Of a stretch of 58,449 nucleotides of DNA, positions 1-58,449 are shown one piece after another. Numbering within the stretch: the first letter of the stretch is position 1; each line of letters starts with the position of its first letter. The notes beneath the pieces were generated by a model, which was not told where the DNA came from, made no database searches, and was given only the letters and a program-made list of their open reading frames with translations. Source of the DNA: Bacteroidota bacterium (GTDB lineage Bacteria; Bacteroidota; Bacteroidia; Flavobacteriales; Flavobacteriaceae); NCBI GenBank assembly GCA_027619415.1, contig JAQCFO010000008.1, positions 1-58,449 on the forward strand. The letters are read 5' to 3'. The position numbers were made by a program, and so were the translations under genes.

Positions 1-4
1 AAAC

Positions 5-613
5 TTAATTTTTATAGAATTTTTTTTCTTCAATTGATTTCCAAAGTAATAGAGATGCTGTAGTCTTGTGTGGACTCCAACTTTTCTTTAGAGTATCTAA
101 TTTTTTATTTGATAAATCAATAATATTATAATTAACCTTAATACTATTAATTAATGCTAAATCTCCATTTGAAAATATATTTTTTCTAAAAAGAATAAAT
201 ATTAAAAACATCTCTGCAGTCCACTTTCCTACTCCTTTAATTTTCGTAAGCTCTTTGGTAACTTCAGCGTCAGTATAGTTATTATAATTTAATTTGTTTT
301 CAGAAAAGTGATTATACACATTTTTAATGTATTCTACTTTTTTAAATGATATTCCAATTGTCTGAAGGTTTTTATTGCTTATTTTTAAAACATCTTGATG
401 AGACAACTTTTTAATTAAGCTATTGAATCTTTTTTTAATAGTAATTGCAGCTTTAAAACTCACTTGTTGCTCAATAATCAGCTGTGAAATAGCTTTTGCT
501 AAATCATCTTCATATCTGTCATTAATGGATATTTGATCACCAAATGTATTTATCAAGTAAGCCATGACAGGATCTTTATTAAGATGCTTAAAAGACTCTT
601 TAAATGAATTCAT
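5..613 (-). CDS. DNA-3-methyladenine glycosylase-like HhH-GPD protein
   Basis: A 202-residue protein of the HhH-GPD DNA glycosylase superfamily, most like the AlkA / 3-methyladenine glycosylase II branch, which excises alkylated bases to start base-excision repair. The helix-hairpin-helix is visible as LTKIKGVGKWTAEM (about residues 126-139). It is followed by the expected catalytic aspartate in SNGDLAL (about 148-154), and a C-terminal WSPHKTTASLLLW segment matches the family's closing helix. No Fe-S cluster cysteines are present, which argues against the MutY/Nth branch. At about 200 residues it is a stand-alone catalytic core without an AlkA N-terminal domain, which is common in this phylum. 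It lies next to the DUF2834 gene on the same strand with a 5-base gap, but no functional link is evident. The family call is firm; the exact substrate is inferred. Confidence 0.82.
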   Translation of the reverse strand: MNSFKESFKHLNKDPVMAYLINTFGDQISINDRYEDDLAKAISQLIIEQQVSFKAAITIKKRFNSLIKKLSHQDVLKISNKNLQTIGISFKKVEYIKNVYNHFSENKLNYNNYTDAEVTKELTKIKGVGKWTAEMFLIFILFRKNIFSNGDLALINSIKVNYNIIDLSNKKLDTLKKSWSPHKTTASLLLWKSIEEKKFYKN

Positions 614-618
614 ATAAA

Positions 619-924
619 TTATTTCTTATCGTGTGTGTCGTAAAGATAAAGAGGAAGTGCTAAAGAAAAACCCACTAGAAAAAGACAAACGATATACTTT
701 ATAGGATTTATTTTTTTTAATTTAAATTGATAAATTAAAAAAATAAGAAATGTACTAGCAGCAACACTTAAATCCATAGAAATCATTGAAACGGGATGTG
801 AGGAGTAGAATATTTCATCCCAAAAACCATTCATTGACCATTGATTTTGATTTAGAAACTTCATCAAATGGTAATAAGGTAGAGCTATTCCTAAAACGCA
901 CATTATTAAATATATATTTTTCAT
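619..924 (-). CDS. DUF2834 small membrane protein
   Basis: A 101-residue integral membrane protein with about three hydrophobic segments (residues 4-20, 45-66 and 77-93). Its arrangement fits the DUF2834 family, whose members carry an early PYYHL-like motif (here PYYHLMKFL) and a conserved G-F-W-D-E stretch. The family's function is unknown. It lies directly upstream of the glycosylase gene, 5 bases away, and downstream of a small basic ORF, 9 bases away, so co-transcription is likely. An antisense open frame across this gene (786-980, plus) has no protein-like features and was treated as a shadow. Confidence 0.7.
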   Translation of the reverse strand: MKNIYLIMCVLGIALPYYHLMKFLNQNQWSMNGFWDEIFYSSHPVSMISMDLSVAASTFLIFLIYQFKLKKINPIKYIVCLFLVGFSLALPLYLYDTHDKK

Positions 925-933
925 TTTGGGATA

Positions 934-1104
934 TTATTTTTTCTTTGAAAACTCTAATATTTTCTTTTTTATTTTGTTAATTCTCATTTTTCTGAACTCA
1001 ACTTTTTCTATATTTCCACTTATTTCTGTCCTGGAAATTCTTTTTTTGAGTTGATTAATTTTGTGACCTAATTTGGAGAGTTGATTTTTATCTAATTTAT
1101 TCAT
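934..1104 (-). CDS. small basic hypothetical protein (56 aa)
   Basis: An ORF with an ATG start that encodes 56 residues, beginning MNKLDKNQLSKLGHK and ending FSKKK. About a third of the residues are Lys or Arg. The spacing of Leu/Ile/Val suggests one long amphipathic or coiled-coil helix, and there are no Cys residues or membrane segments. It sits in the gap between the asparaginase gene (53 bases upstream) and the DUF2834 gene (9 bases downstream), all on the minus strand, which suits a short operon. I do not recognise a family. Support is the clean start, the neat fit between same-strand neighbours and the non-random composition; a chance ORF in AT-rich DNA remains possible. Confidence 0.45.
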   Translation of the reverse strand: MNKLDKNQLSKLGHKINQLKKRISRTEISGNIEKVEFRKMRINKIKKKILEFSKKK

Positions 1105-1157
1105 GAGTTAAAAATTAAATGTTGTCTCTTAAAGTTAAGAAAACAAATTAATAAATT

Positions 1158-1664
1158 TTAAATTAGATCAGAAGATTTAGTTTTTTCAAAAACTCCCTTT
1201 TTAGTATTTTTAGCTACTTCGTTCCAATTAAAATATTGGCCCTGCATAGTTATATAAACTCCTTTATTTAAAGTCTGAACGTAAGAGAGAGCACAGCCTA
1301 AGTTGAAAAACCCATCAGATGAACTTCCAAAGGCATAAGGTATCATAGCCCCAGTGAGTATAATAGTTTTGTTTTTTAATTCAGCTTGGGCAATTGCTTT
1401 TGCTGTTTCAACCATTCTGTCTGTCCCATGAGTAATTATAATTTTATCAGTATTACAATTTTTACATTTAGAAATTATTTTCTTAAAATGCGAATCATTC
1501 ATTTCAAGACTATCTATCATCATTAAAGTCTCAATTTTTAAATCCAATTGACATCGACTTCTTTTTAACATTTCAGGAAGATGAGTTTTTTCAAAAAAAA
1601 GATCTCCATTTATGTAATTATAGCTCTTATCAAATGTGCCCCCAGTTATAAATATTTGAATCAT
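1158..1664 (-). CDS. stand-alone asparaginase N-terminal domain protein
   Basis: A 168-residue protein matching only the N-terminal catalytic domain of bacterial L-asparaginases (hydrolysis of Asn to Asp and ammonia). The first catalytic threonine motif is ITGGTFD (Thr10), the second is THGTDRM (Thr81-Asp82), and the expected lysine lies just before LTGAMIP (Lys99). Full asparaginases run about 330 residues with a second domain that completes the active site and tetramer. Here the gene stops cleanly with no sign of a decayed C-domain in the following DNA. Short asparaginase-domain proteins of this size are known in Bacteroidota and Proteobacteria, so this is probably a natural short form rather than a truncation. 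There is no signal peptide, so it is cytoplasmic. Activity on asparagine is not certain. Confidence 0.75.
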   Translation of the reverse strand: MIQIFITGGTFDKSYNYINGDLFFEKTHLPEMLKRSRCQLDLKIETLMMIDSLEMNDSHFKKIISKCKNCNTDKIIITHGTDRMVETAKAIAQAELKNKTIILTGAMIPYAFGSSSDGFFNLGCALSYVQTLNKGVYITMQGQYFNWNEVAKNTKKGVFEKTKSSDLI

Positions 1665-1753
1665 ATGGATTATTTATATTAAAAATAGATATATAATTTT
1701 AGATTTCTTTAAAAAGGGAATCAATATAATTTCCAAAAATTTTATTAATAGAA

Positions 1754-2797
1754 TTACTTAATTTCTTTGGCTAGGAACATGTATATAGGAAAATGATCAC
1801 TGTATCCATCTAAAAATTTTCCACCAGCAAAGCTTCTGAAAGGATATCCTTCATATTTTCCATCAGAATTAATCAAATATTTCTTATTAAAAACTGCTGC
1901 TTTTAAAAAGAATATAGAATTTTCATTATTAATTAAACTTTTGGTAATCATAAATTGATCAATCATATCCCACTTTCCTCTATACCTATAGGATCCATAT
2001 CCTTTTTTATAGAGCTCTTCCATTGGGTTATATAATTGAAATTTTTTAATTTTAGATTTTTTAAAAACAGTATTTAAAATAGGTTTAACGCTTTTATCTT
2101 GAGGGTTGTCGTTGAAATCACCCATATTTATTATTTTGGCAAGAGGGTTTATAGAGACAATAGAATCAATAATTTTTTTATTTAATTTCCCCGCTAATAT
2201 TCTGCCAGGTTCACTTCTCATTTGGCCTCCTGATCTTGAAGGCCAGTGGTTTACAATAAAATAAATTAATTCATTATCTAAATATCCTGAAACTAATAAG
2301 TGATCTCTTGTAAAATCGAGATCTCCATTTTTACTTTTTAAATATAAATGGTAAGCTTTTGAAGAAATTGGTTTAAATCTATTTCTATTAAACAAAAGTG
2401 CAACATCAATTCCTCTTTCATCTGGCGAATCGTAATGAGCAATTCCGTAACTTTCTTTGATTAGCTCTTCAGAATTGATAAGATCAATAAGTACGCTTTT
2501 ATTTTCAATTTCACATAGCCCTATAATTGATGGCCCTGTGTTAGTAATGTCCCTTCCAATTTCAGAAATTACTTTTGCAATATTTTTAGATTTTTTTTTA
2601 TAAACTATACTGGTCCATTTGTCTTTTCCTTTTGGAGTTCTGTCGTCATCAAAAGTCTTGGGGTCATTTATTGTATCAAATAAATTTTCCACATTATAAA
2701 AAGCAATTGTATTAATTGAATATTTTTTTGAAGAATCTAATTGTGCAAAAGAAATTAGGGGAATAATAAATAACAATAGAACTGTTGATTTTTTCAT
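1754..2797 (-). CDS. secreted endonuclease/exonuclease/phosphatase-family protein
   Basis: A 347-residue exported member of the endonuclease/exonuclease/phosphatase (EEP) superfamily. An N-terminal signal peptide (about 1-18, ending SFAQ) is followed by the domain start FYNVENLFD, then IIGLCEIENKSVL (metal-binding Glu), HYDSPDERGIDVALLF, VNHWPSRSGG, NMGDFNDNP (Asp/Asn pair) and the closing GYSDHFPIYMFL (catalytic Asp-His). The set of EEP motifs is complete, so it should be a metal-dependent phosphodiesterase or nuclease acting in the periplasm or outside. Related flavobacterial proteins are annotated as endonucleases, but the substrate (DNA, RNA or phospholipid) is unknown. It is a single gene, divergent from the Cys-rich peptide gene at 2902. 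Confidence 0.85.
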   Translation of the reverse strand: MKKSTVLLLFIIPLISFAQLDSSKKYSINTIAFYNVENLFDTINDPKTFDDDRTPKGKDKWTSIVYKKKSKNIAKVISEIGRDITNTGPSIIGLCEIENKSVLIDLINSEELIKESYGIAHYDSPDERGIDVALLFNRNRFKPISSKAYHLYLKSKNGDLDFTRDHLLVSGYLDNELIYFIVNHWPSRSGGQMRSEPGRILAGKLNKKIIDSIVSINPLAKIINMGDFNDNPQDKSVKPILNTVFKKSKIKKFQLYNPMEELYKKGYGSYRYRGKWDMIDQFMITKSLINNENSIFFLKAAVFNKKYLINSDGKYEGYPFRSFAGGKFLDGYSDHFPIYMFLAKEIK

Positions 2798-2901
2798 CAG
2801 ACATTTTAATTTTTTATAAAAATAGAATTATTTCTAATACTTTATAGCCTTTCAAAATCCATCAATTTAATTCACTAACTTGATATTTAATATTTTAAAT
2901 T

Positions 2902-3003
2902 ATGAGTAAATTAAATTGTTCATGTAGTTGCGAAAACTGTAAAGCAGGCAATTGCTCAAGTTGTACTTGTGAAAAATGCACTTGTGAAAATTGCTCTTGC
3001 TAA
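2902..3003 (+). CDS. metallothionein-like Cys-rich micropeptide (33 aa)
   Basis: An ATG-to-TAA frame encoding 33 residues, of which 11 are cysteine (positions 6, 8, 10, 13, 18, 21, 23, 26, 28, 31, 33). They are arranged almost entirely as CxC and CxxC, as in CSCSCENC and CTCEKCTCENCSC. There is no signal peptide, no hydrophobic segment and no aromatic residue. These are the hallmarks of metallothioneins, which bind soft metals such as Zn, Cd and Cu(I) through thiolates. It does not look like the classical bacterial BmtA/SmtA fold (about 55 residues with His ligands). The DNA has an internal 15-base near-perfect tandem duplication (2965-2979 and 2980-2994) encoding TCEKC and TCENC. The next gene encodes a small His-containing membrane protein. 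The coding call rests on the extreme composition; the function is inference. Confidence 0.68.
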   Translation: MSKLNCSCSCENCKAGNCSSCTCEKCTCENCSC

Positions 3004-3058
3004 TTCATAGTTGGAAATTCATTTATTGTAATTAATTTTACAAATTAATTATATATTG

Positions 3059-3286
3059 ATGAAAAGAAATTTAATTACAATAGTTAGACTTGGACTACGA
3101 GCGCACTCTTTTTTCCATTTATTAGAATTTATTGCAGCACTATATGAAGGAGCTTATATTACAGCTTCTATTGCATGTGTTGCGATGGTTTTAGAGTTAG
3201 CAGCTAGCTACTTAATCCCAAAAGAACATATTCATATTAAGCCTTTGATTTCTGAGGTTCATGAATCTTGTTCTAATGATGAATGA
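3059..3286 (+). CDS. small membrane protein with His motifs, partner of the Cys-rich peptide
   Basis: A 75-residue protein starting at the ATG at 3059; a TTG one codon upstream is also open but unnecessary. Two hydrophobic helices (about 18-33 and 36-52) are separated by a short YEGAY turn. Histidines cluster at the membrane edge (RAHSFFHLLEF) and in the tail (KEHIHIKPL, then EVHESC), giving potential metal ligands. I recall similar small proteins with an HxxFH-like first helix and an EGAYITASIA turn in other Bacteroidota, but none with an assigned role. It lies 55 bases downstream of the metallothionein-like gene on the same strand, with a terminator 84 bases past its stop, so the two probably form one transcription unit. 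A role in metal transport or sensing is inference. Confidence 0.6.
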   Translation: MKRNLITIVRLGLRAHSFFHLLEFIAALYEGAYITASIACVAMVLELAASYLIPKEHIHIKPLISEVHESCSNDE

Positions 3287-3369
3287 ATTGAATTAAAAAA
3301 CAATATAAATTTTGTAGCAACTGTGATTTTATTATCTTCTTTATAGAATGTTTAATGTTTTTTAAAATA

Positions 3370-3400
3370 AAAAGCCTGCTTGAATTTCAAGCAGGCTTTT
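3370..3400. terminator. bidirectional intrinsic terminator
   Basis: A perfect 15-base inverted repeat around a single central base. The left arm is AAAAGCCTGCTTGAA and the right arm is its exact complement, flanked by A-tract and T-tract so it can act in both directions. It lies between the convergent small membrane protein gene (ends 3286) and the 64-residue protein gene (minus, ends 3425), where a shared terminator is expected. Confidence 0.9.
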
Positions 3401-3424
3401 AATATTGTAATAAAAAAATCTAAA

Positions 3425-3619
3425 TTATTTTCCTTTACAAAATGGAAGTCCTGTTTTTGGACTTTCAACAACTACTTTAGTTGATGGAAGATCGCATGCT
3501 TCAGCTCGATTATCTTTTGAAAAATAATAAATAGTTTGATTTCTACCACCTTTTAATTCTACATCTTTAGAATTTAAAAAGTAACTTTTTCCTTTACTGT
3601 TTGTGTGTTTGTATCCCAT
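3425..3619 (-). CDS. conserved small hypothetical protein (64 aa)
   Basis: A 64-residue soluble protein beginning MGYKHTNSKGKSYFLNSK, with a central GGRNQTIYYFSKD and a C-terminal VVVESPKTGLPFCKGK. I recall very similar small proteins (MGYKHTNSKGKTYYLH..., GGREQTIYYF..., TGLPVLKK) from cyanobacteria and marine bacteria, so this is a genuine conserved family. I know of no function for it. It has no membrane segments and is rich in aromatic and basic residues. It is an isolated gene served by the terminator at 3370-3400, with an AT-rich leader of several hundred bases upstream. It was retained as a real gene because of this recall and the terminator placement. Confidence 0.7.
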   Translation of the reverse strand: MGYKHTNSKGKSYFLNSKDVELKGGRNQTIYYFSKDNRAEACDLPSTKVVVESPKTGLPFCKGK

Positions 3620-4015
3620 AATTTAAGTATTAAGTTAAACGTTAATTTGTACTAATCTATAAAAAAATATTCTTATCTGGAATTATTTATCTCTCTCTGG
3701 AGATATAAATTGTTAATTACTTTTTTTTAATTTAAATTTTATTGATTTTTATTTCTAATAAATATAAGATGGTATTATTTTTTTTTAAAAAAATAAATTA
3801 CATAAAATGTTGATAATCAATTTTTTAAATAACACTATTGATCTTGTCTTATTTTTTTAAAAATAAATTCTTTTTAAGAAGAACATCACTAAGAAAAATA
3901 TTTAATTTTTTTTAAAAATGTTGACAACTAATGTTCATTCAAAGTGTTTGCCATCTAAAATGATGTGCTTTTGCTTAATAATTGTTGTACTTTTAAGTTG
4001 AATTTACTTAATGAT
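3620..4015. other. AT-rich intergenic region between divergent genes
   Basis: About 395 bases between the 64-residue protein gene (minus) and the PNPOx-like gene (plus). It is dominated by T and A runs. I find no convincing ORF over 20 codons, no hairpin terminator and no tRNA. It should hold both divergent promoters. On the plus strand, TTGACA near 3921 and AAGTGTTTGCC near 3940 only weakly resemble the flavobacterial -33/-7 pair. An upstream GTG (3965) extends the PNPOx-like ORF but would place 17 non-signal residues before a good signal peptide, so it was not used. Confidence 0.6.
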
Positions 4016-4522
4016 ATGATTATTAGAATAGTACCTTTTTTAATTTTAGTTTCCCAATTTGTTTTTTCTCAAGAATATTCTGAAACTCAATTTAAAAAGA
4101 TTTCGTTAGACATTGTTAAAGAATCCAATTTTTGTGTTTTTATAACTTTAGATAGTCTAGGTAACCCTCAAGCTAGATTAATGGACCCTTATATACCAAA
4201 TGATGATTTTGTAGTTTATTTGGTTACAAATCCTTTAAGTAGAAAAGTTAAACAACTAGAAAATGATTCAAGAGTTGTTTTAAATTTTCAAAGTATAGAT
4301 GGAAATTCATATGTAACTATTTCTGGGACCTCTTCTCTACTTAATAATCCAGAACATAAAAAAAAATATTGGAAAGAATCTTGGACTCCCCATTATAAGA
4401 ACATCAATAAAAGTAGTTTGCTTATAAAGGTTGTGCCTAAATCTTTAGAAATGATAAGTATTCCTAATAATGTGCTTGGAGATTCTATAACCTGGAAGCC
4501 AAACAAGATAGATTTTAACTAA
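4016..4522 (+). CDS. exported pyridoxamine 5'-phosphate oxidase-like FMN-binding split-barrel protein
   Basis: A 168-residue protein taken from the ATG at 4016, which gives a standard signal peptide (MIIRIVPFLILVSQFVFSQ). The mature part resembles the pyridoxamine 5'-phosphate oxidase / general stress protein split barrel. FCVFITLDSLGNPQARLM corresponds to the first strands, VVYLVTNPLSRKVKQLEND to the strand and helix with the typical SRKV motif, and VVLNFQSIDGNSYVTISG to the central strands. WKESWTPHYKN is a family-like late motif. Known relatives bind FMN or heme cofactors in the cytoplasm; the signal peptide puts this one in the periplasm. It overlaps the convergent fucosidase gene by four bases (CTAA). 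The exact cofactor and substrate are unknown. Confidence 0.72.
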   Translation: MIIRIVPFLILVSQFVFSQEYSETQFKKISLDIVKESNFCVFITLDSLGNPQARLMDPYIPNDDFVVYLVTNPLSRKVKQLENDSRVVLNFQSIDGNSYVTISGTSSLLNNPEHKKKYWKESWTPHYKNINKSSLLIKVVPKSLEMISIPNNVLGDSITWKPNKIDFN

Positions 4523-5847
4523 ATAATATCGATTTCTATTATTGTATCAATATCATTTCTATTCTCTTCACTAATTTTCAATTTTAATGCTGATTTTGTT
4601 ATATTATAAGTGACCTTTGAATTTGTCCCAAAATAGATCGCTTTTTTAATTTTAAAATTAAAATTTTCTATCAAGTAACTTTCTTTGCTAGAATCCATTA
4701 TGTGTATATATATTTTTTTCCCCCTTTGAGTTGATGTTATTGCATCACTAGGTTCTATAGGTCCTTTTTTTGTTTTATAAATGGTCTCTCCATTTTTCGA
4801 AACCCAATCCCCTATTTCTTTTAGAGATTTAACATGTTCTTCTTGAATTTTACCATTCGGCATTGGTCCTACGTTTAAAAGAAGATTACTTCCATATCCT
4901 GCAGCTTTAACTAGGTATTGAATTAACTCTTTTTTTGATTTGTGTTTTCTGTCTTTTAAGTTAAAACCCCAAGATCCGTTTATTGTCTCACAAACTTCAA
5001 GTGGTAAGTCCCCAATGGCATCAGATGATGTAGCAAAATCGTTTGTTCCTTTTCCTGGAAGATCTTTTTCGAACATCTGAAAATCTTCACCAGGATTTGG
5101 AGCTAAGTGGTGATTACTACCTATTAATGCTTTTGGCTGAAGTTTATGAATAAGGTCATACACTTCGTTTAATTTAAAATCAGCTTTTAACTTACCAAAT
5201 CTTTTTCCATCCCATTCGTGTTGATCCCATTGACCATCAAACCAAATGCCTCCAATTTCTCCATAATTTGTTAAAAGCTCAGTCAATTGAGCTTTCATAA
5301 AATCAATATAATTTCCCCACTCACCTTTCTTTCTCCCTTCTATTCCGTTTCCAGTTCTTCCTCTTGGAAAATAATCATCTCGATACCAATCTAATTGTGA
5401 ATAATAAAAGAATAATTTAATTCCTTTTTTTTGACATTCTTCTGCGAGTTGCTTCAAAATATCTTTTTTATATGGTGTTTTTTTTACTATTGTGTAATTA
5501 GTTGCTTTAGAATCAAACATAGAAAACCCGTCATGGTGTCTACTGGTAATCGTTATGTACTTCATCCCTGCATCTTTTGCCATTTCAACCCACTCTTTAG
5601 CGTCAAACTCTGTTGGATTAAAAAAAGAGGGAAGCTTCTCATACTCTTTAATAGAAATATTTTGATTATTCATTACCCATTCTCCGTCTCCTAAAACACT
5701 ATATACTCCCCAATGAATAAAAAGTCCAAACCTGGCTTCTTCAAACCATTTTCTAGCTTCTAAATTTTCTTCAGAAGGAATATAACTCGATTGAGCATTA
5801 GAAATTAGAGTTGTGAAAAACAATAAAAGTATAATCAATTTTTTCAT
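4519..5847 (-). CDS. alpha-L-fucosidase, GH29 family
   Basis: A 442-residue secreted glycoside hydrolase of family 29, which releases alpha-linked L-fucose. The signal peptide is about 1-19 (ISNAQ). The catalytic barrel starts at WFEEARFGLFIHWGVYS and continues through ITSRHHDGFSMFDS, the classic HHDGF motif. The nucleophile is Asp204 in GGIWFDGQWD. The C-terminal part after about 350 is a short beta-sandwich-like region (QRGKKIYIHIM), as in compact bacterial GH29 enzymes. It is not flanked by SusC/SusD genes, so it is not part of an obvious polysaccharide locus, though the YdjC-type deacetylase and amidohydrolase genes follow on the same strand. The likely target is fucose-containing algal glycans in the periplasm or at the cell surface; that is inference. 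The family call is secure. Confidence 0.93.
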   Translation of the reverse strand: MKKLIILLLFFTTLISNAQSSYIPSEENLEARKWFEEARFGLFIHWGVYSVLGDGEWVMNNQNISIKEYEKLPSFFNPTEFDAKEWVEMAKDAGMKYITITSRHHDGFSMFDSKATNYTIVKKTPYKKDILKQLAEECQKKGIKLFFYYSQLDWYRDDYFPRGRTGNGIEGRKKGEWGNYIDFMKAQLTELLTNYGEIGGIWFDGQWDQHEWDGKRFGKLKADFKLNEVYDLIHKLQPKALIGSNHHLAPNPGEDFQMFEKDLPGKGTNDFATSSDAIGDLPLEVCETINGSWGFNLKDRKHKSKKELIQYLVKAAGYGSNLLLNVGPMPNGKIQEEHVKSLKEIGDWVSKNGETIYKTKKGPIEPSDAITSTQRGKKIYIHIMDSSKESYLIENFNFKIKKAIYFGTNSKVTYNITKSALKLKISEENRNDIDTIIEIDII

Positions 5848-5891
5848 TGTATAGAATTTTCAGTTAAATTTACTCATATGAAATTAATTAG

Positions 5892-6062
5892 ATGAAACTT
5901 AAATGGATTTTTTTCGGATTTTTTTTAATTGCCAGCATTCTATGTTTTGTGGTTTTGTTTTTAATGTATAGTAATCTTTCATTTATTGACTACCCATACC
6001 TTTATTCAGGATTAATATTCTTATCTCTTTCTATTATGTCTCTAAGAGTATTAAAAAAATAA
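5892..6062 (+). CDS. two-helix hypothetical membrane protein (56 aa)
   Basis: An ATG-started frame of 56 residues, beginning MKLKWIFFGFFLIASILCF and ending SLRVLKK. Two strongly hydrophobic helices (about 5-26 and 35-50) are linked by a short polar loop (YSNLSFIDYPYLYSG), with basic ends that fit the positive-inside rule. It is a lone plus-strand gene in the gap between two minus-strand genes, ending three bases before the deacetylase stop. I do not recognise the family. The proper topology and the exact fit into the gap support it; the AT-rich background means a spurious hydrophobic ORF cannot be excluded. Confidence 0.5.
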   Translation: MKLKWIFFGFFLIASILCFVVLFLMYSNLSFIDYPYLYSGLIFLSLSIMSLRVLKK

Positions 6063-6065
6063 AAT

Positions 6066-7085
6066 TCAATATATGGCACTTTGAATTTCTTTCCAGCTTA
6101 CTAATTGAATATTATTTCTTTTTAAAGCTTCTTGAAAATTATCACTTGAAACAATGTTGTAATCTAAATTTCTCCATTTAGATCCAAAATCTGGATGATC
6201 AACTGAAATTGATTTCATTTCATCATCATCATAACCTAAGTGAACGATTAATTGACTTAGACCAGGATTAAGGTTATTTAATATGTCTAAGTAAAAAGTT
6301 TCCCATTTATCATATTCTAACCCTTTTTGAGCCATGTAAAAGTTTTCAATTACAACAACATTTTTTGGTTTTGGAAAGTTTTTATCAAAATGAACAGCTA
6401 CCATTTTTGGAACAAAAACAGGTAGTTTGTTTTCCTCTCCAATTTCTAAATAGATTTTAAATAGATTTTCATCATAAAATAAAGCTCCTTCATGACTGTC
6501 TATATGAGTTGGTTTTATACCTATAGATTTTGATAAATCAACTTGAGCTTGTAATTCGCTTTTTAACTCTAAAGGATCTGCATTTAAAACAAACTTTTTT
6601 TTGTTTTTAAACAATTCACCTTTTTTATTAATCAGAGATGGAGTCTTATTGGGTTGTAAAACCCCGTTCCATTTATAATCTCTCCATTCACTAGTGACAG
6701 TCAGGTGAAGCCCTAAATCAATGCTAGGATTTTCAATTGCAAATTGACCTACATCTGAAATATAATCACAAGGCATCATTATACTACCAGAACTAACGTA
6801 TCCATTTTTTAAAGCTTTAAAACTTGCCTTATTCACTGAATTTGACATACCAATATCATCTGCATGAATAATTAAGAGTTTATCATCTTTCGAGAATCCA
6901 AGTTTTTCTGCCAACCCTTCATAAGGCTTGTAGCTAGTCTTTCCTAAAATAAATTTCGTAGCAACTTTTATATTATTTATAGGAATTTCTTCATATTCGA
7001 AATATCCGAATATTAACAGAAAAAGAAGAGTAACTGAAATTAAGGTTAGTTTTAGTATTCTAATTAAGATGTTTTTAAATTTCAA
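6066..7085 (-). CDS. ChbG/HpnK (YdjC)-family deacetylase, membrane-anchored
   Basis: A 339-residue protein of the YdjC/ChbG/HpnK carbohydrate deacetylase family, which are metal-dependent and remove N-acetyl groups from sugar conjugates. The metal-site motifs are visible: LIIHADDIGMS (Asp76-Asp77), IDLGLHLTVTSEW (His127) and PTHIDSHEGALFY (His194, His198). An N-terminal hydrophobic segment (about 9-28) anchors it with the enzyme outside the cytoplasm. An additional stretch of about 35 residues links the anchor to the domain. It lies 11 bases downstream of the amidohydrolase gene on the same strand, so the two are probably one transcript. The fucosidase gene is nearby, suggesting a role in glycan modification, which is inference. 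The family call is secure. Confidence 0.87.
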   Translation of the reverse strand: MKFKNILIRILKLTLISVTLLFLLIFGYFEYEEIPINNIKVATKFILGKTSYKPYEGLAEKLGFSKDDKLLIIHADDIGMSNSVNKASFKALKNGYVSSGSIMMPCDYISDVGQFAIENPSIDLGLHLTVTSEWRDYKWNGVLQPNKTPSLINKKGELFKNKKKFVLNADPLELKSELQAQVDLSKSIGIKPTHIDSHEGALFYDENLFKIYLEIGEENKLPVFVPKMVAVHFDKNFPKPKNVVVIENFYMAQKGLEYDKWETFYLDILNNLNPGLSQLIVHLGYDDDEMKSISVDHPDFGSKWRNLDYNIVSSDNFQEALKRNNIQLVSWKEIQSAIY

Positions 7086-7096
7086 CTTCTATTTTT

Positions 7097-10000
7097 TTAA
7101 TTTTTAATTCCAGGCAAGTTCAATGGTTTAGATTGCTGCCATTTAAACTCAGTTTTCTTTTGGGAAGGGTATAGTTCATCTAAGTTATTAGCGTCATATA
7201 ATTTTCCATCCATCATTACTTTTTCCACTGTATTGGAATTTCTAATGTCTTCTAGGGGATTTTTTCCCAGTATTACCAAGTCAGCAAGTTTTCCTTCTTC
7301 AATACTACCTATATCATTTTCTAATCCAATTGCTTCAGCACCAATTATTGTAGCTACCCTTAAAGCATCGTGCAAATCAAGTCCTCCTGCTTGCATACTC
7401 CATAACTCCCAGTGATAGCCTAAACCTTGCAATTGCCCATGTGAACCAACTCCAACAATTCCTCCGCTCTCTACAAGATCTTTAATGAATTTACCTTGTT
7501 CTTCAAATACGTATTCTTCTTTATGAAACCAACCATCATTTCTTCTTCTGGATTTATTGTCAAGATGGTCTTTAGGTGTAAAGAAATTTAATTTTTTATC
7601 ACCCTGAACATCTTCTGTAGCGTAGTAATAGTTTTCAGCCCAAGGTCCTCCGTAAGAAACTAGTAGGGTAGGAGTATAGGCCATTTTTGATTTTGCCATT
7701 ACTTCTACCACATCTTTATAAACAGGATAGATAGGAATATTATGTTCTTGACCGGGATACCCATCCAGCATTTGATTCATGTTTAGCTTAATGTGCAATG
7801 CACCTTCAGTAGTTGGCATTAATTTTTGTTCTTTTGCGGCCATTAAAATCCATTGCCTATGTTTTCTGTTTCCAGTACGATACATTTTAATTGTTTTGGT
7901 ATTGTAGTATTTGGAATATTGTTTTAAAACATCTTTGGTATGATCTAAGCTTTCAAGATTATAGCCCCAATAGCCAACTCCTGGGCCAGTTGAATAGATT
8001 CGAGGCCCATGCATTAAACCTGCGTTTACCATATCTCCATATGTGAGTATGTCGGTGGTACCCGTTTGAGGGTCTCTAATCGTAGTTACTCCATAGGCCA
8101 AGTTCGCTGCAAACGACCAAGTTTCTGTTCTATGAATATTTCTAGAAACTCTTACATGTGCATGAGTATCAACAAAACCAGGAACAATAGTTTTTCCAGA
8201 AAAATCTATTTCTTTTATTGAATTATCATTTTGAATTTCACCTGATTTACCAACTTTTTTAATCCTGTTATTTTCGATTAGAATATCTCCTTTTTCAATA
8301 ATTTCCTTTCCTTTCATCGTTATTATTCTTGCATTTTTTAAAATAACGGATCCAATAGCTCTGTTTTTTTCTATAAATGTTTTTATTTCAATTTCGCTAG
8401 CCTGATAGTTTTTTACTTTGTCTTCCTTTTGTTCTTTATCTTTTTTCTTGTTTTTCTTTTCTTTTTTTATTCTTTCTTCGTCGGCTTTGGCAAGTGGAAT
8501 ATTATAATTAAACAGCGATTTTCCTAAGGAGAAATAAACGTTATCTCCATTTGTCCCCCATGATGCAAACTCACCGCCAAACTTAGTTAACTTCCTTGCT
8601 GGGAACGCTGAGCTACTTGGTTTAGCAACATTAATAGAAAAATCTTTTACTCCTGTGTAAGGTATAGTAACCACATAAACATCATTATTTATAACTGCTA
8701 AAGCTTTTTCATCAACAGGGGATTTAATTATATATGAGGCAGAAGAGGGAGGAGTTTTTCCTCCTGGAGTTCCATAAACAGCAATTCCTGTAATTTTTAA
8801 AATGTTTTTTTCATCAGTTCCATCCCACCTAATAGAACTTAGTCCATTAGATCGGCTATATAAATGTATTCTGTCAGAATTCATAACAAAATGAGGATGT
8901 GATCTTCCTTTAGTTTTATCTATAAAAATATTATTTCCTCCGTTAGAAGAAACCCACATTATTTGAGAATCTACTCCTGCATTCCCGTATTCAATAAAAT
9001 CATTTTCTGAGGACTTTATAAATACAATTTTTGAGCCATCATTATTCCATGAAGGGTAAGAGTAAACGCCATTTTCTTGAGTTAATTTTGATATTTTTTT
9101 TCTATTCTTTAAGCTTACTTTATAGATAGCACCACCTTCTGTTTCATCCCATGTAGTAAAGGCAATTTCATTACCATCTGGGCTCCAAATAGGCATATTT
9201 TCGGTATAACTTAAATTACTTAACCTAGTTGGCTCTCCGTTAGGGAGTTGTTTTATATATACTTTTTGAAATGAAGAATAAGCAATTTTCGTTCCATCTG
9301 GTGAAACTTTAGGGTTTCTAATTTGATTTGAAACAACTTTATCTTCATCTTGAATAGGATAATTGAATTTTAATTGTGGACCTAATTCTATTTCTTCTTC
9401 AACTTGAAATGGAATGTTAATTGCATCCCCACCTTGAATAGGTATTTTATTTATTTTACCTCCATAAGAAGCAATTACAAATTTACTGTCGGGTGTAAAA
9501 GTCATAACCGGTAATGTTCCCAAAGTATTTTGAGATTCTATATCATCTCTTTGAATAGGATAAGCTAACCATTTTTCTTTTCCATTTTCAAGGTTTCTTG
9601 CGATTAAACCAGTTTGATCGTTCCACCTAGACCCATAAACTAACCATTTGCCATTAGTTGATAAGGTTGGAGAAAACGCTGAACCATATCTTGAGGCCAC
9701 ACTTTCAACTAATCCAGTATCTCTATCATATCTTGCCAATGAAATTTGAGGAAATTTTGCATTATACTGCCAAGCATTTGTTTTGCTAGAAAACCAAATG
9801 TATCGATCATTTTTACCAACGGCTATATCACTAACCTTTAAATTAGAAGGCTCCTTGATTAATTCAACACCTTTACCGCCTGACTTATGATTTAAAAATA
9901 ATTTAGAATTTCTGCCGCCTTTTGTGCTAATAATATACTCCCCATCATTTGTCCATTCAGCAGTTTCCATAAAATGATCATCACCCTTAGTGATTTGAAT

Positions 10001-10390
10001 AGAATCCCCATTTTCTAAATCTAAGACCCAAGCATTTGGCCCTCCTGATCTATCAGAAACCATTAATAACTGTTTTCCATCTGGAGAAAATTTTGGATGA
10101 GAATCAAACGCTAATCCACTTGTAATTCGAGTAGCTTTTCCGCCTTCGATTGGTAATGTATAGATGTCTCCTAACAAGTCAAAAGCTAAAGTTTTTCCGT
10201 CTGGACTGATATCTAATGACATCCAAGTTCCTTCATCAGTATTTATTTTTATTTTCCTTTCAACCTTTAATGGAAGCCCAATTTCTTTATTTTTAACTTT
10301 TGAAGTGTCTTTTTCTTTCTCGTTATTATTGTTTTGAGCTGAAAGACTCATTGAAAGCAAAAAAGCTATAAGTAAAATTATTTTTTTCAT
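7097..10390 (-). CDS. secreted TolB-like beta-propeller amidohydrolase
   Basis: A 1097-residue exported protein with two parts. After a signal peptide (about 1-18, LSAQ), roughly residues 50-620 form a WD40-like/PD40 propeller with many repeats such as ISPDGKTLAFD, FSPDGKQLLMVSD, VSPDGTKIAYSS and WSPDGNEIAFTTWD. Residues about 690-1080 are an amidohydrolase domain with the metal motif GFVDTHAHVRVS and the C-terminal GSIEEGKLADLVILGKNPL. A Lys-rich linker (about 635-660) separates them. This architecture is widespread in Bacteroidota and annotated as amidohydrolase or imidazolonepropionase-like. The substrate is unknown; peptidic or cyclic amides are typical of the superfamily. It is probably the first gene of a unit with the YdjC-like deacetylase. 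The 225-base gap to divergent maeB contains both promoters and no other gene. Confidence 0.88.
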   Translation of the reverse strand: MKKIILLIAFLLSMSLSAQNNNNEKEKDTSKVKNKEIGLPLKVERKIKINTDEGTWMSLDISPDGKTLAFDLLGDIYTLPIEGGKATRITSGLAFDSHPKFSPDGKQLLMVSDRSGGPNAWVLDLENGDSIQITKGDDHFMETAEWTNDGEYIISTKGGRNSKLFLNHKSGGKGVELIKEPSNLKVSDIAVGKNDRYIWFSSKTNAWQYNAKFPQISLARYDRDTGLVESVASRYGSAFSPTLSTNGKWLVYGSRWNDQTGLIARNLENGKEKWLAYPIQRDDIESQNTLGTLPVMTFTPDSKFVIASYGGKINKIPIQGGDAINIPFQVEEEIELGPQLKFNYPIQDEDKVVSNQIRNPKVSPDGTKIAYSSFQKVYIKQLPNGEPTRLSNLSYTENMPIWSPDGNEIAFTTWDETEGGAIYKVSLKNRKKISKLTQENGVYSYPSWNNDGSKIVFIKSSENDFIEYGNAGVDSQIMWVSSNGGNNIFIDKTKGRSHPHFVMNSDRIHLYSRSNGLSSIRWDGTDEKNILKITGIAVYGTPGGKTPPSSASYIIKSPVDEKALAVINNDVYVVTIPYTGVKDFSINVAKPSSSAFPARKLTKFGGEFASWGTNGDNVYFSLGKSLFNYNIPLAKADEERIKKEKKNKKKDKEQKEDKVKNYQASEIEIKTFIEKNRAIGSVILKNARIITMKGKEIIEKGDILIENNRIKKVGKSGEIQNDNSIKEIDFSGKTIVPGFVDTHAHVRVSRNIHRTETWSFAANLAYGVTTIRDPQTGTTDILTYGDMVNAGLMHGPRIYSTGPGVGYWGYNLESLDHTKDVLKQYSKYYNTKTIKMYRTGNRKHRQWILMAAKEQKLMPTTEGALHIKLNMNQMLDGYPGQEHNIPIYPVYKDVVEVMAKSKMAYTPTLLVSYGGPWAENYYYATEDVQGDKKLNFFTPKDHLDNKSRRRNDGWFHKEEYVFEEQGKFIKDLVESGGIVGVGSHGQLQGLGYHWELWSMQAGGLDLHDALRVATIIGAEAIGLENDIGSIEEGKLADLVILGKNPLEDIRNSNTVEKVMMDGKLYDANNLDELYPSQKKTEFKWQQSKPLNLPGIKN

Positions 10391-10615
10391 TTTTATTATT
10401 TATTTGTGTAATTAAGGTAGTTATTTAATTGGAAACAATATGAAAATAATTTCTTCAAAAGGATTTTAAAAAATAAATTTAAGAGATATATTACTAAATA
10501 AAGAAACTATTTTTTTAAATTTTAATTTGTATAATACAATAGAGTTTTTGTATGTTATTGAAAATGCTTTTTATAAATTTATATACTGAGAAAAATTAAA
10601 TAATCTCTTTTAAAA

Positions 10616-12889
10616 ATGAAAAATAAAAATACTAGAAGGGATGCGTTAGTTTATCACGCTAAGCCTAATCCAGGAAAAATAGAAGTAGTGCCAACTACTA
10701 GCTATAACACTCAAAGGGATTTATCTTTAGCTTATTCTCCAGGAGTTGCATTTCCCTGTATTGAAATTGAAAAAGACGTAAAAAACATTTACAAGTACAC
10801 CTCCAAAGGAAATTTAGTGGCGGTTATTACAAATGGAACTGCTGTATTGGGTTTAGGAGATATTGGCCCAGAAGCTTCTAAGCCTGTGATGGAGGGAAAA
10901 GCGCTTCTTTTTAAAATTTTTGCAGGCATAGACGTGTTTGATATTGAGATTGATGCTAAAGATCCTGAAAAGTTTATTGAAACAGTTAAAAATATTTCTC
11001 CAACGTTTGGAGGGATTAATTTAGAAGATATAAAAGCTCCAGAAGCATTTGAAATTGAACGAAGGCTTTCTGAAGAGTTAAATATACCTGTCATGCATGA
11101 TGATCAGCATGGAACTGCTATAATTTCATCTGCCGCTTTAATAAACGCTTTAGATATAACTAAGAAAAAAATAGAAGATGTTAAAATGGTAGTGTGTGGA
11201 GCTGGAGCAGCAGCAATTTCTTGTACAAGAATGTATAAAGCTTTTGGTTTAAATCCTAAAAATATAATTATGACTGACAGCAAGGGAGTCATAAGATCTG
11301 ATAGAGAAGATTTGTCATCGGAAAAGAAAGAATTTGCTACGAGTAAAAATATCAACACACTAGAAGAGGCCATAAACGGTTCAGATGTTTTCATTGGACT
11401 GTCAAAAGCCAACATGTTAACTCCGAAGATGTTGCTAAGTATGGCTAAAGACCCCATAGTGTTTGCTATGGCTAATCCTGACCCAGAAATAGATTATTCA
11501 CTAGCTATGAATACTAGGGATGATATAATTATGGCTACAGGTCGCTCAGACTATCCAAATCAAGTAAATAATGTCCTTGGGTTTCCGTTTATTTTTAGAG
11601 GGGCCTTAGATGTGAGAGCTACTAAAATTAATGATGAAATGAAGATGGCTGCAGTAAAAGCTTTAGCTTCGTTAGCAAAGGAACCGGTCCCTGAATTTGT
11701 AAACATTGCTTATGATAAGACTAAATTAATTTTTGGCAGAAACTATATTATCCCTAAACCTTTTGATCCTAGGTTAATAACTAAAATTCCTCCAGAAGTG
11801 GCTAAAGCAGCAATAAAATCTGGAGTAGCTTTAGAGCCAATAGAATGTTGGGAAAAATATGAGGAAGAGTTACATAATAGACTTGGAAGTGATAAAAAAA
11901 TCATAAGATTGTTAATGAATCGCGCAAAAGAATCTCCTAGAAAAATTATTTATGTTGAGGCTGATCATTTGGATGTTTTAAAAGCAGCTCAAATTGTTTT
12001 GGAAGAAGGAATTGGGCTTCCAATACTTTTAGGAAATAGGAAAGTGATAAAAGAATTGAAAAAAGAAATTGAATTTGATGAAGATGTTTTGATAATTGAT
12101 CCTAAATCTAAGGAAGAACTTTCTAACAGAGAGAAATATGGTAAGAAATATTGGGAAATAAGAAAAAGGAAAGGAGTTACATTGTTTACAGCAGTCAATA
12201 AAATGAAAGAGAGAAATCTGTATGCTGCTATGATGTTGCAAAATGGAGATGCTGATGCCTTAATTTCAGGGTATTCTAGGAGTTATCCAGTTACAGTTAA
12301 GCCCATGTTTGAAGTAATTAAAAAAGCTTCTGGAGTAAATAGAGTAGCAACTACCAACCTAATGATTACAAGTAAAGGGCCTTTGTTTTTATCTGACACT
12401 TCTATTAACATTGATCCTTCAGCAAAAGATTTAGCAATAATTGCTAAAATGACTTCTGAGACAGTAAAGATGTTTGGATTAGAGCCCAATGTTGCAATGG
12501 TTTCTTACTCTAACTTTGGGTCATCTAATCACCCCATGGCATTAAAGGTAAATGAAGCCGTAAAGTATTTGCATAGAAACTTTCCTGCGCTCGTGGTGGA
12601 CGGACCTGTTCAATCAGATTTTGCATTGAATAAGGAAATGTTTAAGAACAATTTCTCTTTTTCTAAATTGTCTGGAAAAAATGTAAACACTCTTATTTTC
12701 CCAAATTTAGATTCTGCTAATACAAATTATAAATTAATAAAAGAATTAGATAATGCTTTGTCGATTGGTCCAATCATGATGGGAATGTCTAAAGCAGTTC
12801 ATATCATTCAATTAGGTGCAAGTGTTGAAGAAATGGTAAATATGTCTGCGGTGGCCGTAGTAGATGCTCAAAAAAAATTAAAAAAATGA
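10616..12889 (+). CDS. maeB: NADP-dependent malic enzyme with phosphotransacetylase-like domain
   Basis: A 757-residue MaeB-type malic enzyme that decarboxylates malate oxidatively to pyruvate with reduction of NADP. The N-terminal part shows LAYSPGVAFPC (catalytic Tyr region), MEGKALLFKIFAG (catalytic Lys), FGGINLEDIKAPEAFEIE and MHDDQHGTA (metal and substrate ligands). The Rossmann nucleotide site is VVCGAGAAAISC (about 192-203). From about residue 430 to the end it carries the phosphotransacetylase-like domain characteristic of large MaeB enzymes (LLGNRKVIKELK, DADALISGYSRSY, QSDFALN), which is regulatory rather than catalytic in studied homologues. Its stop overlaps the ruvA start (ATGA), so translation is coupled. 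The pairing of maeB with ruvA upstream of sprA is typical of Flavobacteriaceae. Confidence 0.96.
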   Translation: MKNKNTRRDALVYHAKPNPGKIEVVPTTSYNTQRDLSLAYSPGVAFPCIEIEKDVKNIYKYTSKGNLVAVITNGTAVLGLGDIGPEASKPVMEGKALLFKIFAGIDVFDIEIDAKDPEKFIETVKNISPTFGGINLEDIKAPEAFEIERRLSEELNIPVMHDDQHGTAIISSAALINALDITKKKIEDVKMVVCGAGAAAISCTRMYKAFGLNPKNIIMTDSKGVIRSDREDLSSEKKEFATSKNINTLEEAINGSDVFIGLSKANMLTPKMLLSMAKDPIVFAMANPDPEIDYSLAMNTRDDIIMATGRSDYPNQVNNVLGFPFIFRGALDVRATKINDEMKMAAVKALASLAKEPVPEFVNIAYDKTKLIFGRNYIIPKPFDPRLITKIPPEVAKAAIKSGVALEPIECWEKYEEELHNRLGSDKKIIRLLMNRAKESPRKIIYVEADHLDVLKAAQIVLEEGIGLPILLGNRKVIKELKKEIEFDEDVLIIDPKSKEELSNREKYGKKYWEIRKRKGVTLFTAVNKMKERNLYAAMMLQNGDADALISGYSRSYPVTVKPMFEVIKKASGVNRVATTNLMITSKGPLFLSDTSINIDPSAKDLAIIAKMTSETVKMFGLEPNVAMVSYSNFGSSNHPMALKVNEAVKYLHRNFPALVVDGPVQSDFALNKEMFKNNFSFSKLSGKNVNTLIFPNLDSANTNYKLIKELDNALSIGPIMMGMSKAVHIIQLGASVEEMVNMSAVAVVDAQKKLKK

Positions 12890-13467
12890 TAACACAATTA
12901 AAAGGTAGAATGGTTGAAAAATCTCCAACAGAAGTTGTGATAGACTGCAACGGAGTAGGATATATGGTTCATATTTCGTTAAATACTTTTTCACAATTAA
13001 CGGATTCAGAAAACATCACTTTATTCACTCACTTACAGGTGAAAGAGGATTCTAATACTTTATTTGGTTTTTATGAAAAAACAGAAAGGAACTTATTTAG
13101 ACAACTTATTTCAGTTTCAGGCATTGGAGCCAGTATTGCTAGAACCATGCTGTCTTCTTTAAATCCCAAAGAAATTCAGAATGCTATAATCTGTGGAGAC
13201 GTTTCCACTATACAATCAGTAAAAGGCATTGGCCTTAAAACTGCACAAAGAGTAATTATAGAACTCAAAGATAAAGTAAGTTCAATTTCAGGATCTGATG
13301 AATTTATTGGAAATATTAGCAATACAAATAAAGATGAAGCGTTATCTGCTTTAGAAGTGTTAGGTTATAGTAGAAAGCATACTAATAAAATAATTGAAAC
13401 ACTTCTAAATAATTCACCAGAAATATCTGTTGAAGAGTTAATTAAAAGCGCATTAAATAAATTATAA
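12886..13467 (+). CDS. ruvA: Holliday junction branch migration protein RuvA
   Basis: A 193-residue RuvA, the DNA-binding tetramer that recognises Holliday junctions and directs the RuvB motor in recombination repair. The N-terminal OB-fold starts MITQLKGRMVEKSPTEVVIDCNG in the usual way. The two helix-hairpin-helix motifs are LISVSGIGASIARTML and VKGIGLKTAQRVIIELKDK (about 75-135). The C-terminal domain III (EALSALEVLGYSRK...) that contacts RuvB is present. Length is normal. The start codon overlaps the maeB stop by four bases, and the sprA start follows five bases after the ruvA stop. No ruvB or ruvC lies in the window. Confidence 0.97.
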   Translation: MITQLKGRMVEKSPTEVVIDCNGVGYMVHISLNTFSQLTDSENITLFTHLQVKEDSNTLFGFYEKTERNLFRQLISVSGIGASIARTMLSSLNPKEIQNAIICGDVSTIQSVKGIGLKTAQRVIIELKDKVSSISGSDEFIGNISNTNKDEALSALEVLGYSRKHTNKIIETLLNNSPEISVEELIKSALNKL

Positions 13468-13471
13468 AGAA

Positions 13472-16400
13472 TTGACAATATTTCCTTTAAAAAGAAAAAT
13501 ATTCATCTTATCTTTTTTTGTAGTTATATTATATAACCAGAATATACTAGGTCAAAAAATTATTACACTAGATACTATTGAAAATACCGTCTATTTAGGA
13601 AAGTTTAAATTAACTCCCCCATCATTTTTTTCTTCAAAATACACTTATTACCCTTTAATAGACCGATATATATATTCAACTAAAGCAGGTGAAATTGATG
13701 TTGGAATCCCATTAGTGCTAACTCCTAATCAATATAGAAAACTTGTAAAAGAAAATAGTATTAAAAAATATTTTCAAGAAAAAATGAGTTTTATTGAAGA
13801 TGAGGATTCAGAAAAATCTTCTAAGCTTAAAAACTTACTTCCTAACCTTTATGTCAATTCTAGGTTTTTTGAAACGATTTTTGGAGGCGATAATATAGAA
13901 CTAACTCCTCAAGGATCTATTTCGATGGACATTGGAGGTCGATACCAAAAGAGTGACAATCCCTCCTTGTCGTCTAGAAATCAAAGCAATATTAGTCTTG
14001 ATTTTAACCAAGCTATTAGTTTGAGTATGAATGGAAAAATAGGTGAGAGATTAACTATTAGGTCCAATTATGATACTCAATCAACTTTTGATTTTCAAAA
14101 TTTATTAAAATTAGATTACACTCCAACAGAAGATGATATAATTCAAAAAATTGAATTAGGAAACGTTAGCATGCCTTTAAGCGGTTCTTTAATCTCAGGG
14201 GCTCAAAGTTTATTTGGGTTTAAAACAGAGTTAAAATTCGGAAATACTAATATAACAGCTATTTTGTCAGAACAAAAATCTGAATCACAAACGGTTGTTT
14301 CAAAGGGAAATGGAAGTTTTGAAGAGTTTTCAATTTCACCTTTAGATTATGATGAAAACAGACACTTCTTTTTAGGACAGTATTTTAGAGATAAATACGA
14401 AACTACCGTTAAAAATTATCCATATTTAAATACTCCAATTCAAATTTCTAGAATTGAAGTTTGGGTAACTAATAGATCAGGTCAAACTCAAAATGTAAGA
14501 AATGTATTGGGTCTACAAGATCTTGGAGAATCAAATCCTGAAAAAACTAATCTAGGCGAATCTATTGAATTTTTAGGAGCAGATGATAAACCTGATAATT
14601 CGGCGAATAAACTAGATCCGGAATCCATAGTTAATGAATTATCGTTAGATTTTTCTAAACTCCGAGATATTTCTAACGTAAAACAAGGGTTTGGTGATAT
14701 TAAAAGTTTGGTGAGTGAGGGCAATGATTATTCTATTTTAGAAAATGCTAGAAAATTAGAAGCAAATGAATATAAATTGCATGATAAGCTAGGCTATATA
14801 TCCTTAAATCAACCTTTGAATAATGACGAGATATTGGCAGTAGCATACCAATATACTGTTAATGGAGAAGTTTTTCAGGTTGGAGAATTTGCTAACGATG
14901 GTGTAGAATCAACAAGCTCAGATGGAATTACGATTTCTAACAATAGTTTAATAGTTAAGTTATTAAAAAGCAGTTTGACCAATATTAATCAACCTGTTTG
15001 GAATTTAATGATGAAAAATATTTATTCTATTGGCTCTTTCCAAATAAATAAAGATGATTTTAAACTAAATATCTTTTACTCAAACCCATCACCTATAAAT
15101 TATATTGAAGCTGTAGATCCCTCAGTTCCAATTGAAAGAAAAACTTTATTGTCTCTTTTTAATTTCGACAAATTAAACAGGAATAATGACATTCAGGACG
15201 GAGGAGATGGATTTTTTGATTTTGTGCCTAATATTACAATTGATTCTAGAAACGGATTAATTATTTTTACATCTGTTGAGCCTTTTGGGGAATATTTATT
15301 TAAAGAGTTAAAAAACCCCAATTCATCTAGTGAGAATTATAAAGACATTAATTCTTTTAACTTAAATCAGCAAAAATTCGTTTATAATGAAATGTATGAT
15401 TCTTCAAAAAATGAAGCCGAAAAAGTATCAGAAAAGAACAAATTTTTAATAAAAGGATCTTATAAAACTACTGAAGAGGTTGGAGGAATTGCGATAGGAC
15501 AGTTTAACATACCTAGAGGTTCTGTTAAGGTTGTGGCTGGAGGAAGAGTTCTTCAAGAAGGGATGGATTATACGGTTAATTATCAAGCAGGAAGAGTACA
15601 AATTTTAGATGAATCACTAAAGAATTCAAACGTTCCAATTGAAATATCAACTGAGAGTAATTCTTTTTACTCTCAACAAAAGAAAAGATTTTCAGGAATT
15701 AATATTGAACATAAGTTTAATGATAATTTTATTATTGGAGGAGCATTAATTAATTTAAGTGAAAGATCAGTTAGTCAAAAAGCTAATTATGGAGTTGAGC
15801 CAGTTAATAATACAATGATTGGGTTTAATGGAACCTTTTCTTCTCAGGTTCCTTTTTTAACTCGATTAGCAAATAAATTACCAAATATTAATTCAGATGT
15901 TGAGTCTAATATTTCTTTTAAAACAGAATTTGCTTATTTACATTCTGGAATACCAAAAAACTCAGGCTTTGATAATGTTGCAACAGTTTATGTTGATGAT
16001 TTTGAAGGCTCAGAAACAAATATTGATTTAAAAGACATTTCTTCTTGGAAACTTTCCAGTGTTCCTGCTAGAAATGTCAAAGGGTCTAATTATGGTGTGG
16101 ATGAATTAGAACTAGGGCATTATCGAGCTAAACTAGCATGGTATAATATTGATCCTATTTTTTACACCAGACAAAGGCCAAGTGAAATAGATGAAGGTGA
16201 GCTTTCTAAAAATGAGACAAGAAGGATTTTTATTGAAGAGATTTTCCCTCAACAAGATATAATCCAGGGTCAATCAAGAATTCAAAATACTTTTGATCTT
16301 AGCTTTTATCCTAGCGAAAAGGGACCATATAATAATAACTTAAATCAAAGTTTTTTAGATGATTCAACAAATAATTGGGGAGGAATTACTCGAGATTTAT

Positions 16401-19400
16401 CTTCAACTAATTTTGAAAGAGCTAATGTCGAATTTGTCCAATTCTGGCTTTTAGATACTTTTTCTGAAAACAGTTCAAGTGATATTGATTTAGGCGATCT
16501 AGTTTTAAATCTTGGAAACATTTCTGAAGACATATTAAAAGATGGAAAGAAATTATATGAAAATGGTTTGCCAACAGGTAATTCAAATGAGATAATTAAT
16601 GAATCTAATTGGGGAAAATCACCTGGAACACAATCTTTAATTTATTCCTTTGATGCAGATACAAATAAGAGAACTCTACAAGATGTGGGTTATGACGGAA
16701 TGAATGATACAGAGGAATTAAAAAAATATTTTAATGGAGAGAGAAGTGATCCAGCAGGTGATAACTATCAATATTATATAGATGCTAATGGTGGAATATT
16801 AAATAGATATAAAAATTATAATGGAACTCAGGGTAATTCACCTATAAATGTTGGAAATTCTGGAAGAGGATCAACTACAATTCCAGATAATGAAGATGTT
16901 AATCAAGATAATACCATGAATACAATAGATAGTTATTTTGAATACTCTATTCCAATAAGAAAAAACATGACTGTTGAAAATCATCCTTTTATTAGTGATG
17001 TTAGAAATGAGGTTAAAGTTGATCTTCCTAACGGGGAATCAATTACAACCAGGTGGATACAATTTAAAATCCCTGTTTCTAGTCAATTTTATAATAGCAG
17101 TAAATACAGTTCGTTTTTTGATCGTGTTGGTGTTATAGATAACTTTAGATCTATAAGGTTCATGAGAATGTATTTAAAAGGGTTTTCTGACCCTGTAACT
17201 TTTAGATTTGGAACTTTAGATTTAGTTAGAAGTGAATGGAAGAGGTACACGAAAAATTTAAATAGTAGTAATACTCCCAATCTAAATCCATCGATAGAAA
17301 TAGGTTCAGTTAATATCTTAGAAAATGAAAACAGAATTCCAGTTAATTACATTCTTCCACCTGGTTTGGAAAGGGAAAAAATCTCTTCTAATAATTCATT
17401 AATTAGACAAGATGAACAATCGCTTTCAATAAAAGTTAATGACCTTCAACCAAAAGCTTCTAAGGGAGTTTATAAGATTGTTGATTTTGATATGAGACAA
17501 TATAAATCATTAAAAATGTTTATTCATGCAGAGTCTATTGATAAAACCTCTAAGCTTTCAGAAGAATTAGATAAAAGATTGATTGCATTTTTGCGTTTAG
17601 GATCAGACTTAACTGATAATTATTACCAAATTGAAATTCCTTTAAAACCAACCCAATACGCTGAAGGAATTCCAAACAGATTAAGTGCTGATGAAGTTTG
17701 GCAACCTGATTCTAATTCCATTGATTTTTCTTTAGCAACCCTTACAGAATTAAAAGCTCTAGCCATTTCTAATAACGCCAATTTATCAAACGTTTTATAC
17801 TTCAATGAAGATCTAGAGATTATTAACGAATTCACTTCTATTTCGAGTCTTCCAGGAAAAAAAAAATATAAATTTTCTATAAAAGGAAATCCTACAATTG
17901 GTGGTGTTAAAAATTTAATGCTGGGAGTAAAAAATCCATCTGAAGATGTACTTTCAGGTGAGATTTGGTTTAATGAGTTAAGACTTTCAGAAATAGAAGT
18001 AAAGGGAGGATGGTCGGCATTAGCGTCTCTAGATGCAAATATTGCTGATTTTGCAAATATTTCATTATCAGGAAAAATGTCAACGATTGGATTTGGATCA
18101 ATTGATAAATCGCCAAACCACAGAAGTAGAGAGAAATTAAATCAGTACGGTTTAATTACGAGTTTAAACTTAGGGCAGCTTCTTCCGAAAAAATGGGAAA
18201 TAAAAATACCGTTATCATATGCTATTTCGGAAGAATTCACGACTCCAGAGTATGATCCTTTTTATCAGGATATTAAACTAGAAGATCGTTTAAATTCAAC
18301 AAATTCTGAAAAAGATAAAGAATTTATAAAAAACCAGGCAATTAGTTACAGAAAAGTAAGTAGTATTAATCTTCTGGGAGTTAAAAAAAATAGATCTGCC
18401 GAACAAAAAGAAAGAGTTTATGATATTGAAAATTTTGATTTTTCATATAGTTATAACCAAGAGACACAACACGACTATGAAGTAGAAAATTTCACAAAGA
18501 AAACAGCAAGGGTTAATTCACAATACAGCTATTCATTTAATCCATTTGTAATTACACCATTTGAATCAATTAAATTTATAAATGATAACAAATATTTAGA
18601 ATGGTTAAGTGAATTTAATATTAATCCCCTATTGTCAAGTATTACGTTTGATGCAAATATTAATAGGACTTTTAATAGTCAAAGATTTCGAGATGTTTAT
18701 GTAAAAGGAGCTAAGTTCTCGAAACAAATAGCATTACCTGATATTCAACAAAGAAACTTTCTGTTTGACTGGAGTCTTAATTTAAGTCAAAATTTAACTA
18801 ATTCTTTAAGAATAGATTTTTCAGCTTCAAATAATAGTATAGTTAAAAATTACTTTCAAAATGATCCTGATGAAAATAGAGTTGTTAATAAAGATTTAGA
18901 TATATGGGACGGATTTTGGAATACTGGTGAGGCCAATTCTCATAATCAATCCTTCCGATTATCGTATCAATTGCCTTTTAAGTTCTTTCCTTTAATTAAT
19001 TTTGTTAATAGCAGTTATAATTATTATGGAGATTTTAATTGGGAAAGAGGATCAGATGCAATGGCTCAGGTTCAAGACGATTCAGGAAAATTTTTAGGCA
19101 GAGTCAATACAATTCAAAATGCCAACACACATACTTTTAATACATCTTTTAATATGTCTAAATTTTATATAAATTTAGGATTAATTAAAAAGAAAAATCC
19201 AAAATCAGTTCAGCATAAAATTCTTAATTCAGTTATTGGATTGGCAACAGGACTTACTAGACTTAAAGTTAACTATTCTGAAAATAACGGAAAAGTTTTG
19301 CCTGGATACACCCAATCTCTTGGATTTTTAGGAACTGCTAGACCTTCTTTGGGTTTTGTTTTTGGAAGTCAAGCGGATGTAAGATTTGAAGCTGCAAAAA

Positions 19401-20560
19401 ATGGATGGTTAACTGATTTCCCAAGCTTCAATGAGCAATTTACTCAAGTTCATAATACTAAGTTTGATTTAGTTGCTGAGCTAAGTTGGATTGAAGATTT
19501 GAAAATTGATATAAATGCCAACAGAGTCTATTCAGAGAATTTTTCTGAAAACTTTATAATAACTGATAGTCAATACAATTCGTTATCTCCAAATTCATTT
19601 GGAAATTTTGCTATATCTACTATTTTGATTAAAACATCTTTTCAAAATAGCAATGAAAATCAATCAGTAACTTTTAATGAGTTTGAAGAAAATAGATTGA
19701 TAATCGCAAATAGATTATCTTTAATTTACAGTGATACGAGTGGTAAATTGGATCAATTTGGTTACCCATTAGGGTACGGGAAAAACAACCAAGCAGTTTT
19801 GATCCCTGCCTTTATTTCTGCTTATTCTGGCAAAGATCCTAACAGCATTTCATTAAGTGCTACTAGAAGTACTCCTCTGCCAAACTGGTCTTTACAATAT
19901 AGCGGGTTAATTAAGCTAGAATTTTTTAAAAATCGCTTTAAAAGATTCAGTATCGGACATTCATACCGTTCTAGTTATACATTAAACAACTTTAAATCAA
20001 ATTTAGAATATGATTCTTTAGACCCTGATTTAAAAGATAGTTCAGGGAATTTTTTGAATGAAATACTGTATACTAATATTAATTTGGTTGAGCAGTTTAA
20101 TCCTTTACTAAAAATTGACATGGAATTAAAAAATTCCATAAGATTAGTTGTGGCATTAAAAAAAGACAGAGCTCTTTCGTTGAGTTTAGATAACAATTTA
20201 CTTACTGAAACTTCTGGTACAGATTATTCAGTAGGTTTTGGATATAGAATTAATGATTTAAAACTTAGAAGTGGTTATGGAGGAAGTCAAACGTTTTCTA
20301 AAGGAGATTTAAACATAAAGGCTGATGTAAATTTAAGAGATAATATTACTATAATAAGAAATTTAAATATATCTGACAATAAAGTCATAGCTGGACAGAC
20401 TATGTGGTCCTTAAAGTTGTCGGCGGATTACGCTTTAAGCAAGAGTTTTAATGCGGTTTTCTTTTATGATCATTTATTTTCAAAATTTGCTATATCAACA
20501 GCTTTTCCAATGACAACCATAAGGTCGGGAATGACTTTTCGATATAACTTTGGAGAATAA
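13472..20560 (+). CDS. sprA: SprA, outer-membrane translocon of the type IX secretion system
   Basis: A giant 2362-residue protein matching SprA (also Sov), the very large beta-barrel through which type IX secretion exports adhesins and enzymes across the outer membrane and which is needed for gliding. The N-terminus has a signal peptide (KRKIFILSFFVVILYNQNILGQ). Two similar SprA-type segments start near LLPNLYVNSRFFETIFGG and SLDFNQAISLSMNGKIGERL, with multiple GxxxxxxxF beta-strand repeats. The C-terminus ends in an aromatic strand (SGMTFRYNFGE), as outer-membrane barrels do. The start is TTG at 13472, five bases after ruvA; no ATG lies before the signal peptide, so this is a genuine non-ATG start. 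Size, position after ruvA and before gcvH all match flavobacterial sprA loci. Confidence 0.95.
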   Translation: MTIFPLKRKIFILSFFVVILYNQNILGQKIITLDTIENTVYLGKFKLTPPSFFSSKYTYYPLIDRYIYSTKAGEIDVGIPLVLTPNQYRKLVKENSIKKYFQEKMSFIEDEDSEKSSKLKNLLPNLYVNSRFFETIFGGDNIELTPQGSISMDIGGRYQKSDNPSLSSRNQSNISLDFNQAISLSMNGKIGERLTIRSNYDTQSTFDFQNLLKLDYTPTEDDIIQKIELGNVSMPLSGSLISGAQSLFGFKTELKFGNTNITAILSEQKSESQTVVSKGNGSFEEFSISPLDYDENRHFFLGQYFRDKYETTVKNYPYLNTPIQISRIEVWVTNRSGQTQNVRNVLGLQDLGESNPEKTNLGESIEFLGADDKPDNSANKLDPESIVNELSLDFSKLRDISNVKQGFGDIKSLVSEGNDYSILENARKLEANEYKLHDKLGYISLNQPLNNDEILAVAYQYTVNGEVFQVGEFANDGVESTSSDGITISNNSLIVKLLKSSLTNINQPVWNLMMKNIYSIGSFQINKDDFKLNIFYSNPSPINYIEAVDPSVPIERKTLLSLFNFDKLNRNNDIQDGGDGFFDFVPNITIDSRNGLIIFTSVEPFGEYLFKELKNPNSSSENYKDINSFNLNQQKFVYNEMYDSSKNEAEKVSEKNKFLIKGSYKTTEEVGGIAIGQFNIPRGSVKVVAGGRVLQEGMDYTVNYQAGRVQILDESLKNSNVPIEISTESNSFYSQQKKRFSGINIEHKFNDNFIIGGALINLSERSVSQKANYGVEPVNNTMIGFNGTFSSQVPFLTRLANKLPNINSDVESNISFKTEFAYLHSGIPKNSGFDNVATVYVDDFEGSETNIDLKDISSWKLSSVPARNVKGSNYGVDELELGHYRAKLAWYNIDPIFYTRQRPSEIDEGELSKNETRRIFIEEIFPQQDIIQGQSRIQNTFDLSFYPSEKGPYNNNLNQSFLDDSTNNWGGITRDLSSTNFERANVEFVQFWLLDTFSENSSSDIDLGDLVLNLGNISEDILKDGKKLYENGLPTGNSNEIINESNWGKSPGTQSLIYSFDADTNKRTLQDVGYDGMNDTEELKKYFNGERSDPAGDNYQYYIDANGGILNRYKNYNGTQGNSPINVGNSGRGSTTIPDNEDVNQDNTMNTIDSYFEYSIPIRKNMTVENHPFISDVRNEVKVDLPNGESITTRWIQFKIPVSSQFYNSSKYSSFFDRVGVIDNFRSIRFMRMYLKGFSDPVTFRFGTLDLVRSEWKRYTKNLNSSNTPNLNPSIEIGSVNILENENRIPVNYILPPGLEREKISSNNSLIRQDEQSLSIKVNDLQPKASKGVYKIVDFDMRQYKSLKMFIHAESIDKTSKLSEELDKRLIAFLRLGSDLTDNYYQIEIPLKPTQYAEGIPNRLSADEVWQPDSNSIDFSLATLTELKALAISNNANLSNVLYFNEDLEIINEFTSISSLPGKKKYKFSIKGNPTIGGVKNLMLGVKNPSEDVLSGEIWFNELRLSEIEVKGGWSALASLDANIADFANISLSGKMSTIGFGSIDKSPNHRSREKLNQYGLITSLNLGQLLPKKWEIKIPLSYAISEEFTTPEYDPFYQDIKLEDRLNSTNSEKDKEFIKNQAISYRKVSSINLLGVKKNRSAEQKERVYDIENFDFSYSYNQETQHDYEVENFTKKTARVNSQYSYSFNPFVITPFESIKFINDNKYLEWLSEFNINPLLSSITFDANINRTFNSQRFRDVYVKGAKFSKQIALPDIQQRNFLFDWSLNLSQNLTNSLRIDFSASNNSIVKNYFQNDPDENRVVNKDLDIWDGFWNTGEANSHNQSFRLSYQLPFKFFPLINFVNSSYNYYGDFNWERGSDAMAQVQDDSGKFLGRVNTIQNANTHTFNTSFNMSKFYINLGLIKKKNPKSVQHKILNSVIGLATGLTRLKVNYSENNGKVLPGYTQSLGFLGTARPSLGFVFGSQADVRFEAAKNGWLTDFPSFNEQFTQVHNTKFDLVAELSWIEDLKIDINANRVYSENFSENFIITDSQYNSLSPNSFGNFAISTILIKTSFQNSNENQSVTFNEFEENRLIIANRLSLIYSDTSGKLDQFGYPLGYGKNNQAVLIPAFISAYSGKDPNSISLSATRSTPLPNWSLQYSGLIKLEFFKNRFKRFSIGHSYRSSYTLNNFKSNLEYDSLDPDLKDSSGNFLNEILYTNINLVEQFNPLLKIDMELKNSIRLVVALKKDRALSLSLDNNLLTETSGTDYSVGFGYRINDLKLRSGYGGSQTFSKGDLNIKADVNLRDNITIIRNLNISDNKVIAGQTMWSLKLSADYALSKSFNAVFFYDHLFSKFAISTAFPMTTIRSGMTFRYNFGE

Positions 20561-20614
20561 TATTTATGAAAAAATATTTTTTAGAATTACATTTACAAAA
20601 ATTAAAAACATCAA

Positions 20615-20995
20615 ATGGAAATAAAGCCAGATTTAAGATACACCAAAGATCATGAGTGGGTTAAAATTGAAGGAGATATAGCTATAATTGGCATTACTGA
20701 TTACGCCCAAGGCGAGCTAGGTGATATAGTATATGTTGAAATAGAAGCTTTAGGCGACGAGCTTAATAAAGAAGATGTTTTTGGCTCTGTAGAGGCGGTT
20801 AAGACAGTTTCTGATTTATTTATACCCGTTTCAGGTAAAATAACTGAAATGAATGAAAAACTGGAAGATAATCCAGAGCTTATTAATGAGGACCCGTATG
20901 GTGAAGGTTGGATTATTAAAATGGAAATTAAAGATCTATCAGAAACAGAACAATTACTAACATCTGAAGCATATAAAGACTTAATAGATGGGTAA
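20615..20995 (+). CDS. gcvH: glycine cleavage system H protein
   Basis: A 126-residue lipoyl carrier protein of the glycine cleavage complex, which shuttles the aminomethyl group between the P, T and L proteins. The lipoylated lysine is Lys63 in GSVEAVKTVSDL. The start MEIKPDLRYTKDHEWVKIEG and the closing EAYKDLIDG are typical. Length is normal. It follows sprA after 54 bases; a weak -7-like TACATTTA (20588-20595) is in that gap. Its stop overlaps the VanZ-like gene start by eight bases, indicating coupled translation. Other gcv genes are not in this window. Confidence 0.97.
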   Translation: MEIKPDLRYTKDHEWVKIEGDIAIIGITDYAQGELGDIVYVEIEALGDELNKEDVFGSVEAVKTVSDLFIPVSGKITEMNEKLEDNPELINEDPYGEGWIIKMEIKDLSETEQLLTSEAYKDLIDG

Positions 20996-21359
20996 AACTT
21001 TATTTAAAAAAGTAACATTCGCTTATACTTTTTTAATTATAATAATTTCATTAATCCCAATTCCTGGTAATTTTCCTTTTCCTGAGTTTAAACTTTTTGA
21101 GTTTGATAAGCTTATTCATTTGTCTATGTATTTTGCTATGTCGATTATGTGGATTCGCTTGGAATCCTATTCAAACAGTTCATTTCCTGTAAAAAGTTTA
21201 TTGTTTGTGTTGTTAATAGCAAGTCTAACAGAACTTTTACAAGGAATCTTGCCTATTGACAGGTATAGTGATTGGGCAGATTTTATCGCAAATTCAAGTG
21301 GCATCTTATTAGGAATAGTAGCATATAGTTTATATATTTCTAAAAATAAACAATATTAG
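20988..21359 (+). CDS. VanZ-family small membrane protein
   Basis: A 123-residue membrane protein with about four helices (10-28, 40-55, 64-80, 98-117). It has VanZ-like features: the first loop FDKLIHLSMYFAMSIMW carries the conserved DK..H....Y/F pattern, and LTELLQGILPIDRYSDWADFIANSSGILLG matches the family's E..Q...R..D..D...N..G signature. VanZ-like proteins are linked to low-level teicoplanin resistance in Gram-positives but have no defined role here. It overlaps the gcvH stop by eight bases and is followed 51 bases later by the TonB gene. The gcvH-vanZ-tonB order is common in this family. Confidence 0.85.
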   Translation: MGKTLFKKVTFAYTFLIIIISLIPIPGNFPFPEFKLFEFDKLIHLSMYFAMSIMWIRLESYSNSSFPVKSLLFVLLIASLTELLQGILPIDRYSDWADFIANSSGILLGIVAYSLYISKNKQY

Positions 21360-21410
21360 CTTTTAATTTAAAAAAAAAAAATTATTTTAGCTCAAGAATA
21401 ATTAGAACTT

Positions 21411-22109
21411 ATGCAGCCAAAAAAAAACCCACAATCTGATTTAAGAAACTATAGTAGTTTACTATTTGCTTTTGGATTATGTATTGTTTTGTTCGTTTCA
21501 TGGAGGGCTATTGAAGCTAAGACATTCGAAGCGCAATACGATTATGAATCGTTAAATATAGATGATGATGATGATGATGAAATTCCTATCACAGAACAAT
21601 TAAAAACACCACCACCACCACCACCACCACCAGCACCTGAAATTATTGAAGTAGTTGAGGATGAGAAGGAGATAGAAGAAACGATTATTGAATCAACTGA
21701 AACTGATCAAGAAGAAATAGTTGAAGAAGTTGAGGTTATGGAAGAAGAAATGGATATAGACATTCCATTTGCTATAATAGAAGATGTTCCTTTATTTCCA
21801 GGTTGTGAAAAAGTTGCTAATTCTGAAAGAAGAAATTGTTTTCAGGAAAAAATGAATGATCATATTAGGAATAACTTTAGATACCCTGAGATTGCTCAAG
21901 AAATGGGAATTCAAGGAAGAGTTTTTGTTCAATTTATGATTGGAAAAGACGGTAATATTAGCGGAATTAAAACAAGAGGACCAGATAAAAATCTCGAGAA
22001 AGAAGCTAATAGAATTATTGCTAAATTACCTAGAATGACACCTGGAGCACAAAGAGGAAGACCCGTTAGAGTTCCTTTTAGTATCCCCATTCAATTTAAA
22101 TTACAATAA
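21411..22109 (+). CDS. energy transducer TonB
   Basis: A 232-residue TonB-family protein that couples the inner-membrane proton motive force to outer-membrane transporters. The layout is a short cytoplasmic N-terminus, one membrane anchor (about 18-33, LFAFGLCIVLFVSWRA), then a periplasmic spacer with six consecutive Asp, eight consecutive Pro and a long Glu-rich stretch. A C-terminal TonB domain follows (about 150-232), including YPEIAQEMGIQGRVFVQFMI and the closing PFSIPIQFKLQ. The pre-domain segment FPGCEKVANSERRNCFQEKM, with paired Cys, is typical of Bacteroidota TonBs. Asp and Pro runs are encoded by pure GAT (21561-21578) and CCA (21609-21632) triplet repeats. No ExbB/ExbD genes are nearby. 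Confidence 0.92.
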   Translation: MQPKKNPQSDLRNYSSLLFAFGLCIVLFVSWRAIEAKTFEAQYDYESLNIDDDDDDEIPITEQLKTPPPPPPPPAPEIIEVVEDEKEIEETIIESTETDQEEIVEEVEVMEEEMDIDIPFAIIEDVPLFPGCEKVANSERRNCFQEKMNDHIRNNFRYPEIAQEMGIQGRVFVQFMIGKDGNISGIKTRGPDKNLEKEANRIIAKLPRMTPGAQRGRPVRVPFSIPIQFKLQ

Positions 22110-22144
22110 TACTTTTTGTAAGATTTTAAATACAAAGAAAATAA

Positions 22145-22175
22145 TTGTTTTCTCTATTATTCTGCACTAGATTTG
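22145..22175 (+). promoter_or_regulatory. flavobacterial -33/-7 promoter for the oxidase operon
   Basis: TTG at 22145-22147 and TAGATTTG at 22168-22175, 20 bases apart, fit the Bacteroidota primary sigma consensus (TTG, 19-20 bases, TAnnTTTG). It sits 17 bases upstream of the ctaB start in an 82-base gap. Confidence 0.6.
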
Positions 22176-22191
22176 CGCTCTATTTGAATTC

Positions 22192-23106
22192 ATGACTAGC
22201 AGCTCATTAAAAACAGAACTACGATCTAATCCTGTTAAGGAAATTTTTATTAATTTTTTTGAACTAACTAAAGCTAGATTAGCCATAAGTGTAGTTTTTT
22301 CTTCAATTGTAGGTTATTTAATAGCCTCTGATTCATTTGATCTTTCAACTGTTTTATTACTAACATTAGGAGGGTATTGCATGGTTGGAGCATCAAACTC
22401 GTTCAATCAAATTATTGAAAAAGATATTGATAAGTTAATGGAAAGGACTAAAAACAGACCTATTCCATCTGGAAAAATGAGCGTTAATACTGCTTTTATT
22501 ATTTCTATTATACTAACACTTATTGGCGTTATAGTTTTATATAAAATAAACCCTAAAACAGCTCTTTTTGGATCTATTTCAATATTTATTTATACATGTT
22601 TATATACCCCTTTAAAGACTATTTCCCCTCTTTCTGTTTTTGTTGGAGCCATTCCTGGAGCTATTCCATTTATGCTTGGTTGGGTTGCGGCGACAAATAA
22701 TTTTGGAATTGAGCCTGGAACACTATTTATGATTCAATTTTTTTGGCAATTTCCTCACTTTTGGGCTTTAGGATGGATGCTTCATGAAGATTATGGTAAG
22801 GCGGGAATCAATATGTTGCCTACTAGAAAAAAAGACAAATCTACTGCACTTCAAGTTGTGCTTTATACTATATGGATGATAATAATTTCTATTTTTCCTG
22901 TAAGTGGATTAACAGGTGATTTAAGACTTTCAATCGTTTCTGCAGTTGTGGTACTAGCTTTAGGTTTAGGGATGCTTTATTTTGCAATTAATTTATATAT
23001 AAAAATGAGCACTTCTGCTGCTAAAAAAGTATTTACTTCAAGCATAGTTTATTTAACCCTTTTGCAAATAACTTATTTAATTGATAAAATTTATATATGG
23101 ATTTAA
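22192..23106 (+). CDS. ctaB: protoheme IX farnesyltransferase (heme O synthase)
   Basis: A 304-residue UbiA-superfamily prenyltransferase (CtaB/CyoE) that adds a farnesyl group to heme b to make heme O, the precursor of heme A for terminal oxidases. The signature NSFNQIIEKDIDKLMERTKNRPIPSG carries the metal/diphosphate-binding Asp residues, and the second acidic motif lies around HEDYGKAGINMLPTRKKDKS. About eight or nine membrane helices are seen. An ATG start follows the promoter at 22145-22175. Its last ten bases overlap the next gene, a cytochrome oxidase subunit III. The position at the head of the oxidase block fits its role. Confidence 0.96.
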   Translation: MTSSSLKTELRSNPVKEIFINFFELTKARLAISVVFSSIVGYLIASDSFDLSTVLLLTLGGYCMVGASNSFNQIIEKDIDKLMERTKNRPIPSGKMSVNTAFIISIILTLIGVIVLYKINPKTALFGSISIFIYTCLYTPLKTISPLSVFVGAIPGAIPFMLGWVAATNNFGIEPGTLFMIQFFWQFPHFWALGWMLHEDYGKAGINMLPTRKKDKSTALQVVLYTIWMIIISIFPVSGLTGDLRLSIVSAVVVLALGLGMLYFAINLYIKMSTSAAKKVFTSSIVYLTLLQITYLIDKIYIWI

Positions 23107-23675
23107 ATTCTCAAGATGACAAAAAAAAACATGTGAGAGCAAAAAAAATGATGCTCTTGTTCTCTATGTTGAGTATTGCAATGACTTTTGCGGGGCTAAC
23201 TAGCGCTTATATTGTTAGTAAATCAAGACCAGATTGGATAACTGATTTTAAATTACCCTCCGCTTTTTTTGTTAGCACTATTGTTATTATAATGTGTAGC
23301 GCATCAATAGTAATGGCTAAAAAAAATGTAAACAAAAACAATACAATAGCAACATCTATTTGGCTAGGAATTACATTTTTATTATCTGTTGTTTTTGTGA
23401 TTTCTCAGTTTTCAGGATTTGATGATCTTATTTCTAAAGGATATTTTTTTACAGGACCACAAAGCACAGTGACAACCTCATTCTTGTATGTGTTAGCTGT
23501 GCTTCACTTAGCTCACCTTTTTGCAGGGATGATCGTTTTATTAGTGGTGTTTTACAATAATCATAAAAATAAATATAAGATAGATAAATTAGGTTTCGAA
23601 TTAGCGGTTAACTTTTGGCATTTCCTAGGTTTTCTGTGGTTGTATTTGTTTGTTTTTTTATATTTCTTTAGATAG
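23097..23675 (+). CDS. cytochrome c oxidase subunit III (first copy)
   Basis: A 192-residue five-helix subunit III-like protein of heme-copper oxidases. Family motifs include LTSAYIVSKSRPDW in helix 1, FFTGPQSTVTTSFLYVLAVLHLAHLFAGMIVLL (the H..H..AG motif) and the last helix FELAVNFWHFLGFLWLYLFVFLY (the W.F.D/G..W motif). The stretch GFDDLISKGYFFTGP is the usual periplasmic loop. Length fits the short version found in caa3-type clusters. The start overlaps ctaB by ten bases. A second subunit III gene follows 40 bases later; the two copies differ in length and are not tandem duplicates of recent origin. Confidence 0.9.
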   Translation: MDLNSQDDKKKHVRAKKMMLLFSMLSIAMTFAGLTSAYIVSKSRPDWITDFKLPSAFFVSTIVIIMCSASIVMAKKNVNKNNTIATSIWLGITFLLSVVFVISQFSGFDDLISKGYFFTGPQSTVTTSFLYVLAVLHLAHLFAGMIVLLVVFYNNHKNKYKIDKLGFELAVNFWHFLGFLWLYLFVFLYFFR

Positions 23676-23685
23676 TAAAAATATG

Positions 23686-23693
23686 TAACTTTG
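23686..23693 (+). promoter_or_regulatory. candidate -7 box (TAACTTTG)
   Basis: TAACTTTG matches TAnnTTTG and lies 22 bases upstream of the second subunit III start in a 40-base gap. The -33 element is poor (TTC near the right spacing). It would be an internal promoter in the oxidase operon. Confidence 0.35.
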
Positions 23694-23715
23694 TAACCTT
23701 AATTTATAAAAATAA

Positions 23716-24699
23716 ATGAGCTCAACTATTACAACATCCACTAATAATGAGGAAGATTTATGGGGAGGCGGAAACAAGCCTTTGAAAGCTAGCTACGGCA
23801 AGCTAATGATGTGGTTTTTTATTGTTTCTGATGCCTTGACTTTTTCAGGGTTTCTTGTAGCCTATGGTTTTTCTAGATTTAAAAATTTAGATTCTTGGCC
23901 GATTGCTGACGAAGTGTTTACTCACTTTCCTTTCTTACACGGAGTAGATGCTCCAATGTATTATGTAGCATTAATGACTTTTGTTTTGATTTTTTCATCT
24001 GTGACGATGGTTTTGGCTGTTGATGCAGGTCATCATATGCAAAAAAAGAAGGTAGCAGTATATATGTTACTTACAATAATTGGTGGTGCTATTTTTGTGG
24101 GATCGCAAGCTTGGGAATGGAGTAATTTTATAAAAGGAGAATATGGTGCTGTAGAGACTAAAGGAGGGCAATTATTTCAGTTTATCAATCAAGAAACTGG
24201 AAAAAGAATAGCTCTTGATGAATTCGCGATAGAGAGTCATTCAGATAGAACTCAACATGAAAGTAAAAATGGAATATGGTTTTTAGGAGAAGGATCTTTA
24301 CCTTCTTTTACTCCTGATGAAGTTATAGCAGGAGTTATTGCAAACCCTTATGTGGTTATTAAAACGGAAAAAATTGATGCTAACGGACATAAGATTATTT
24401 TAAGTAGAGAAGAATCGTTAGATAAAATAACTCAAGCTATATATGTGGTAGAGGGAGCTAATCTTGTGAATAATGAATACGGAAATAGGTTATTTGCTAA
24501 TTTTTTCTTTTTTATTACGGGATTCCACGGATTCCATGTATTCTCTGGAGTTATAATTAATATAATCATTTTTTTCAATGTTCTTGTTGGAACATATGAA
24601 AAAAGAGGTCATTATGAAATGGTTGAAAAAGTAGGATTGTATTGGCATTTCGTTGATCTAGTCTGGGTATTCGTATTTACTTTCTTTTATCTTGTATAA
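23716..24699 (+). CDS. cytochrome c oxidase subunit III (second copy, with insert)
   Basis: A 327-residue subunit III-like membrane protein. The first helices (KLMMWFFIVSDALTFSGFLVAYGFSRF, then YVALMTFVLIFSSVTMVLA) and the last two (NFFFFITGFHGFHVFSGVIINIIIF and KVGLYWHFVDLVWVFVFTFFYLV) are conserved, including the GFHG.HV..G and YWHFVD.VW motifs. Between helices 3 and 4 there is a soluble insert of about 110 residues (roughly 140-255). I recall such an insert in Bacteroidota homologues, and its role is unknown. The gene lies between the first subunit III gene and the subunit IV gene, so this should be the subunit of the main oxidase. Subunits I and II are not in the window. Confidence 0.92.
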   Translation: MSSTITTSTNNEEDLWGGGNKPLKASYGKLMMWFFIVSDALTFSGFLVAYGFSRFKNLDSWPIADEVFTHFPFLHGVDAPMYYVALMTFVLIFSSVTMVLAVDAGHHMQKKKVAVYMLLTIIGGAIFVGSQAWEWSNFIKGEYGAVETKGGQLFQFINQETGKRIALDEFAIESHSDRTQHESKNGIWFLGEGSLPSFTPDEVIAGVIANPYVVIKTEKIDANGHKIILSREESLDKITQAIYVVEGANLVNNEYGNRLFANFFFFITGFHGFHVFSGVIINIIIFFNVLVGTYEKRGHYEMVEKVGLYWHFVDLVWVFVFTFFYLV

Positions 24700-24709
24700 T
24701 AATTTATAA

Positions 24710-25096
24710 ATGGAAAATAACACACATAAGCTAGAGATTTTTAGAGGTCTCCTTAAGTTCAAGTCTAATGAGTCTAAAATATGGGGAGTATTAATATTTC
24801 TTTCAATAGTAACTGTAGTTGAAGTTGCTTTAGGGATTATAAAACCGGAAGTTTTAGTAGTGAACTCTTTTTTAAGTATGAAAATGATTAACTGGATTTT
24901 TATTATTTTGACTATTGTTAAGGCCTATTATATCGGATGGGATTTTATGCATTTAAGAGACGAACTTCAAGGCTTACAGTTTTCTGTAACAATTACCCTT
25001 ATGTTCTTAATTGCTTATTTAGCTTTTATTCTGTTAGTTGAAGGAAATTACATTTTTGACGTGATTTATGAAGGTTTTGTGAGCTGGAATTTCTAA
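24710..25096 (+). CDS. cytochrome c oxidase subunit IV-like (CyoD/CtaF) protein
   Basis: A 128-residue membrane protein with three helices (about 25-43, 58-76, 88-110), matching the prokaryotic cytochrome c oxidase subunit IV family. IWGVLIFLSIVTVVEVALGI is helix 1, and the conserved YYIGWDFMHLRDELQGLQ joins helices 2 and 3. The subunit has no redox centre and is an assembly or stability factor. It starts ten bases after the second subunit III gene and is followed 18 bases later by the SCO-like gene. Confidence 0.85.
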   Translation: MENNTHKLEIFRGLLKFKSNESKIWGVLIFLSIVTVVEVALGIIKPEVLVVNSFLSMKMINWIFIILTIVKAYYIGWDFMHLRDELQGLQFSVTITLMFLIAYLAFILLVEGNYIFDVIYEGFVSWNF

Positions 25097-25114
25097 GAGT
25101 CTAAAAATTTCTTA

Positions 25115-25750
25115 ATGAAAAAGTATATTGTATTAACCGTTCTTTTCGTTTTACCATTAGTAGTGTATCTTTTTTTTGCTTCAGGAATTAATAATTTTGC
25201 AAAGCTTCCAGTTTTGACTGATGAAGTATATGACATCTCAAAAATATCAACTACTACTTTTGATAATAAGATAACAATTTTAGGATTTTTTGGACATAAT
25301 GTAGAAGACAAGCATGGGGATGCATTAAATTTAAATCAAAAAATTTATAAAAGATTTTATAAGTTTAAAGATTTTCAGTTTGTAATGATTCAGCCAACTG
25401 GAACAGAAAGTTCAACAGAAGCTTTAAAAAATGAATTAAGATTAGGGACTAATACAGACCTTATTAATTGGAACTTTATTTCTGCTACTGATTTAGATCT
25501 TTTAAACATTTTTCAAAGCTTAAAAACTGACTTTAATCTAGATTCAAATTTAGGAACACCCTTTGTTTTTATTATCGATAGAAATGGGAATTTAAGGGGG
25601 CGTGATGATAAAGAAGGGACTAAATTTGGATATGATTCTAGATCTGTTGCAGATATAAATAATAATATGTTAGATGATGTGAAAGTTATTTTAGCTGAAT
25701 ACAGGATGGCTCTTAAAAAAAACAATATTTATAAAGATCAACTTAAATGA
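25115..25750 (+). CDS. membrane-anchored thioredoxin-fold/SCO-like protein lacking the copper cysteines
   Basis: A 211-residue protein with an N-terminal membrane anchor (about 3-22) and a periplasmic domain. ITILGFFGHNVEDKHGDALNLNQKIYKRF looks like the first strand and helix of a thioredoxin fold, and GTPFVFIIDRNGNLRGRDDKEG matches the cis-Pro plus DRNG loop of SCO/peroxiredoxin folds. The CxxxC of SCO proteins is absent, and the sequence contains no Cys at all. Its stop overlaps the start of the true SCO gene by four bases, so it is translationally coupled to it. I infer a structural or accessory role in oxidase copper-centre assembly. It is seen beside SCO genes in other flavobacteria as a hypothetical protein. 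Function is not established. Confidence 0.68.
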   Translation: MKKYIVLTVLFVLPLVVYLFFASGINNFAKLPVLTDEVYDISKISTTTFDNKITILGFFGHNVEDKHGDALNLNQKIYKRFYKFKDFQFVMIQPTGTESSTEALKNELRLGTNTDLINWNFISATDLDLLNIFQSLKTDFNLDSNLGTPFVFIIDRNGNLRGRDDKEGTKFGYDSRSVADINNNMLDDVKVILAEYRMALKKNNIYKDQLK

Positions 25751-26445
25751 AAAAGTATTCTTATGTAGGTATTTCATTTGTTATTTTAATTTTTGGAATT
25801 ATTTTTTTCCCCAAAGTAATGGACCGTATTGAAAATCAATCTATTTCAGAAAGCACGCGACTTGCTAAATCGGAAAATTTAAGTTTTATCAAACTAAATA
25901 GCGAAAAAAGAAAAGTTCCTGAGTTTCTTTTTTTAAATCAAGACAGCTTACTGATTAGTAATGAAGATTTTATAGGGAAGGTTTTTGTAGTCGAATTTTT
26001 CTTTACAAGATGCCCTTCTATATGCATCGAAATGAATAAAAACATGAAAATTTTAGATGAAATATATGGAGATAGAAAAGATTTTGGAATAGCTTCTTTT
26101 ACAATTGATCCAGATAATGACACGCCCACTACATTAAAAAAATATTCAGAACTTCTTGAGGTTAAATCTAAAAATTGGCATTTTTTAACTGGAGACAAAA
26201 AAGATATTTATGAATTGTCTAATACAGGTTTTAATATTTTTTCTTCAATTAATGAAGCAGTTGATGGAGGTTTTGAGCATCAAGGATTTTTTGCTTTAAT
26301 TGATCAAGATGGTTATATTCGTTCAAGAGTTAATGATTATAACGTTCCTTTAGTTTATTATTCAGGGATTAATAATGAGAATAGCGAAATTCAGGGTATC
26401 GATATGATTAAAGAAGATATAAATAAACTATTAAAAATTAATTAA
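25747..26445 (+). CDS. SCO1/SenC copper chaperone
   Basis: A 232-residue SCO family protein that delivers copper to, or keeps reduced, the CuA site of cytochrome oxidase. It has a membrane anchor (about 5-22) and a thioredoxin fold with the copper motif FFFTRCPSICIEMN (Cys89, Cys93). The conserved FTIDPDNDTPTTLKKYSE and the third copper ligand, His near residue 177 in GGFEHQGFFALIDQDG, are also present. All three ligands are present. It overlaps the neighbouring genes at both ends (four bases with the Cys-less paralogue, one base with DUF420), so it belongs to a tight operon with the oxidase subunits. Confidence 0.93.
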   Translation: MKKYSYVGISFVILIFGIIFFPKVMDRIENQSISESTRLAKSENLSFIKLNSEKRKVPEFLFLNQDSLLISNEDFIGKVFVVEFFFTRCPSICIEMNKNMKILDEIYGDRKDFGIASFTIDPDNDTPTTLKKYSELLEVKSKNWHFLTGDKKDIYELSNTGFNIFSSINEAVDGGFEHQGFFALIDQDGYIRSRVNDYNVPLVYYSGINNENSEIQGIDMIKEDINKLLKIN

Positions 26446-26957
26446 TGGCTAATAATAAATATGGAATTTTGATTAAAATAGTTTCAGTATTAATTCCTGT
26501 TGTAGTAGCAATTTTATTTACTGTTCGAATCCCTGATGTAGAGCCTTTATCTTTTTTGCCTCCTATTTATGCTAGTATTAATGCTTTAACTGCCTTACTT
26601 TTAATTTTAGCACTAAGAGCTATTAAGTCTGGAAAAAGATTACTTCATGAAAGACTTATGAAGACTTGTATCGCTCTGTCTTTAATTTTTTTAGTTATGT
26701 ATATAGCTTACCACATGACTTCAGACCCTACTCCATTTGGAGGAGAGGGATTTGTAGCGTATGTATATTATTTTATACTTATTTCTCATATAATCTTGTC
26801 AATAATTTTAATACCTATGGTATTAACGAGTTATGTTAGAGCGATTCAATCACAATTTGATCCACATAAAAAAATAGCAAAAATCACTTTTCCAATATGG
26901 CTTTATGTTGCTATAACAGGCGTGGTTGTTTATTTAATGATTTCACCATATTATTAA
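26445..26957 (+). CDS. DUF420 membrane protein
   Basis: A 170-residue protein with five predicted helices belonging to the DUF420 family, regularly found next to cytochrome oxidase and SCO genes. Recognisable segments are SFLPPIYASINALTALLLILALRAIKSGK, then LLHERLMKTCIALSLIFLVMYIAYHM, and HIILSIILIPMVLTSYVRA, with conserved histidines within the helices. The role is unproven, probably in oxidase assembly. The ATG overlaps the SCO stop by one base. It is followed by a small CxxC membrane protein gene within two bases. Confidence 0.88.
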   Translation: MANNKYGILIKIVSVLIPVVVAILFTVRIPDVEPLSFLPPIYASINALTALLLILALRAIKSGKRLLHERLMKTCIALSLIFLVMYIAYHMTSDPTPFGGEGFVAYVYYFILISHIILSIILIPMVLTSYVRAIQSQFDPHKKIAKITFPIWLYVAITGVVVYLMISPYY

Positions 26958-26958
26958 A

Positions 26959-27135
26959 ATGAGTTTAATTAGTTTACAATGCGCTATGTGCCGAGCAGTT
27001 TTGGAGTCTGGAGCTGATCAAAAAGCCGCAGAAAGCTTAAACGATGGGATAGTTTATTTGATGGCGATTCCTTATTTACTGGGTGCAGTTACATTTTATT
27101 TTATTTATGTAAGGTTTTTTAAAAAACAAGGGTAA
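26959..27135 (+). CDS. small CxxC single-helix protein of the oxidase operon (58 aa)
   Basis: An ATG-started frame of 58 residues, one base after the DUF420 stop. It begins MSLISLQCAMCRAVLESGAD, with a CxxC pair (Cys8, Cys11), followed by KAAESLNDGIVYLMAIPYLL, a membrane helix and a basic tail (VRFFKKQG). I recall counterparts with CPMC followed by GLN.GILYL...PYLL in the same place in many Flavobacteria, so it is a conserved small protein. One membrane helix plus a thiol pair suggests a metal or disulfide role in oxidase maturation, which is inference from context. It is the last gene of the block; the next gap (27136-27209) holds a promoter-like box. Confidence 0.75.
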   Translation: MSLISLQCAMCRAVLESGADQKAAESLNDGIVYLMAIPYLLGAVTFYFIYVRFFKKQG

Positions 27136-27150
27136 TTATATTTTTTTGTA

Positions 27151-27158
27151 TATATTTG
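27151..27158 (+). promoter_or_regulatory. candidate -7 box (TATATTTG)
   Basis: TATATTTG matches the TAnnTTTG element in the gap after the oxidase operon and upstream of the small lipoprotein/PadR/PspC genes. A clear TTG at the -33 distance is missing. It would start a new transcription unit 45-60 bases ahead of the 27210 ORF. Confidence 0.4.
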
Positions 27159-27209
27159 CTACTATGTATAAAAAAGTACCTTGCGATGTACTCTAATTAA
27201 AATAATGCA

Positions 27210-27293
27210 ATGACTTACAAAATAATTTTTTTTATTATAATGATAACATCACTTACTTGCGCAATTAAAAACAACTTAAATAACCAAAAATGA
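27210..27293 (+). CDS. possible 27-aa micro-lipoprotein or leader peptide
   Basis: An ATG-to-TGA frame of 27 residues, MTYKIIFFIIMITSLTCAIK then NNLNNQK. It reads like a signal sequence ending in a lipobox (SLTC), leaving a very short mature lipopeptide, similar in kind to entericidin-type peptides. Its stop codon overlaps the ATG of the next lipoprotein (ATGA), which suggests translational coupling or a leader function. The small size makes it uncertain; the lipobox and coupling are the only support. Confidence 0.38.
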   Translation: MTYKIIFFIIMITSLTCAIKNNLNNQK

Positions 27294-27508
27294 AAAAAAA
27301 ACTCTTAATTTTATTTGCTTTTAGCTTATCAATAACTTCCTGTATTTCTGTAGAACCTAACGTTGATGTTAAAAATGATATTCACTTAACAATTGATGGG
27401 GAAAATATTGACGGAATTCAAGGGGAATGGACTATCATTTCAGAAGAAAAAGAAGAGAATGGTAAAGAAATAATTATAATAAGAATTGAAAAAAGAGAAT
27501 TAGAATAA
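27290..27508 (+). CDS. small lipoprotein (72 aa)
   Basis: A 72-residue putative lipoprotein. The signal MKKKLLILFAFSLSITSC ends with Cys18 as the lipidation site. The mature part (54 residues) is acidic, with many Glu, and patterned like short beta strands (DIHLTIDGENIDGIQGEWTI, then EIIIIRIEKRELE). I do not recognise a family. It is preceded by the 27-residue lipobox ORF with a four-base overlap and followed after 19 bases by the PadR regulator, so it may belong to the same envelope-response unit as PadR and PspC. Function is unknown. Confidence 0.6.
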   Translation: MKKKLLILFAFSLSITSCISVEPNVDVKNDIHLTIDGENIDGIQGEWTIISEEKEENGKEIIIIRIEKRELE

Positions 27509-27527
27509 CCTATATTTTTAAAATAAA

Positions 27528-27869
27528 TTGAGTATAAATAATTTTAAAATTCAAATAAGAAAAGGACTTTTGGAGTTTTGCATTTTGCAAATTATTTCAA
27601 GAAATGAAGTCTATACATCCGATATTATAGAAGAATTAAAGAATTCTAAAATAATAGTGGTAGAGGGAACGGTTTATCCGCTTTTAAACCGTCTTAAAAT
27701 ATCTGGATATATTAAACATGAGTGGAAAGAATCCACTCAAGGACCTCCAAGAAAGTATTATTCTATTACTGAGACAGGAATCAATTACATAAAAGATTTA
27801 ATAATTTCTTGGAATGAAATAAACAGCTCAGTTAAGAAGCTTTTAAACATAAAAAACTCAAATGAATAA
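27528..27869 (+). CDS. PadR-family transcriptional regulator
   Basis: A 113-residue winged-helix regulator of the PadR family. KGLLEFCILQIISRNEVYTSDIIEELKNSK is the helix-turn-helix start, VVEGTVYPLLNRLKISGYIKHEW is the recognition helix and wing entry, and GPPRKYYSITETGINYIKDL is the wing. A short C-terminal dimer helix follows. The start is TTG (27528), since no ATG fits the conserved N-terminus. It overlaps the PspC gene by eight bases. I recall PadR followed by a PspC-domain protein as a recurring flavobacterial pair, so PadR probably regulates its own operon. The effector is unknown. Confidence 0.9.
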   Translation: MSINNFKIQIRKGLLEFCILQIISRNEVYTSDIIEELKNSKIIVVEGTVYPLLNRLKISGYIKHEWKESTQGPPRKYYSITETGINYIKDLIISWNEINSSVKKLLNIKNSNE

Positions 27870-29127
27870 GACATATACAGTAAATATTGGAGGCGTTATT
27901 TTTAATATTGATCACAATGCGTATGAGATATTAAATAGTTATTTAGATTCTGTAAAATTATATTTTTTCACTCTAGATCAAGAAGGTGAAATTATTAAAG
28001 ATTTTGAGCTAAGAATTGCAGAAAATTTTTCATCAAAAACTACATCAGATAAAAATATTATTTCTTTAATAGATGTGAAAAAGATGATTTCTGTAATGGG
28101 AACTTTAGAAGATTTTGAATCGGCACATGATTTTAATGAAGAACAACAAGACTCAATCTTTAAAGATGAAAGCCCTAAAAAAATATTTAGAGATAGCAGC
28201 AATAAAATTTTAGGAGGAGTATGTTCTGGAATTGCACGATATTTAAAAGTAGACCCCGTATTTATAAGAGCAGGGTTTGTTATTCTGACAGTAGTTGGAT
28301 TTATTTCTTATTTAATATGTTGGATTAGCCTTCCTTCAAAAGAATTTAAAGGGAATTATAAAAAATTATTTTTTAGAGATAGCGAAGATCAAGTTATTGG
28401 AGGGGTAGCTAAAGGAATATCTAATTACCTAAATCTTGACGTGACTCTTATAAGAGTTATACTTATTATTAGTATTTTTTTAAATGGTTTTGGAGTTTTA
28501 GTATATTTAATTTTATGGTTTTTCACTAAAGAAGCTAAAACAATTGGTCAAAAGATGAACATGTCTGGATATCGAGTGACTATTTCTAATGTTGAAGAGT
28601 TTTTTAAAAAAAAAACTAAAAAAACCGATGAAAACGAGAAAATATTAATCAAAATTTTACTGTTTCCATTTAGACTTATTTCACCTATTTTAAATAAGAT
28701 CATTTACATTTTATCAAAGTTTTTAAAAATTATTTTTTTATTTTTTTTATTTTTTTTGACAATTATCCCTGTAATTTTAATTTTTTTATTGGCAGCGACT
28801 CAACTAGGTTATTTGGAAACATTTTATAATGATTTTTTTGAGTTTGAATTATTTAATGAAATTCCAAATTATTTTATTACAACAATGTACATAAGTTTGA
28901 TTTTGACTGTCCTTTTACTTGTTGTAGTTTCTGTCAAAGTTTTATTTAATAAATCTAATATTTATGTATTTATTTTGGTTTTTACAACTTGGTTGATTTT
29001 TACTGCTTTTAATATAGTTGCAACTGTAAAAGTTTTTGATGATTTTCAGGAGAAGGGATTGATTTCAAAAATGATTATTATAAAATCTTTTAAAAGCAAC
29101 AAACAAAACTTTAAAATTAAAACATGA
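27862..29127 (+). CDS. PspC-domain membrane protein (two PspC domains)
   Basis: A 421-residue membrane protein. Residues 1-100 are a soluble N-terminal domain (VNIGGVIFNIDHNAYEILNSYLDS...), followed by two PspC domains. The first is FRDSSNKILGGVCSGIARYL and the helix after it (about 111-168). The second is FRDSEDQVIGGVAKGISNYL and its helix (about 171-230). Then come a linker and three or four further helices (about 280-400). PspC proteins sense or stabilise membrane stress together with PspA-type systems. The duplicated domain and long membrane C-terminus are usual for Bacteroidota versions. It overlaps padR by eight bases. Confidence 0.88.
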   Translation: MNKTYTVNIGGVIFNIDHNAYEILNSYLDSVKLYFFTLDQEGEIIKDFELRIAENFSSKTTSDKNIISLIDVKKMISVMGTLEDFESAHDFNEEQQDSIFKDESPKKIFRDSSNKILGGVCSGIARYLKVDPVFIRAGFVILTVVGFISYLICWISLPSKEFKGNYKKLFFRDSEDQVIGGVAKGISNYLNLDVTLIRVILIISIFLNGFGVLVYLILWFFTKEAKTIGQKMNMSGYRVTISNVEEFFKKKTKKTDENEKILIKILLFPFRLISPILNKIIYILSKFLKIIFLFFLFFLTIIPVILIFLLAATQLGYLETFYNDFFEFELFNEIPNYFITTMYISLILTVLLLVVVSVKVLFNKSNIYVFILVFTTWLIFTAFNIVATVKVFDDFQEKGLISKMIIIKSFKSNKQNFKIKT

Positions 29128-29133
29128 AATTCG

Positions 29134-29154
29134 TAAGTTTGGGCATTATTTTTG
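29134..29154 (+). promoter_or_regulatory. two overlapping candidate -7 boxes before the ABC operon
   Basis: TAAGTTTG (29134-29141) and TATTTTTG (29147-29154) both match TAnnTTTG in the 60-base gap ahead of the ABC ATPase gene. Neither has a clear TTG at -33. Either could start the efflux operon. Confidence 0.4.
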
Positions 29155-29187
29155 AGAACAATTTAGAGATGTAATTATAAAAACACT

Positions 29188-29880
29188 ATGATATCAATTA
29201 AAGACCTGCATAAGTCATATAAAATGGGATCGAACTCTTTACACGTTTTAAAGGGTATTAATTTTGAAGTAGAAGAAGGAGAACTAGTGGCTATAATGGG
29301 ATCTTCTGGTTCTGGCAAGTCAACTCTTTTAAATATACTTGGGATGTTAGACCTGTTAGATAAGGGTTCTTACGAATTAGATGGTGTGCCAATAAAAGAT
29401 TTGAACGAAACAAAAGCAGCTAATTATAGAAATAAATTTCTTGGTTTTGTATTTCAATCTTTTAATTTGATCAATTATAAAACTGCTTTAGAAAACGTAA
29501 CACTTCCGCTTTATTATCAAGGAGTAAAAAGAAAAGAACGAGATGCTGAGGCTTTAAAGTATTTAGAAGATGTTGGATTAAAAGAATGGGCAACTCACTT
29601 GCCTAGCGAATTATCAGGAGGTCAAAATCAAAGGGTGGCTATTGCTAGAGCTCTTGTTTCCAAACCAAAGGTTCTTCTTGCTGATGAACCTACTGGAGCT
29701 TTAGATTCTAATACTTCCAAAGAGGTTATGGCTCTAATTCAGGATATAAATAAGAATGGTAAAACAATTTTAATTGTTACTCATGAAGAAGATATTGCTA
29801 AAATGTGTTCAAGAATTGTCAGATTAAAAGATGGAGTAATTGTGGAAGACAAAAAAAATAAAATGATTAAAGCTATTTAA
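29188..29880 (+). CDS. MacB-type ABC transporter ATP-binding protein
   Basis: A 230-residue ATPase of the LolD/MacB subfamily. It has Walker A GSSGSGKSTL (about 38-47), a Q-loop at FVFQSFNLI, the signature LSGGQNQRVAIARAL (about 137-151), Walker B VLLADEPTGALD and the switch His in LIVTHEED. The TLPLYYQGV spacing is typical of efflux or lipoprotein-release ATPases that act with separate FtsX-like permeases. The two permeases, a membrane fusion protein and a TolC-like protein follow in order, so this drives a tripartite export pump. Exported substrate unknown. Confidence 0.93.
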   Translation: MISIKDLHKSYKMGSNSLHVLKGINFEVEEGELVAIMGSSGSGKSTLLNILGMLDLLDKGSYELDGVPIKDLNETKAANYRNKFLGFVFQSFNLINYKTALENVTLPLYYQGVKRKERDAEALKYLEDVGLKEWATHLPSELSGGQNQRVAIARALVSKPKVLLADEPTGALDSNTSKEVMALIQDINKNGKTILIVTHEEDIAKMCSRIVRLKDGVIVEDKKNKMIKAI

Positions 29881-31113
29881 ATGTTTAATAGAGACCGCTG
29901 GCTAGAAATATTTCAAACAATTAGAAAGAATAAGCTTAGAACTTTTCTTTCTGGCTTTACAGTTGCCTTAGGTATCTTAATTTTTGTAGTATTATTTGGT
30001 TTTGGAAATGGTCTTAAAAATACGTTTGATAAATTTTTTAAGGACGACGCTCTAAATACTATGTGGGTTAGACCAAGTAGAACTTCAAAACCATATATGG
30101 GTTATGAAGCTAACAGACGAATAGAATTGGATAACGCTGATCTTGAAGATATATCCAAAAGGTTTGAATTTTATATTCAAGGAATAACTCCTAGAATTTC
30201 ATTTAGTGGAACATTAGGATATAAATTAGAATCTAATAATTATCCCATAAGAGGAGTTGGCCCATCTCATCAAAACAACGAGATGACCATTATGATGAAA
30301 GGAAGGTTTCTCAATGGATTTGATATTGATAATAAAGAACGAAACGTAGTTATTGGAAGACTAGTTGAACAAGATTTATTTAAAGATGAAGATGGTATTG
30401 GTAAATTCATTTCAGGAGGAGGTAGATCTTGGAAAGTTATTGGTGTTTTTCAAGATGATGGAGGAGACAATGAAGAGAGAATAATTTACGCACCATATTC
30501 TACAATTCAAATGATACAAAAAGGCACTGACGATATCGGCCAAATGATCATATCATACAAACCTGAAATTGGATATGGTGGAGCTGTAGCTTTTGAAAAC
30601 CAATTGAAAAAATATTTAAAACAAAAGAAATTTATTGATCCAACTGATCCTAGAGGTCTTTTTATTAGAAGTGCTGCTTCAGACCTTAAAGAGAATGATC
30701 AGTTTGCGTCGGTTTTACAATACATAATATCATTTGTAGGGATAGGCACTCTTTTAGCTGGAATCATAGGGATTTCAAATATTATGGTTTTTGTAGTTAA
30801 GGAAAGAACTAAAGAGCTAGGAGTAAGAAAAGCAATTGGAGCAACGCCAAAATCTATCGTTGGAATGATCTTACATGAGGCTATTTTTATTACTACCATC
30901 TCTGGATATTTTGGGTTATTCGCAGGAATTGCTTTTTTGAACTTTGTAGGAGATAAACTAGAAGAAGATTATTTTATTACTAATCCGTATATAGATTTTT
31001 CAACAGGAATATCTGCTACTATAATATTAATAGCCTTTGGAGCTTTTGCAGGCTATTTACCGGCTAAAAGAGCGGCGAGTATTAGACCAATTGAAGCATT
31101 AAGAGACGATTGA
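29881..31113 (+). CDS. MacB/FtsX-type ABC permease (first)
   Basis: A 410-residue permease with the MacB topology: an N-terminal helix (about 20-41, LSGFTVALGILIFVVLFGFG), a large periplasmic MacB_PCD domain (about 42-280), and three C-terminal helices making the FtsX domain. These are IISFVGIGTLLAGIIGISNIM, then a helix after KERTKELGVRKAIGATPKSI, and the last before the PAKRAASIRPIEALRDD tail. The ABC coupling motif KERTKELGVRKAIGA is intact. It starts directly after the ATPase stop. A second, distinct permease gene follows after one base, so the complex is likely a heterodimer. Confidence 0.92.
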   Translation: MFNRDRWLEIFQTIRKNKLRTFLSGFTVALGILIFVVLFGFGNGLKNTFDKFFKDDALNTMWVRPSRTSKPYMGYEANRRIELDNADLEDISKRFEFYIQGITPRISFSGTLGYKLESNNYPIRGVGPSHQNNEMTIMMKGRFLNGFDIDNKERNVVIGRLVEQDLFKDEDGIGKFISGGGRSWKVIGVFQDDGGDNEERIIYAPYSTIQMIQKGTDDIGQMIISYKPEIGYGGAVAFENQLKKYLKQKKFIDPTDPRGLFIRSAASDLKENDQFASVLQYIISFVGIGTLLAGIIGISNIMVFVVKERTKELGVRKAIGATPKSIVGMILHEAIFITTISGYFGLFAGIAFLNFVGDKLEEDYFITNPYIDFSTGISATIILIAFGAFAGYLPAKRAASIRPIEALRDD

Positions 31114-31114
31114 T

Positions 31115-32380
31115 ATGAAAAGATTATTTGACAAAGATACTTGGCAAGAAATTTTTGGTTCAATCCAAAAAAATAAGATTAGAACTATAATTACTATGAT
31201 TGGAGTATTATGGGGGATCTTTATATATATAACGCTTTCAGGCACCTCTAAAGGACTTGACAATGGTTTTGAAAGACAGTTCCAATCTATAGCTTCTAAT
31301 AGTATTTTTGTTTGGGCTCAATCAACAAGCTTGCCTTATGCTGGGTATAAATCTGAAAGAAATATTACATTAAAAATACACGATGCAGATGTATTAAAGA
31401 AGAAAGTAAAGGATATAAAATTTATAGCTCCAAGAATTGTAGCGGGTGTTTTTGGAAGTCCAGGTGGTAATATAGTTAGAGGAACTAAAACCGGAACTTA
31501 TTCTGTGTATGGCGAATATCCTGAGTACATTAAAATTGCGACTTCTAAAATTTATGATGGCGGGAGGTTTATAAATGAATCGGATATAAAATATGAACGA
31601 AAAGTTTGTGTTATAGGAGAAAGAACTCAATTAGAACTTTTTGAAGAAGAAGAAGATCCTATTGGAAAATTTATTAGTATTAATAAAATTAATTTTAGAG
31701 TTGTTGGAGTACATAAGTTTGTTCAAGGTGGAGGTTTTGGCGATGACGGAGATATTTATATACCTTTCGCAACTTTTAAAAAAATATTCAATACAGGAGA
31801 TGATGTGGCATTTTTTATGATTGCAGCTAATGAAAACGCCGATGGAATTAAAGTAGAAAAAGACGTTAAAGCAACATTAAAAGAAATTCATAAAATTGAT
31901 CCAAATGATGAAAGAGCTATTGGAGGGTTTAATTTAGGAGAAATTTTTAGAAAAACGATGAACTTCGCTAACGGGTTAACTTTTTTATCACTTGTTGTAG
32001 GAATAGCTACTATTTTGGCGGGTATTATAGGTATTGGAAATATCTTACTCATTTCTGTAAAAGAAAGAACCAAAGAAATTGGAATTAGAAGAGCTTTAGG
32101 AGCAACTCCATCAGAAGTAAGATCACAAATTATTTTAGAATCTGTTTTTTTAACAATTTTATCTGGAATAATAGGAATTATTTTAGGAGCCTTGGTTTTG
32201 TATGGAATAAACGCAGCTACAATAGATCAAACTGATTTTCCTTATACCAATCCCACCGTACCAATCCCTTATGTTTTAGGAGCTTTAGGTCTTATGGTTA
32301 TACTAGGAACATTAATAGGGATTATTCCAGCTCAAAGAGCTGTTAGCATAAAACCAATAGACGCATTAAGAGAAGAATAA
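31115..32380 (+). CDS. MacB/FtsX-type ABC permease (second)
   Basis: A 421-residue paralogue of the preceding permease with the same layout. It has a first helix (about 24-45), a periplasmic MacB_PCD domain with a GGFGDDGDIYIPFATFKKIF segment, and a C-terminal FtsX domain with the coupling loop KERTKEIGIRRALGATPSEV. It ends with AQRAVSIKPIDALREE, the typical tail. It diverges clearly from the first permease, so the duplication is old. It lies in the ATPase-permease-permease-MFP-TolC operon. Confidence 0.92.
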   Translation: MKRLFDKDTWQEIFGSIQKNKIRTIITMIGVLWGIFIYITLSGTSKGLDNGFERQFQSIASNSIFVWAQSTSLPYAGYKSERNITLKIHDADVLKKKVKDIKFIAPRIVAGVFGSPGGNIVRGTKTGTYSVYGEYPEYIKIATSKIYDGGRFINESDIKYERKVCVIGERTQLELFEEEEDPIGKFISINKINFRVVGVHKFVQGGGFGDDGDIYIPFATFKKIFNTGDDVAFFMIAANENADGIKVEKDVKATLKEIHKIDPNDERAIGGFNLGEIFRKTMNFANGLTFLSLVVGIATILAGIIGIGNILLISVKERTKEIGIRRALGATPSEVRSQIILESVFLTILSGIIGIILGALVLYGINAATIDQTDFPYTNPTVPIPYVLGALGLMVILGTLIGIIPAQRAVSIKPIDALREE

Positions 32381-32405
32381 TAGAATAATAAATTAATTAT
32401 ATAAT

Positions 32406-33527
32406 ATGAAATATTTAAAATACATAGGAATTGTTGCCCTTATTGGGGGAGTTTTATTTGCAAGTGCATTTTTCATCAAGTCTAATAGCACTTCATCAAT
32501 AGTATATGATACAGAAACTCTAATAACCGCTACTATTGAAGACAAAATTGTAGCAACAGGAAAGGTTTTACCTGAAGACGAGGTAAATATTGTCCCTCAA
32601 ATAGCTGGTATTATTGAAAAAATATTGGCTGAAGAAGGAGATGAGGTAGCAGCAGGAGATTTGATAGCTAGAATTAAAGTTGTTCCAAACGAACAAACTC
32701 TTAATAGCGCTGAAGGAAGAGTGAAGAGTGCGCAAATTGTTTTGAAGAATTCTAAAATTGAATTTGAAAGAAATGAAGCTCTTTTTACTAAACAAATTAT
32801 CTCAGAACAAGATTTCAACTCAGTCACTCTAAGGTACAATCAAGACATGCAAAATTTGTCAAATGCTAAAAGTGATTTGCAAATAATTAAATTAGGATCC
32901 TCAGGTGGTTCAACTATAACAAACACAAATGTTAGAGCTACTGTTTCAGGAACTATTTTAGAAATTCCTGTAAAAGAAGGAGATCAAGTTATTCAAGCCA
33001 ATACTTTCAATGCCGGAACTACAATAGCTACTATTGCTGATCTAGATAAAATGATTTTTGAAGGACAAGTAGATGAAGGAGAAGTTGGAAAGTTAAGTGT
33101 AGGTATGCCATTAGTAATAACTTTAGGTGCGATAGAGAATAAAGAATACAGTGCTAAACTAAGGTTAATTGCTCCAAAAGGAACAGAAGTTGGTGGGGCA
33201 ATTCAGTTTAAAATTGAAGGAGAAGTTTATTTAGATGATGAGTATGTTATAAGAGCAGGCTATAGTGCCAACGCTTCAATAGTGACTCAAAAAAAGGTTG
33301 ATGTAATTGCTATTAGTGAGGCATTATTGCAATACGATTCAAAAACTAAAAAACCATATGTAGAAATAGAGACTTCTAGTCAAAAATTTGAAAGAAAAGA
33401 TGTGAAGCTTGGTATCTCAGATGGCATTAATGCTGAATTAATTGAAGGAGTCTCGAAAACTGATAAAATTAAAGTGTGGAATAAATCTGAACCTGATAAA
33501 AGAGGAGATGTTGATAATGGTAATTAA
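32406..33527 (+). CDS. HlyD/MacA-family efflux periplasmic adaptor
   Basis: A 373-residue membrane fusion protein linking the inner-membrane ABC pump to the TolC-like channel. There is an N-terminal anchor (about 5-24), a first lipoyl half (VATGKVLPEDEVNIVPQIAGIIEKILAEEGDEVAAGDLIARI), a coiled-coil hairpin (about 98-160), a second lipoyl half (ATVSGTILEIPVKEGDQV), and the beta-barrel and membrane-proximal domains up to the C-terminus. Complete adaptor architecture. It starts 25 bases after the permease and is followed 22 bases later by the TolC-like gene. Confidence 0.92.
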   Translation: MKYLKYIGIVALIGGVLFASAFFIKSNSTSSIVYDTETLITATIEDKIVATGKVLPEDEVNIVPQIAGIIEKILAEEGDEVAAGDLIARIKVVPNEQTLNSAEGRVKSAQIVLKNSKIEFERNEALFTKQIISEQDFNSVTLRYNQDMQNLSNAKSDLQIIKLGSSGGSTITNTNVRATVSGTILEIPVKEGDQVIQANTFNAGTTIATIADLDKMIFEGQVDEGEVGKLSVGMPLVITLGAIENKEYSAKLRLIAPKGTEVGGAIQFKIEGEVYLDDEYVIRAGYSANASIVTQKKVDVIAISEALLQYDSKTKKPYVEIETSSQKFERKDVKLGISDGINAELIEGVSKTDKIKVWNKSEPDKRGDVDNGN

Positions 33528-33549
33528 ATCAAATAGAAAAATAATAAAC

Positions 33550-34968
33550 ATGAAAATTTTAAAAACATTAATATTATTTCTTTTCTGCTCAAGCACACAA
33601 TATGCACAAGAAGTATGGACATTAGAAGATTGTGTAAAAAGAGCTCTTGAAAAAAATATTTCAATTAAACAATCCCAATTAGATTACGTTGGTTCTGAAA
33701 TTGATAAGCAAGGAGCAATTGGAAATTTTCTTCCAAATGTTAATATAGGTAGTAGTCACTCTTGGAATGTTGGTTTAAATCAAAATATTACCACTGGTCT
33801 TTTAGAAAATTTTACAACTCAATTCTCTTCAATGAACCTAAATTTAAATGTGAACATTTATAATGGTCTTCAGAATGTAAAAAGATTACACAGAGCAAAC
33901 CTAGCTATATTAGCTAGCCAGTACCAGTTAGAAGATATGACAGAGAATGTTGCTCTAAGGGTGGCGAATTCGTATTTGCAAATACTTTTTAGCAAAGAAT
34001 CATTAGCGGTTCAGTTGCTTCAGCTAGAAATTACAAAAAAAGAGTTAAAGCGAGTTAAAGAACTAGTTTATGGAGGAGTTGTTCCCAAAGGAGATGCTTA
34101 TGAAATAGAAGCAAATTTAGCATCCCAAGAAAAAAATGTAGTAGATGCACAAAATGCTTATTTTTTATCTAAAATTGTTCTTGCTCAACTTATTTTAATT
34201 GAAGACTACGAGAATTTTGAGATTGCTAATGAAACTATTGATATTCCTATTACTAATATCATGAATAAAACACCAACAGAGATATTTAATTATGCTGTTG
34301 GAAATAAAAAAGATATAATGATTAGTGAAACTAATGTTGAGATAGCGAAAAAAGATTTAGAGCTTTCTAAATCATTATTACAGCCAAGGCTATCGGCATT
34401 TTATTCTTATAGCACAAGAATTGGGTATAGTGATCGATTTGTTCCTACAGGTGAGTTTGGGACTAACACTATTGGCTTTGTTGAAGGATCTAATGAAAAG
34501 GTATTAGCACCATATGCAAAATATAAATCGGTAGATCCATTGTCTTTTTCTCAACAATTTGATTTGAACGCAGGGCAAAATTTTGGATTAAGTCTCTCAA
34601 TTCCGATTTTAAATAATTTATCTAATAGGACAAATGTTAATAGAACTAAAATAAATATTTTACGAAGTGTTAACTCTTTAGAGCAGAAAAAATTAGACTT
34701 AGAAAACACAGTGAATCAATCTTATAATGATTCAAAAGGAGCTTATAAGGCTTATGTAGCCTCTCAGAAGTTAGTTGTAGCTAGAAAATCAGCTTTTGAA
34801 TATGCTCAAAGTAAATTTGAAGTTGGAGCTATGAATTCGTTTGATTTTACTCAAGCAAAACAACGATTTGAGTTAGCACAATCTGAACTAATCAGAACTA
34901 AATATGATTATATTTTTAAACTTAAAGTTTTAGAATTTTATTTTGGAGTTCCTATCAACGTCAACTAA
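33550..34968 (+). CDS. TolC-family outer-membrane efflux protein
   Basis: A 472-residue outer-membrane channel protein, taken from the ATG at 33550 that gives a good signal peptide (MKILKTLILFLFCSSTQYAQ). A longer open frame reaches back into the adaptor gene but lacks sense as a start. The two OEP repeats are visible: WTLEDCVKRALEKNISIKQS in the first, and an FKVGAMNSFDFTQAKQRFE-like hallmark (here FEVGAMNSFDFTQ) in the second. Long Gln/Glu/Lys-rich helices surround them. It completes the MacAB-TolC-like set encoded upstream. The stop overlaps the tsaB start by one base. Confidence 0.9.
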   Translation: MKILKTLILFLFCSSTQYAQEVWTLEDCVKRALEKNISIKQSQLDYVGSEIDKQGAIGNFLPNVNIGSSHSWNVGLNQNITTGLLENFTTQFSSMNLNLNVNIYNGLQNVKRLHRANLAILASQYQLEDMTENVALRVANSYLQILFSKESLAVQLLQLEITKKELKRVKELVYGGVVPKGDAYEIEANLASQEKNVVDAQNAYFLSKIVLAQLILIEDYENFEIANETIDIPITNIMNKTPTEIFNYAVGNKKDIMISETNVEIAKKDLELSKSLLQPRLSAFYSYSTRIGYSDRFVPTGEFGTNTIGFVEGSNEKVLAPYAKYKSVDPLSFSQQFDLNAGQNFGLSLSIPILNNLSNRTNVNRTKINILRSVNSLEQKKLDLENTVNQSYNDSKGAYKAYVASQKLVVARKSAFEYAQSKFEVGAMNSFDFTQAKQRFELAQSELIRTKYDYIFKLKVLEFYFGVPINVN

Positions 34969-35636
34969 TGTGTTACATTTTAAATATTGAATCTTCATCG
35001 ACAAATTGTTCAATTTCATTAGCATATAAAGGAATAGTAATCTCGTTTAAGGAAAAAAATGATGAAAATTATTTTCATTCAACCAAATTACATGCTTTTA
35101 TTCAGGAAGTTTTAAAAGAATCAAACACTTCAATTAACGAATTATCTGCTATAGCCGTAAGTAAAGGTCCTGGATCCTATACGGGTTTAAGAATAGGAGT
35201 TGCCGCGGCAAAGGGATTGTGCTATGCTTTGGATATTCCATTGATTTCACTATCAACTTTACTAATTCTTTCAAAACAGGTTAAAATTAAAAAAGGATTA
35301 ATAGTTCCTGTATTAGATGCCAGAAGAGATGAGGTCTATTCAGCTGTTTATGATTTTAATTATAATTTGATTCAAAAAGAAAAACCTGAAATTATAAATG
35401 ATGATTCATTTAAGGGATTATTATCAAGTTTTAAATTACACTTTATAGGAAGTGGTCAGGAGAAATGCGAGAGATTAATCAAGAAAAATTTAAATCTCAA
35501 CTTCTCAGCTAATGATAATTTTCCATCATCTAAAGAAATGGCTAATTTATCTTACGAAAATTTTATAAATTCTAATTTTGAAGACTTAGCCTACTTTGAG
35601 CCAGCTTATCTAAAAAATTTCGTTCTCAACAAATAA
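34968..35636 (+). CDS. tsaB: tRNA threonylcarbamoyladenosine biosynthesis protein TsaB
   Basis: A 222-residue TsaB (YeaZ), the partner of TsaD in making the t6A37 modification of ANN-decoding tRNAs. The start YILNIESSSTNCSISLAYKG is the ASKHA first strand pair, and the family hallmark AVSKGPGSYTGLRIGVAAAKGLCYAL (about 60-85) is intact. VPVLDARRDEVYSAVYDF is the second strand pair. Length is normal. It begins one base before the TolC-gene stop ends and is probably read through from the efflux operon. It converges on the nifU-like gene, with stop codons two bases apart. Confidence 0.92.
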   Translation: MCYILNIESSSTNCSISLAYKGIVISFKEKNDENYFHSTKLHAFIQEVLKESNTSINELSAIAVSKGPGSYTGLRIGVAAAKGLCYALDIPLISLSTLLILSKQVKIKKGLIVPVLDARRDEVYSAVYDFNYNLIQKEKPEIINDDSFKGLLSSFKLHFIGSGQEKCERLIKKNLNLNFSANDNFPSSKEMANLSYENFINSNFEDLAYFEPAYLKNFVLNK

Positions 35637-35638
35637 CA

Positions 35639-36520
35639 TCAACCATTAACAGCGTTAACACTAGAAATCATTCCAGGAAGCATTTCTTTTAACATATTTT
35701 CTATTCCGCTTTTAAGAGTTATAGTGGAAGACGGGCATCCACTACAAGCACCTTGAAGGATTACATTAACTTTTTTAGTTTCGTTATCATATGATTCGAA
35801 AACAATATTACCTCCATCAGATGCCACAGCAGGCTTAACATGTTCTTCAATAATTTCAATAATTTTTTTAGAAATATCATCTAAATTTTCTATAATTTTA
35901 GGATCAGATTTTTTAATAAAATTTTCTTCAAAAATAATAGTATTATCATCTTGAATAAATGATCGAATAAACTCTCTAACGTCCATTATGTTTTCATCCC
36001 AATTTGAATCAGGTTTTTGTATTATTGAAATGAAATTAAAATCAAAAAATATTTCTTGAATAAAAGGAAAAGTAAATAATGATTTAGCTAAAGGGGCCTC
36101 CTTGGTGTCTTCAACTTTTTTAAATTCATAAACATCATTAAAAAGCTTCTTGTTGACCACAAACTTCATTGCATTAGGGTTTGGAGTGCTTTCTGCGTAA
36201 ACAGTGATAGGAGATGTTTTTTTCAGTTCAACTTGGCTAACCAATCCTCCGTCATTCAAAAAATCTTCTAATTGTTTACACAATTCATCCTGAACATCTT
36301 TCCACTCTAAAATGTTTAATTTTTCTATATAAACAGAGTGCTTATTAAGGATCACTTTATTAACAAATGGCAAATAAAAAATTTGTTGAATTAATGGAAA
36401 ATTTTTTGCCTGTTCAATTTTTTCAAATTCAATTCTTTTTTCAGATAAAAATATATTGGAGTAAAATTCTAATTCACCTTCTCTGCTTGTTTCTTTAAAC
36501 TTAATGTTATGTTTTTCCAT
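35639..36520 (-). CDS. NifU-like Fe-S scaffold (Nfu) protein with two N-domains
   Basis: A 293-residue protein with a C-terminal NifU domain (about 215-285) that holds the Fe-S binding CxxC in GACSGCPSST (Cys259, Cys262). The N-terminal part contains a Nfu_N (SIRT-like) domain, ESTPNPNAMKFVVNKKLF (about 110-200). Before it is a diverged copy of the same fold (about 1-95, KNFPLIQQIFYLPFVNKVILN matching the later KSLFTFPFIQEIFFDFNFI). It transfers Fe-S clusters to apo-proteins. The doubled N-domain is seen in other flavobacterial Nfu proteins as far as I recall. It overlaps the murI stop by one base and shares its transcript. Confidence 0.9.
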   Translation of the reverse strand: MEKHNIKFKETSREGELEFYSNIFLSEKRIEFEKIEQAKNFPLIQQIFYLPFVNKVILNKHSVYIEKLNILEWKDVQDELCKQLEDFLNDGGLVSQVELKKTSPITVYAESTPNPNAMKFVVNKKLFNDVYEFKKVEDTKEAPLAKSLFTFPFIQEIFFDFNFISIIQKPDSNWDENIMDVREFIRSFIQDDNTIIFEENFIKKSDPKIIENLDDISKKIIEIIEEHVKPAVASDGGNIVFESYDNETKKVNVILQGACSGCPSSTITLKSGIENMLKEMLPGMISSVNAVNG

Positions 36521-37290
36521 TAGATTCTTTTGAGTTCAAATTTATGATTTAAAACTTTATTTAACGTTGCTGAGTCGCCATTATAATAAAAAGAATAATG
36601 ACCTTGCTTACAATTGCTCTCAATTTTATTATTTATCAATAAAGCTTTTGTTTGCCTAGCAACAGCCTCTCCACTATCAATTATTTTAACCGAGTTTGGT
36701 AATATTTTTGAAATCACTTTATTTAAAAACGGGTAATGTGTACACCCTAAAACTAAATGATCTATTTTTTTATTAATCATAAAATCAAGATATTCATGTA
36801 GTAAGTTTTCAATTTCAATTCCTTCAAAAATTCCATTTTCAATTAACTTAACCAATCCATCACCATTTTTTTCTATAATTTCAATATTTGAAGCATGGTC
36901 CGCTGAAGTTAAATTAAACAAACTACTAGAGAGTGTCCCTTTTGTAGCTAAAACTCCTATTTTACCTGTTTTAGTTTTCATTGCTGCAGGTTTAATGGCA
37001 GGTTCTATCCCTACAAATGGTAAATTAAATTTATCTCTAAGGTTTGAAATACTATTTGTTGTTGCTGTATTGCATGCCACCACAATTAATTTACATCCTT
37101 TTTCTAGTAACCACTGAGCGTTATTGTAACTCAGTTTTTGTATTGTTTCTATCGGCTTATTTCCGTAGGGAGAATTTAAGTTATCAGAAAAATATATAAT
37201 ATTTTCTTTAGGTAATAGCTTCTTTATAGAATTAAAAATAGTAATCCCTCCTATCCCAGAATCAAAAATACCTATTGGTGAATTATTCAT
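36520..37290 (-). CDS. murI: glutamate racemase
   Basis: A 256-residue MurI that interconverts L- and D-glutamate for peptidoglycan. Catalytic features are IGIFDSGIGGITIF (Asp10), VVACNTATTNS (Cys73) and LGCTHYPFL (Cys near 182, His next to it). Length is normal. The ATG at 37290 lies about 16 bases after a strong terminator (37306-37337) that follows ompH on the same strand, so expression needs read-through or a very close promoter. The stop overlaps the nifU-like gene by one base. Confidence 0.95.
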   Translation of the reverse strand: MNNSPIGIFDSGIGGITIFNSIKKLLPKENIIYFSDNLNSPYGNKPIETIQKLSYNNAQWLLEKGCKLIVVACNTATTNSISNLRDKFNLPFVGIEPAIKPAAMKTKTGKIGVLATKGTLSSSLFNLTSADHASNIEIIEKNGDGLVKLIENGIFEGIEIENLLHEYLDFMINKKIDHLVLGCTHYPFLNKVISKILPNSVKIIDSGEAVARQTKALLINNKIESNCKQGHYSFYYNGDSATLNKVLNHKFELKRI

Positions 37291-37305
37291 TAAATAAAAA
37301 TAAAA

Positions 37306-37337
37306 AAAAACTACCTAAATCTCTTTAGGTAGTTTTT
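37306..37337 (-). terminator. intrinsic terminator after ompH, just upstream of murI
   Basis: A 14-base perfect stem (AAAAACTACCTAAA / TTTAGGTAGTTTTT) with a four-base loop, followed on the minus strand by a long T tract. It separates ompH (stop at 37360) from murI (start at 37290). The A/T flanks would let it work on the plus strand also. Confidence 0.85.
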
Positions 37338-37359
37338 GTTTTTTATTAAAATAAAAAAA

Positions 37360-37866
37360 TTAGAATCCTAATTCTTTCTTTACTTCTTCCATTAAATCTT
37401 TTCCTCCAGCTAAAATTAAACTTCCACCTTGAGTAGCATCTATAACATAGTCAAATCCTTGTTCCTTTGCAATTTTTTGAATAGCTGCTTTAGCTTTATC
37501 GATTAAAGGTTTAAGTAAATCAGCTTGCTTTTTTTGAACATCTTGCTGTGCTGTTTGCTGATATTGTTGAATGTTTTGTTCCATTCCAGCTAATTCTTTT
37601 TGACGAGCTTGATTGGTAACTTCTGTTTGATTTTGAGCATCAGCAGAGTATGTTTGAAGTTTTGTTTGGTATTCTTTCATTGAAGCATCAATTTCAGTGG
37701 CATAAGTTTTTTGTAATTTTTCAAGTTGAGCTTGAGCCTCCTTAACTTCAGGCATTGAACTGATTAATACTTGCGAATCAACATGTGCAACTTTGCTTTG
37801 AGCCGTCATTGTCATTACTGCGAATAATAATAAAATTGTGGTACTGAGTGTTTTAAAAACTTTCAT
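37360..37866 (-). CDS. OmpH/Skp-family periplasmic chaperone
   Basis: A 168-residue Skp-like chaperone that holds unfolded outer-membrane proteins on the way to BamA. It has a signal peptide (MKVFKTLSTTILLLFAVMTMTAQ), then KVAHVDSQVLISSMPEVKEAQAQLEKL, the typical OmpH start. A long Gln/Lys/Glu helical tentacle follows (about 45-125), then the closing GFDYVIDATQGGSLILAGG. It is three bases downstream of a second OmpH gene and in the bamA operon, ahead of a terminator. Regular length. Confidence 0.93.
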   Translation of the reverse strand: MKVFKTLSTTILLLFAVMTMTAQSKVAHVDSQVLISSMPEVKEAQAQLEKLQKTYATEIDASMKEYQTKLQTYSADAQNQTEVTNQARQKELAGMEQNIQQYQQTAQQDVQKKQADLLKPLIDKAKAAIQKIAKEQGFDYVIDATQGGSLILAGGKDLMEEVKKELGF

Positions 37867-37869
37867 TTT

Positions 37870-38619
37870 TTAACTTTTTTTAAGGTTATTTTTTCTTTTT
37901 AAATTTAAAAGACTATCTCTTTTTCGTTGATACTCTTTTCTCTTTTCTACTTTTTGTTTTAAAAGCAATTCTTTTTTAGAATTAATTTCAACAGCTTTTT
38001 TAGCCTTTTTTTCTTCTATTTCTTTTTTTCTGGCTTCGTATTCAGGATTAAATCTTTCATCCTCAAATTCAATATTAAGTTTTTCTAATTCTTCTGTTCT
38101 TAGAATACTTTTTAAAACTAGGTCGCTAATATCGTATTTTTTTTCGGAATATAGCATAATTGCATCTGCAGATTGATCAAAAATTTTATCAAACTTTTTT
38201 TGTTTAGCAATTGTTTGTACTACATTCATTACTTGATCTTGAATGGGCTTGATTAGCATTAACTCTTGCACTATCCAATCACCATTTACTCCAAATCGTT
38301 TTATTTGATAATCATTTAATTGTTTTTCCTCAAAATCTATTTCAGACTCTCTATCTTGAATTATTTCAAATGTCAGAAGAGGCTTTTCTACATTTAAGCT
38401 GTCTTTCAGAATTTTAATTTCACTTTTTTTTTCTTCTATTTCTTTTTTCCATTCTCCTATTTTTACTTCTAATTGTTGATTAGCGAGCTTGTAATCTTCC
38501 AAATTAGAAAGAATGTATTCCATGTTTACATAGCCAATTCTTTCTGTTTTTTGAGAAAAGCATAGTTGAATACTTATTAAAGTAATGAAAATTAAATATG
38601 TGATACCTTTTTTTATCAC
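37870..38619 (-). CDS. second OmpH/Skp-family chaperone, longer and basic
   Basis: A 249-residue OmpH-like protein. It has a signal peptide (about 1-22), then RIGYVNMEYILSNLEDYKLANQQLE, the family start, and a long coiled coil with highly charged KEIEEKKSEIK segments. FDKIFDQSADAIMLYSEKKYD corresponds to the conserved end of the Skp core. Unlike the following paralogue, it has an extra charged C-terminal tail of about 70 residues (EARKKEIEEKKAKKAVE...). Tandem ompH genes behind bamA are standard in Flavobacteriaceae. The role of the tail is unknown. Confidence 0.9.
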   Translation of the reverse strand: MIKKGITYLIFITLISIQLCFSQKTERIGYVNMEYILSNLEDYKLANQQLEVKIGEWKKEIEEKKSEIKILKDSLNVEKPLLTFEIIQDRESEIDFEEKQLNDYQIKRFGVNGDWIVQELMLIKPIQDQVMNVVQTIAKQKKFDKIFDQSADAIMLYSEKKYDISDLVLKSILRTEELEKLNIEFEDERFNPEYEARKKEIEEKKAKKAVEINSKKELLLKQKVEKRKEYQRKRDSLLNLKRKNNLKKS

Positions 38620-38652
38620 TTATGATTTTTTATTCTAATAAAGATAACGATT

Positions 38653-41208
38653 CTAGAACTGTTGGCCGATTACAAAATGAGTTTCCCAACCATGAGGTTC
38701 TAAATCACCAGTAACATCGCTGTCTAATCCATATCCAAAATCAATACCAAGAAGCCCAAAAGCTGGCATAAAAATTCTTATCCCAAGTCCAGCAGATCTT
38801 TTAGAATTGAAAGGGTTAAAATCTCTAAAAGTATCATACCCATTTCCTGATTCTAAAAATGTTAATGCAAATATTGAAGCTGATGGTTTTAGAGTGATGG
38901 GATATCTTAATTCCAAAGAAAATTTATTATATATAGTTGAACCTTCTTGACTAGAAAGAGATTGATTAGTGTACCCCCTTAAAGCTACAGTTTCTCTTCC
39001 GTCCATTGCATATTGAGACATTCCGTCACCACCTAAATAAAATCTGTCAAAAGGAATAATTCCTCTATCATTGTTGTAAGCTCCTAAGAAACCAAATTCA
39101 GCATGAGTTCTTAAAACGAATTTGTCTACTATTCTAGTATACCAGGTGCCATTAAATTTTATTTTATAAAATTCTAGCCATTTAAATCTTTCCTGATCAA
39201 TTTTTGCTTGATCTGCATTTCCATCATCATCTTGATACGCTGTTTGATTTCCTAAATCTGCATAATCGATATCGTTAAACAAAGAATAAGGCAACGAAAA
39301 TTTTCCGCTTAGCGTAAATTGAGAACCTCCCATTGGAAAAACTGGGTTTGTATATGTATTGTCTCTAGATAATGCGATGGTATAGGCTATGTTATTAGAT
39401 TTTCCATCTCCAAAAGTAAAAAGACCAGTATAATAGTTGTTTAAATTATAGTATTGGTATCCAATGGATTGTTGTAGAGTGAAATAATCATCAGGAACTG
39501 TCAGTCTTTTTGCTAATCCAATAGTAGCTCCAGAAATTTCAAAAAATTGATTTTTGTTAGCTAACCCAGTCATGTAGTCATATCTAAATTGTTTTGTTCT
39601 AGATATAGATGCAGAAAACGAAACGGGTTGTCTTCCCCCAAGCCAAGGTTCAGAAAACGAAAAACTAGAAGTATTGTAAAATCTATTTGCCTGAAACCTC
39701 AATGATAGGCTTTGACCATCTCCCATTGGAACAGGTTTGTATGCCTCTTTGTTGCGTAAATTTCTAGCAGAAAAGTTATTAAAAGAGAGGCCAAGAGTTC
39801 CGATAAAACCACCTCCGCCATAACCACCCTGAAGTTCAACTTGACTGGCACCTTTTTCAACAACACCATACTCTATGTCAACAGTTCCCGCGTTAGGATC
39901 AACATTTTTGAAATCTGGACTAATTTGCTCGGGATCAAAAAACCCCATTTGTCCAAGCTCTCTAACAGTTCTTACAACCTTATCTTTACTGTATAGTTCT
40001 CCAGGCTTTGTTCTTAATTCTCTATAAATTACATGGTCATTGGTTCTGGTATTTCCAACAACAGTAATTTTATTAAAATAAGCAGGTTTTCCTTCTACAA
40101 CTCTAATTTCAAAATTTATTGTATCATTTTCAACAGCAACTTCTACTGGGTTTATACTGGAAAATAGATATCCGTTATTTTGATATAAATTTGTTAAATC
40201 CTCTCCATCAGGCTTTGTATTGTCAGCAATTCTTTTCTTCAATAATACTCCATTATATGTATCCCCTTTAAAAAGACCTAAAACTCTTGATAATTGATTG
40301 TCAGAGTAAACAGAGTTACCTAGAAAAGTTATATTCCCAAAGTAGTACTTATTACCTTCTTCAATATCAATATTTAAAGTGATATTGTTGTTATTAGTAA
40401 CAACGGAGTCCATTTTTATTCTAGCATCACGATATCCTTTTTCTTTATAAAAATCAATAATTGATGTCAAATCTTCTTTATAATCTTTTTCGATATATTT
40501 TGATTTTTTCCAAAATCTTCCCAAGAGTTTTGTCTTGGTGTTTTTCATTTTCTTTTTTAATTTCTTGGCTTGAACAATTTCATTGCCAACAAAGTTAATT
40601 TTATCAATTTTAACTTTATCACCCAAATCAACATGGATTAACATTTTACTGAAATTAACTTCACTGCTATCAGCTTTTATATCTATTGATACTTTTGTGT
40701 TTAAAAAACCAACTTTTTTATATTTATTTATAATATAGTTTCTTGTTGTTTTGATAAAATTTTCAGTAATTTTTTTTCCTTTTTTTAATTCAGTATCACT
40801 AACTATAGTTTCAATTTTGGATTTTTTTAATCCAGTAATTATGAATTCAGAAAGAGTAGGAAGTTCTTCTATTTGAATTTCTATACTTGCTTTATTGTTT
40901 TCAACCTTAGTAAGGTAAAAGTTTATATCACTGAAAAGATCAAGTTTCCATAGCTTACTTATTATCGAGCTTATCTTTTCACCTGGAATTCTAATTTTCT
41001 GACCAGGCCTTAAACCAGTATAGGTGATTACGGTCTGTTCATTAAAATTTTTTAATCCAGTTACTGAAATTTCTTCTATAACATATTCGTTTCCTTTATT
41101 GAATTCAATTTCTTGAGCTTTTGAAATATAGCTCAAGATTAAAAACATTAACAGGGTGTAGTTTTTTAAAGTGTTATTAAAAAATACCCTTAATTTATTT
41201 TTGTTCAC
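38653..41208 (-). CDS. bamA: BamA/Omp85 outer-membrane assembly protein
   Basis: An 851-residue BamA taken from the GTG at 41208, which gives a basic N-terminus followed by a signal peptide (TLLMFLILSYISKAQ). An ATG at 41247 is also in frame but would overlap uppS by 53 bases and add 13 residues. Five POTRA domains span about residues 30-430, for example EISVTGLKNFNEQTVITYTG and ITFLGNSVYSDNQLSRVLG. The C-terminal beta barrel (about 430-851) includes RLRAPE-like GGYGGGGFIGTLGLSFNNFS and the closing strand TGDLEPHGWETHFVIGQQF. It folds and inserts outer-membrane proteins. The uppS-bamA-ompH order is classical. Confidence 0.94.
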   Translation of the reverse strand: MNKNKLRVFFNNTLKNYTLLMFLILSYISKAQEIEFNKGNEYVIEEISVTGLKNFNEQTVITYTGLRPGQKIRIPGEKISSIISKLWKLDLFSDINFYLTKVENNKASIEIQIEELPTLSEFIITGLKKSKIETIVSDTELKKGKKITENFIKTTRNYIINKYKKVGFLNTKVSIDIKADSSEVNFSKMLIHVDLGDKVKIDKINFVGNEIVQAKKLKKKMKNTKTKLLGRFWKKSKYIEKDYKEDLTSIIDFYKEKGYRDARIKMDSVVTNNNNITLNIDIEEGNKYYFGNITFLGNSVYSDNQLSRVLGLFKGDTYNGVLLKKRIADNTKPDGEDLTNLYQNNGYLFSSINPVEVAVENDTINFEIRVVEGKPAYFNKITVVGNTRTNDHVIYRELRTKPGELYSKDKVVRTVRELGQMGFFDPEQISPDFKNVDPNAGTVDIEYGVVEKGASQVELQGGYGGGGFIGTLGLSFNNFSARNLRNKEAYKPVPMGDGQSLSLRFQANRFYNTSSFSFSEPWLGGRQPVSFSASISRTKQFRYDYMTGLANKNQFFEISGATIGLAKRLTVPDDYFTLQQSIGYQYYNLNNYYTGLFTFGDGKSNNIAYTIALSRDNTYTNPVFPMGGSQFTLSGKFSLPYSLFNDIDYADLGNQTAYQDDDGNADQAKIDQERFKWLEFYKIKFNGTWYTRIVDKFVLRTHAEFGFLGAYNNDRGIIPFDRFYLGGDGMSQYAMDGRETVALRGYTNQSLSSQEGSTIYNKFSLELRYPITLKPSASIFALTFLESGNGYDTFRDFNPFNSKRSAGLGIRIFMPAFGLLGIDFGYGLDSDVTGDLEPHGWETHFVIGQQF

Positions 41209-41926
41209 TAATTTTTCCAAATCTTCTTTCTCTATTTTGATATTCAATTATTGCCTTAAAAAAATCTTCTTTTCTAAAATTAGGCCAAAGAATATTAGTA
41301 AAAAATAATTCAGCATATGCAATTTGCCAAAGTAAAAAATTACTAATTCTATATTCTCCTCCAGTTCTTATTAAGAGATCTACGCTTGGTAAATTTCGGG
41401 TGTAAAGATGCTCATTTATTATGTTTTCGTCAATGTTTTCATCAGAAATTATGTTATTTTTAACTTTATTCGATATGGCCCTGATAGCATTCACCAATTC
41501 TTGCCTTGATCCATAGCTAATAGCTAAGTTAAGATTAAGCTTATTGTTCCCTGAAGTTTTTGAAATAACTTCATTTAGTTTTTCTCTAGTATTAGGGTTT
41601 AATGATTCAAAATCTCCAATTACTGTTAATTTAATGTTTTCTTTGATTAAAGATTCGAGCTCATTTTCTAATGACTTAACTAGCAAATGCATAAGTGCTT
41701 TAACTTCAAATTTTGGTCTTTTCCAATTTTCTAAAGAAAAAACATAAAGTGTTAAGTTTTGAATCCCTAGATTCAGTACGCCTGAAATACAATCTTTAAC
41801 TGATTTAACTCCATTTTCATGACCAAAAACTCTTTGCTTATTTTTATCTTTAGCCCATCTACCATTTCCATCCATTATTATTGCTACATGATTAGGGAGT
41901 TGGGATTTTAATATTTCTTCTATCAT
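41195..41926 (-). CDS. uppS: isoprenyl transferase (undecaprenyl diphosphate synthase)
   Basis: A 243-residue cis-prenyltransferase that makes the C55 lipid carrier for cell-wall synthesis. Motifs are HVAIIMDGNGRWAKDK (catalytic Asp19), GHENGVKSVK, LYVFSLENWKRP, LAISYGSRQELVNA and LIRTGGEYRISNFLLWQ with the closing ELFFTNILWPNF. All key residues of the family are present, and length is normal. It sits between nadK and bamA on the minus strand, in the conserved cell-envelope cluster. Its 3' end overlaps the bamA start by 14 bases. Confidence 0.96.
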   Translation of the reverse strand: MIEEILKSQLPNHVAIIMDGNGRWAKDKNKQRVFGHENGVKSVKDCISGVLNLGIQNLTLYVFSLENWKRPKFEVKALMHLLVKSLENELESLIKENIKLTVIGDFESLNPNTREKLNEVISKTSGNNKLNLNLAISYGSRQELVNAIRAISNKVKNNIISDENIDENIINEHLYTRNLPSVDLLIRTGGEYRISNFLLWQIAYAELFFTNILWPNFRKEDFFKAIIEYQNRERRFGKISEQK

Positions 41927-41932
41927 TATATT

Positions 41933-42028
41933 TTAATTTGGACAATAACGTGGTTGGTCGTAATCTTTAATCCAATCACAAAATTGTTTTACACTTAAAT
42001 TTATAAACTTTAGAAATTGTTTAAACAT
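41933..42028 (-). CDS. possible 31-aa micro-ORF between nadK and uppS
   Basis: An ATG-to-TAA frame of 31 residues, beginning MFKQFLKFINLSVKQFCDWI and ending KDYDQPRYCPN. The mix of aromatic, acidic and proline residues, with two Cys, looks protein-like rather than random AT-rich translation. It lies six bases before uppS and 57 bases after nadK, on the same strand. In related genomes I recall larger genes (a CBS-domain protein and DUF6089) between nadK and bamA; those are absent here. No family is recognised. Confidence 0.4.
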   Translation of the reverse strand: MFKQFLKFINLSVKQFCDWIKDYDQPRYCPN

Positions 42029-42085
42029 ATTATAGAAGTAAATATAAAAAATTCAAAAGCCATAAGAGTTAGAAAAACAAAATAA

Positions 42086-42970
42086 TTATAAATTTCTCCT
42101 GTCCTCTCCCCAAAGTAATTTGTTCCTTAAAGATTTATAAAAACTATTTTCATCGAAATATGCAAGATTAATTTTAAAACTAGCCTTTTGAATAGTAATT
42201 AAACTTTCATTTTCAACAGAAATTATTCTTGAATCAAGAGAAAGAAGGTGAGATTTTTCTCTTCCTGAAACAGATAACTCAATTTTGGTTTTATCAGAAA
42301 TAATCAAAGGCCTAGCATTTAAATTATGTGGGGCTATTGGAGTTAATGATAATGTTTGACTTAACGGACTCATAATAGGCCCTCCGCAACTTAAAGAATA
42401 ACCTGTAGACCCAGTTGGTGTAGAAATTATTAGCCCATCTGCCCAATAGGAGTTTAGATATTCTCCATCTAAAATTGTTTTAATTTTAATCATCGAAGTA
42501 GTGTTTTTTCTTCCAATAGTTACCTCATTTAACGCAATTCCAAACTCATTAATTAATTTACTTCCTTGAATTTTAACTTCCAATAAAGTTCTTTTTTCAA
42601 TTCTATATTTTCCAAGAAGAATTTTACTCATTTCAGGTTTTAATAAATCTTGATTTATAGTTGCAAGAAACCCTAACCTTCCTGTGTTAATTCCAATAAT
42701 AGGGATATCTAAATTTCTAACAAATGAAACAGACCTTAGTAAAGTACCGTCTCCCCCTATAGTAATCATTAAATCAAACGAGTTATTCAAGTCTTTGTGA
42801 GATGAAAAAGTATTTTCAGCCGAAAGAATATTGGAATTTATATTTAATAGTGTGTAAAAACCACTTTCTAAATAAAACTTTATATTATGTTGATTACCTA
42901 TATCTAAAAGATCTTGCATCACTTTTTTAGTAGACTTGTCATAGCTTTGACTATAGACGGCAATTTTCAT
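42086..42970 (-). CDS. nadK: NAD kinase
   Basis: A 294-residue ATP-NAD kinase producing NADP from NAD. The signature MITIGGDGTLLRSVSFV (about 70-86) holds the catalytic Asp. GINTGRLGFLATI is the second motif, ALNEVTIGRKNTT follows, and ADGLIISTPTGSTGYSLSCGGPIMSP (about 180-205) is the glycine-rich nucleotide site. Length is normal for Bacteroidota. It is divergently oriented from pdxJ with an 85-base shared promoter region and probably begins the envelope operon with uppS. Confidence 0.95.
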   Translation of the reverse strand: MKIAVYSQSYDKSTKKVMQDLLDIGNQHNIKFYLESGFYTLLNINSNILSAENTFSSHKDLNNSFDLMITIGGDGTLLRSVSFVRNLDIPIIGINTGRLGFLATINQDLLKPEMSKILLGKYRIEKRTLLEVKIQGSKLINEFGIALNEVTIGRKNTTSMIKIKTILDGEYLNSYWADGLIISTPTGSTGYSLSCGGPIMSPLSQTLSLTPIAPHNLNARPLIISDKTKIELSVSGREKSHLLSLDSRIISVENESLITIQKASFKINLAYFDENSFYKSLRNKLLWGEDRRNL

Positions 42971-43034
42971 ATAAACTAATTTAATTCTGTTGCAAATTAA
43001 TTAAAAAACGATAGATATAATTAGACTAAAGCTC

Positions 43035-43042
43035 TATTTTTG
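43035..43042 (+). promoter_or_regulatory. candidate -7 box for pdxJ (TATTTTTG)
   Basis: TATTTTTG matches TAnnTTTG and lies 13 bases before the pdxJ start in the nadK-pdxJ divergent gap. No TTG at the -33 distance was found. Confidence 0.4.
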
Positions 43043-43055
43043 AAAAAAATACAGA

Positions 43056-43784
43056 ATGGTTAAATTAAGTGTTAATATCAATAAAATTGCAACTATAAGG
43101 AATGCAAGAGGAGGAAATAATCCTGACTTAATTTTAATGGCTAAAGACATTCAGTCTTTTGGTGCTGATGGGATCACTATTCATCCTAGACCTGATGAAA
43201 GACATATAACTTATAATGATGCTATTATTTTACCAACTGTAATAAATAAAGAATTTAATATTGAAGGTAATCCCATTGATAAATTCATCAGTTTAGTTAA
43301 TAAAATAAAACCCGATCAAGTTACTCTTGTTCCTGATAAAATAGATGCTATAACGTCAAACTCAGGTTGGGATACTATTAAAAACAAAAATTTTTTACAA
43401 GAAGTGATTTCCGAGTTTAAAAGTAATGGAATTAGAACATCAGTTTTTGTTGACCCTGAACTTAAGTTTATTGAAGGGGCAAAAGAAAGTGGAGCAGATA
43501 GAGTTGAACTATATACTGAGTCATTTGCAGTTAATTTTGAAAAAGGCAACCTTAATGAAATGAACAAATATATTGAAGCTTCAATTTTAGCAAATAAATT
43601 AAATATGGGAGTAAATGCTGGGCATGATTTAAATCTTAATAATATTAATTATTTTGTTTCTGAAATCCCATTTTTAGATGAAGTTTCTATAGGGCATGCT
43701 ATTATTTGTGAATCATTGTATTTAGGGATTGAAAATGTAATAAATTTATATTTACAAAAAATAAAGAATGCTGTTAAAAAGTAA
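43056..43784 (+). CDS. pdxJ: pyridoxine 5'-phosphate synthase
   Basis: A 242-residue PdxJ, which condenses 3-amino-2-oxopropyl phosphate with deoxyxylulose 5-phosphate to make pyridoxine phosphate. The start LSVNINKIATIRNARGG carries the substrate-binding Asn/Arg residues, and DGITIHPRPDERHI is the central motif. VTLVPDKIDAITSNSGWD and VNAGHDLNLNNINYF (catalytic His) are present, and the closing VSIGHAIICESLYLG is typical. Length is normal. It overlaps the downstream hydrolase gene by 17 bases. Confidence 0.96.
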   Translation: MVKLSVNINKIATIRNARGGNNPDLILMAKDIQSFGADGITIHPRPDERHITYNDAIILPTVINKEFNIEGNPIDKFISLVNKIKPDQVTLVPDKIDAITSNSGWDTIKNKNFLQEVISEFKSNGIRTSVFVDPELKFIEGAKESGADRVELYTESFAVNFEKGNLNEMNKYIEASILANKLNMGVNAGHDLNLNNINYFVSEIPFLDEVSIGHAIICESLYLGIENVINLYLQKIKNAVKK

Positions 43785-44538
43785 AATATACGGTGAAGGA
43801 AGTCACATTTTGGTTGTTTTGCATGGATTTTTAGGAATGTCTGATAATTGGAAATCTTATTCTAATAAAATGACAGCAAATGGGTTTAAAGTTCATTTAA
43901 TTGACCAAAGAAATCACGGAGACAGTTTTCACAACGAAAACTTTAGTTATGAAATTCTAGCAAATGACTTAAAATACTATGTAGATTACCATAACCTTAC
44001 AAAATTTTCATTAATAGGTCATTCAATGGGCGGAAAAACAGCTATGATGTTTTCTAGCTTGTTCCAAGAAAATATTAGAAAATTAATTATTGTAGATATA
44101 CTACCTATATATTATAAAAATGATCACATAAACATATTAAAATCTTTAAAAAGTTTAGATTTTAATAAAATTAATTCAAGGTTAGAAGCGGATATTTCAC
44201 TTTCAAAATCTATTCCAGATCGATCTTTTAGAGCATTTTTATTAAAAAATTTATTTAGAAAAAATAATTCAAAACTTGCATTTAAAATTAATTTAGATAT
44301 TATTTATGATAACTTAAGTGAAATAGAGAAGGCTCTTCCATCCGATTTGTTTTTTCAGGGTGAAACACTATTTATTAAAGGAAAGAAATCGAATTATATA
44401 AACGATAAAAACATTTCAAAAATTCATGAACATTTCCCAAATTTTAAATTAGTAAATATATCTGATTCCGGTCATTGGGTTCATGCGGAAAACCTTAAAG
44501 ATTTTGTTACAGAAACATTAAATTTTTTAAAATCTTAA
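43768..44538 (+). CDS. alpha/beta-fold hydrolase (YbfF-like)
   Basis: A 256-residue alpha/beta hydrolase. It has the oxyanion segment HGFLGMSDNWKSY, the region VHLIDQRNHGDSFH, the nucleophile elbow SLIGHSMGGKTAM (Ser near 91) and the late catalytic His in ISDSGHWVHAENLKDF (near 234). These match YbfF-type esterases acting on short acyl or acyl-CoA substrates, but substrate prediction is not safe. Cytoplasmic. The pdxJ-hydrolase pair is frequent in flavobacteria. The start overlaps pdxJ by 17 bases. Confidence 0.85.
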   Translation: MLLKSKIYGEGSHILVVLHGFLGMSDNWKSYSNKMTANGFKVHLIDQRNHGDSFHNENFSYEILANDLKYYVDYHNLTKFSLIGHSMGGKTAMMFSSLFQENIRKLIIVDILPIYYKNDHINILKSLKSLDFNKINSRLEADISLSKSIPDRSFRAFLLKNLFRKNNSKLAFKINLDIIYDNLSEIEKALPSDLFFQGETLFIKGKKSNYINDKNISKIHEHFPNFKLVNISDSGHWVHAENLKDFVTETLNFLKS

Positions 44539-44595
44539 AAGTTGGTCACCTTTGTAAAAAGACCTATTTTTACTCACTAATTTTTAGATTAAATA

Positions 44596-45921
44596 ATGAA
44601 AGTTTCAAGAAAAGATATAGACAAGCTTAATTCAATTTTAACAGTTTCTATTGATAAAGTAGATTATAATTCAAATGTAGAAAAAGTTCTAACTGATTAC
44701 AGGAAAAGAGCTAACATCCCTGGTTTTAGAAAAGGTCACACTCCAATAGGTTTAATTAAAAAGCAATATGGCCTTTCTGTCAAAGTAGATGAAATTAATA
44801 AGCTTATGCAGAAAACCTTAAATGATTTTTTGAAGGATGAGAAGATAGCGGTCTTAGGAAATCCTATGCCAATTGAACAAGCAGGTTTGGATTGGAATTC
44901 TGAGAACTTGGCATTCGATTTCGAAATTGGTCTTTCTCCTAAGTTTGAAGTTTCTTTTAAAAATAAAAAAGCCATTCCTTCTTTTGAAATTGAAATTGAT
45001 TCTAAAATGATAGAAGATCAAATTAAGAACATGCAAAATCAATACGGAAAGTTAGTTTCTAAAAATATAATTGAAGATGGATTTGAGATTACAGGAACTT
45101 TTACTAACGAAGAATTAGAGGTGAATAACCCTTCAACTTTTCAATTAAAAAACATAAAAGAAAAATCAAATAAAGAAGCTTTTAAAAATTTAAAAATAGG
45201 AGAAAGCATAGATTTAAAAACCAAAAAACTTTTTAATGAGGATTCTGATTTGTCGTTTCATTTAAAATTAAATGATCAAAACAAAGATCAAATTAAAGAA
45301 ATTAAATTTTTATTAAAGGAAATTAACGAAAGACAGCCTGCTGATTTAGATCAAGAATTATTTGACAAACTATTTGGAAAAAATGCAATTAAATCTGTAA
45401 CTGAATTTAAAGATAAATTAAAGTCAGATGCTCAAGCTAATTTTGTTAATCAAACTGATCAAAAACTTTTAAACGATATTAATGATTATTTAATAGAAAA
45501 TACAAAATTTGATTTGCCTGTTTCTTTTCTGAAAAAATGGATGATGACAGCTGGAGAAAATAAATTGTCTGAAAAAGAAGCTGAAGAGGAGTATGTGAAA
45601 TCTGAAAAAGGTTTAAGATACCAGCTGATTGAGGGGAAAATTATTGAAGAAAATGAAATTAAAATTGATTTTGAGCAAATTAAAAACTTTTCAAAGGATT
45701 TAATCAAAATTCAAATGAAACAATATGGTCAAAACAATCCTGACGAAAAAGAATTAGATTCTATTTCAGAAAGAGTTTTATCTAACAAAGAAGAGGTTAA
45801 AAGAATTTCAGATCAATTGTTAAGCCAAAAATTAATTAAGTTATTTAAGTTAAACCTTAAATTTAAAAACAATAAAGTTTCATATGAGAAATTCATTGAA
45901 ATGGCCTATGCTAAAAATTAA
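44596..45921 (+). CDS. tig: trigger factor
   Basis: A 441-residue ribosome-associated chaperone. The N-terminal ribosome-binding domain shows YRKRANIPGFRKGHTPIGLIKKQYG (about 33-57), corresponding to the GFRxGxxP signature. The middle FKBP-like domain is strongly diverged and shorter than the E. coli one, as expected for Bacteroidota, so prolyl isomerase activity is doubtful. The C-terminal helical arms (about 235-441) are present. A CACCTTTG box (44547-44554) in the 57-base gap resembles a -7 element with one mismatch. It precedes clpP and clpX, the common tig-clpP-clpX arrangement. Confidence 0.93.
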   Translation: MKVSRKDIDKLNSILTVSIDKVDYNSNVEKVLTDYRKRANIPGFRKGHTPIGLIKKQYGLSVKVDEINKLMQKTLNDFLKDEKIAVLGNPMPIEQAGLDWNSENLAFDFEIGLSPKFEVSFKNKKAIPSFEIEIDSKMIEDQIKNMQNQYGKLVSKNIIEDGFEITGTFTNEELEVNNPSTFQLKNIKEKSNKEAFKNLKIGESIDLKTKKLFNEDSDLSFHLKLNDQNKDQIKEIKFLLKEINERQPADLDQELFDKLFGKNAIKSVTEFKDKLKSDAQANFVNQTDQKLLNDINDYLIENTKFDLPVSFLKKWMMTAGENKLSEKEAEEEYVKSEKGLRYQLIEGKIIEENEIKIDFEQIKNFSKDLIKIQMKQYGQNNPDEKELDSISERVLSNKEEVKRISDQLLSQKLIKLFKLNLKFKNNKVSYEKFIEMAYAKN

Positions 45922-45955
45922 TTAACTTTATTTCAATAAGATAATAACTAGAACT

Positions 45956-46615
45956 ATGGATTACTCTAAAGAATTTAAAAAATATTCTATAAAACATCAC
46001 GGTATTAACTCCCTTTACTATGATAAATTAGTCAGTAGTATGACTCCGTATATTATAGAAGAAAGACAGCTTAATGTTGCTCAAATGGATGTCTTTTCAA
46101 GACTGATGATGGATAGAATCATTTTCTTAGGAACTGGAATTAACGACTCTATAGCTAATATAATTCAAGCGCAATTGCTTTTTTTAGAAAGTACAGACAA
46201 AGATAAAGACATACAGATATATATTAATTCTCCTGGAGGCTCTGTTTATGCAGGGTTGGGGATTTATGATACAATGCAATTTATTAACCCAGAAGTTGCT
46301 ACAATTTGTACTGGGATTGCAGCTTCAATGGCAGCAGTTTTGTTGTGTGCTGGTCAAAAAGGAAAAAGATCAGGACTCACTCACTCAAGGGTAATGATTC
46401 ACCAACCTTTAGGAGGAGCGCAAGGACAAGCTTCAGATATTGAAATTACTGCTAGAGAAATAGGTAAATTAAAAAAAGAATTATACGATATAATTGCTAA
46501 TCATTCGGGTCAAAAATATGATAAAGTTCATAGTGATAGCGATAGAGATTACTGGATGAAGGCTGAAGAAGCAAAAAAATATGGTATGATTGATGAAGTT
46601 TTAAAAAGAAAATAA
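45956..46615 (+). CDS. clpP: ATP-dependent Clp protease proteolytic subunit
   Basis: A 219-residue ClpP serine peptidase. The nucleophile is Ser124 in [11 protein letters not shown], and the His is His149 in [11 protein letters not shown]; this 25-residue spacing equals that of the E. coli enzyme. The Asp lies in the SDSDRDYWM segment near 195. The N-terminal extension of about 25 residues before [11 protein letters not shown] is usual in this phylum and partly removed by processing. It forms the barrel degraded-substrate chamber with ClpX, encoded one base downstream. Confidence 0.97.
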
Positions 46616-46616
46616 T

Positions 46617-47846
46617 ATGTCAGATAAAAATTTAATCTGTTCTTTCTGTGGATTAAGTAAGGTCCAAACTAACTTACTTGTTGCAGGGCAAGAAGCCCAT
46701 ATTTGTGATAGTTGTATAGAACAGGCTTATGGCATTATTTTAGAAGAATCTAAGAAAGAGGATAGTAAATCATCAAAAGAAGAATTTAAGATTTCTAAAC
46801 CAAAAGAAATAAAACTTTTCTTAGACGATTATGTTATAGGACAAGACCATACTAAAAAAATCTTATCTGTTGCCGTATACAATCATTATAAAAGATTGAA
46901 TCAAAGAGACTCTAAAAACGATATAGAAATTGATAAAAGCAATATTCTTATTGTTGGACAGACAGGTACCGGTAAAACGTTAATTGCTAAAACTATTGCA
47001 AGAATGCTTGACGTTCCATTAGCGATAGTCGATGCAACAGTTTTAACAGAAGCAGGGTATGTAGGAGAAGATGTAGAAACTATTTTAACTAGACTTTTAC
47101 AAGCTTCTGATTATGATCAATCTAAAGCTGAAAGAGGAATAGTTTTTATAGATGAAATTGATAAAATAGCCAGAAAAAGTGATAACCCGTCTATTACTCG
47201 TGATGTTTCTGGAGAAGGAGTACAACAAGCATTATTGAAGTTGTTAGAGGGAGCGGTAGTAAATGTTCCACCTAAAGGAGGTAGGAAACATCCGGATCAA
47301 AAGTTTATAGAAATGGACACTCAAAATATATTATTTATAGCTGGAGGGGCCTTTGATGGAATTGAAAGAATTATTTCCAAAAGATTAAATATGCAAGTAG
47401 TTGGGTACAAAAATGCATCTAAAAAAGAAATAAACTCAGAAAATTTACTTACATATATTTCTCCAAAAGATCTTAAAGATTTTGGACTTATACCTGAAAT
47501 TCTAGGAAGATTACCAGTATTGTCTTATATGAATAATTTAGACAAGAAAGCCTTAAGGTCTATTTTAACAGATCCAAAAAACGCTTTAATTAAACAATAT
47601 CAAAAGCTTTTCGAAATAGATGAAATTAAACTTTCTTTCGATAATGAAGGTCTGAATCATATAGTAGAAAAAGCTTTAGAATATAAATTAGGAGCCAGAG
47701 GCTTAAGATCTATTTGTGAAGTGATCCTAAATGATGCTATGTTTGAAATGCCTAGCACAAAAAGAAAAAAATTACATATTGATAAAAATTATATTGTAAG
47801 TAAATTATCAAGCTCAAGTTTAAATGTTTTAAAAGCAGCCTCTTAG
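46617..47846 (+). CDS. clpX: ATP-dependent Clp protease ATP-binding subunit ClpX
   Basis: A 409-residue AAA+ unfoldase. The N-terminal zinc-binding domain shows [17 protein letters not shown] with the later CDSC. Walker A is [12 protein letters not shown], the pore loop is in [12 protein letters not shown], Walker B is [13 protein letters not shown], and the RxRF-type loop and sensor regions follow. It recognises tagged substrates and feeds them to ClpP. Length is normal. Its stop codon overlaps the convergent GH3-like gene stop by four bases (TTAG). Confidence 0.97.
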
Positions 47847-49354
47847 TTATTTAATTCTAATAATTCTCTAATCAAATCTCTGTTATCGCATAGTCTAGGG
47901 ATTTTATTCTGTCCTCCTAATTTTTTCTTTTTCTTAAGCCAATCATAAAATAAATCTTTTCGTGCTACTTTAATTACTAGCTCGGACATTGTGATGTTTT
48001 TAAATCTTTTTGATTTATAGTCTGAGTTTAATTTTTGAATATTTTTGTCTAAATCACTAGTGAATTTTTTTAAATCTTTTGGAATTTTTTTAAATTCAAT
48101 TAACCATTCGTGATGTCCAGAACCTGATTCTTTCATAAAAAATGGTGCCGCAGTATACTCTACTATAGATGAGTTATGATCTGTGAGTGTTTTTTCTAAT
48201 GCATTTTCCGCATTTTCAATAATTAACTCTTCTCCAAATGCATTAATAAAGTTTTTAATTCTCCCGGTAATTTTAATTCTAAATGGGAAAGTCGAACTAA
48301 ACCTTATGGTGTCGCCAATAACATACCTCCAAAGACCAGAATTAGTAGAAATAATCATAACGTAGTTTATGTTTTTTTTGACTTGCGAAAGATTAATGAT
48401 TTTTTGATTTAATTTTCCATAATACTTGCTTTCAATAAACTCGTAATAAATTCCATAATCAAGCATTAACAATAATTCATTTGAATCATTTCTGTCTTGT
48501 ATAGCAAAAAATCCTTCTGACGCATTGTAAATTTCATAAAACCTTACATCACTAGAAAATATTTTTTTAAATTCATTTCGATAAGGATTAAAGTTTACAC
48601 CACCATGAAAATATACTTCTAGATTTTCCCAAACTTCATTGATACTGGTTTTTTTACTTTTAACTAATATGTTATTTAATAGTGTTAGCATCCATGAAGG
48701 GACACCAGCTAAACTTGTAACATTTTCATTTAAAGTATTATTTACAATAGCATCAATCTTCTCATCCCACTTCTCCATAAGTGAAATCTCATTATTTGGT
48801 GTGCTAATCATTTCAGCCCAAATAGGTAAGTTATCTATTAGAATCGCTGATAAATCTCCAAAATAATGGTTGTTATTTTCATATAATTTTTTACTTCCAC
48901 CTAGCCTAAGAGATTTTCCAGAAAACAAATTAGAATTTATATTATTTTTGATATACAGACAAAGGACATCTTTACCTGCTTTAAAATGACAGTTTTCAAG
49001 GCATTCATTGCTTACCGGAATAAACTTACTAACTGAATTTGTAGTTCCACTAGATTGTGCATACCATTTAATTGGACTGCCCCAAAAAATATTTTGTTCT
49101 CCTTTAATAGATCTATCGATTAATTTAAAAAAATCTTCATAAGTAGTGATAGGTACCTTCTTTGAAAACCCATCATAATTTTTTATTGATTTAAAATCAT
49201 GTTTTTTTCCAAATTCCGTATTTACTGCACTTTTTAATAAAGTAGTCAATACTTCGTCTTGAACTTCTAATGGATATTTCATGAACAGTTCAATTTGGTG
49301 AATTCTTTTTTTTAGAACCCAAGTCATTACTGTATTAAGAAAAGAAAAAGGCAT
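47843..49354 (-). CDS. GH3-family acyl-adenylating enzyme
   Basis: A 503-residue protein of the GH3 auxin-responsive promoter family, enzymes that join amino acids to acyl groups through an acyl-adenylate. It includes [20 protein letters not shown] (the P-loop-like SSGTT motif), [15 protein letters not shown], the tyrosine-containing [15 protein letters not shown] and [34 protein letters not shown]. The bacterial substrates are unknown and are unlikely to be auxin. Common in Bacteroidota, usually as a single gene. Cytoplasmic, no transmembrane segments. Confidence 0.9.
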
Positions 49355-49400
49355 TTTTGTGTTATCTTTAATTATATAAATTTAATTTATATTTTTTAAT

Positions 49401-50195
49401 ATGTTCCAAGGTGTTTTAATAAAAATGATGGTAGAGAATAATAATCAAGTTGATTATTTTCTAAATTTTAAGAATGACCTTATTCATGTGAATCAATTAA
49501 TTGATAAAACAATAAAATTGAAATTTAAGGGATATGAATGTTTAAGTTGTCAGTCTAACTTAGAAACTTATAGACAGGGATATTGTAAAAGATGTTTTTT
49601 TGAACTTCCAAGTACTGCACAATGGATTATGAAGCCTGAGTTAAGTAAAGCTCATTTAAATATAGAAGAAAGAAATTTAGAATATGAAAAGTCAATTCAA
49701 TTAAAACCACATATTGTTTATTTAGCTTTTTCTAGTGAAATTAAAGTCGGAGTAACAAGAAAAACCCAAGTTCCCTTTAGATGGATTGATCAAGGAGCTA
49801 TTAAGGCAGTGCAAATTGCAGAATTACCAAATCGTTATTTAGCAGGGATTACTGAAGTTGAACTTAAAAAACACTATTCAGATAAAACCAATTGGAGAGA
49901 AATGCTTAAAACAGACAGCACTAAAATTGATCTTGAAACGGAAAGAATAAATTCATTAAAATTATTGCCAGAAGAGACTTTAAACTTATGTAAAGAACAA
50001 TCATATAAAGAGTTTAACATAAATTATCCAGTCAAAAGACATCCTGTAAACCCTAAAAGTTTAAATATTATCAAACAAAATAGCTTTTCCGGAAAATTAG
50101 TTGGAATTAAAGGACAATATTTGATTTTTGACGACGATACAGTTTTTAATGTAAGGTCTAACGAAGGATTAGTTGTAAATATTGAGATTAACTAA
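49401..50195 (+). CDS. DUF2797 protein
   Basis: A 264-residue soluble protein of the DUF2797 family. It begins MFQGVLIKMMVENNNQVDYF, with a four-Cys zinc-ribbon-like segment, YECLSCQSNLETYRQGYCKRCFFELP (about 48-73, CxxC...CxxC). The conserved HIVYLAFSSEIKVGVTRKTQVPFRWIDQGA (about 108-137) is related to GIY-YIG-like sequences. The function is unknown. It lies divergent from the GH3-like gene and converges with the queuosine transporter gene by four bases (CTAA). The start is set at 49401 because homologues show the QGVL segment at the N-terminus. Confidence 0.86.
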   Translation: MFQGVLIKMMVENNNQVDYFLNFKNDLIHVNQLIDKTIKLKFKGYECLSCQSNLETYRQGYCKRCFFELPSTAQWIMKPELSKAHLNIEERNLEYEKSIQLKPHIVYLAFSSEIKVGVTRKTQVPFRWIDQGAIKAVQIAELPNRYLAGITEVELKKHYSDKTNWREMLKTDSTKIDLETERINSLKLLPEETLNLCKEQSYKEFNINYPVKRHPVNPKSLNIIKQNSFSGKLVGIKGQYLIFDDDTVFNVRSNEGLVVNIEIN

Positions 50196-50893
50196 AATTT
50201 AATTTCTTCACCAATTTTTAAATCAAATTTTTTCCTAAAAAAATAAACAAAAAGATATAGTAGCGGAGTATCTAATAATGCCATAACTATTTTAAAAACA
50301 ATTCCAGAGATTATTAAACCCCAAAAACTATCCCAGCTTAATACTTGAAATAAACACAGTAAAGAAATTACGGTTACTGTATCAATTATTTGAGAACTAA
50401 AAGTTGAAAAATTATTCCTAAGCCATAACATTTTTCCTTTTGTTAAAGTTTTCCAAAAATGATAAATCTTAATATCAATAAATTGAGCAAACAAATAAGC
50501 TGACATTGAGGCTAGTACAGCCAATCCAGATAAAGAAAACACTTTAGAAAAAGTTTCATTATCTAGCGGAGATGAAGATAATGCAGGCACACTGTCAGAA
50601 ATTAATATTATGAGTAATGAAAAAAATGAAGCAAAAATGCCAGCTATAACAACTTGATTAGCTTTCTTTTGACCATAAATTTCTGAAATTAAATCTGTGA
50701 CTAAAAATGTTATTGGATAGGGTAAAATACCTACAGAAAGTTCAAATAATTGAATTCCCCCGATTGATAAATCAAAAGGATACCAGTAAAAAAATTTTTG
50801 AAAAATTAAATTTGAAACAACTAATGAAGTGATAAATAAAGCAGCAAGATATAAGTATATTTTATGAGCTAAATTTTTTTTTGATTCTGACAT
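50192..50893 (-). CDS. queuosine precursor transporter (YhhQ/COG1738)
   Basis: A 233-residue membrane protein of the queuosine precursor transporter (VUT/YhhQ) family, which imports preQ0/preQ1 or related bases for tRNA queuosine synthesis. About six helices are seen. The family features include ILPYPITFLVTDLISEIYGQKKANQVVIAG (helix 2 with the conserved P-T-D-x-x-x-E-x-Y-G motif), ASMSAYLFAQFIDIKIYHFWK and LWLRNNFSTFSSQIIDTVTVIS (N-x-S-x-x-x-x-x-x-D). No preQ1 riboswitch-like fold was seen in the 76-base leader. A TATCTTTG -7 box is positioned 35 bases upstream of the ATG. Confidence 0.9.
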   Translation of the reverse strand: MSESKKNLAHKIYLYLAALFITSLVVSNLIFQKFFYWYPFDLSIGGIQLFELSVGILPYPITFLVTDLISEIYGQKKANQVVIAGIFASFFSLLIILISDSVPALSSSPLDNETFSKVFSLSGLAVLASMSAYLFAQFIDIKIYHFWKTLTKGKMLWLRNNFSTFSSQIIDTVTVISLLCLFQVLSWDSFWGLIISGIVFKIVMALLDTPLLYLFVYFFRKKFDLKIGEEIKF

Positions 50894-50927
50894 TTTTAAT
50901 TCTAAAAATTGAATTAGACTACACTAA

Positions 50928-50935
50928 CAAAGATA
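50928..50935 (-). promoter_or_regulatory. candidate -7 box for the queuosine transporter gene (TATCTTTG)
   Basis: On the minus strand this reads TATCTTTG, a good TAnnTTTG match, 34 bases ahead of the transporter start. It lies in the 76-base gap shared with divergent folK. The -33 TTG is not evident. Confidence 0.45.
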
Positions 50936-50969
50936 AGATATTATAAATTCTTTTCTTTATTTTGGCTTT

Positions 50970-52100
50970 ATGAATAAGTTTAGAGTCTTGTTGTCAATTG
51001 GAAGTAATTTAGGTGATAAAAAAAAGTATATACAATCAGCTATTAGCTTAATTGACAAAAAAATTGGAGATGTTGTTTCAATTTCAAAAACTTATCAAAC
51101 ACCTGCTTTAGGTTTTGTGGGTGAAGATTTTTATAACTGTTGTATAGCGGTTAATACAGACTTATCACCCTTAGACTTATTAAAAAACTTAATTAAAATT
51201 GAGAAAGATGGGGGAAGATTAAGAACTAGCGATAAAACCTATGAGTCAAGAACAATTGATATTGATATTTTATTCTATGAAAACCAAGTAATTGAATTAC
51301 CAGAGCTTCAAATACCTCACCCTCGTCTTCACCAAAGGGCTTTTGTTCTTCTTCCTTTATTTGATATTGCAAAAAGTAAAGTTCATCCGATATTGAAAAC
51401 TACAATATTAGATTTAAAAAATAATTTGACAGATTTGGATTCAATACAGGAACTAGAAGTGGGTTTAAAAATGCCCGTAATGGATCTTATGAATTCATTT
51501 GATAATTTAGTTGTTGAAGGAAACATTGGAGTCGGGAAAACAACTTTATCAAAAAAACTTTCAACTGATTTAAACAAAAATTTAATATTGGAAGAATTTA
51601 AAGAAAATCCTTTTTTAGATAAATTTTATAAAGATCCAAAGAGATATGCTTTAAATCTAGAGCTTACTTTTCTTATTGATAGGTGCAGACAGTTAAATGA
51701 TTTTAAAAATCAAATGGATTTGTTTAAGCCTGGTGTAGTTTTTGATTATGACATATTTAAATCATTAATTTTTGCCGGAGTTACTTTATCTGAAGTTGAT
51801 TTTAAATTGTTTAGAGATATTTATTATTTCATGACTAAAGATTTATATAAATCGAATCTCGTTATTTATCTTTTACAAAAAACAGAAAAATTACTTTCAA
51901 ACATAAATAGCAGGGGAAGAGACTATGAGAAAGATATAAGTAAAGATTATTTAGATAAAATAAATAATGCTTACATAAATTATTTAAAGAACAGGGCTGA
52001 TTTAAATATAGTATTTATAGATATTTCAGATTTAGATTTTGTTGAAAACCATGCTGATTATCTAGAATTACTATTTAGAATAAAAAGAAAATTAAGATAA
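50970..52100 (+). CDS. folK: fused HPPK (FolK) and deoxynucleoside kinase
   Basis: A 376-residue protein with two enzymes in one chain. Residues 1-135 are 2-amino-4-hydroxy-6-hydroxymethyldihydropteridine pyrophosphokinase (folate pathway), with LSIGSNLGDKKKYIQ, FYNCCIAVNT, ESRTIDIDILFYENQVI and PHPRLHQRAFVLLPL. After a linker, residues about 175-376 are a deoxynucleoside kinase. There the P-loop is NLVVEGNIGVGKTTL, FLIDRCRQL supplies the DR motif, and RGRDYEKDISKDYL is the lid region. It would link folate and deoxynucleotide (thymidylate) supply. I recall this fusion from other Flavobacteriaceae. It converges with the SpoU methyltransferase gene, overlapping by nine bases. Confidence 0.92.
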   Translation: MNKFRVLLSIGSNLGDKKKYIQSAISLIDKKIGDVVSISKTYQTPALGFVGEDFYNCCIAVNTDLSPLDLLKNLIKIEKDGGRLRTSDKTYESRTIDIDILFYENQVIELPELQIPHPRLHQRAFVLLPLFDIAKSKVHPILKTTILDLKNNLTDLDSIQELEVGLKMPVMDLMNSFDNLVVEGNIGVGKTTLSKKLSTDLNKNLILEEFKENPFLDKFYKDPKRYALNLELTFLIDRCRQLNDFKNQMDLFKPGVVFDYDIFKSLIFAGVTLSEVDFKLFRDIYYFMTKDLYKSNLVIYLLQKTEKLLSNINSRGRDYEKDISKDYLDKINNAYINYLKNRADLNIVFIDISDLDFVENHADYLELLFRIKRKLR

Positions 52101-52619
52101 ATTCTTAAAGAATTCCCAAATTAGAATTCCAGAACAAATAGAGACGTTTAAAGAATGTTTGGTTCCAAATTGAGGCACTTCTATAACGTCATTTGATAAA
52201 TTAACTACACTTTGAGAAATTCCTTTTACTTCATTTCCGAAAATTAAAGCGTGTTTAATATTTCTAGAAATAGTTAAATTTCCTAACTTTTTAGAGTCAT
52301 CAGCCTGTTCAACACTCCATATGAATATTTTTTCTTTTTGAAGATTTTTAACAAGATCTTCAATGTTTTCTGAATATTCCCAATCAACACTTTCTGTAGA
52401 CCCTAAAGCTGTTTTATGAATGTCTTTATTGGGAGGGCATGCAGTAATTCCACACAAATAAATTTTTTCTATTAAAAAAGCATCTGATGTTCTAAATATT
52501 GAACCAATATTGTTCAAGCTTCTAATATCATCTAAAATTATAATTAATGGAGTTTTTGGAGTTTTTTTAAATTCATTAATTTCAATCCTTCCAAGCTCAC
52601 TATTTTTTAATTTTCTCAT
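52092..52619 (-). CDS. TrmH/SpoU-family RNA methyltransferase
   Basis: A 175-residue SPOUT 2'-O-methyltransferase acting on tRNA or rRNA. The three SpoU motifs are present: LDDIRSLNNIGSIFRTSDAF (motif 1, with the conserved Arg), ALIFGNEVKGIS (motif 2) and EVPQFGTKHSLNVSICSGILIWEFF (motif 3, SLNVS). It lacks an N-terminal RNA-binding extension, so its target (tRNA Gm18-like or rRNA) cannot be fixed. It overlaps the convergent folK/kinase fusion by nine bases. A TTACTTTG box upstream on the minus strand is a one-mismatch -7 candidate. Confidence 0.9.
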   Translation of the reverse strand: MRKLKNSELGRIEINEFKKTPKTPLIIILDDIRSLNNIGSIFRTSDAFLIEKIYLCGITACPPNKDIHKTALGSTESVDWEYSENIEDLVKNLQKEKIFIWSVEQADDSKKLGNLTISRNIKHALIFGNEVKGISQSVVNLSNDVIEVPQFGTKHSLNVSICSGILIWEFFKNLS

Positions 52620-52707
52620 TTAGAATAATATACTTATTGTTAAGATTTTACAAAGTAATAGATTAAATTTCTAAATAATAGTAAATTAGCTTTTAATCAT
52701 ATATAAA

Positions 52708-55302
52708 TTGAAAAAAGAAATAAAAAAAGTTACTCCCTTGATGATACAGTATAATCAAATCAAGAAAAAATACCCTGATGCATTATTACTATTTAGGGTA
52801 GGAGATTTTTATGAAACTTTTCACGAAGATGCAGTTAAAACTTCCAAAATTTTAGGGATTGTTTTAACTAAAAGAGGGGCCGGAAGTAACAGTGAAACTA
52901 AGTTAGCTGGGTTTCCTCATCACTCTTTAAATACTTATCTACATAAACTAGTGAAGGCTGGAGAAAGAGTCGCTATTTGTGATCAATTAGAAGACCCTAA
53001 AACAACTAAATCTATTGTTAAAAGAGGAGTTACTGAACTTATAACACCTGGTGTCGCTTTAAATGATGGAATTTTAGATAAAAAATCAAATAATTTTCTT
53101 GCTTCAATATTTAATATTAAGGACAAGTATGGGATTTCTTTTTTAGATATTTCAACAGGAGAATTGTTGATTTCAGAAGGAGAATTAGATTACGTTAAAA
53201 ATTTACTTCAAAGCTTTGAGCCTAAAGAAATATTAATTTCTAAAAAAATTAAAAAAGATTTTAATTCACTCTTTGGAAATTATAATTCAATTTTTTATTT
53301 AGATGATTGGGTTTACAATAAAGATTATGCATTAGAAAAAATAAAAAATAAATTAAATGTAACTAGCCTTAAAGGCTTTGGAATTAAAAAAGATAATTTA
53401 GGCATATTATCTTGCGGGTCAATCCTTCATTACCTTGAAGAAACTCAGCATTCAAAACTTTCACATATTACTAATGTTAATTTAATAATTGATGAAAATC
53501 ATGTCTGGATGGATCGTTTTACAATGTCTAATTTGGAACTTTTAAGTAGTAATTCCAGAGATGGAGTTTGTCTATTAGATGTAATAGACTATACGTCTAC
53601 TCCCATGGGTGGTAGAATGCTTAAAAGATGGATTATTCATCCAATTTTAAACATTAAAGAATTAGAATTCAGACATGGAACTGTTGACTTTTTTGTAAAA
53701 AATAATAATTGCTTAACGGATGTAGCTTTTAAACTAAAATCCTTTAGTGATTTAGAAAGAATAATGGCTAAAGTAGCAACCTCAAAAATTTATCCTAGAG
53801 AATTAGTCCAATTAAAGCATACATTAAATAATATAAAGCCCATAAAAGAGCTGCTAACATCATACTCAAATAAGTTTATTGAAAAAATCGAGAACTCTTT
53901 AGATAATTGTGACTCTTTAATAAGTTTAATTGGCTCCGTATTAGATGATGATGCCCCTGTTATTATTTCGAAAGGAAATGTCATAAAAACTGGGTTTAAT
54001 ATTGATCTTGACAAATTAAGAACCCTGTCTAAATTTGGAAAAGATTACTTAGATCAAATTTTAGAAAAAGAAAAAGAAAAAACAGGAATTTCATCTTTAA
54101 AAATTAGTTTTAATAATGTCTTTGGATATTATTTAGAAGTAAGAAACATTCACAAAAATAAAGTCCCTAATGAATGGGTTAGAAAGCAAACTTTAGTAAA
54201 TGCTGAGAGGTATATTACTGATGAACTAAAGGAATATGAATCGAAAATTTTAAGTGCAGAAGAAAATATTTTAAAGCTTGAAAATAAAATTTTTGAAGAA
54301 TTAATTCAAAAGGTAATTCCTTTTATCCATTTGATTAAAGAAAATTCGAATTGGATAGCAGTTTTAGATTGCTTGTGTGGTTTTTCTGAAAAAGCGCTAA
54401 TGAGTAACTATTCAAAGCCTTTAATTGATAATTCAAATGAATTAAAAATTATAGAAGGAAGACATCCTGTTATTGAATCTCAATTGACATTTGAAAACCC
54501 TTATATTCCCAATGACATTTTGTTAAATAACAAAAAAGATCAAATTTTGATGATAACTGGACCAAATATGTCTGGTAAATCAGCTATTCTTAGACAAACT
54601 GCCCTAATTGTTTTATTGGCTCAAATTGGAAGTTTTGTTCCTGCAAAACAAGTTAAAATGGGGGTAGTAGATAAAATTTTTACAAGAGTTGGTGCTAGCG
54701 ATAATATTTCGATTGGAGAATCAACTTTTATGGTTGAAATGAATGAGGCAGCAGCAATTATTAATAACATTTCAAGTAGAAGTTTGATTTTGTTAGATGA
54801 GATTGGTAGAGGAACGAGTACTTACGATGGAATTTCTATAGCATGGGCTATTACAGAATTTTTACATGATCATCCTTATAAACCTAAAACTTTATTTGCT
54901 ACTCATTATCATGAACTTAATATGATGGCAGATTCATTTAAAAGAATTAGTAATGCAAATGTTTCGATTAAAGAGACAGCAGATAATGTGATTTTTTTAA
55001 GAAAACTAGTTCCAGGTGGAAGTGCTCATAGTTTTGGAATTCATGTAGCTAGAATGGCGGGTATGCCCAAGCAACTTATTTTATCAGCAAAAAAAATATT
55101 AAATAAGTTAGAAAAATCTCATGAGTTTAATAAAAACAGTAAAACAATTGAAGATTCAGATCTTCAATTAAGTTTTTTTAATCTTGATAACCCCAAATTG
55201 GAAGGGCTAAAAGAAGATATTTTATCTTTAAATATAGATGAATTAACGCCCGTTGAAGCACTTATTAAATTAAATGAAATTAAAAGAATTTTAAACTCTT
55301 AA
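52708..55302 (+). CDS. mutS: DNA mismatch repair protein MutS
   Basis: An 864-residue MutS that recognises base mismatches. The N-terminal mismatch-binding motif is RVGDFYETFHEDA (Phe34-Glu36). The lever and clamp domains span about 260-560, the ATPase has Walker A TGPNMSGKSAIL, and the later motifs are STFMVEMNEAA and LILLDEIGRGTSTYDG with FATHYHEL. The C-terminal tail for MutL and dimer contacts is present. Length is normal. The start is TTG at 52708, since the conserved KKVTPLMIQYNQ region begins just after it and an ATG at 52741 would truncate it. No mutL is in the window. Confidence 0.97.
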   Translation: MKKEIKKVTPLMIQYNQIKKKYPDALLLFRVGDFYETFHEDAVKTSKILGIVLTKRGAGSNSETKLAGFPHHSLNTYLHKLVKAGERVAICDQLEDPKTTKSIVKRGVTELITPGVALNDGILDKKSNNFLASIFNIKDKYGISFLDISTGELLISEGELDYVKNLLQSFEPKEILISKKIKKDFNSLFGNYNSIFYLDDWVYNKDYALEKIKNKLNVTSLKGFGIKKDNLGILSCGSILHYLEETQHSKLSHITNVNLIIDENHVWMDRFTMSNLELLSSNSRDGVCLLDVIDYTSTPMGGRMLKRWIIHPILNIKELEFRHGTVDFFVKNNNCLTDVAFKLKSFSDLERIMAKVATSKIYPRELVQLKHTLNNIKPIKELLTSYSNKFIEKIENSLDNCDSLISLIGSVLDDDAPVIISKGNVIKTGFNIDLDKLRTLSKFGKDYLDQILEKEKEKTGISSLKISFNNVFGYYLEVRNIHKNKVPNEWVRKQTLVNAERYITDELKEYESKILSAEENILKLENKIFEELIQKVIPFIHLIKENSNWIAVLDCLCGFSEKALMSNYSKPLIDNSNELKIIEGRHPVIESQLTFENPYIPNDILLNNKKDQILMITGPNMSGKSAILRQTALIVLLAQIGSFVPAKQVKMGVVDKIFTRVGASDNISIGESTFMVEMNEAAAIINNISSRSLILLDEIGRGTSTYDGISIAWAITEFLHDHPYKPKTLFATHYHELNMMADSFKRISNANVSIKETADNVIFLRKLVPGGSAHSFGIHVARMAGMPKQLILSAKKILNKLEKSHEFNKNSKTIEDSDLQLSFFNLDNPKLEGLKEDILSLNIDELTPVEALIKLNEIKRILNS

Positions 55303-55354
55303 ATATGGAAACTTATTTAAGTGAGTTTAATTTATTTTTTTTAATTTTTTGTTT

Positions 55355-55362
55355 TACATTTG
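55355..55362 (+). promoter_or_regulatory. candidate -7 box for the tRNA unit (TACATTTG)
   Basis: TACATTTG matches TAnnTTTG and ends 11 bases before tRNA-Gly. This is the expected distance for a promoter transcribing tRNA-Gly and tRNA-Leu together. Confidence 0.5.
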
Positions 55363-55373
55363 CAATCCAATTT

Positions 55374-55445
55374 GCGAAAGTAGCTCAGGGGTAGAGCATC
55401 ACCTTGCCAAGGTGGAGGTCGCGGGTTCAAATCCCGTCTTTCGCT
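55374..55445 (+). tRNA. tRNA-Gly (anticodon GCC)
   Basis: A 72-base tRNA. The acceptor stem GCGAAAG pairs with CTTTCGC, the D arm is AGCTCAGGGGTAGAGC, the anticodon loop is TTGCCAA (GCC, decodes GGC/GGT), and the T arm is GCGGGTTCAAATCCCGT. The discriminator is T, and CCA is not encoded. It lies 14 bases before tRNA-Leu, so both are one transcript ending at the terminator at 55550-55586. Confidence 0.97.
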
Positions 55446-55459
55446 CTGAACCATATTAA

Positions 55460-55545
55460 GCTCGAGTGGTGGAATTGGTAGACACGTTGGACTTAAAATC
55501 CAATGATCAGTAATGGTCGTATGGGTTCAAGTCCCATCTCGAGTA
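55460..55545 (+). tRNA. tRNA-Leu (anticodon TAA)
   Basis: An 86-base class II tRNA with a long variable arm. The acceptor GCTCGAG pairs with CTCGAGT (first pair G-T), the anticodon stem-loop is TTGGACTTAAAATCCAA with TAA (decodes TTA), the variable arm is about 14 bases (GATCAGTAATGGTC region), and the T loop is GGGTTCAAGTCCC. The discriminator is A; no encoded CCA. tRNA-Leu 3' ends are common targets of tyrosine recombinases, and the repeats just downstream may relate to that. Confidence 0.96.
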
Positions 55546-55549
55546 CGAG

Positions 55550-55586
55550 AACCCTTGTTAATCATCTGATTTTCAAGGGTTTTTTT
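55550..55586 (+). terminator. intrinsic terminator of the tRNA-Gly/tRNA-Leu unit
   Basis: A hairpin with outer stem AACCCTTG / CAAGGGTT and inner stem AATCA / TGATT, followed by six more T residues. It begins four bases after tRNA-Leu, as expected for the end of the tRNA transcript. Confidence 0.88.
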
Positions 55587-55603
55587 GTTATATTATAAAT
55601 TAT

Positions 55604-55621
55604 TTGTACGATTATTGTACG
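55604..55621. repeat. short direct repeat TTGTACG ... TTGTACG downstream of tRNA-Leu
   Basis: Two TTGTACG heptamers (55604-55610 and 55615-55621) are spaced 11 bases start to start, 59 bases past the 3' end of tRNA-Leu. Paired short direct repeats next to a tRNA resemble integrase arm or core sites, but no integrase gene or flanking duplicate of the tRNA end is in the window. Otherwise the 139-base gap up to the next gene holds nothing recognisable. Confidence 0.4.
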
Positions 55622-55725
55622 GCTAGCACTACTAAAAACCCAAAAGATTTCAATAGTTATTATTAACTAAAGCTTACCTAATTTATAATATAAGCAGATA
55701 TTGATAAAAATTATATATTTAATAA

Positions 55726-56940
55726 ATGAGAATATTTATAATTTTAGTTGTTTTCTCGCTTACACTTCAGTCATGTTTCAAATCTATTTATGAACCTAAA
55801 TTGGGGAATTATAGAGCAGAAATGATTACAAAAGATGGTTCGATTTTACCTTTCAAATTTGAGTTATTAAAAGTGTCGAACCAGTTAACAATGAAAGTTA
55901 AAAATGACAAAGAAACACTTCTTTACGATCAAATTGAGTATATAGGAGATTCTATAAGAATTTATATGCACCCTTTTGATGCAGTGATTATTGCAAAAGC
56001 TGAAGATGGATTTCTTAAGGGAAGATATTTAAAGGAAGAATCAGGAAAGGAAACTCCCTTTAAAGCAATAATTAGCGATGCTCCTAAATTTGAATCTAGT
56101 AAAAAAGCTAATCTTAATTTAAACGGTAAATTCAGAACACTTTTTAGACCAGAAAAACCCTATCCGGGATTAGGAGTTTTTACCCAAAAAGGTAATCAGG
56201 TTTCTGGAACTTTCATGAAAAATTCAGGTGATACAAGGTTTCTTTCTGGAATTGTTTATGGAGATTCTATTAAGCTTTCAACTTTTGATGGAGCACACCC
56301 TTATTTAATTAAAGCTGCCAAGTTAGGTGATACAATTTTCGGAAGTTTATATTACCAAAGTAGTTCAATCACTAAATTCTGGATGATTCAAGATGAAAAC
56401 TATGAACTTACAAATTCAAAAGAGCTTACTAAATTAAAAGATGGTTTTGATACAATCAATTTTAGTTTTAAAGATAGTAAAGGTAAATTAGTAAGTCTAA
56501 GTGACAAACAATTTAAAAACAAAGTAGTAGTTGTTCAGATTATGGGAACTTGGTGCCCCAATTGCTTAGATGAAACTCAATTCTTTTTATCATATATAAA
56601 AGATAATCCAACTGACGAGTTAGCTTTTGTAGCTCTTAGCTTTGAAGCTGCACGTTCAGAAGAAAAAGCTATAACGAGAATACAAAACATGATTGATAGA
56701 TTTAAAATTCCCTATCCAGTTTTATTGGCTCAGTTCGGCAGTATAGATACCAAACTTGCTCAAGAAAAACTTCCAATGCTTAGAGAAATTCGTTCATATC
56801 CAACCACAATAATAATTAGTAAATCCAAAAAAGTTAACAGTATATATACAGGATTTAACGGTCCCGCCACTGGTCAGGTATTTGAAGATTTCAAAAAAGA
56901 ATTTGATTTAAAAATTAATAGTTTACTAAAAAATGATTAA
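55726..56940 (+). CDS. TlpA-like thioredoxin-fold lipoprotein
   Basis: A 404-residue lipoprotein (MRIFIILVVFSLTLQSC, lipidated Cys17). The N-terminal part (about 20-240) is a beta-rich region of unknown fold with LNGKFRTLFRPEKPYPGLGVF and related strand repeats. The C-terminal part (about 250-400) is a TlpA/thioredoxin domain with VVQIMGTWCPNCLDET (redox pair Cys277, Cys280) and IRSYPTTIIISKSKK (cis-Pro). It is probably a periplasmic disulfide reductase, as in the TlpA family in which the N-terminal domain varies. The gene comes just after the tRNA cluster. A 35-base repeat starts 12 bases beyond its stop. Confidence 0.88.
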   Translation: MRIFIILVVFSLTLQSCFKSIYEPKLGNYRAEMITKDGSILPFKFELLKVSNQLTMKVKNDKETLLYDQIEYIGDSIRIYMHPFDAVIIAKAEDGFLKGRYLKEESGKETPFKAIISDAPKFESSKKANLNLNGKFRTLFRPEKPYPGLGVFTQKGNQVSGTFMKNSGDTRFLSGIVYGDSIKLSTFDGAHPYLIKAAKLGDTIFGSLYYQSSSITKFWMIQDENYELTNSKELTKLKDGFDTINFSFKDSKGKLVSLSDKQFKNKVVVVQIMGTWCPNCLDETQFFLSYIKDNPTDELAFVALSFEAARSEEKAITRIQNMIDRFKIPYPVLLAQFGSIDTKLAQEKLPMLREIRSYPTTIIISKSKKVNSIYTGFNGPATGQVFEDFKKEFDLKINSLLKND

Positions 56941-56951
56941 AAAATGGTTGT

Positions 56952-56986
56952 TGAATTAAAAGAAGAAGATATGCCTATGGTTTAGG
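56952..56986 (+). repeat. dispersed repeat, copy 1 (right 35 bases)
   Basis: A 35-base stretch from TGAATTAAAAGAAG to the GGTTTAGG end, identical to bases 58384-58418. It equals the right part of the 79-base element at 58339-58417; the left part is missing. It lies 12 bases after the TlpA-like stop. In-frame it reads ELKEEDMPMV-stop. Confidence 0.8.
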
Positions 56987-57011
56987 GATTTTTTTCTTTA
57001 GTTGTGACTTC

Positions 57012-57146
57012 TCAATTTTTACGTAAAATTTTTTCCATTTTTCGTCCTTTTGCTAGTTCATCTACTAATTTGTCTAAAAACCTTACTTGTTGAGTTAATG
57101 AATTATCTATTTCCTCAATTCGATAACCACATATTACTCCTTTAAT
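57012..57146 (-). pseudogene. DUF2200 gene remnant (C-terminal end only)
   Basis: On the minus strand, 44 codons to a TGA read [16 protein letters not shown] and continue [20 protein letters not shown] then MEKILRKN. This is the recognisable C-terminal end of DUF2200 proteins, which normally have about 110-120 residues. The preceding bases put a TGA directly upstream, and upstream sequence switches to the dispersed repeat (57141-57187), so the N-terminal two-thirds are missing. It is a decayed fragment created by a rearrangement at the repeat. No intact copy is in this window. Confidence 0.82.
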
Positions 57147-57187
57147 TCAGCAACTTCTCTATAAAGAGATTAGATTAATAAGGTTTA
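57141..57187 (-). repeat. dispersed repeat, inverted copy (left 47 bases)
   Basis: On the minus strand this reads TAAACCTTATTAATCTA through GAAGTTGCTGAATTAAA. It matches the left part of the element at 58340-58392 (plus), except for a six-base gap and a few substitutions (AATCTC versus CTGCC region). It is fused to the DUF2200 remnant at GAATTAAA. With 58340-58392 it forms an imperfect inverted repeat of about 50 bases bracketing the DUF2911 and Kazal genes. Confidence 0.8.
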
Positions 57188-57191
57188 AAGT

Positions 57192-57725
57192 TTATTCTAT
57201 AGATACTGAAATAACGGTCTTTCCCCAGCCCATTTTTAATGTCATATCTTTATCAAAAATCATTGAAAAAGCGTCAATATTTTCCTCTGTTTTAGAGGTT
57301 TTACCAGAAACCCGAATAACATCTTGGTCTTGCTTATAATAATATGAGCCCCAAACATTTCTTGCTCTATTAATAATTACTGTCCAATCTCCATCTAAAG
57401 AAGGTATTGTAAATAGAGAATAAGTCCCTGCCTTTAATGCTTTCCCTCCAAAAATAACATCTTTATAAAATGTGATTTCTGCTGCTTCATTTGCTCCTGT
57501 TCTCCAAATCTTTTCAGGGGGTGCTAATTTCACTAAATCTCTTCCTTTTAATTGAGGGCGACTGTATATTACTTTTACTATTTTGTCTGAAATTGTGTAA
57601 CTACTAGGAAATGCTGCCACATCCATTGGGCTTTTATCTAAGCTTTTGAATTCTTGCGCAGTTAGTTGTAACGAGCTAATTAATGTTATTACAAAAACAG
57701 CGAAAGATAAAATTGAATTTTTCAT
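57192..57725 (-). CDS. DUF2911 exported protein
   Basis: A 177-residue protein of the DUF2911 family, widespread and of unknown function in Bacteroidota. After a signal peptide (about 1-23, LQLTAQ), family landmarks are DIAAFPSSYTISD-like (here DVAAFPSSYTISDKIV), VIYSRPQLKGRDL, KIWRTGANEAAEITFYKDV, ALKAGTYSLFTIP and DGDWTVIINRARNVWGSYYYKQDQDVIRV. Full-length and intact. It is minus-strand, between repeat pieces at 57141-57187 and 57745-57764, and 35 bases downstream of the Kazal lipoprotein gene. Confidence 0.9.
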   Translation of the reverse strand: MKNSILSFAVFVITLISSLQLTAQEFKSLDKSPMDVAAFPSSYTISDKIVKVIYSRPQLKGRDLVKLAPPEKIWRTGANEAAEITFYKDVIFGGKALKAGTYSLFTIPSLDGDWTVIINRARNVWGSYYYKQDQDVIRVSGKTSKTEENIDAFSMIFDKDMTLKMGWGKTVISVSIE

Positions 57726-57744
57726 ATGTATTTATTTTTTAATA

Positions 57745-57764
57745 AAGATATGCCTATGGTTTAG
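57745..57764 (+). repeat. dispersed repeat, copy 2 (right 20 bases)
   Basis: AAGATATGCCTATGGTTTAG is identical to the right end of the 79-base element (58398-58417) and of copy 1. It lies between the DUF2911 start and the Kazal gene stop, overlapping the latter by three bases. Confidence 0.78.
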
Positions 57765-58318
57765 TTTAAACAAGAACCATTAGAATATGTATTAACCCCT
57801 CCATAACGCAAAGCAACGCACGCATTAGAATATGTATATCCATCACATCCACAAACAGGTTGATATTCTTTAGTGCAAGCTATTTCAGAAGAAATATTTT
57901 TAGGATTAACACAGTCTATATCAGAATTGCCTTTTTTGAAATAATAAGTTATTTCATCATCTGCAATTTCAGGAATATCAATATAGTTTAAAATCAAAGT
58001 GTCATCTTTAATTTCAACAGTGAATTTTTTATTGTTGGATGATAATGTTAAAATATTATCATCAAGAGTGTATTTTTCAGGTTTATTCAAACTGGATATT
58101 GATACTTCATTGCCATCAATTCCCTTGCTTAATAGTATATTTTCATTTGGGAAAAACCAAAGTTGGTTATCAATAAATTTATAGTTGTCAAACATACAAT
58201 AACAACTCACATCTTGAAGAATATATTGACCTTTAAGTTGATTTGATTCAATAATGTTAGATTTTTCACATCCAAAAAATATGAAAAATAAAAAAAGTGA
58301 GTAAACTAGCTTTTTCAT
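57761..58318 (-). CDS. lipoprotein with C-terminal Kazal-type domain
   Basis: A 185-residue lipoprotein (MKKLVYSLFLFFIFFGC, lipidated Cys17). The middle (about 25-125) is a beta-rich region with an early Cys pair (DVSCYCMF) and no recognisable family. The C-terminal about 45 residues form a Kazal-type disulfide domain, ACTKEYQPVCGCDGYTYSNA through the final GSCLN, with the standard C-x5-PVCG-x-DG-x-TY-x-N-x-C spacing. Kazal domains often inhibit serine proteases, suggesting a surface-exposed protective or binding role; that is inference. It sits between dispersed-repeat copies 57745-57764 and 58339-58417. Confidence 0.85.
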   Translation of the reverse strand: MKKLVYSLFLFFIFFGCEKSNIIESNQLKGQYILQDVSCYCMFDNYKFIDNQLWFFPNENILLSKGIDGNEVSISSLNKPEKYTLDDNILTLSSNNKKFTVEIKDDTLILNYIDIPEIADDEITYYFKKGNSDIDCVNPKNISSEIACTKEYQPVCGCDGYTYSNACVALRYGGVNTYSNGSCLN

Positions 58319-58338
58319 AATCTAAATATAAGAATTAT

Positions 58339-58418
58339 CTAAACCTTATTAATCTACTGCCTTTATAGAGGATTAGAAGTTGCTGAATTAAAAGAAGAAG
58401 ATATGCCTATGGTTTAGG
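58339..58418 (+). repeat. dispersed repeat, full copy (~79 bases, inverted ends)
   Basis: The only full-length copy of the element. It starts CTAAACC (58339-58345) and ends GGTTTAG (58411-58417), perfect inverted heptamers. The left part matches 57141-57187 (inverted) and the right part matches 56952-56986 and 57745-57764. All copies lose similarity at the same outer ends, so these are real boundaries. Just beyond it, ATGGTTT (58409-58415) is again mirrored by AAACCAT (58433-58439). Nature unknown: a miniature inverted-repeat element or recombination site are both possible. The last bases of the window hold nothing else recognisable. Confidence 0.72.
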
Positions 58419-58449
58419 TTAAGCGGAGTCACAAACCATTAACTTGGGA

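Follow-up and report, generated by a model that had tools for sequence, protein, structure and literature searches.

We find that the 33-residue, Cys-rich peptide encoded near one end of a 58,449-nt contig of a Flavobacteriaceae genome (JAQCFO010000008.1 of GCA_027619415.1; "the window" below is this whole stretch) is probably a cytosolic metallothionein that in relatives belongs to a self-driving unit with an ECF sigma factor, and that the lineage of the window appears to keep it as a sigma-less survivor. We put the probability of this joint reading, in which the window peptide belongs to class A of a group of tiny Bacteroidota metallothioneins found mostly in Flavobacteriaceae, at roughly 70%. 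In the mechanism that we propose, the 11 Cys of the peptide would enclose a small cluster of thiolate-bound soft metal, namely Cu(I), Zn(II) or Cd(II). The usual order of the unit would be ECF-type promoter, peptide, strong hairpin and SigZ-like sigma factor. The sigma factor would recognize the promoter of the unit and drive its own expression along with that of the peptide. An excess of a thiol-binding metal, or thiol stress, would be read by the C-terminal CC...CxxC tail of the factor, which also has an invariant His and Cys in its linker; the peptide, by binding the metal, would shut the loop off; and the hairpin would keep the level of the sigma factor below that of the peptide. In the small-genome lineage of the window, the sigma factor and the promoter appear to be absent, and the peptide would survive in at least some species, beside a genus-specific small protein.

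The window peptide and its distribution

The window has a GC content of 29%. Its ORF translates as MSKLNCSCSCENCKAGNCSSCTCEKCTCENCSC, in which the 11 Cys follow the pattern CxCxCx2Cx4Cx2CxCx2CxCx2CxC and there is no His and no aromatic residue (Table 1). The initial annotation of the window had stressed this absence of His and aromatics; it holds for the window peptide but is not a rule of the family, since 10 of 80 distinct genes encode His and 10 of 80 encode F, W or Y. A near-perfect 15-base duplication had also been noted, and the two 15-mers (2965–2979 and 2980–2994) are indeed identical at 14 of 15 positions. The growth by repeat expansion that was read from it is unsupported, and we reject such an origin: the TCExC pair is found family-wide, 71 of the 80 distinct genes encode 32–34 aa, and the paired 15-mers match at 5–14 of 15 positions across the 80, so that the window is the extreme of this spread with no gain of copies.

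Table 1. Features of the peptide locus in the window (positions are those of the window).
Feature	Position	Strand	Basis or remark
Upstream region without the ECF-type promoter of sigma-paired relatives	2701–2901	+	Best fit differs at 6 of the 15 specified bases
Class A tiny metallothionein-like peptide gene	2902–3003	+	Translation, homologues, substitution pattern in own genus
Paired TCExC repeats	2965–2994	+	14/15 bases alike; motif common to the peptide family
Weak inverted repeat, perhaps left over from the hairpin between the genes of the ancestral unit	3027–3053	+	Fold z −2.2 over the 75 nt that follow the stop codon
Small hydrophobic protein of 75 aa with HSxxHxxEF and HIHI, in place of the sigma gene of relatives	3059–3286	+	10/60 relatives, all of the same genus
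Small protein of 64 aa	3425–3619	−	Conserved in 7 own-genus loci; no Pfam or NCBIfam match

Using a profile built from eight copies (E ≤ 0.01), we found the class A peptide, with a near-fixed 11-Cys pattern, in 68 of 397 genomes of the window's family and in 47 of 237 genera; this and the other genome counts are drawn from related genomes and are uncorrected for kinship. The 68 include weaker members, namely copies with Cys losses (G131, G375), a deletion (G010) or a stop (G369), and one weak match (G261). In a sample of the phylum, 5 of 395 genomes carried the peptide, all from the window's family, among the matches listed. A Cys-spacing search of named genomes returned at least 117 stretches, of which 80 were made into loci, mostly artefacts of Cys runs. 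Among the matches listed, at least 25 named-genome loci have a clean class A peptide, mostly in Flavobacteriaceae (Polaribacter, Winogradskyella, Tenacibaculum, Olleya, Gelidibacter, Lutibacter, Bizionia and others), and two are MAGs from outside that family, on which its breadth past Flavobacteriaceae rests. The Saprospiraceae MAG (L180) has the peptide with a sigma factor, and the Cytophagales MAG (L163) has no sigma factor within its 516 nt of downstream DNA. A mobile origin was rejected: tblastn returned no homologue of the window peptide in phages and none of one class A relative in plasmids.

Pairing with a SigZ-like sigma factor

Outside the window's genus, the class A peptide is usually the first gene of what appears to be a two-gene unit. 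A SigZ-like ECF sigma factor lies 6–252 nt downstream on the same strand in 50 of the 68 peptide genomes, and the largest cluster of neighbouring ORFs in 51 loci is an ECF sigma factor directly downstream of the peptide. Of the 42 loci that lie outside the window's genus, 38 have it; the cluster also took in two different sigma factors at other places (L095, L099). In named genomes, the sigma factor follows 17 of 20 clean peptides with enough downstream DNA, among the matches listed, and is missing behind L119, L168 and L181. A profile of ten such sigma factors found 116 places at E ≤ 1e-30 in 106 of the 397 genomes. At 174 bits or above, 50 of 51 places have a class A peptide upstream; the 51st (L241, in G231) has a sigma gene with two stops and a frameshifted peptide in front, and its promoter still fits the pattern described below. 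No third gene is conserved behind the sigma factor, since in 21 of 38 loci the next ORF of more than 80 aa is read from the other strand and in the remaining 17 it varies, and no metal-transport gene recurs beside the sigma-paired unit in the 51 loci.

In one class A sigma factor, sigma70 regions 2 and 4 score above the Pfam cut-offs (PF04542, 45.8 bits; PF08281, 50.0 bits), as they do in one sigma factor of class B, the second peptide class described below. For the one class A sigma factor scanned with NCBIfam, the best family matches are the SigZ equivalogs NF007215 (178.1 bits against a curated cut-off of 212) and TIGR02959 (163.1 against 168.65), both below their cut-offs. The sigma factors paired with class A peptides carry a tail of the form CC...GxLxGE...CxxC. 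In alignments of ten and of fourteen class A sigma factors, the terminal CC...CxxC is invariant, as are one His and one Cys in the sigma2–sigma4 linker, where CorE-like factors (former ECF44) have CxC. An AlphaFold model of the sigma factor has good core helices and a tail at pLDDT 54–72 with two short strands between CC and CxxC, which is weakly compatible with a metal-binding hairpin. Modelled on CorE of Myxococcus, the tail may act as a sensor of a thiol-binding metal or of thiol stress.

The peptide could instead chiefly regulate its sigma factor, as a soluble Cys/zinc switch that is anti-sigma-like or trades metal with the tail, and not serve as a metal store. Such a role would fit the tight pairing of peptide and sigma tail across two peptide classes and the lack of any other recurrent gene in the unit. 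We consider it unlikely, however, because 18 of the 68 peptide genomes have no adjacent sigma factor and the sigma-less copies of the window's genus keep a low dN/dS; a regulatory effect and metal binding are, moreover, compatible with each other.

A shared and nearly unique promoter

The same ECF-type promoter, GCATCTTTT-N12-CGTCTA or a near variant of it, precedes class A and class B units, mostly 51–60 nt before the ATG of the peptide. The spacer between the boxes is 16 nt in every match, with 16 to 18 permitted. The consensus is TGCATCTTTTT...CGTCTAtTataTgAAc for class A and GTATCtTTTT...GTCTaCtTa.tgAAc for class B. We found the promoter in front of 75 of the 81 peptides not classed as sigma-less (57 of 60 in class A and 18 of 21 in class B), a set that includes five named loci with too little downstream DNA (L112, L128, L135, L163 and L185). 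It was found in front of none of 20 others, made up of 14 sigma-less genes and six genes of the window's genus, window included; three sigma-less genes that misfit the pattern (L230, L236, L238) are uncounted. Of the six misses, L070 and L081 have a GAATC variant, the second box is altered in L251, L263 and L265, and L163 has no such promoter.

The pattern was composed after sight of the sequences, and its near-uniqueness in each genome is the independent check. In 40 genomes with the sigma factor, the exact pattern matched 32 times in 29 genomes; 29 of the 32 matches are the promoter of the unit, and the reversed control gave two. With one mismatch, 14 of 21 matches in 14 genomes are the unit promoter, and the other seven compare with ten for the control. 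A wider regulon of the sigma factor was rejected, the off-unit matches (3 of 32 exact, 7 of 21 with one mismatch) being read as background. Two of the exact off-unit matches (L295, L305) lie in similar stretches; on the strand of the match, an ORF of 36 aa begins 121 nt from the match start in one, and an ORF of 98 aa begins 63 nt from it in the other. Because the search used the commonest class A form, exact or near-exact, and gave no site in 11 of the 40 genomes, weaker or variant targets could escape it. From the near-uniqueness of the promoter, the sigma factor appears to have one main target, its own unit, and from the co-occurrence of the two we infer that it reads this promoter.

A hairpin between peptide and sigma factor

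In units that have the promoter, the 75 nt after the peptide are predicted to fold into a strong hairpin (z < −2) in 53 of 58 cases for class A and in 18 of 21 for class B. It is found in 5 of 21 units without the promoter, all five from the window's genus, where z is also below −2 in four of the five copies other than the window. Behind the stem there is a U-run (at least five T within eight bases) in 14 of 58 class A units, 12 of 21 class B units and 5 of 21 units without the promoter. The hairpin might act as a leaky terminator or be a site of processing, and in both cases it would hold the peptide above the sigma factor.

The fold test was first aimed at an attenuator. A short Cys-rich ORF followed by a strong hairpin and then a sigma gene, with a U-run behind part of the stems, could mean that the ORF is mainly a leader, whose Cys codons sense the supply of cysteine via the ribosome and set read-through into the sigma gene. 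That we judge improbable: the Cys codons are held in strict CxC/CxxC spacing and are not consecutive, the Gly between Cys residues is retained in 76 of 78 class A genes, and the ORF outlives the sigma factor in sigma-less genomes. We read the hairpin mainly as a limiter of read-through into the sigma gene.

A second peptide class

We examined all 65 of the lower-scoring sigma places. A tail of the form CC...GxLxG...CxxC and a peptide occur together in 21 of them and neither occurs in 40; one has the tail only (L244) and three have a peptide only (L247, L289, L358). In 22 of the 65, the sigma factor is preceded at 4–52 nt by a class B peptide, which is about 37 aa long and contains 14 Cys (consensus MNTCKCTNCECTKCNCxNCxxxNCPCxKCECxKCxCC). 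The class B profile finds this peptide in 24 of 397 genomes and 18 of 237 genera, and the sigma factor is adjacent in 22 of the 24, with none seen in the stretch examined in G266 and G402. The sigma partner, the shared promoter, the intergenic hairpin and this second class had all been missed in the initial annotation.

A third Cys-rich kind was seen in one genus, at L289 (G076:C23) and L358 (G301:C20). It has about 58 aa, many CC pairs and 14–15 Cys, and lies 102 nt upstream of a SigZ-like sigma factor with a different Cys tail.

Database matches and coding evidence

The window peptide has no meaningful match in Pfam or NCBIfam. Together with 30 relatives it gave two stray matches, one per library, to unrelated families (best E 0.49 and 0.044). 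PF02069 (Metallothio_Pro) matched neither the window peptide at E 1 or 10 nor the 30 relatives, although HMMER may miss such short proteins, and no canonical metallothionein (PF02069) was found in the window's own genome. The peptide profile matched no PDB chain. By its sequence the peptide looks like a metallothionein in the functional sense of the term, being small, about one-third Cys and conserved in its CxC and CxxC spacing; such a protein would bind several d10 metal ions through its thiolates. The earlier proposal of a tiny new bacterial metallothionein is largely right, in that this is a conserved Cys-rich peptide without a meaningful SmtA/BmtA, Pfam or NCBIfam match, in which metal binding is predicted.

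Since it is small and Cys-rich, the peptide might also be secreted or modified, as a bacteriocin, another RiPP precursor or a defensin-like peptide, and the sole PDB match in a single-sequence search is a defensin. With an E of 3.6, this match is no better than noise; the Cys core begins as early as residue 6 and leaves no room for a leader, and no modification or export gene recurs in the 51 loci. We regard a product of this kind as very improbable.

The metallothionein reading presupposes a real gene, and the ORF is one, as initially annotated. Among the 122 ATG ORFs of 25–60 aa in the window, ranked by Cys fraction, the next four have 3–4 Cys each, and 60 first-order Markov replicates of the window contained no ATG ORF of 25–60 aa with more than six Cys; the Cys load of the 33-residue ORF is therefore not due to chance. 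Homologous frames are present and open in relatives of the same genus. Among six copies with all 11 Cys, NG86 dN/dS is 0.05–0.32 in the 7 of 15 pairs with computable dS, and more than half of the differences fall at third codon positions in 12 of the 15 pairs. Across 78 class A genes, TGT and TGC interchange freely at the Cys codons, whereas the invariance of Cys itself is partly circular in this set because it was chosen by its Cys pattern. With homologous frames in relatives and this exchange at the Cys codons, the ORF withstood the refutation checks set in the initial annotation. The ORF is short, and at a loose limit of E 10 only 13 of 60 relatives gave a match, in part spuriously as partial matches inside long frames, but conservation, substitution pattern and chance simulation together refute a chance ORF.

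Comparison with known metallothioneins and metal-sensing sigma factors

SmtA and BmtA (PF02069) are, like the window peptide, small bacterial Cys-rich proteins with CxC. The window peptide differs in its length (33 aa against a 51-position model), in giving no match to that model and in having no His, and its family is partnered by a sigma factor, whereas the known regulator of SmtA is an SmtB-type repressor. The alpha domain of mammalian metallothionein has 11 Cys in about 30 residues and holds four divalent metals; Cys count and length are similar, but the Cys spacing differs and there is no homology in Pfam or PDB.

MymT of mycobacteria resembles the class A peptide as a small Cys-rich peptide with its own regulator, as far as can be compared by description and family libraries. 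MymT is placed under RicR, a CsoR-type repressor with a five-operon regulon, in a passage of PMC10141476, whereas the partner here is an ECF sigma factor with apparently one target. Two sigma factors of Myxococcus xanthus, CorE and CorE2 (ECF238, former ECF44), respond to copper and to cadmium and zinc, respectively, according to passages of PMC8999054 and PMC10141476; CorE is there an ECF sigma factor with a Cys-rich C-terminal domain and a linker CxC, which makes it a precedent for metal sensing. Like the factors described in those passages, the partner sigma factor has Cys in the linker and in a C-terminal extension, with no anti-sigma factor seen. It differs in its linker, which in class A has one Cys and a His and not CxC, in its CC...CxxC tail, and in its putative target, a metallothionein unit as opposed to oxidase and ATPase genes. 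As of 2020, according to a passage of PMC7387436, SmtA and MymT were the two bacterial metallothioneins whose function had been tested.

In the titles and abstract openings of the papers listed by our searches, a partial coverage with the 2021 ECF classification outside it, there was no metallothionein of the Flavobacteriaceae group and no pair of SigZ and metallothionein. A copper-resistance genome study of Bizionia argentinensis has the term "metallothionein" in its reference list only, by a term search of the main text (PMC11213822); another Bizionia species carries the class A peptide (L185).

If true, our reading adds a widespread metallothionein family to Flavobacteriaceae, where none is described in the literature searched, proposes a function for a group of SigZ-like sigma factors, and offers an apparently single-target sigma circuit that is testable in culturable marine bacteria. 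It also indicates that a very small gene can be judged via its promoter and partner. More tentatively, at somewhat less than even odds, the unit may be a self-contained one-operon circuit in which a Cys-tail sigma factor has its own promoter as sole target and is switched off as the metallothionein withdraws metal, into which at least two peptide classes have been fitted, and of which streamlined marine lineages, among them that of the window, keep the metallothionein and discard the switch.

The window locus and other sigma-less copies

The window copy appears to be orphaned of its sigma factor. In the window's own genome (1.66 Mb), SigZ models gave four matches, the best at 82 bits; as the assembly is 86% complete, a sigma factor elsewhere is possible. 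The sigma profile had no match at E 1e-30 in G000, G010, G014 and G016. The 18 peptide genomes without an adjacent sigma factor are smaller than the others (Mann–Whitney p 7e-8, unadjusted for kinship or completeness), as expected if streamlining removes the sigma factor first, and the lineage of the window appears to have lost it.

Within the window's genus, G010 has a shortened copy of the peptide and G015 a broken one, and it was not found in G006 and G021, though the 75-aa gene is present there. Part of the genus can therefore do without it, some species having kept the gene and others having lost it. The 75-aa protein has no Pfam match at E 1, and its gene outlives the peptide in some species of the genus. 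In one own-genus genome there is also a further, diverged copy of the peptide, MENSVELKCKCDCAPCKAGMCYRCTCKPCDCENCDCD, which is encoded on a different contig among unrelated genes (L014/L027, G020:C49).

In g155 (L238, L240), another genus with small genomes, three genes follow one another on the same strand: a cation exporter, an MBL-fold gene and, about 40 nt further on, the peptide. The neighbouring proteins at L238 gave matches to Cation_efflux with ZT_dimer and to Lactamase_B_2. The sigma-less copies at L093 and L168 likewise have a similar MBL-type gene in front of the peptide. The zinc-type exporter of g155 is the only local hint at zinc or cadmium. Several sigma-less copies (L231–L235) contain His or aromatic residues, which are uncommon in the family and could reflect drift or a changed metal preference after loss of the sigma factor.
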